From Aquificaceae bacterium (lineage in GTDB: Bacteria; Aquificota; Aquificia; Aquificales; Aquificaceae), in contig JALWEK010000095.1 of the NCBI GenBank assembly GCA_027014185.1, positions 1 through 7,760 of the forward strand: 7,760 nt of DNA, given 5' to 3'. The translations under genes and the position numbers were made by a program. How positions within the stretch are numbered: position 1 is the first letter of the stretch; each line of letters starts with the position of its first letter. This document shows, one piece after another, positions 1-7,760 of this stretch. Under the pieces are notes generated by a model that did not search any database, was not told the origin of the DNA, and saw only the letters and a list, made by a program, of their open reading frames with translations.

Positions 1-304
1 CTATCACATTCTTCGATCCCGCCCTCTGATGTAGGCCGTCCACGTTCTGGGTTATCAGCCAGAAGTCGGAAAACTTCTTCTCCATCTCTGCGATTATCCT
101 GTGCCCTTCGTTAGGCTCTGCTCTGGCTATCAGTTGTCTCCTCCAGTCGTACCACTCCCACACCAGCCTTGGATCCTTCCTGAATGCCTCCGGGGTTGCG
201 AGCTCCATCGGATCGTACTTGTTCCAGAGACCGTCCTTGCCCCTGAAGGTGGGAATACCGCTCTCCGCAGATATGCCCGCGCCAGTGAGGACCCTTATCT
301 TCAT
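1..304 (-). CDS. cobB: NAD-dependent protein deacylase, sirtuin (Sir2/CobB family), N-terminal part only
   Basis: Sirtuins remove acetyl or other acyl groups from lysines in cytoplasmic proteins, using NAD+ and releasing nicotinamide. The 101 visible residues carry the NAD-binding signature [15 protein letters not shown] (residues 8-22) and the second core motif [12 protein letters not shown] (85-96), whose final His-Gln-Arg-Ala-Gly is typical. A Tyr52-x-x-Arg55 pair (YDWR) lies where class III sirtuins (SIRT5, E. coli CobB) use Tyr and Arg to bind negatively charged acyl groups, so desuccinylase-type activity is plausible. The gene runs off the left edge; the catalytic His, the zinc-binding cysteines and the rest of the Rossmann fold lie outside. 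The ATG at 304 begins just before the NAD motif, normal for short bacterial forms. No Shine-Dalgarno sequence precedes it; an AT-rich block ends a few bases upstream, which may mean a leaderless mRNA. Family assignment is firm; acyl specificity is inference. Confidence 0.95.
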
Positions 305-313
305 GGCTATTTA

Positions 314-342
314 AATTTAAAGCTTGACAGACCTCGTATTAA
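314..342 (-). promoter_or_regulatory. candidate promoter of the sirtuin gene, possibly leaderless
   Basis: Read on the minus strand, TTAATA (342-337, 4 of 6 matches to the sigma-70 -35) is followed after 17 bases by TAAATT (319-314, 4 of 6 to the -10). The -10-like box ends nine bases before the ATG at 304, so transcription would begin at or within a few bases of the start codon. The absence of any purine-rich ribosome site upstream agrees with a leaderless transcript. The region is AT-rich and weak matches arise easily, so this is tentative. Confidence 0.35.
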
Positions 343-351
343 CCCTAAATT
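324..351 (+). promoter_or_regulatory. sigma-70-type promoter for slyD
   Basis: A perfect -35 hexamer TTGACA (324-329) is followed by a 16-base spacer and TAAATT (346-351), which matches the -10 consensus at 4 of 6 positions. It lies 31 bases before the slyD start codon, leaving room for a short leader that contains the AAAGGAG ribosome site. It overlaps the candidate divergent promoter of the sirtuin gene, so the two could compete for polymerase or share a regulator. Confidence 0.55.
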
Positions 352-368
352 GAACGAAACCAAACTTT

Positions 369-375
369 AAAGGAG
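369..375 (+). promoter_or_regulatory. ribosome binding site of slyD
   Basis: AAAGGAG lies seven bases before the ATG at 383 and fixes that start. It contrasts with the sirtuin, DJ-1 and coiled-coil genes, which have no visible Shine-Dalgarno sequence. Confidence 0.75.
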
Positions 376-382
376 TTTTAGC

Positions 383-877
383 ATGTCACAATCAGTCGAG
401 AAGAACACCGTCGTCTCCTTCCATTACACACTGAAGGATAAGGAGACTGGAAGCGTAATCGAGTCGAGCAGAGAGGGCGGGCAGCCCGTAACGTTCCTCG
501 TAGGAGCCGGAGAGATAATCCCGGGCCTTGAAAGTAGGATGATAGGGATGACCTCGGGAGAGGTAAGGGAGATCGAGGTTCCGGCGGAGGAGGCCTACGG
601 TCCCAGAAACCCAGAGCTCATCCAGAAGGCTCCGAGGGAATACTTCCAGAACGTTCCTCTAGAGAAAGGTCTTCCGCTCCAGGCCCAGACACCCGAGGGA
701 AGGGTTATAAACATGGTGGTGGTTGATTTCGACGAGCAGACGGTAACTGTGGATATGAACCATCCCCTTGCGGGTAAGGACCTGCTGTTTGAGGTTGAGA
801 TACTAGACGTTAGGGAAGCTACCCCTGACGAGATACTCCACAGGCACGCCCACGGTCCTGGAGGAGCTCAACACTAA
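383..877 (+). CDS. slyD: FKBP-type peptidyl-prolyl cis-trans isomerase, SlyD-like
   Basis: This 164-residue cytoplasmic protein should catalyse prolyl isomerization and act as a folding chaperone. The FKBP fold is split as in SlyD: residues 1-73 contain VSFHYTLKD, GAGEIIPGLE (41-50) and AYG (71-73), then an insert-in-flap chaperone domain spans about 74-122, and the fold closes with DMNHPLAGKDLLFEVE (124-139). E. coli SlyD has a long metal-binding tail; here the tail is short but keeps a His-x-His group (HRHAH, 153-157) and a final His, so some Ni or Zn binding is possible. It has its own promoter and ribosome site. Its stop codon overlaps the stop of the convergent zinc-permease gene by four bases, and a hairpin surrounds the junction. 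The family is certain; a role in metal handling is inferred from the family and from the neighbouring transporter. Confidence 0.95.
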   Translation: MSQSVEKNTVVSFHYTLKDKETGSVIESSREGGQPVTFLVGAGEIIPGLESRMIGMTSGEVREIEVPAEEAYGPRNPELIQKAPREYFQNVPLEKGLPLQAQTPEGRVINMVVVDFDEQTVTVDMNHPLAGKDLLFEVEILDVREATPDEILHRHAHGPGGAQH

Positions 878-894
878 GAGCTCAGGACCTTCTT
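854..894 (+). terminator. hairpin at the convergent gene ends, probable terminator for slyD
   Basis: GGTCCT (854-859) pairs with AGGACC (884-889), and GAGCTC (864-869) pairs with GAGCTC (878-883). This makes a 12-base-pair stem with a four-base bulge (GGAG, 860-863) on the left side and an eight-base loop, AACACTAA (870-877). On the plus strand it is followed by TTCTT (890-894), a short and imperfect U-tract, so it could end slyD transcription. On the minus strand no T-run follows, so for the znu operon it may act as a 3'-end stabilizer or pause rather than an intrinsic terminator. The stop codons of both genes lie in the loop, and the arms are coding sequence of one gene each. Confidence 0.6.
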
Positions 895-1674
895 AAGAAA
901 GGCGGCTCCGAATACAGCAATCATTCCCCCGACTATGGCTCCGCTCGGGGGGAGGTCGTAATAAAAAGCGAGGGCTATACCGAGGATAACCGAGAAGGCC
1001 GAAACCAAGGCTGAGATTACCACGGCACTTCTAAAGGAGCTTGCTATAAGCAGTGCTGTTAATGCAGGTACAACTATCATAGAGGAAGCGAGTATTATCC
1101 CCACGGCCTTTATCGAGAGGACTATCACCAGGGAGGCCACCGAGACGAGCATGTGGTTCATCAACCCTATCTTCACGTCCCTCAGCTTAGCTATCTCTTC
1201 ACTGAAAGTAAGCAGGACCAGTTTCCTGTAGAAGATGGCGAAGAAAAGTAAGACCAAGAAGAAGGATATCGACACCAGTATAAGCTCGGATCTCGTTACC
1301 ATGAGTATGTTGCCGAAGAGACAGCCGAAGAGGTATTCGCTGAACCCCTTAGCTACCCCGAGCACGAGAACCGCCAGTGCCACCCCTCCCGAGAAGACGA
1401 GGGCTATCGCTGCATCTCCCGGTACCCTCCGGTTAGAGGTTATCAGCTGGACGATGTTCCCCACCAGCAGGGTAAACAGGGCCGTTAATATAAACGGATC
1501 TACTCCAAGGAGCATGCTTATCGCTATGCCGCCGAAAGCCGCGTGGGATAGGCCAGCCCCCAGGAAGGCCATCCTTCTGAGTATGAGAAAGACTCCTGCG
1601 ATCGCCGAGGCCACGCCCACCATAAGACCTGTAAGGATCCCCCTCTGGACAAAGTCGTAGCTAAGGAGCTCCAT
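874..1674 (-). CDS. znuB: zinc/manganese-type ABC transporter permease (ZnuB-like, ABC-3 family)
   Basis: This is the membrane channel of a high-affinity metal importer. The 266 residues are almost entirely hydrophobic, with about eight or nine membrane segments. Family hallmarks are GLSHAAFGGIA (41-51), the DAAIALVFSGGVALAV region (87-102), FSEYLFG (111-117), KAVGIILASSMIVVPALTA (189-207) and DLPPSGAIVGG (240-250). Length is normal for ZnuB/MntB/TroC-type permeases. The ATG at 1674 lies inside the end of the ATPase gene, a 14-base overlap, and has a GGGAGGAG ribosome site within that gene about eight to ten bases upstream, so translation is probably coupled. It is the last gene of its operon and overlaps slyD by four bases tail to tail. 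Zinc rather than manganese is inferred from the partner binding protein; the permease alone does not settle it. Confidence 0.93.
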   Translation of the reverse strand: MELLSYDFVQRGILTGLMVGVASAIAGVFLILRRMAFLGAGLSHAAFGGIAISMLLGVDPFILTALFTLLVGNIVQLITSNRRVPGDAAIALVFSGGVALAVLVLGVAKGFSEYLFGCLFGNILMVTRSELILVSISFFLVLLFFAIFYRKLVLLTFSEEIAKLRDVKIGLMNHMLVSVASLVIVLSIKAVGIILASSMIVVPALTALLIASSFRSAVVISALVSAFSVILGIALAFYYDLPPSGAIVGGMIAVFGAAFLKKVLSS

Positions 1675-2359
1675 CCTTCAAACTCCTCCCTATACCGAAT
1701 ATGTCCTCTATGGGTTCAACGGCCCCTTCCGGATCACCGAAGTAGCACACGTACCTGTTGAGGCATACGACCCTGTCCACGTTCTTCATAACCATACCTA
1801 TATCGTGTGAGATCATAACTACGGTCTTGCCCTCGTTGGCAGAGAGGTCCCTCAGGATCTCTGTTATGTGCATCTGGGAGTGAAGGTCGAGTCCTGCGGT
1901 AGGCTCATCTAAGAGTAGGAGCTCAGGATCCGAGGCTAGGGCCATCCCGAGGAGAACGAGCTGTTGCTGGCCTCCGGAGAGCTTCAGAAACTGTCTGTTC
2001 ATGAAGAGGTCTATGTGAAGGTAAGAGGCAATCTCCCTGATCCTCTCTTCTGTGGTCACCGATCCGAGGAGCTCCTCCACCGTAGCCGGGAAGTTTTGCT
2101 CCACACCGAGCCTCTGGGGAACGTAGCCTATCCTATGCCACTCCTTGAAATACCTTATCTCCTTACCGAACAGTCTGACCTTACCCGCCGTGGGCTTTAA
2201 AAAGCCCAGTATTATCTTGAAGAGGGTCGTCTTTCCCGCTCCGTTGGGACCCACTATGCCGACGAACTCACCCTTACCTATCTTGAGGTTCACACCCTCC
2301 AGGACGTTGACCTTACCGTCGTAGGAGAAGTAAAGGTCTTCTATCTCTATCACATACAT
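1661..2359 (-). CDS. znuC: zinc/manganese-type ABC transporter ATPase (ZnuC-like)
   Basis: The 232-residue cytoplasmic subunit hydrolyses ATP to drive metal import through the adjacent permease. All nucleotide-binding motifs are intact and in order: Walker A GPNGAGKTT (37-45), Q-loop VPQR with Gln82, signature LSGGQ (127-131), Walker B LLLLDEP (147-153, Asp151 and Glu152), D-loop GLD (156-158) and switch His185 in ISHD. The length and the segment around Tyr79-Val80-Pro81-Gln82 resemble ZnuC/MntA/TroB-type ATPases. The ATG at 2359 overlaps the end of the binding-protein gene by 10 bases, and its own end overlaps the permease start by 14 bases. An alternative in the broader family is a manganese or iron importer; the operon composition makes a metal substrate secure. 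Confidence 0.94.
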   Translation of the reverse strand: MYVIEIEDLYFSYDGKVNVLEGVNLKIGKGEFVGIVGPNGAGKTTLFKIILGFLKPTAGKVRLFGKEIRYFKEWHRIGYVPQRLGVEQNFPATVEELLGSVTTEERIREIASYLHIDLFMNRQFLKLSGGQQQLVLLGMALASDPELLLLDEPTAGLDLHSQMHITEILRDLSANEGKTVVMISHDIGMVMKNVDRVVCLNRYVCYFGDPEGAVEPIEDIFGIGRSLKDGAP

Positions 2360-3186
2360 CTAAGGGCTTCCCTCAGAACGGAGAGGTTGTACTCCATTAT
2401 GCTGAAGTAATCCGCCTTCCCATCCATAGGGATTATCTTCACGTTTATCTCGTAAGTCTTTATTCCGTACTCGCTCCTCAGGATATTGGCTATCTTCGAG
2501 GGCTGTCCGTAGATCGTAAGGACGAAGTCAAGTCCCCTACCTTCTATCTCCTTTACGAACCTGAGCATCTCCTTGGGAGATATCCCTCCGTGGACGTGTC
2601 CTCCGGACAGGTAAACCTGCTCAAGTCCGTAGTCTCTGGCAAGGTAGCCCAGGGCAGGATGAACCACGGGAAGGACCCTCACCCTACATCGGGCGAGGGT
2701 AGAGGAGTAGAGCCTGTCCAGATCCTCGAGCTTCTCTAAAACCTCCCGTAGGTTTCTCCTTAAGGTTTCCTTCCCTTCCAGATCTACGCTTACAAACCCC
2801 TCGTAGGCCTTCTTCGCTACGCTAACCATCCTTTTCGGGGATAGCCAGATATGAGGGTCCACGCCGATACCTCCCATCCTGATGAGCTCCATACCTTCTG
2901 AAAGCCTGACCACCTTCCCTTTGGAGATCTCCTCGATCTTTCGTTCCCATCCGCCGAGGGGCACCCCGCTTACGAAAACTATCTCGGCCTTGGACACCTT
3001 GAGTATATCGCTGACAGAGAGCTCGTAGTGATGGTAATCGGCCTTCGGGGGTATCAGGACCTCCGTATCGAACCTGGACCCTCCTATATGCTTGACCACA
3101 TCGTAGAAGGGATAAACGCTCACCAGGGCGAGATCCTTAGAGTACGACAGGGAAAGGAGAAGGAGGATCGGGATAAGGGGGATCAC
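2350..3186 (-). CDS. znuA: metal ABC transporter substrate-binding protein (ZnuA-like, cluster A-I)
   Basis: The periplasmic receptor captures the metal ion and delivers it to the ABC-3 permease. Of 278 residues, about 1-17 are a short hydrophobic export segment (IPLIPILLLLSLSYS) without a lipobox Cys and, unusually, without any Lys or Arg before the core. The likely ligands are His53 in HHYEL, His112 in DPHIW and His176 in HPALGYLARDYGL; the third is His, as in ZnuA, where Mn-type PsaA has Glu. Asp255 is a candidate fourth ligand. The His-rich charged loop of E. coli ZnuA is absent, but a His-x-His pair (GGHVHGG, His197 and His199) sits just before the conserved SPKEM. The start is GTG at 3186, overlapping the DJ-1 stop as GTGA; no better in-frame start was found upstream. 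Zinc preference is inference from the third His. Confidence 0.9.
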   Translation of the reverse strand: MIPLIPILLLLSLSYSKDLALVSVYPFYDVVKHIGGSRFDTEVLIPPKADYHHYELSVSDILKVSKAEIVFVSGVPLGGWERKIEEISKGKVVRLSEGMELIRMGGIGVDPHIWLSPKRMVSVAKKAYEGFVSVDLEGKETLRRNLREVLEKLEDLDRLYSSTLARCRVRVLPVVHPALGYLARDYGLEQVYLSGGHVHGGISPKEMLRFVKEIEGRGLDFVLTIYGQPSKIANILRSEYGIKTYEINVKIIPMDGKADYFSIMEYNLSVLREALRCM

Positions 3187-3707
3187 TTCCTGACCTCTTC
3201 CCCTTTGGAGAGTTTGGAGATCACGACCTTGATCATCTGAAGCATGGACTGGGGATCTGTTGCAGTGATGAGGTTCTTGTCCGCCTCCACCGGTTCTCCC
3301 GTGTAAAGGGCGCCGGCATTTTCGAGGTCGTCCTTTATGGCGAAGAACCCTGTCACCCTCCTTCCCTCAACTATCTTTGCCGATATAAGTACCCAAGGCC
3401 CGTGGCAGACTGCACAGACGAGCTTCCCCTCCTCGTAATGCCTTCTCACGAGGGATAGAACCTCTGTGTATCTTCTGAGCTTGTCCGGGGCGTACCCTCC
3501 AGGTATGAAGACGCAGTCGAAGGTATCGTGAACAACCTCCTTCAGGGGCACATCCGGCCTGAAGGTCATACCCCTCTTACCCCTGTACTCCCCCTGCTTA
3601 GGGGCAGCGGAGATAACGTCGAAACCTTCCTCCTTGAACCTCAGGTAGGGGTATATGAACTCTACGTCCTCCACCAGCTCCTCTAAGAGTATTAAAATCC
3701 TTTTCAT
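3183..3707 (-). CDS. DJ-1/PfpI family protein (putative deglycase, chaperone or peptidase)
   Basis: This is a single-domain class I glutamine-amidotransferase-like protein of 174 residues. It has the nucleophile-elbow motif AVCHGPW (99-105) with Cys101 and adjacent His102, and the acidic partner in EDVE (13-16, Glu13 aligning with PfpI Glu12). PfpI-type blocks FIPGGYAPDKLRRY (67-80) and IKDDLENAGALY (124-135) follow, so the catalytic pair is complete. Relatives have been described as intracellular peptidases, protein deglycases and stress chaperones; the exact reaction cannot be chosen from sequence. The ATG at 3707 begins directly at the canonical first strand (KRILILLEE). The frame stays open for 65 more codons upstream, but those residues have no DJ-1 counterpart and overlap the divergent gene. 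No Shine-Dalgarno sequence precedes it. It is the first gene of the metal-transport operon, its stop overlapping the next start by four bases. Confidence 0.88.
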   Translation of the reverse strand: MKRILILLEELVEDVEFIYPYLRFKEEGFDVISAAPKQGEYRGKRGMTFRPDVPLKEVVHDTFDCVFIPGGYAPDKLRRYTEVLSLVRRHYEEGKLVCAVCHGPWVLISAKIVEGRRVTGFFAIKDDLENAGALYTGEPVEADKNLITATDPQSMLQMIKVVISKLSKGEEVRK

Positions 3708-3725
3708 GGGTTTAAATTTTACTTC
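3708..3725. promoter_or_regulatory. compact bidirectional promoter core with symmetric -10-like element
   Basis: Only 18 bases lie between the divergent ATGs. They contain TTTAAATTTTA (3711-3721), nearly identical on both strands. Read leftward, TAAAAT (3721-3716) ends eight bases before the DJ-1 ATG; read rightward, TAAATT (3713-3718) ends seven bases before the coiled-coil gene ATG. Both distances are what a leaderless transcript needs, and neither gene has a visible ribosome site. Any -35 contacts would fall inside the opposite gene and are weak. Promoter function is inference from position and composition. Confidence 0.45.
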
Positions 3726-4868
3726 ATGCGGGAAGCCTTGACCCTCCTTTTTCTTATAATCTCCTACAACTTCCTCCTGTGGTACATAACTAAGTTCGAC
3801 CTCTCCCCTGTCCCCCTCTTTCCGGAGAACCCGTACCACGTGGTCCTGGTCTTTGCCTACAACTCTGTTCTCTACATAAGCTGGCTCTTTGGGGAGAGGC
3901 ACAGGGCCGTTCAGTGGATAGGATACCTCTTCTTCTTCCAGATAGTAGCCCTGAGCGTTTACTTTGAGGACCTTACCATAGTTGTTAGGGATCTACCGCC
4001 AGTGATATTCACCTTCGCCCTCGTTGTCCTGTTCGAGTCTCCGACTGAGAGGGAGATAAAGAGCATAGAGAAGGAGAGGGAAGAGCTCCTAGCGGAGATA
4101 GACAGGGTCAGGAGAGAGAGGGAAAGGGTCGAGGTACACCTGAGGATGCTGAAAAGCGAGATAGAGAAGCTCGAGAAGGAGAGGGAGGATAGAAAGGAAG
4201 AGGTTCCCAAAGAGCTCGAGGATAGGCTCAGAAAGCTCCAGGACGAGCTAAAGGAGTACAAGGAAAAGGAGAGCAGGCTGCTGGAGACCAACAGAAAACT
4301 GTTCCAGCTGCTCGAGATGGTTAAGGAGGATGCCGAGCCTGTGGGAAGCAAGGGCGAGCTCTCAAGCTTGAGAAGGGAGAGGAAGAGGCTCGTGAAGGAG
4401 ATTATAGGACTACAGGAGCTCGTGGACGTTTACGCGGACGAGAACGAGAGGCTGAAGGAGGAGAACGAAAACCTCAGGAGAAAGCTGGAGGAGCTGAACA
4501 TAGAGCTCGGGAAGATGGAGATCGAGATGAGATCGAAGGGAAAGGATATAAAAGAAGCCTACCGGGAGATCTTGGAGGAGCTGCTCGATCTTAAATTCAC
4601 AGACAGGGCCGTGGAAGAGTTTACAAAGCTCCCTGCCCAGAAAAAGAAGCTCTTTCTCAAGGAGCTTATTAGGTTTTCCCAGAGGGAGGGTCAGGAGAAC
4701 GTAGAACCCCTGGCGACAGTTCCAAACATATACAAACTCCGTTTCTCTGGCGGGAGGGTTTATCTCAGAAGACGGAACGGTTCCTGGGAGGTTGTGGGTC
4801 TCCTCGGCTCTGAGGACGATAAGGAGAAGGAGCGCTACATAAAGAACGTTTTGAGTAAAATAGATTAA
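3726..4868 (+). CDS. membrane-anchored coiled-coil protein with C-terminal RelE/ParE-like domain
   Basis: I do not recognise the full-length protein. Its 380 residues form three parts. Residues 1-103 hold four hydrophobic segments (about 4-21, 38-55, 63-80, 91-103). The Arg/His-rich loop GERHR (56-60) suggests that both ends face the cytoplasm. Residues 108-285 are a long charged coiled coil rich in Glu, Lys and Arg, with one break near 202-212 (DAEPVGSKGEL). Residues 288-378 resemble a RelE/ParE toxin fold: FTDRAVEEFTKLP, then a helix, NIYKLRFSGGRVYLRRR, EVVGLLG and a final helix with Tyr371. Against E. coli RelE by eye, Lys337, Arg339, Arg344 and Tyr371 fall near Lys52, Lys54, Arg61 and Tyr87, but the Arg81 position seems replaced by acidic residues. 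No antitoxin gene is adjacent. It heads the rightward gene set, 31 bases before the eRF1-like gene. The membrane and coiled-coil parts are clear; the RelE fold is likely, mRNA cleavage unproven. Confidence 0.8.
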   Translation: MREALTLLFLIISYNFLLWYITKFDLSPVPLFPENPYHVVLVFAYNSVLYISWLFGERHRAVQWIGYLFFFQIVALSVYFEDLTIVVRDLPPVIFTFALVVLFESPTEREIKSIEKEREELLAEIDRVRRERERVEVHLRMLKSEIEKLEKEREDRKEEVPKELEDRLRKLQDELKEYKEKESRLLETNRKLFQLLEMVKEDAEPVGSKGELSSLRRERKRLVKEIIGLQELVDVYADENERLKEENENLRRKLEELNIELGKMEIEMRSKGKDIKEAYREILEELLDLKFTDRAVEEFTKLPAQKKKLFLKELIRFSQREGQENVEPLATVPNIYKLRFSGGRVYLRRRNGSWEVVGLLGSEDDKEKERYIKNVLSKID

Positions 4869-4887
4869 ACGACACAAGCGAACTCAC

Positions 4888-4894
4888 AGGAGGA
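4888..4894 (+). promoter_or_regulatory. ribosome binding site deciding the eRF1-like start
   Basis: AGGAGGA, a near-perfect Shine-Dalgarno sequence, lies six bases (from the last G of AGGAGG) before the ATG at 4900, but only three before an in-frame TTG at 4897. The spacing favours the ATG. Confidence 0.75.
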
Positions 4895-4899
4895 AGTTG

Positions 4900-6123
4900 A
4901 TGGCAAGCTTAAGAGATACGTTGGAGAAACTCGCCAGCTTCAGACCAGAGGGGGCACTCGTCACATCCCTGTACCTGCATCTGAGGCCTGAGGAGAGACA
5001 GGACAACAAGTACCTGAGGATATACAAGGACATGGTAAAGGAGAAGAAGGCCGAGCTTGGTAGGAGGGAGCTTTCGAAGGATGTGCTGGAGTCCCTCGAG
5101 AGAGACTTCGAGGTAATAGGAGAGTTTCTATCGGAGCCCAAGAACCTCGAGGGATGCAGGGGTATAGCTGTATTCTCCTGCTCAAAAGAGGGGCTTTTCG
5201 AAGTGGTTAAGCTCCCGTACGTTTACAGAAGCAGGCTGATGGTCGCTCCGGATCCCCTTATAAGGGAGATAGCCGCCATAGACGAGGAGTTCGGAAGGGT
5301 TGGCGTCCTTCTCGTGGACAGGAAGCACATCAGGTACTTCCTGATGGATATAGAGACCATAACGGAGAGCGTTGATTTCCTGGAACCCCTCGCCACGCGT
5401 GCCCACAGGTTCCACAGCGGTGGTAGTGCTCTGAAGGGGGCTGAGGGAACATTCCAGCTCAAGATGCCCTCTCGAGGGGCGGCTCCCAATATGGTCCAGC
5501 ACTCATACGGCGAGTGGCGCTTCCACATGAGGATACAGGAGGAGTGGCACAGGGTTCTCAAGCTCGCTGCGGACGCCGCATTCGAGGACTGGAAGGCCAA
5601 CAAATTCGATAAGCTCGTTGTGGGAGGCTTTATAGAGGAAGGCCTCAGAGAGATAGAGAACCATCTCCACGCGTACCTTAAGGAGAGGCTGGTAGGCTAC
5701 ATAGAGGTAAACCCCGCGGAGGCCAAGCCTCACGAGGTAAGGGATAAGGTTCTGAACCTCCTCTGGGAAAAGGACAGGGAGCAGGAGCGCGAACTTGTAT
5801 CCGAACTCGACGAGCTTATAGGCAAGGGGCTTGCTGTAAACGGAACCTCAAGGGTTCTGGAGATGCTCTCGATAGGGAACGTGAGGACCGTTCTCATACC
5901 TGAGGACTTCGAAAAGCCCGGATACCTCTGTCCCGAGACACATCTGGTCTTCCTGAAGCCGGAATGTCCCCTTGAGGGCGAGGAACCCCTTGAGGTGGAG
6001 GACATAGTGGATGAGGTCATAGAGGAGGCTCTCGAGCAGAAGGCGAGCGTTGAGGTTATAGTGGACAGGGAGCTTCAGAAGAAGGTAGACGGGCTCGCCG
6101 CCTTCCTTAGATTTCGCCTATGA
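4900..6123 (+). CDS. bacterial eRF1-like protein (archaeo-eukaryotic release factor/Vms1-like superfamily)
   Basis: This 407-residue protein has the layout of the bacterial eRF1-like (baeRF) group, cytoplasmic proteins proposed to act in peptidyl-tRNA release or ribosome rescue. Residues 1-110 are a variable N-terminal region. Residues 111-265 resemble eRF1 domain 2, with GVLLVDRKHIRYFLM (135-149) and DKLVVGGFIEEGLREIENHL (237-256). Residues 266-407 resemble domain 3, an L7Ae-like fold, with GLAVNGTSRVLEMLSIGNVRTVLIPEDF spanning 310-337. Where eRF1 carries its catalytic GGQ loop, the equivalent loop (168-205) reads HRFHSGGSALKG: Gly-Gly is present but followed by Ser, not Gln. A Cys/His cluster (Cys344, His348, Cys356) may be the remnant of the zinc knuckle of some relatives. 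The start follows the AGGAGG site; the stop overlaps the NYN gene as ATGA. Superfamily fairly secure; catalytic status uncertain. Confidence 0.78.
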   Translation: MASLRDTLEKLASFRPEGALVTSLYLHLRPEERQDNKYLRIYKDMVKEKKAELGRRELSKDVLESLERDFEVIGEFLSEPKNLEGCRGIAVFSCSKEGLFEVVKLPYVYRSRLMVAPDPLIREIAAIDEEFGRVGVLLVDRKHIRYFLMDIETITESVDFLEPLATRAHRFHSGGSALKGAEGTFQLKMPSRGAAPNMVQHSYGEWRFHMRIQEEWHRVLKLAADAAFEDWKANKFDKLVVGGFIEEGLREIENHLHAYLKERLVGYIEVNPAEAKPHEVRDKVLNLLWEKDREQERELVSELDELIGKGLAVNGTSRVLEMLSIGNVRTVLIPEDFEKPGYLCPETHLVFLKPECPLEGEEPLEVEDIVDEVIEEALEQKASVEVIVDRELQKKVDGLAAFLRFRL

Positions 6124-6716
6124 ACGAAGAGAGGTTGATGATCTTCATCGATGGCTCTAACCTTTTCCACGGGATAAGGTATCTCAACATAAAGATAGAC
6201 TATACAAGGCTCGTGGAGTTCCTCAGGGAGAGCAGGAGGCTCGTGAGGACGTACTTCTACACGGCCGTTCCCCAGGACAGGGATGTCAAGAAGGGAACGC
6301 CCGAGTGGGAGAGCTTGGTACGCCAGAAAAGATTTCTCGATGAGCTCGCCCTCTCGGGCATCAAAGTTAAGCTCGCCAAACTCAGGAAGTTGCCCTCGGG
6401 AGAGTTTATAGAGAAGGAAGTGGACATAATGCTCGCTACGGATATGCTCTCCCTGGCTTTCCAGGACGCTTACGACACCGCCATACTGGTGAGTGGGGAT
6501 AGCGATTTCATCTACACGGTCGAGGAGATCCAGAGGATAGGAAAGAGGGTGGAGAACGCCACCTTTAAGAAGACGAGCTCCTACAACCTGAGGAAGGCAT
6601 GTGACAGATTCATACTACTGGACAACTTTATAGACCGCTTCACCTACGAGGAAAAGCCCGCTCTCTACGAGGAGGTGGGCTTCTGGGCGAAGATAAAGAG
6701 TCTCTGGAAGAGATGA
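6120..6716 (+). CDS. NYN domain protein (PIN-like endoribonuclease family, LabA/DUF88 type)
   Basis: NYN domains have the PIN nuclease fold and cleave RNA using metal ions held by clustered acidic residues. In this 198-residue protein the sites are intact: FIDGSN (9-14, Asp11 and Asn14), KEVDIMLATDML (99-110, Asp102 and Asp108) and VSGDSDF (124-130, Asp127 and Asp129). The domain fills about 5-173; the last 25 residues are a short tail ending in a basic, aromatic helix (FWAKIKSLWKR). Its ATG overlaps the eRF1-like stop by four bases (ATGA), and its own stop overlaps the rdgB start the same way, so the three genes are probably translationally coupled. Bacillus Rae1 is a NYN-type enzyme that cuts mRNA in the ribosomal A site; similarity of role here is inferred from context only. 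The nuclease fold is confident, the RNA target unknown. Confidence 0.88.
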   Translation: MNEERLMIFIDGSNLFHGIRYLNIKIDYTRLVEFLRESRRLVRTYFYTAVPQDRDVKKGTPEWESLVRQKRFLDELALSGIKVKLAKLRKLPSGEFIEKEVDIMLATDMLSLAFQDAYDTAILVSGDSDFIYTVEEIQRIGKRVENATFKKTSSYNLRKACDRFILLDNFIDRFTYEEKPALYEEVGFWAKIKSLWKR

Positions 6717-7315
6717 AGATCCTTGTAGCCACCACCAACCCCGGAAAGCTAAGGGAGATAGAGAGGATCCTGAGTCCTCTCGGGTACGAAGTTGTGGAAC
6801 CCCCTGAAAAACTGGAGGTTGAGGAGACCGGAAGCACCTTCTTGGAAAACGCCTACCTAAAGGCAAAGGCCTACCACGACAGGTTCGGGCTTCCGGCCCT
6901 AGCGGACGATTCAGGTCTGGTCGTGGAAGCACTCGAAGGCTATCCAGGCGTCTTCTCCAGCAGGTTTTACTCCTTGGAGTTCGGTGGAAGGGAGGAACTC
7001 AAAGGCTCCATAGACAAGGCTAACGTAAGAAAGCTACTCAGACTCCTGGAGGGAATAGAGAACAGAGAGGCAAAATTCGTTGCCTTCGTAGTTCTATACT
7101 TTCAGGATAGAGGCCTCTTTGCCTCCGGGGAGTGCAGGGGAGAGATAGTCGAATCCCCGAGGGGCTCCGGAGGTTTTGGTTACGATCCGGTCTTTAAACC
7201 CGAGGGCTACGACAGAACCATGGCGGAGCTGGAACCTGAGGAGAAGGACAGAATATCTCACAGGGGAAGGGCTTTAAGAAAGCTCGCCGACCTACTGGAA
7301 AGATGTAATCTGTAG
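6713..7315 (+). CDS. rdgB: non-canonical purine NTP pyrophosphatase (RdgB/HAM1 family)
   Basis: This cytoplasmic house-cleaning enzyme hydrolyses dITP, ITP and XTP to monophosphates and pyrophosphate, keeping deaminated purines out of DNA and RNA. The 200-residue length is normal for the family. Hallmarks are ATTNPGKLREI (6-16), ETGSTFLENAYLKA (38-51), ALADDSGLVVEAL (62-74) with the catalytic and metal-binding Asp65/Asp66 pair, YPGVFSSRF (77-85), GGFGYDPVF (153-161) and SHRGRAL (182-188). All known catalytic positions appear intact. The ATG overlaps the NYN stop as ATGA, and the stop lies four bases before the gamma-like gene, so it sits in the middle of a five-gene run. The placement may be convenience or may link nucleotide-pool quality to the RNA-handling genes upstream; nothing in the sequence decides this. 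Confidence 0.96.
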   Translation: MKILVATTNPGKLREIERILSPLGYEVVEPPEKLEVEETGSTFLENAYLKAKAYHDRFGLPALADDSGLVVEALEGYPGVFSSRFYSLEFGGREELKGSIDKANVRKLLRLLEGIENREAKFVAFVVLYFQDRGLFASGECRGEIVESPRGSGGFGYDPVFKPEGYDRTMAELEPEEKDRISHRGRALRKLADLLERCNL

Positions 7316-7319
7316 GTAG

Positions 7320-7760
7320 GTGGGTATAAGAGAGAAAATAAGAACACTTCAGGCCCTGAGGAGCACCCTAAACGTTTGGGAAGTCATAGCTGTAAACAGG
7401 TACAGGAAGTACAGCTCGATTGTAGGAGCGCAGCTCCCATACTTCCTCAGACTCCAGGAGGTTTTAGAACATCTCTACGCCCTGTACCCCGGCGTTAGGA
7501 CGGATCTCCTCCAGATTAGAGATGAGAGGAGGATCGACCTGCTTGTACTTACCTCGGACAGGGGCTACGTTGGAGACTTCATCACGAGAACCATAAGGTT
7601 CATGGAAAAGTTTATGGAGTACAAAAGGGACAGAGAGATAAACCTGTTCATAGCGGGTAGGAGAGGGGCATCGATCGGGCTGGTGAAGAAGGGGGCGGTT
7701 ATCTTTGAGGATGTTCTCACGAAGGACGTGAACTGGGAGGTTGTAGGTGAGATAAGGAAG
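7320..7760 (+). CDS. divergent F1-ATPase gamma-subunit-like protein, N-terminal part
   Basis: The 147 visible residues follow the ATP synthase gamma pattern. An N-terminal helix IREKIRTLQALRST (3-16) lines up with the canonical rotor-shaft start, and LLVLTSDRGYVGDF (74-87) with the family block TSDRGLCGGF. An alpha/beta stretch with LFIAGRRG (109-116) follows. It is strongly diverged: NRYRKY (26-31) replaces the usual AxKLRxA segment, and GYVGDF replaces GLCGGF. The gene runs off the right edge, so the C-terminal rotor helix is unseen. The GTG at 7320 is used because it gives exactly the canonical N-terminal length and an in-frame TAG lies immediately before it; the ribosome site (AGGTAGG) is poorly spaced, so coupling to rdgB, four bases upstream, is likely. 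No alpha, beta or other atp genes are visible before it. It could be the organism's gamma subunit or, more likely, a paralog. Confidence 0.75.
   Translation, partial: MGIREKIRTLQALRSTLNVWEVIAVNRYRKYSSIVGAQLPYFLRLQEVLEHLYALYPGVRTDLLQIRDERRIDLLVLTSDRGYVGDFITRTIRFMEKFMEYKRDREINLFIAGRRGASIGLVKKGAVIFEDVLTKDVNWEVVGEIRK

Follow-up and report, generated by a model that had tools for sequence, protein, structure and literature searches.

A conserved Aquificaceae gene run with three products tentatively proposed to halt translation on the membrane side

What might bring a RelE-like domain, a relative of release factors and an NYN-family protein together in one gene run? The question was raised by a 7,760-nucleotide stretch of Aquificaceae DNA (the window; contig JALWEK010000095.1), for which a sequence-only reading had proposed a membrane-associated ribosome-rescue or translation-stress module. 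The open reading frames (ORFs) bore out the gene positions, the 31-base gap and the ATGA overlap described in that reading. The first gene, which we call ccRelE (3726..4868, plus strand, as are all features given here), encodes 380 amino acids, and the 31-base spacer that follows it (4869..4899) leaves no room for an antitoxin gene 3' of ccRelE. The second is a Balon-like gene of baeRF family 12 (4900..6123), identified via Pfam and a structure model; it encodes 407 amino acids from the ATG at 4900, and the ORF caller begins at an in-frame TTG at 4897. Its stop overlaps the start of a LabA-like NYN nuclease-family gene (6120..6716; 198 amino acids; PF01936) by the 4 bases of an ATGA (6120..6123; gap of -4). 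The operon-like run extends past the NYN gene through rdgB/HAM1, an XTP pyrophosphatase gene (6713..7315) that is next in the run and has a 4-base ATGA overlap with the NYN gene. The three genes would be expressed from one transcript, and rdgB probably lies outside the mechanism proposed below. An ATP-synthase-gamma-like gene belongs to the same gene run, and a DJ-1 gene is located upstream of the trio in the window.

Gene order was compared in 64 Aquificaceae genomes. The NYN gene was directly 3' of the Balon-like gene in all 45 genomes with both genes (9 genera), and the two genes overlapped by 4 bases in 24 of 28 genomes. ccRelE was directly upstream of the Balon-like gene in 33 of the 43 genomes with both (6 genera), and it is less firmly linked to that gene than NYN is. 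Among 16 Balon-bearing genomes of the family outside the window's genus whose loci were read, the Balon-NYN pair was found in 16, ccRelE-Balon in 9, NYN-rdgB in 7 and the upstream DJ-1 gene in 0. Judged against such flanking genes of the same loci, a weaker control than a genome-wide gene-order background, ccRelE is tied to the run hardly more firmly than rdgB is. When ccRelE and NYN were present without a counted Balon gene (7 genomes), ccRelE was directly upstream of NYN in six, which points to a tie between these two genes; one Balon-less genome had a 4-base ccRelE/NYN overlap. Genus g10 and 9 of 17 f3 genomes also had NYN but no Balon, and the absence of Balon from several genomes that retain its neighbours shows that Balon is dispensable. 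Conservation of the neighbourhood was thus partial: the order recurs in other genera, but ccRelE lies elsewhere in 10 of the 43 genomes and the genes are on different contigs in the sister family f2.

The structure model of ccRelE contained four predicted transmembrane helices (residues 2-102; 3729..4031), the long helices of a coiled coil (residues 106-270; 4041..4535) and a RelE-fold domain (residues 288-380; 4587..4865) that was indicated by the model, fold matches, a profile and an alignment. Across the alignment, loop 2 was more basic and loops 1 and 3 were more acidic, a pattern that predicts a cytoplasmic C-terminus for a protein presumably located in the membrane. Profile scans of the coiled coil yielded weak coiled-coil-type matches; those from Pfam and NCBIfam were below the curated cut-offs, and those from PADLOC were likewise weak. 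The pTM of the model was 0.36. Its best Foldseek matches were RelE toxins, with Methanocaldococcus jannaschii 3bpq at a TMt of 0.70 and an E value of 3.6e-3, the best E obtained for this fold, and Thermus thermophilus RelE 2khe at a TMt of 0.71 and an E of 1.7e-2. In a VIA-align comparison, coiled coils filled the matches and the RelE domain was barely probed. The window's own RelE domain had no Pfam match. With a profile built from 28 ccRelE C-terminal domains, the top PDB match was Escherichia coli RelE (E 0.0016), weak Pfam matches were observed to ParE_toxin in 3 and to Gp49 in 4 of the 28 domains, and a sister-family ccRelE member (G049) scored above the curated cut-off for PF05016 ParE_toxin (25.2 versus 23 bits).

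The conserved residues of the RelE domain were K337, R/K339, R344, K366, K368 and Y371. As aligned with MAFFT, RelE K52, K54 and R61 corresponded to K337, R/K339 and R344, respectively (28/28 for each), and the R81 position was occupied by Lys, K366 (27/28). A tyrosine was found one residue away from RelE Y87 (24 Y, 3 F and 1 V among 28 sequences), and K368 was invariant (28/28). Roles for RelE K52, K54, R61 and R81 are given in PMC2807027. The ccRelE domain may be catalytic.

ccRelE was present in 55 of the 64 Aquificaceae genomes, and its tree tracked genera (9 changes for 10 groups, the minimum possible, with 36 rows and a quick method). Matches to the ParE/RelE family were patchy (23 of 61 relatives), and one of these (G049) was ccRelE itself. 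A screen of the ccRelE neighbourhood at 37 loci for a free same-strand ORF of 40-129 amino acids within 150 bases revealed no antitoxin-like gene beside ccRelE; the only two ORFs recovered were the N-terminal half of NYN and an ORF of 44 amino acids. A classical type II toxin-antitoxin pair was ruled out by the absence of an antitoxin-like neighbour at these loci, the gene next to ccRelE being the Balon-like one.

The second protein was assigned by Pfam to baeRF_family12 (77.5 bits, cut-off 27.7, E 2e-21), with further matches to baeRF_family10 (53.5 bits, cut-off 27.1, E 4e-14) and eRF1_3 (30.1 bits, cut-off 25.8, E 7e-7). A single-sequence search against PDB sequences gave no match, and a profile was required. 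The model (mean pLDDT 85.5) most closely matched mycobacterial Balon Msmeg1130 in the PDB (E 1.2e-20, TM 0.66/0.71), and ranks 4 to 7 were Rv2629 and Psychrobacter urativorans Balon. Scores against the NCBIfam hibernation-factor equivalogs were far below the cut-offs (53.5/480 bits for MSMEG_1130, 53.8/330 for AOC03_06830 and 27.4/320 for Rv2629), so the protein is not filed in these subfamilies. In our view, the most fitting label for it is a Balon-like member of baeRF family 12. Public sources label several of these proteins peptide chain release factor 1.

Neither GGQ nor NIKS was present in any of 47 Balon-like sequences, and PMC10901736 describes Balon itself as having neither motif. The Vms1-like catalytic loop GGxSQ, which is the motif of two VLRF families according to PMC6514570, was also absent (0/47). 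The middle-domain loop region at the GGQ-loop place (residues 167-211; 5398..5532) was nonetheless strongly invariant, with 17 of 45 columns unchanged versus 36 of 362 elsewhere in the 47 sequences (borders set after the alignment was viewed), and its length was fixed at 45 residues in 46 of the 47. Near the GGQ place, Q200 was Gln in 40 of 47. In Balon an HP motif contacts the decoding centre; in the Balon-like proteins an HP pair, counted at any position, occurred in 21 of 47 sequences; among the 12 listed, it was at 256-257 in 11 and at 116 in one.

The third protein matched PF01936 (113.3 bits, cut-off 24.2, E 1.7e-32) and the PADLOC LabA-like NYN model. D11, N14, D102, D127 and D129, which we take to be the catalytic residues, were kept in 38/38 sequences. 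The sequence-only reading had pointed to Rae1, a YacP-type NYN nuclease, as a known member of the NYN family. In a Pfam scan with E values up to 1, only PF01936 and DUF7675 (E 0.078) were matched; no YacP-type model was, and a Rae1/YacP-type identity was dropped. The family assignments in that reading fared better, as the NYN match, the three Pfam matches and aeRF1-like model fold of the second protein, and the predicted membrane-anchored coiled coil with its RelE-like domain all agreed with them; structure prediction, which could have spoken against them, gave RelE and eRF1-type folds.

Two general factors were surveyed as well. HPF was present in 58 of 61 relatives, and an HPF-type factor was also found in the window's genome; the HPF gene was not beside the Balon-like gene. 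RNase Y exceeded its cut-off in 56 of the 61, the window's genome among them. These distributions ruled out the Balon-like protein as an HPF substitute and ccRelE as an RNase Y replacement. Given this HPF-type factor, the module would amount to an extra hibernation layer on the membrane side.

We tentatively propose, with less than even confidence, that this conserved Aquificaceae gene run encodes three products that jointly shut down translation at the membrane. The predicted membrane-anchored RelE domain would cleave A-site mRNA on the ribosome, the Balon-like protein, with EF-Tu(GDP), would then likely plug and protect the emptied site, and the NYN-family protein would clear the cut mRNA. 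Because RelE and Balon share the A site, they would have to act in turn, with RelE cutting and leaving before Balon fills it. In place of an antitoxin, the membrane and coiled-coil part would restrain RelE until a stress signal arrives. The most specific version of this proposal is more doubtful. It describes an antitoxin-free, membrane-tethered machine, in which a vertically inherited, stalked RelE gated by a membrane signal would cut the A-site mRNA of ribosomes located at the membrane, a relative of Balon whose own peptidyl-transferase-centre loop is invariant and non-GGQ would seal the A site, and a translationally coupled NYN protein would destroy the fragments.

The same observations can be arranged in other ways. 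The functional unit might consist of just two proteins, the Balon-like one putting ribosomes into hibernation and the NYN one removing mRNA or rRNA fragments, with ccRelE as a frequent neighbour that has its own job. The unbroken Balon-NYN adjacency (45/45 versus 33/43 for ccRelE-Balon) and the overlap of the two genes in 24/28 genomes fit this idea, but the position of ccRelE directly upstream of NYN in 6/7 Balon-less genomes and the occurrence of NYN without Balon in g10 and 9/17 f3 genomes do not, and we consider it fairly unlikely. A looser view is that unrelated housekeeping genes simply share a transcription unit. It is consistent with the presence of rdgB and the ATP-synthase-gamma-like gene in the run, with an NYN-rdgB count outside the genus (7/16) that nearly equals that of ccRelE-Balon (9/16) and with the separate contigs in f2. 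Such a neighbourhood is quite improbable, however, given that all three fold families have ribosome- or RNA-acting members and that Balon-NYN is unbroken in 45/45 genomes while the flanks change.

The remaining alternatives concern what the individual proteins do. If the RelE domain were a non-catalytic ribosome dock, then ccRelE would keep ribosomes, whether idle or stalled, tethered to the membrane, where the Balon-like and NYN proteins would act. The lack of an antitoxin-like neighbour for a gene that is present in 55/64 genomes and tracks genera, by contrast with the patchy ParE/RelE-family matches (23/61), favors a dock, as do the Lys at the R81 position and the shift at the Y87 position. 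Docking is unlikely in our estimate, since K337, R344 and K368 (28/28) and K366 (27/28) are seemingly conserved beyond what a dock needs and a docked RelE domain would compete with Balon for the A site. Ribosome rescue or quality control, the original proposal for this locus, would have RelE cut at stalled ribosomes, the eRF1-like protein free the nascent chain and the NYN protein degrade the mRNA. The strong invariance and fixed length (45 residues in 46/47) of the GGQ-place region are compatible with rescue, as is the match to baeRF_family10, a family said in PMC6514570 to keep a glutamine and perhaps to be active. Against it, GGQ and GGxSQ were absent (0/47 for each), Q200 was Gln in just 40/47 and the nearest fold was that of Balon, and we regard rescue as very unlikely. 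The absence of both motifs also speaks against Vms1-type nascent-chain release, which the original proposal had mentioned for relatives of the eRF1-like protein, and release of the peptide by way of GGQ was rejected. What survives of the original proposal is the three folds or families, the adjacency and its conservation across genera; the Balon-closest fold and the missing GGQ and GGxSQ motifs favor shut-down or hibernation over rescue or nascent-chain release.

If the shut-down proposal is true, then RelE-type mRNA cutting and Balon-type hibernation, fields that have been studied apart, would be joined in one inherited gene run, and a RelE domain would be restrained by a membrane stalk rather than an antitoxin. 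The proposal makes testable the question of how the A site becomes empty ahead of a hibernation factor's arrival. There is a bearing on annotation too, given the release-factor name that several Balon-like proteins carry in public sources. No description of a ccRelE-Balon-NYN gene set was found in the literature searched, including the available sections of PMC4342817 and PMC4229858, and searches for RelE domains with a membrane anchor and coiled coil returned none.

Among known systems, Balon, Msmeg1130 and Rv2629 (PMC10901736) share with the Balon-like protein a three-domain aeRF1-type fold, the best structural match and the lack of GGQ and NIKS, and the MSMEG_1130 NCBIfam model aligns with it over nearly its full length. 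The Balon-like protein differs in its scores below the NCBIfam cut-offs, its sequence nearer to baeRF family 12 and its strongly invariant loop region; Balon has RaiA, Hsp20 or RtcB as neighbours, whereas this gene has ccRelE and NYN. The ccRelE domain resembles E. coli RelE (PMC2807027) in fold topology and in basic residues at the K52, K54, R61 and R81 positions, with R81 replaced by Lys and the Tyr shifted by one. Unlike type II RelE, it is C-terminal in a predicted membrane coiled-coil protein, has no antitoxin-like neighbour and tracks genera. ToxM-ToxR (PMC11980606) also combines a RelE-type (BECR) fold with a transmembrane part, but in ToxM the toxin domain is N-terminal and the C-terminal domain lies in the periplasm, with an antitoxin gene located upstream, whereas the ccRelE domain is C-terminal and has no antitoxin-like neighbour; that survey omitted many proteins without an identifiable antitoxin. 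Cami1 on the 70S ribosome (8phj) was the rank 16 fold match of the ccRelE model (E 0.59). Cami1 presumably pairs a CARF sensor with RelE, and the likeness lies in a RelE domain on a larger protein, which in Cami1 is bound at the ribosome; the sensor of ccRelE would instead be the membrane and coiled-coil part, and no CRISPR family was found among the eight window proteins scanned. RNase Y consists of a membrane anchor, a coiled coil and a KH-HD nuclease domain, and ccRelE has the same plan of membrane anchor, coiled coil and C-terminal nuclease-type domain, with a RelE fold in place of KH-HD.

The window lay within contig C95 of a fragmented, 1.65-Mb source genome. Its near relatives in a protein search were Aquificaceae/Aquificota metagenome assemblies, and the named related proteins came from Hydrogenivirga, Thermocrinis, and Aquifex. 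The ORF coordinates on the forward strand (ccRelE, the coiled-coil RelE gene, 3726-4868; the Balon-like gene, 4900-6123; NYN, 6120-6716) confirmed the run proposed in the sequence-only reading, in which a 31-base gap was followed by an overlap (gaps of 31 and -4 bases). The rdgB gene directly followed NYN, again with a 4-base overlap, and an ATP-synthase-gamma-like gene came next. This last gene (7320-7760 in the window and 7320-8491 in L031, a longer locus) was split into two frames, separated just past the window's end by unread bases, and the part seen was far under the NCBI cut-offs for a standard gamma subunit. On the divergent side were DJ-1/PfpI and a set of genes resembling znuABC; of these, the family search covered ZnuA and DJ-1. 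The longer DJ-1 ORF (3186-3902, reverse strand) overlapped the start of ccRelE at 3726. If DJ-1 instead begins at the Met that immediately precedes its domain (3707), the divergent start codons lie only 18 bases apart, and two promoters would not fit in this region.

On its own, ccRelE drew no more than weak matches of coiled-coil type from Pfam, NCBIfam, and PADLOC. Its modelled C-terminal domain had the topology given for the RelE fold in PMC11980606, and RelE proteins (3bpq, 2khe, and 3g5o) headed the Foldseek list for the ccRelE model, which bore out the proposed RelE-like end of gene 1, with no match reaching an E value of 0.001. E. coli RelE and toxins of the ParE type were also in the top ten, and the structure of Cami1 bound to the 70S ribosome came in at rank 16. 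When a profile of 28 ccRelE C-terminal domains was compared with PDB sequences, the four best matches were RelE (E values of 0.0016 to 0.0025), and hhalign aligned the domain profile with K-12 RelE over 60 columns (E value of 0.00019, probability 48%). In whole-genome matches, the Pfam model for ParE_toxin, the family that includes E. coli RelE (PMC11980606), matched the ccRelE of a sister-family genome, G049, at 25.2 bits (cut-off 23).

Residues K337, G342, G343, R344, Y346, G358, E363, and K368 were invariant in the 28 ccRelE sequences, and K366 was kept in 27 of them. MAFFT paired ccRelE K337, R/K339, R344, and K366 with RelE K52, K54, R61, and R81, respectively, and placed Y371 (24 Y, 3 F, and 1 V; n = 28) one position ahead of the residue paired with Y87. 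In RelE, R61, R81, and Y87 are the most important of these residues, and K52 and K54 are less so (PMC2807027). By predicted fold, the C-terminal domain of ccRelE is a RelE domain, and mRNA cutting is a candidate activity only.

The mean K+R count was 2.00 in loop 2 of ccRelE versus 0.47 in loop 1 and 1.34 in loop 3, charges that suit a predicted cytoplasmic C-terminus. A free ORF (same strand, 40 to 129 aa, within 150 bases) was found at only 2 of 37 ccRelE loci; one came from a broken NYN, of which it was the N-terminal half, and the other was 44 aa long. The ccRelE tree (36 rows, quick method) followed the genera, with the minimum of 9 changes for 10 groups and only genus g11 needing 2, and thus it fit mainly vertical descent. 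ParE/RelE-family matches were patchy (23/61 relatives, one of them the G049 ccRelE itself), whereas ccRelE was nearly constant in the Aquificaceae. The RelE-domain profile had matches in 63 of the 136 genomes of the phylum, and in G047, G068, and G069 the match was a short free RelE-like frame.

The eRF1-like fold proposed for gene 2 held up. The Balon-like protein was above the Pfam cut-offs for baeRF_family12 (2e-21), baeRF_family10 (4e-14), and eRF1_3 (7e-7), and its structure model (mean pLDDT of 85.5) best matched Balon Msmeg1130 (E value of 1.2e-20, TM 0.66/0.71), followed by aRF1, Rv2629, and P. urativorans Balon. The NCBIfam model for the Msmeg1130 hibernation factor aligned over 19-387 of 387 positions, but the score was 53.5 bits, whereas the cut-off is 480. 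GGQ, NIKS, and GGxSQ occurred in none of the 47 Balon-like homologues; despite the absence of GGQ, P0043, P0045, P0062, and other Balon-like proteins carried the public names peptide chain release factor 1 or subunit 1. Around the place of GGQ, region 167-211, whose borders were picked after the alignment was seen, had 17/45 invariant columns versus 36/362 elsewhere (Fisher P of 5.5e-6 among 47 sequences of one lineage). The region was 45 residues long in 46/47 sequences, and residues 167-188 of the model had low confidence. Because the same region is poorly conserved in baeRF families 1, 2, and 6, which are widely distributed (PMC6514570), the Balon-like lineage appeared to be under special constraint here, perhaps for contact with the peptidyl-transferase centre. 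Cysteines 344 and 356 in the C-terminal domain were invariant in 47/47 sequences. Related factors have a zinc ribbon, or a possible remnant of one, in the corresponding domain.

The NYN protein matched PF01936 at 113.3 bits, with no YacP-type match in the Pfam scan, and D11, N14, D102, D127, and D129 were kept in 38/38 orthologues. PADLOC matched it (window 6120-6716) to HEC-09, a candidate-defence label (2.6e-18), and to a LabA-like NYN model (3.6e-14). Many genomes of the order had a second, shorter NYN paralogue (e.g., G007:C1:1119136-1119618, ~167 aa, 28-41% identical). At locus L109 (G020:C151), the NYN copy beside ccRelE had an internal stop codon, an assembly error or decay.

Of 64 Aquificaceae genomes, 55 were counted with ccRelE, 45 with Balon, and 56 with this NYN; many of the genomes compared were incomplete metagenome assemblies, in which absence is weak evidence. 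The proposed neighbourhood was upheld for Balon and NYN, which were adjacent in 45/45 genomes with both (9 genera), and the overlap was exactly 4 bases in 24/28. It held less well for ccRelE, which was directly upstream of Balon in 33/43 genomes with both (6 genera) and elsewhere in G014, G018, G022, G023, G027, G028, G031, G082, G083, and G086. G013 was counted from two contigs, each with part of Balon. Flanking genes of the same loci served as the control for adjacency. Among 16 Balon-bearing Aquificaceae genomes outside the window's genus, Balon-NYN was kept in 16, ccRelE-Balon in 9, and NYN-rdgB in 7; none kept the upstream DJ-1 gene. Thus, the Balon-NYN tie clearly stood out and the ccRelE tie did so only mildly. 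At L126 and L127 (G030 and G023, genus g8), ccRelE was separated from Balon and still had the divergent arrangement with znuABC-like genes that is seen in the window.

Seven genomes had ccRelE and NYN without a counted Balon, and in six (G003, G009, G010, G020, G076, and G080) ccRelE was directly upstream of NYN. In G084, a Balon scrap lay just upstream of NYN, and ccRelE was on another contig. The Balon-less rows on the NYN tree (38 rows; modest support within the window's genus) required 5 changes by parsimony and a minimum of 3 by starred branches, so repeated loss of Balon is probable.

In the sister family (7 genomes), Balon and ccRelE (the latter intact or fragmented) were each found in 5, and the ccRelE and Balon contigs differed from each other and from that of NYN. 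In a third family, NYN orthologues were found in 9/17 genomes and ccRelE in 0 of the same 17; Balon was seen in a single further genome, G111. This copy (L148, G111:C63:540-1757) was 62% identical to that of the window and alone in its family in the phylum search, pointing to gene transfer or an assembly mix-up. In genus g10, ccRelE and Balon were found in 0/5 genomes. Neighbours in these groups (yidC, secA, murF, and the like) were labelled from sequence alone: NYN adjoined a yidC-like gene at L113, L114, and L116 (sister family) and followed secA-like and sugar-phosphate-mutase-like genes at L110 and L111 (g10). HPF was found in 58/61 relatives, and RNase Y was above the cut-off in 56/61.

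RelE cuts A-site mRNA (PMC2807027), and Balon occupies the A site with EF-Tu(GDP), whether or not mRNA is present (PMC10901736). Because both need the A site, they would act in succession: the RelE domain of ccRelE would cut A-site mRNA first, and the Balon-like protein would fill the A site afterwards. NYN, which is overlap-coupled to Balon, would clear the remaining mRNA. Every step of this joint action is one that we infer. The lack of an adjacent antitoxin and the predicted membrane coiled-coil stalk on the RelE domain suggest control from the membrane. Balon is the part that is lost where ccRelE and NYN remain side by side, a pattern that fits a two-nuclease core with Balon as the protector.

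In published systems, the conserved baeRF neighbour is HPF (Burroughs and Aravind, PMC6514570, whose main text does not contain the word NYN), and Balon neighbours are RaiA, Hsp20, RtcB, and other stress genes (PMC10901736, whose main text does not contain Aquifex/Aquific). ToxM (Gerdes 2025, PMC11980606) is a membrane RelE-fold toxin like ccRelE, but it differs in domain order and has an antitoxin; according to the same source, many multidomain proteins were omitted, with no antitoxin identifiable or too few members. The literature searched for this gene set yielded no description of it, and its parts are known; hence, ccRelE-Balon-NYN is a new combination of known parts.
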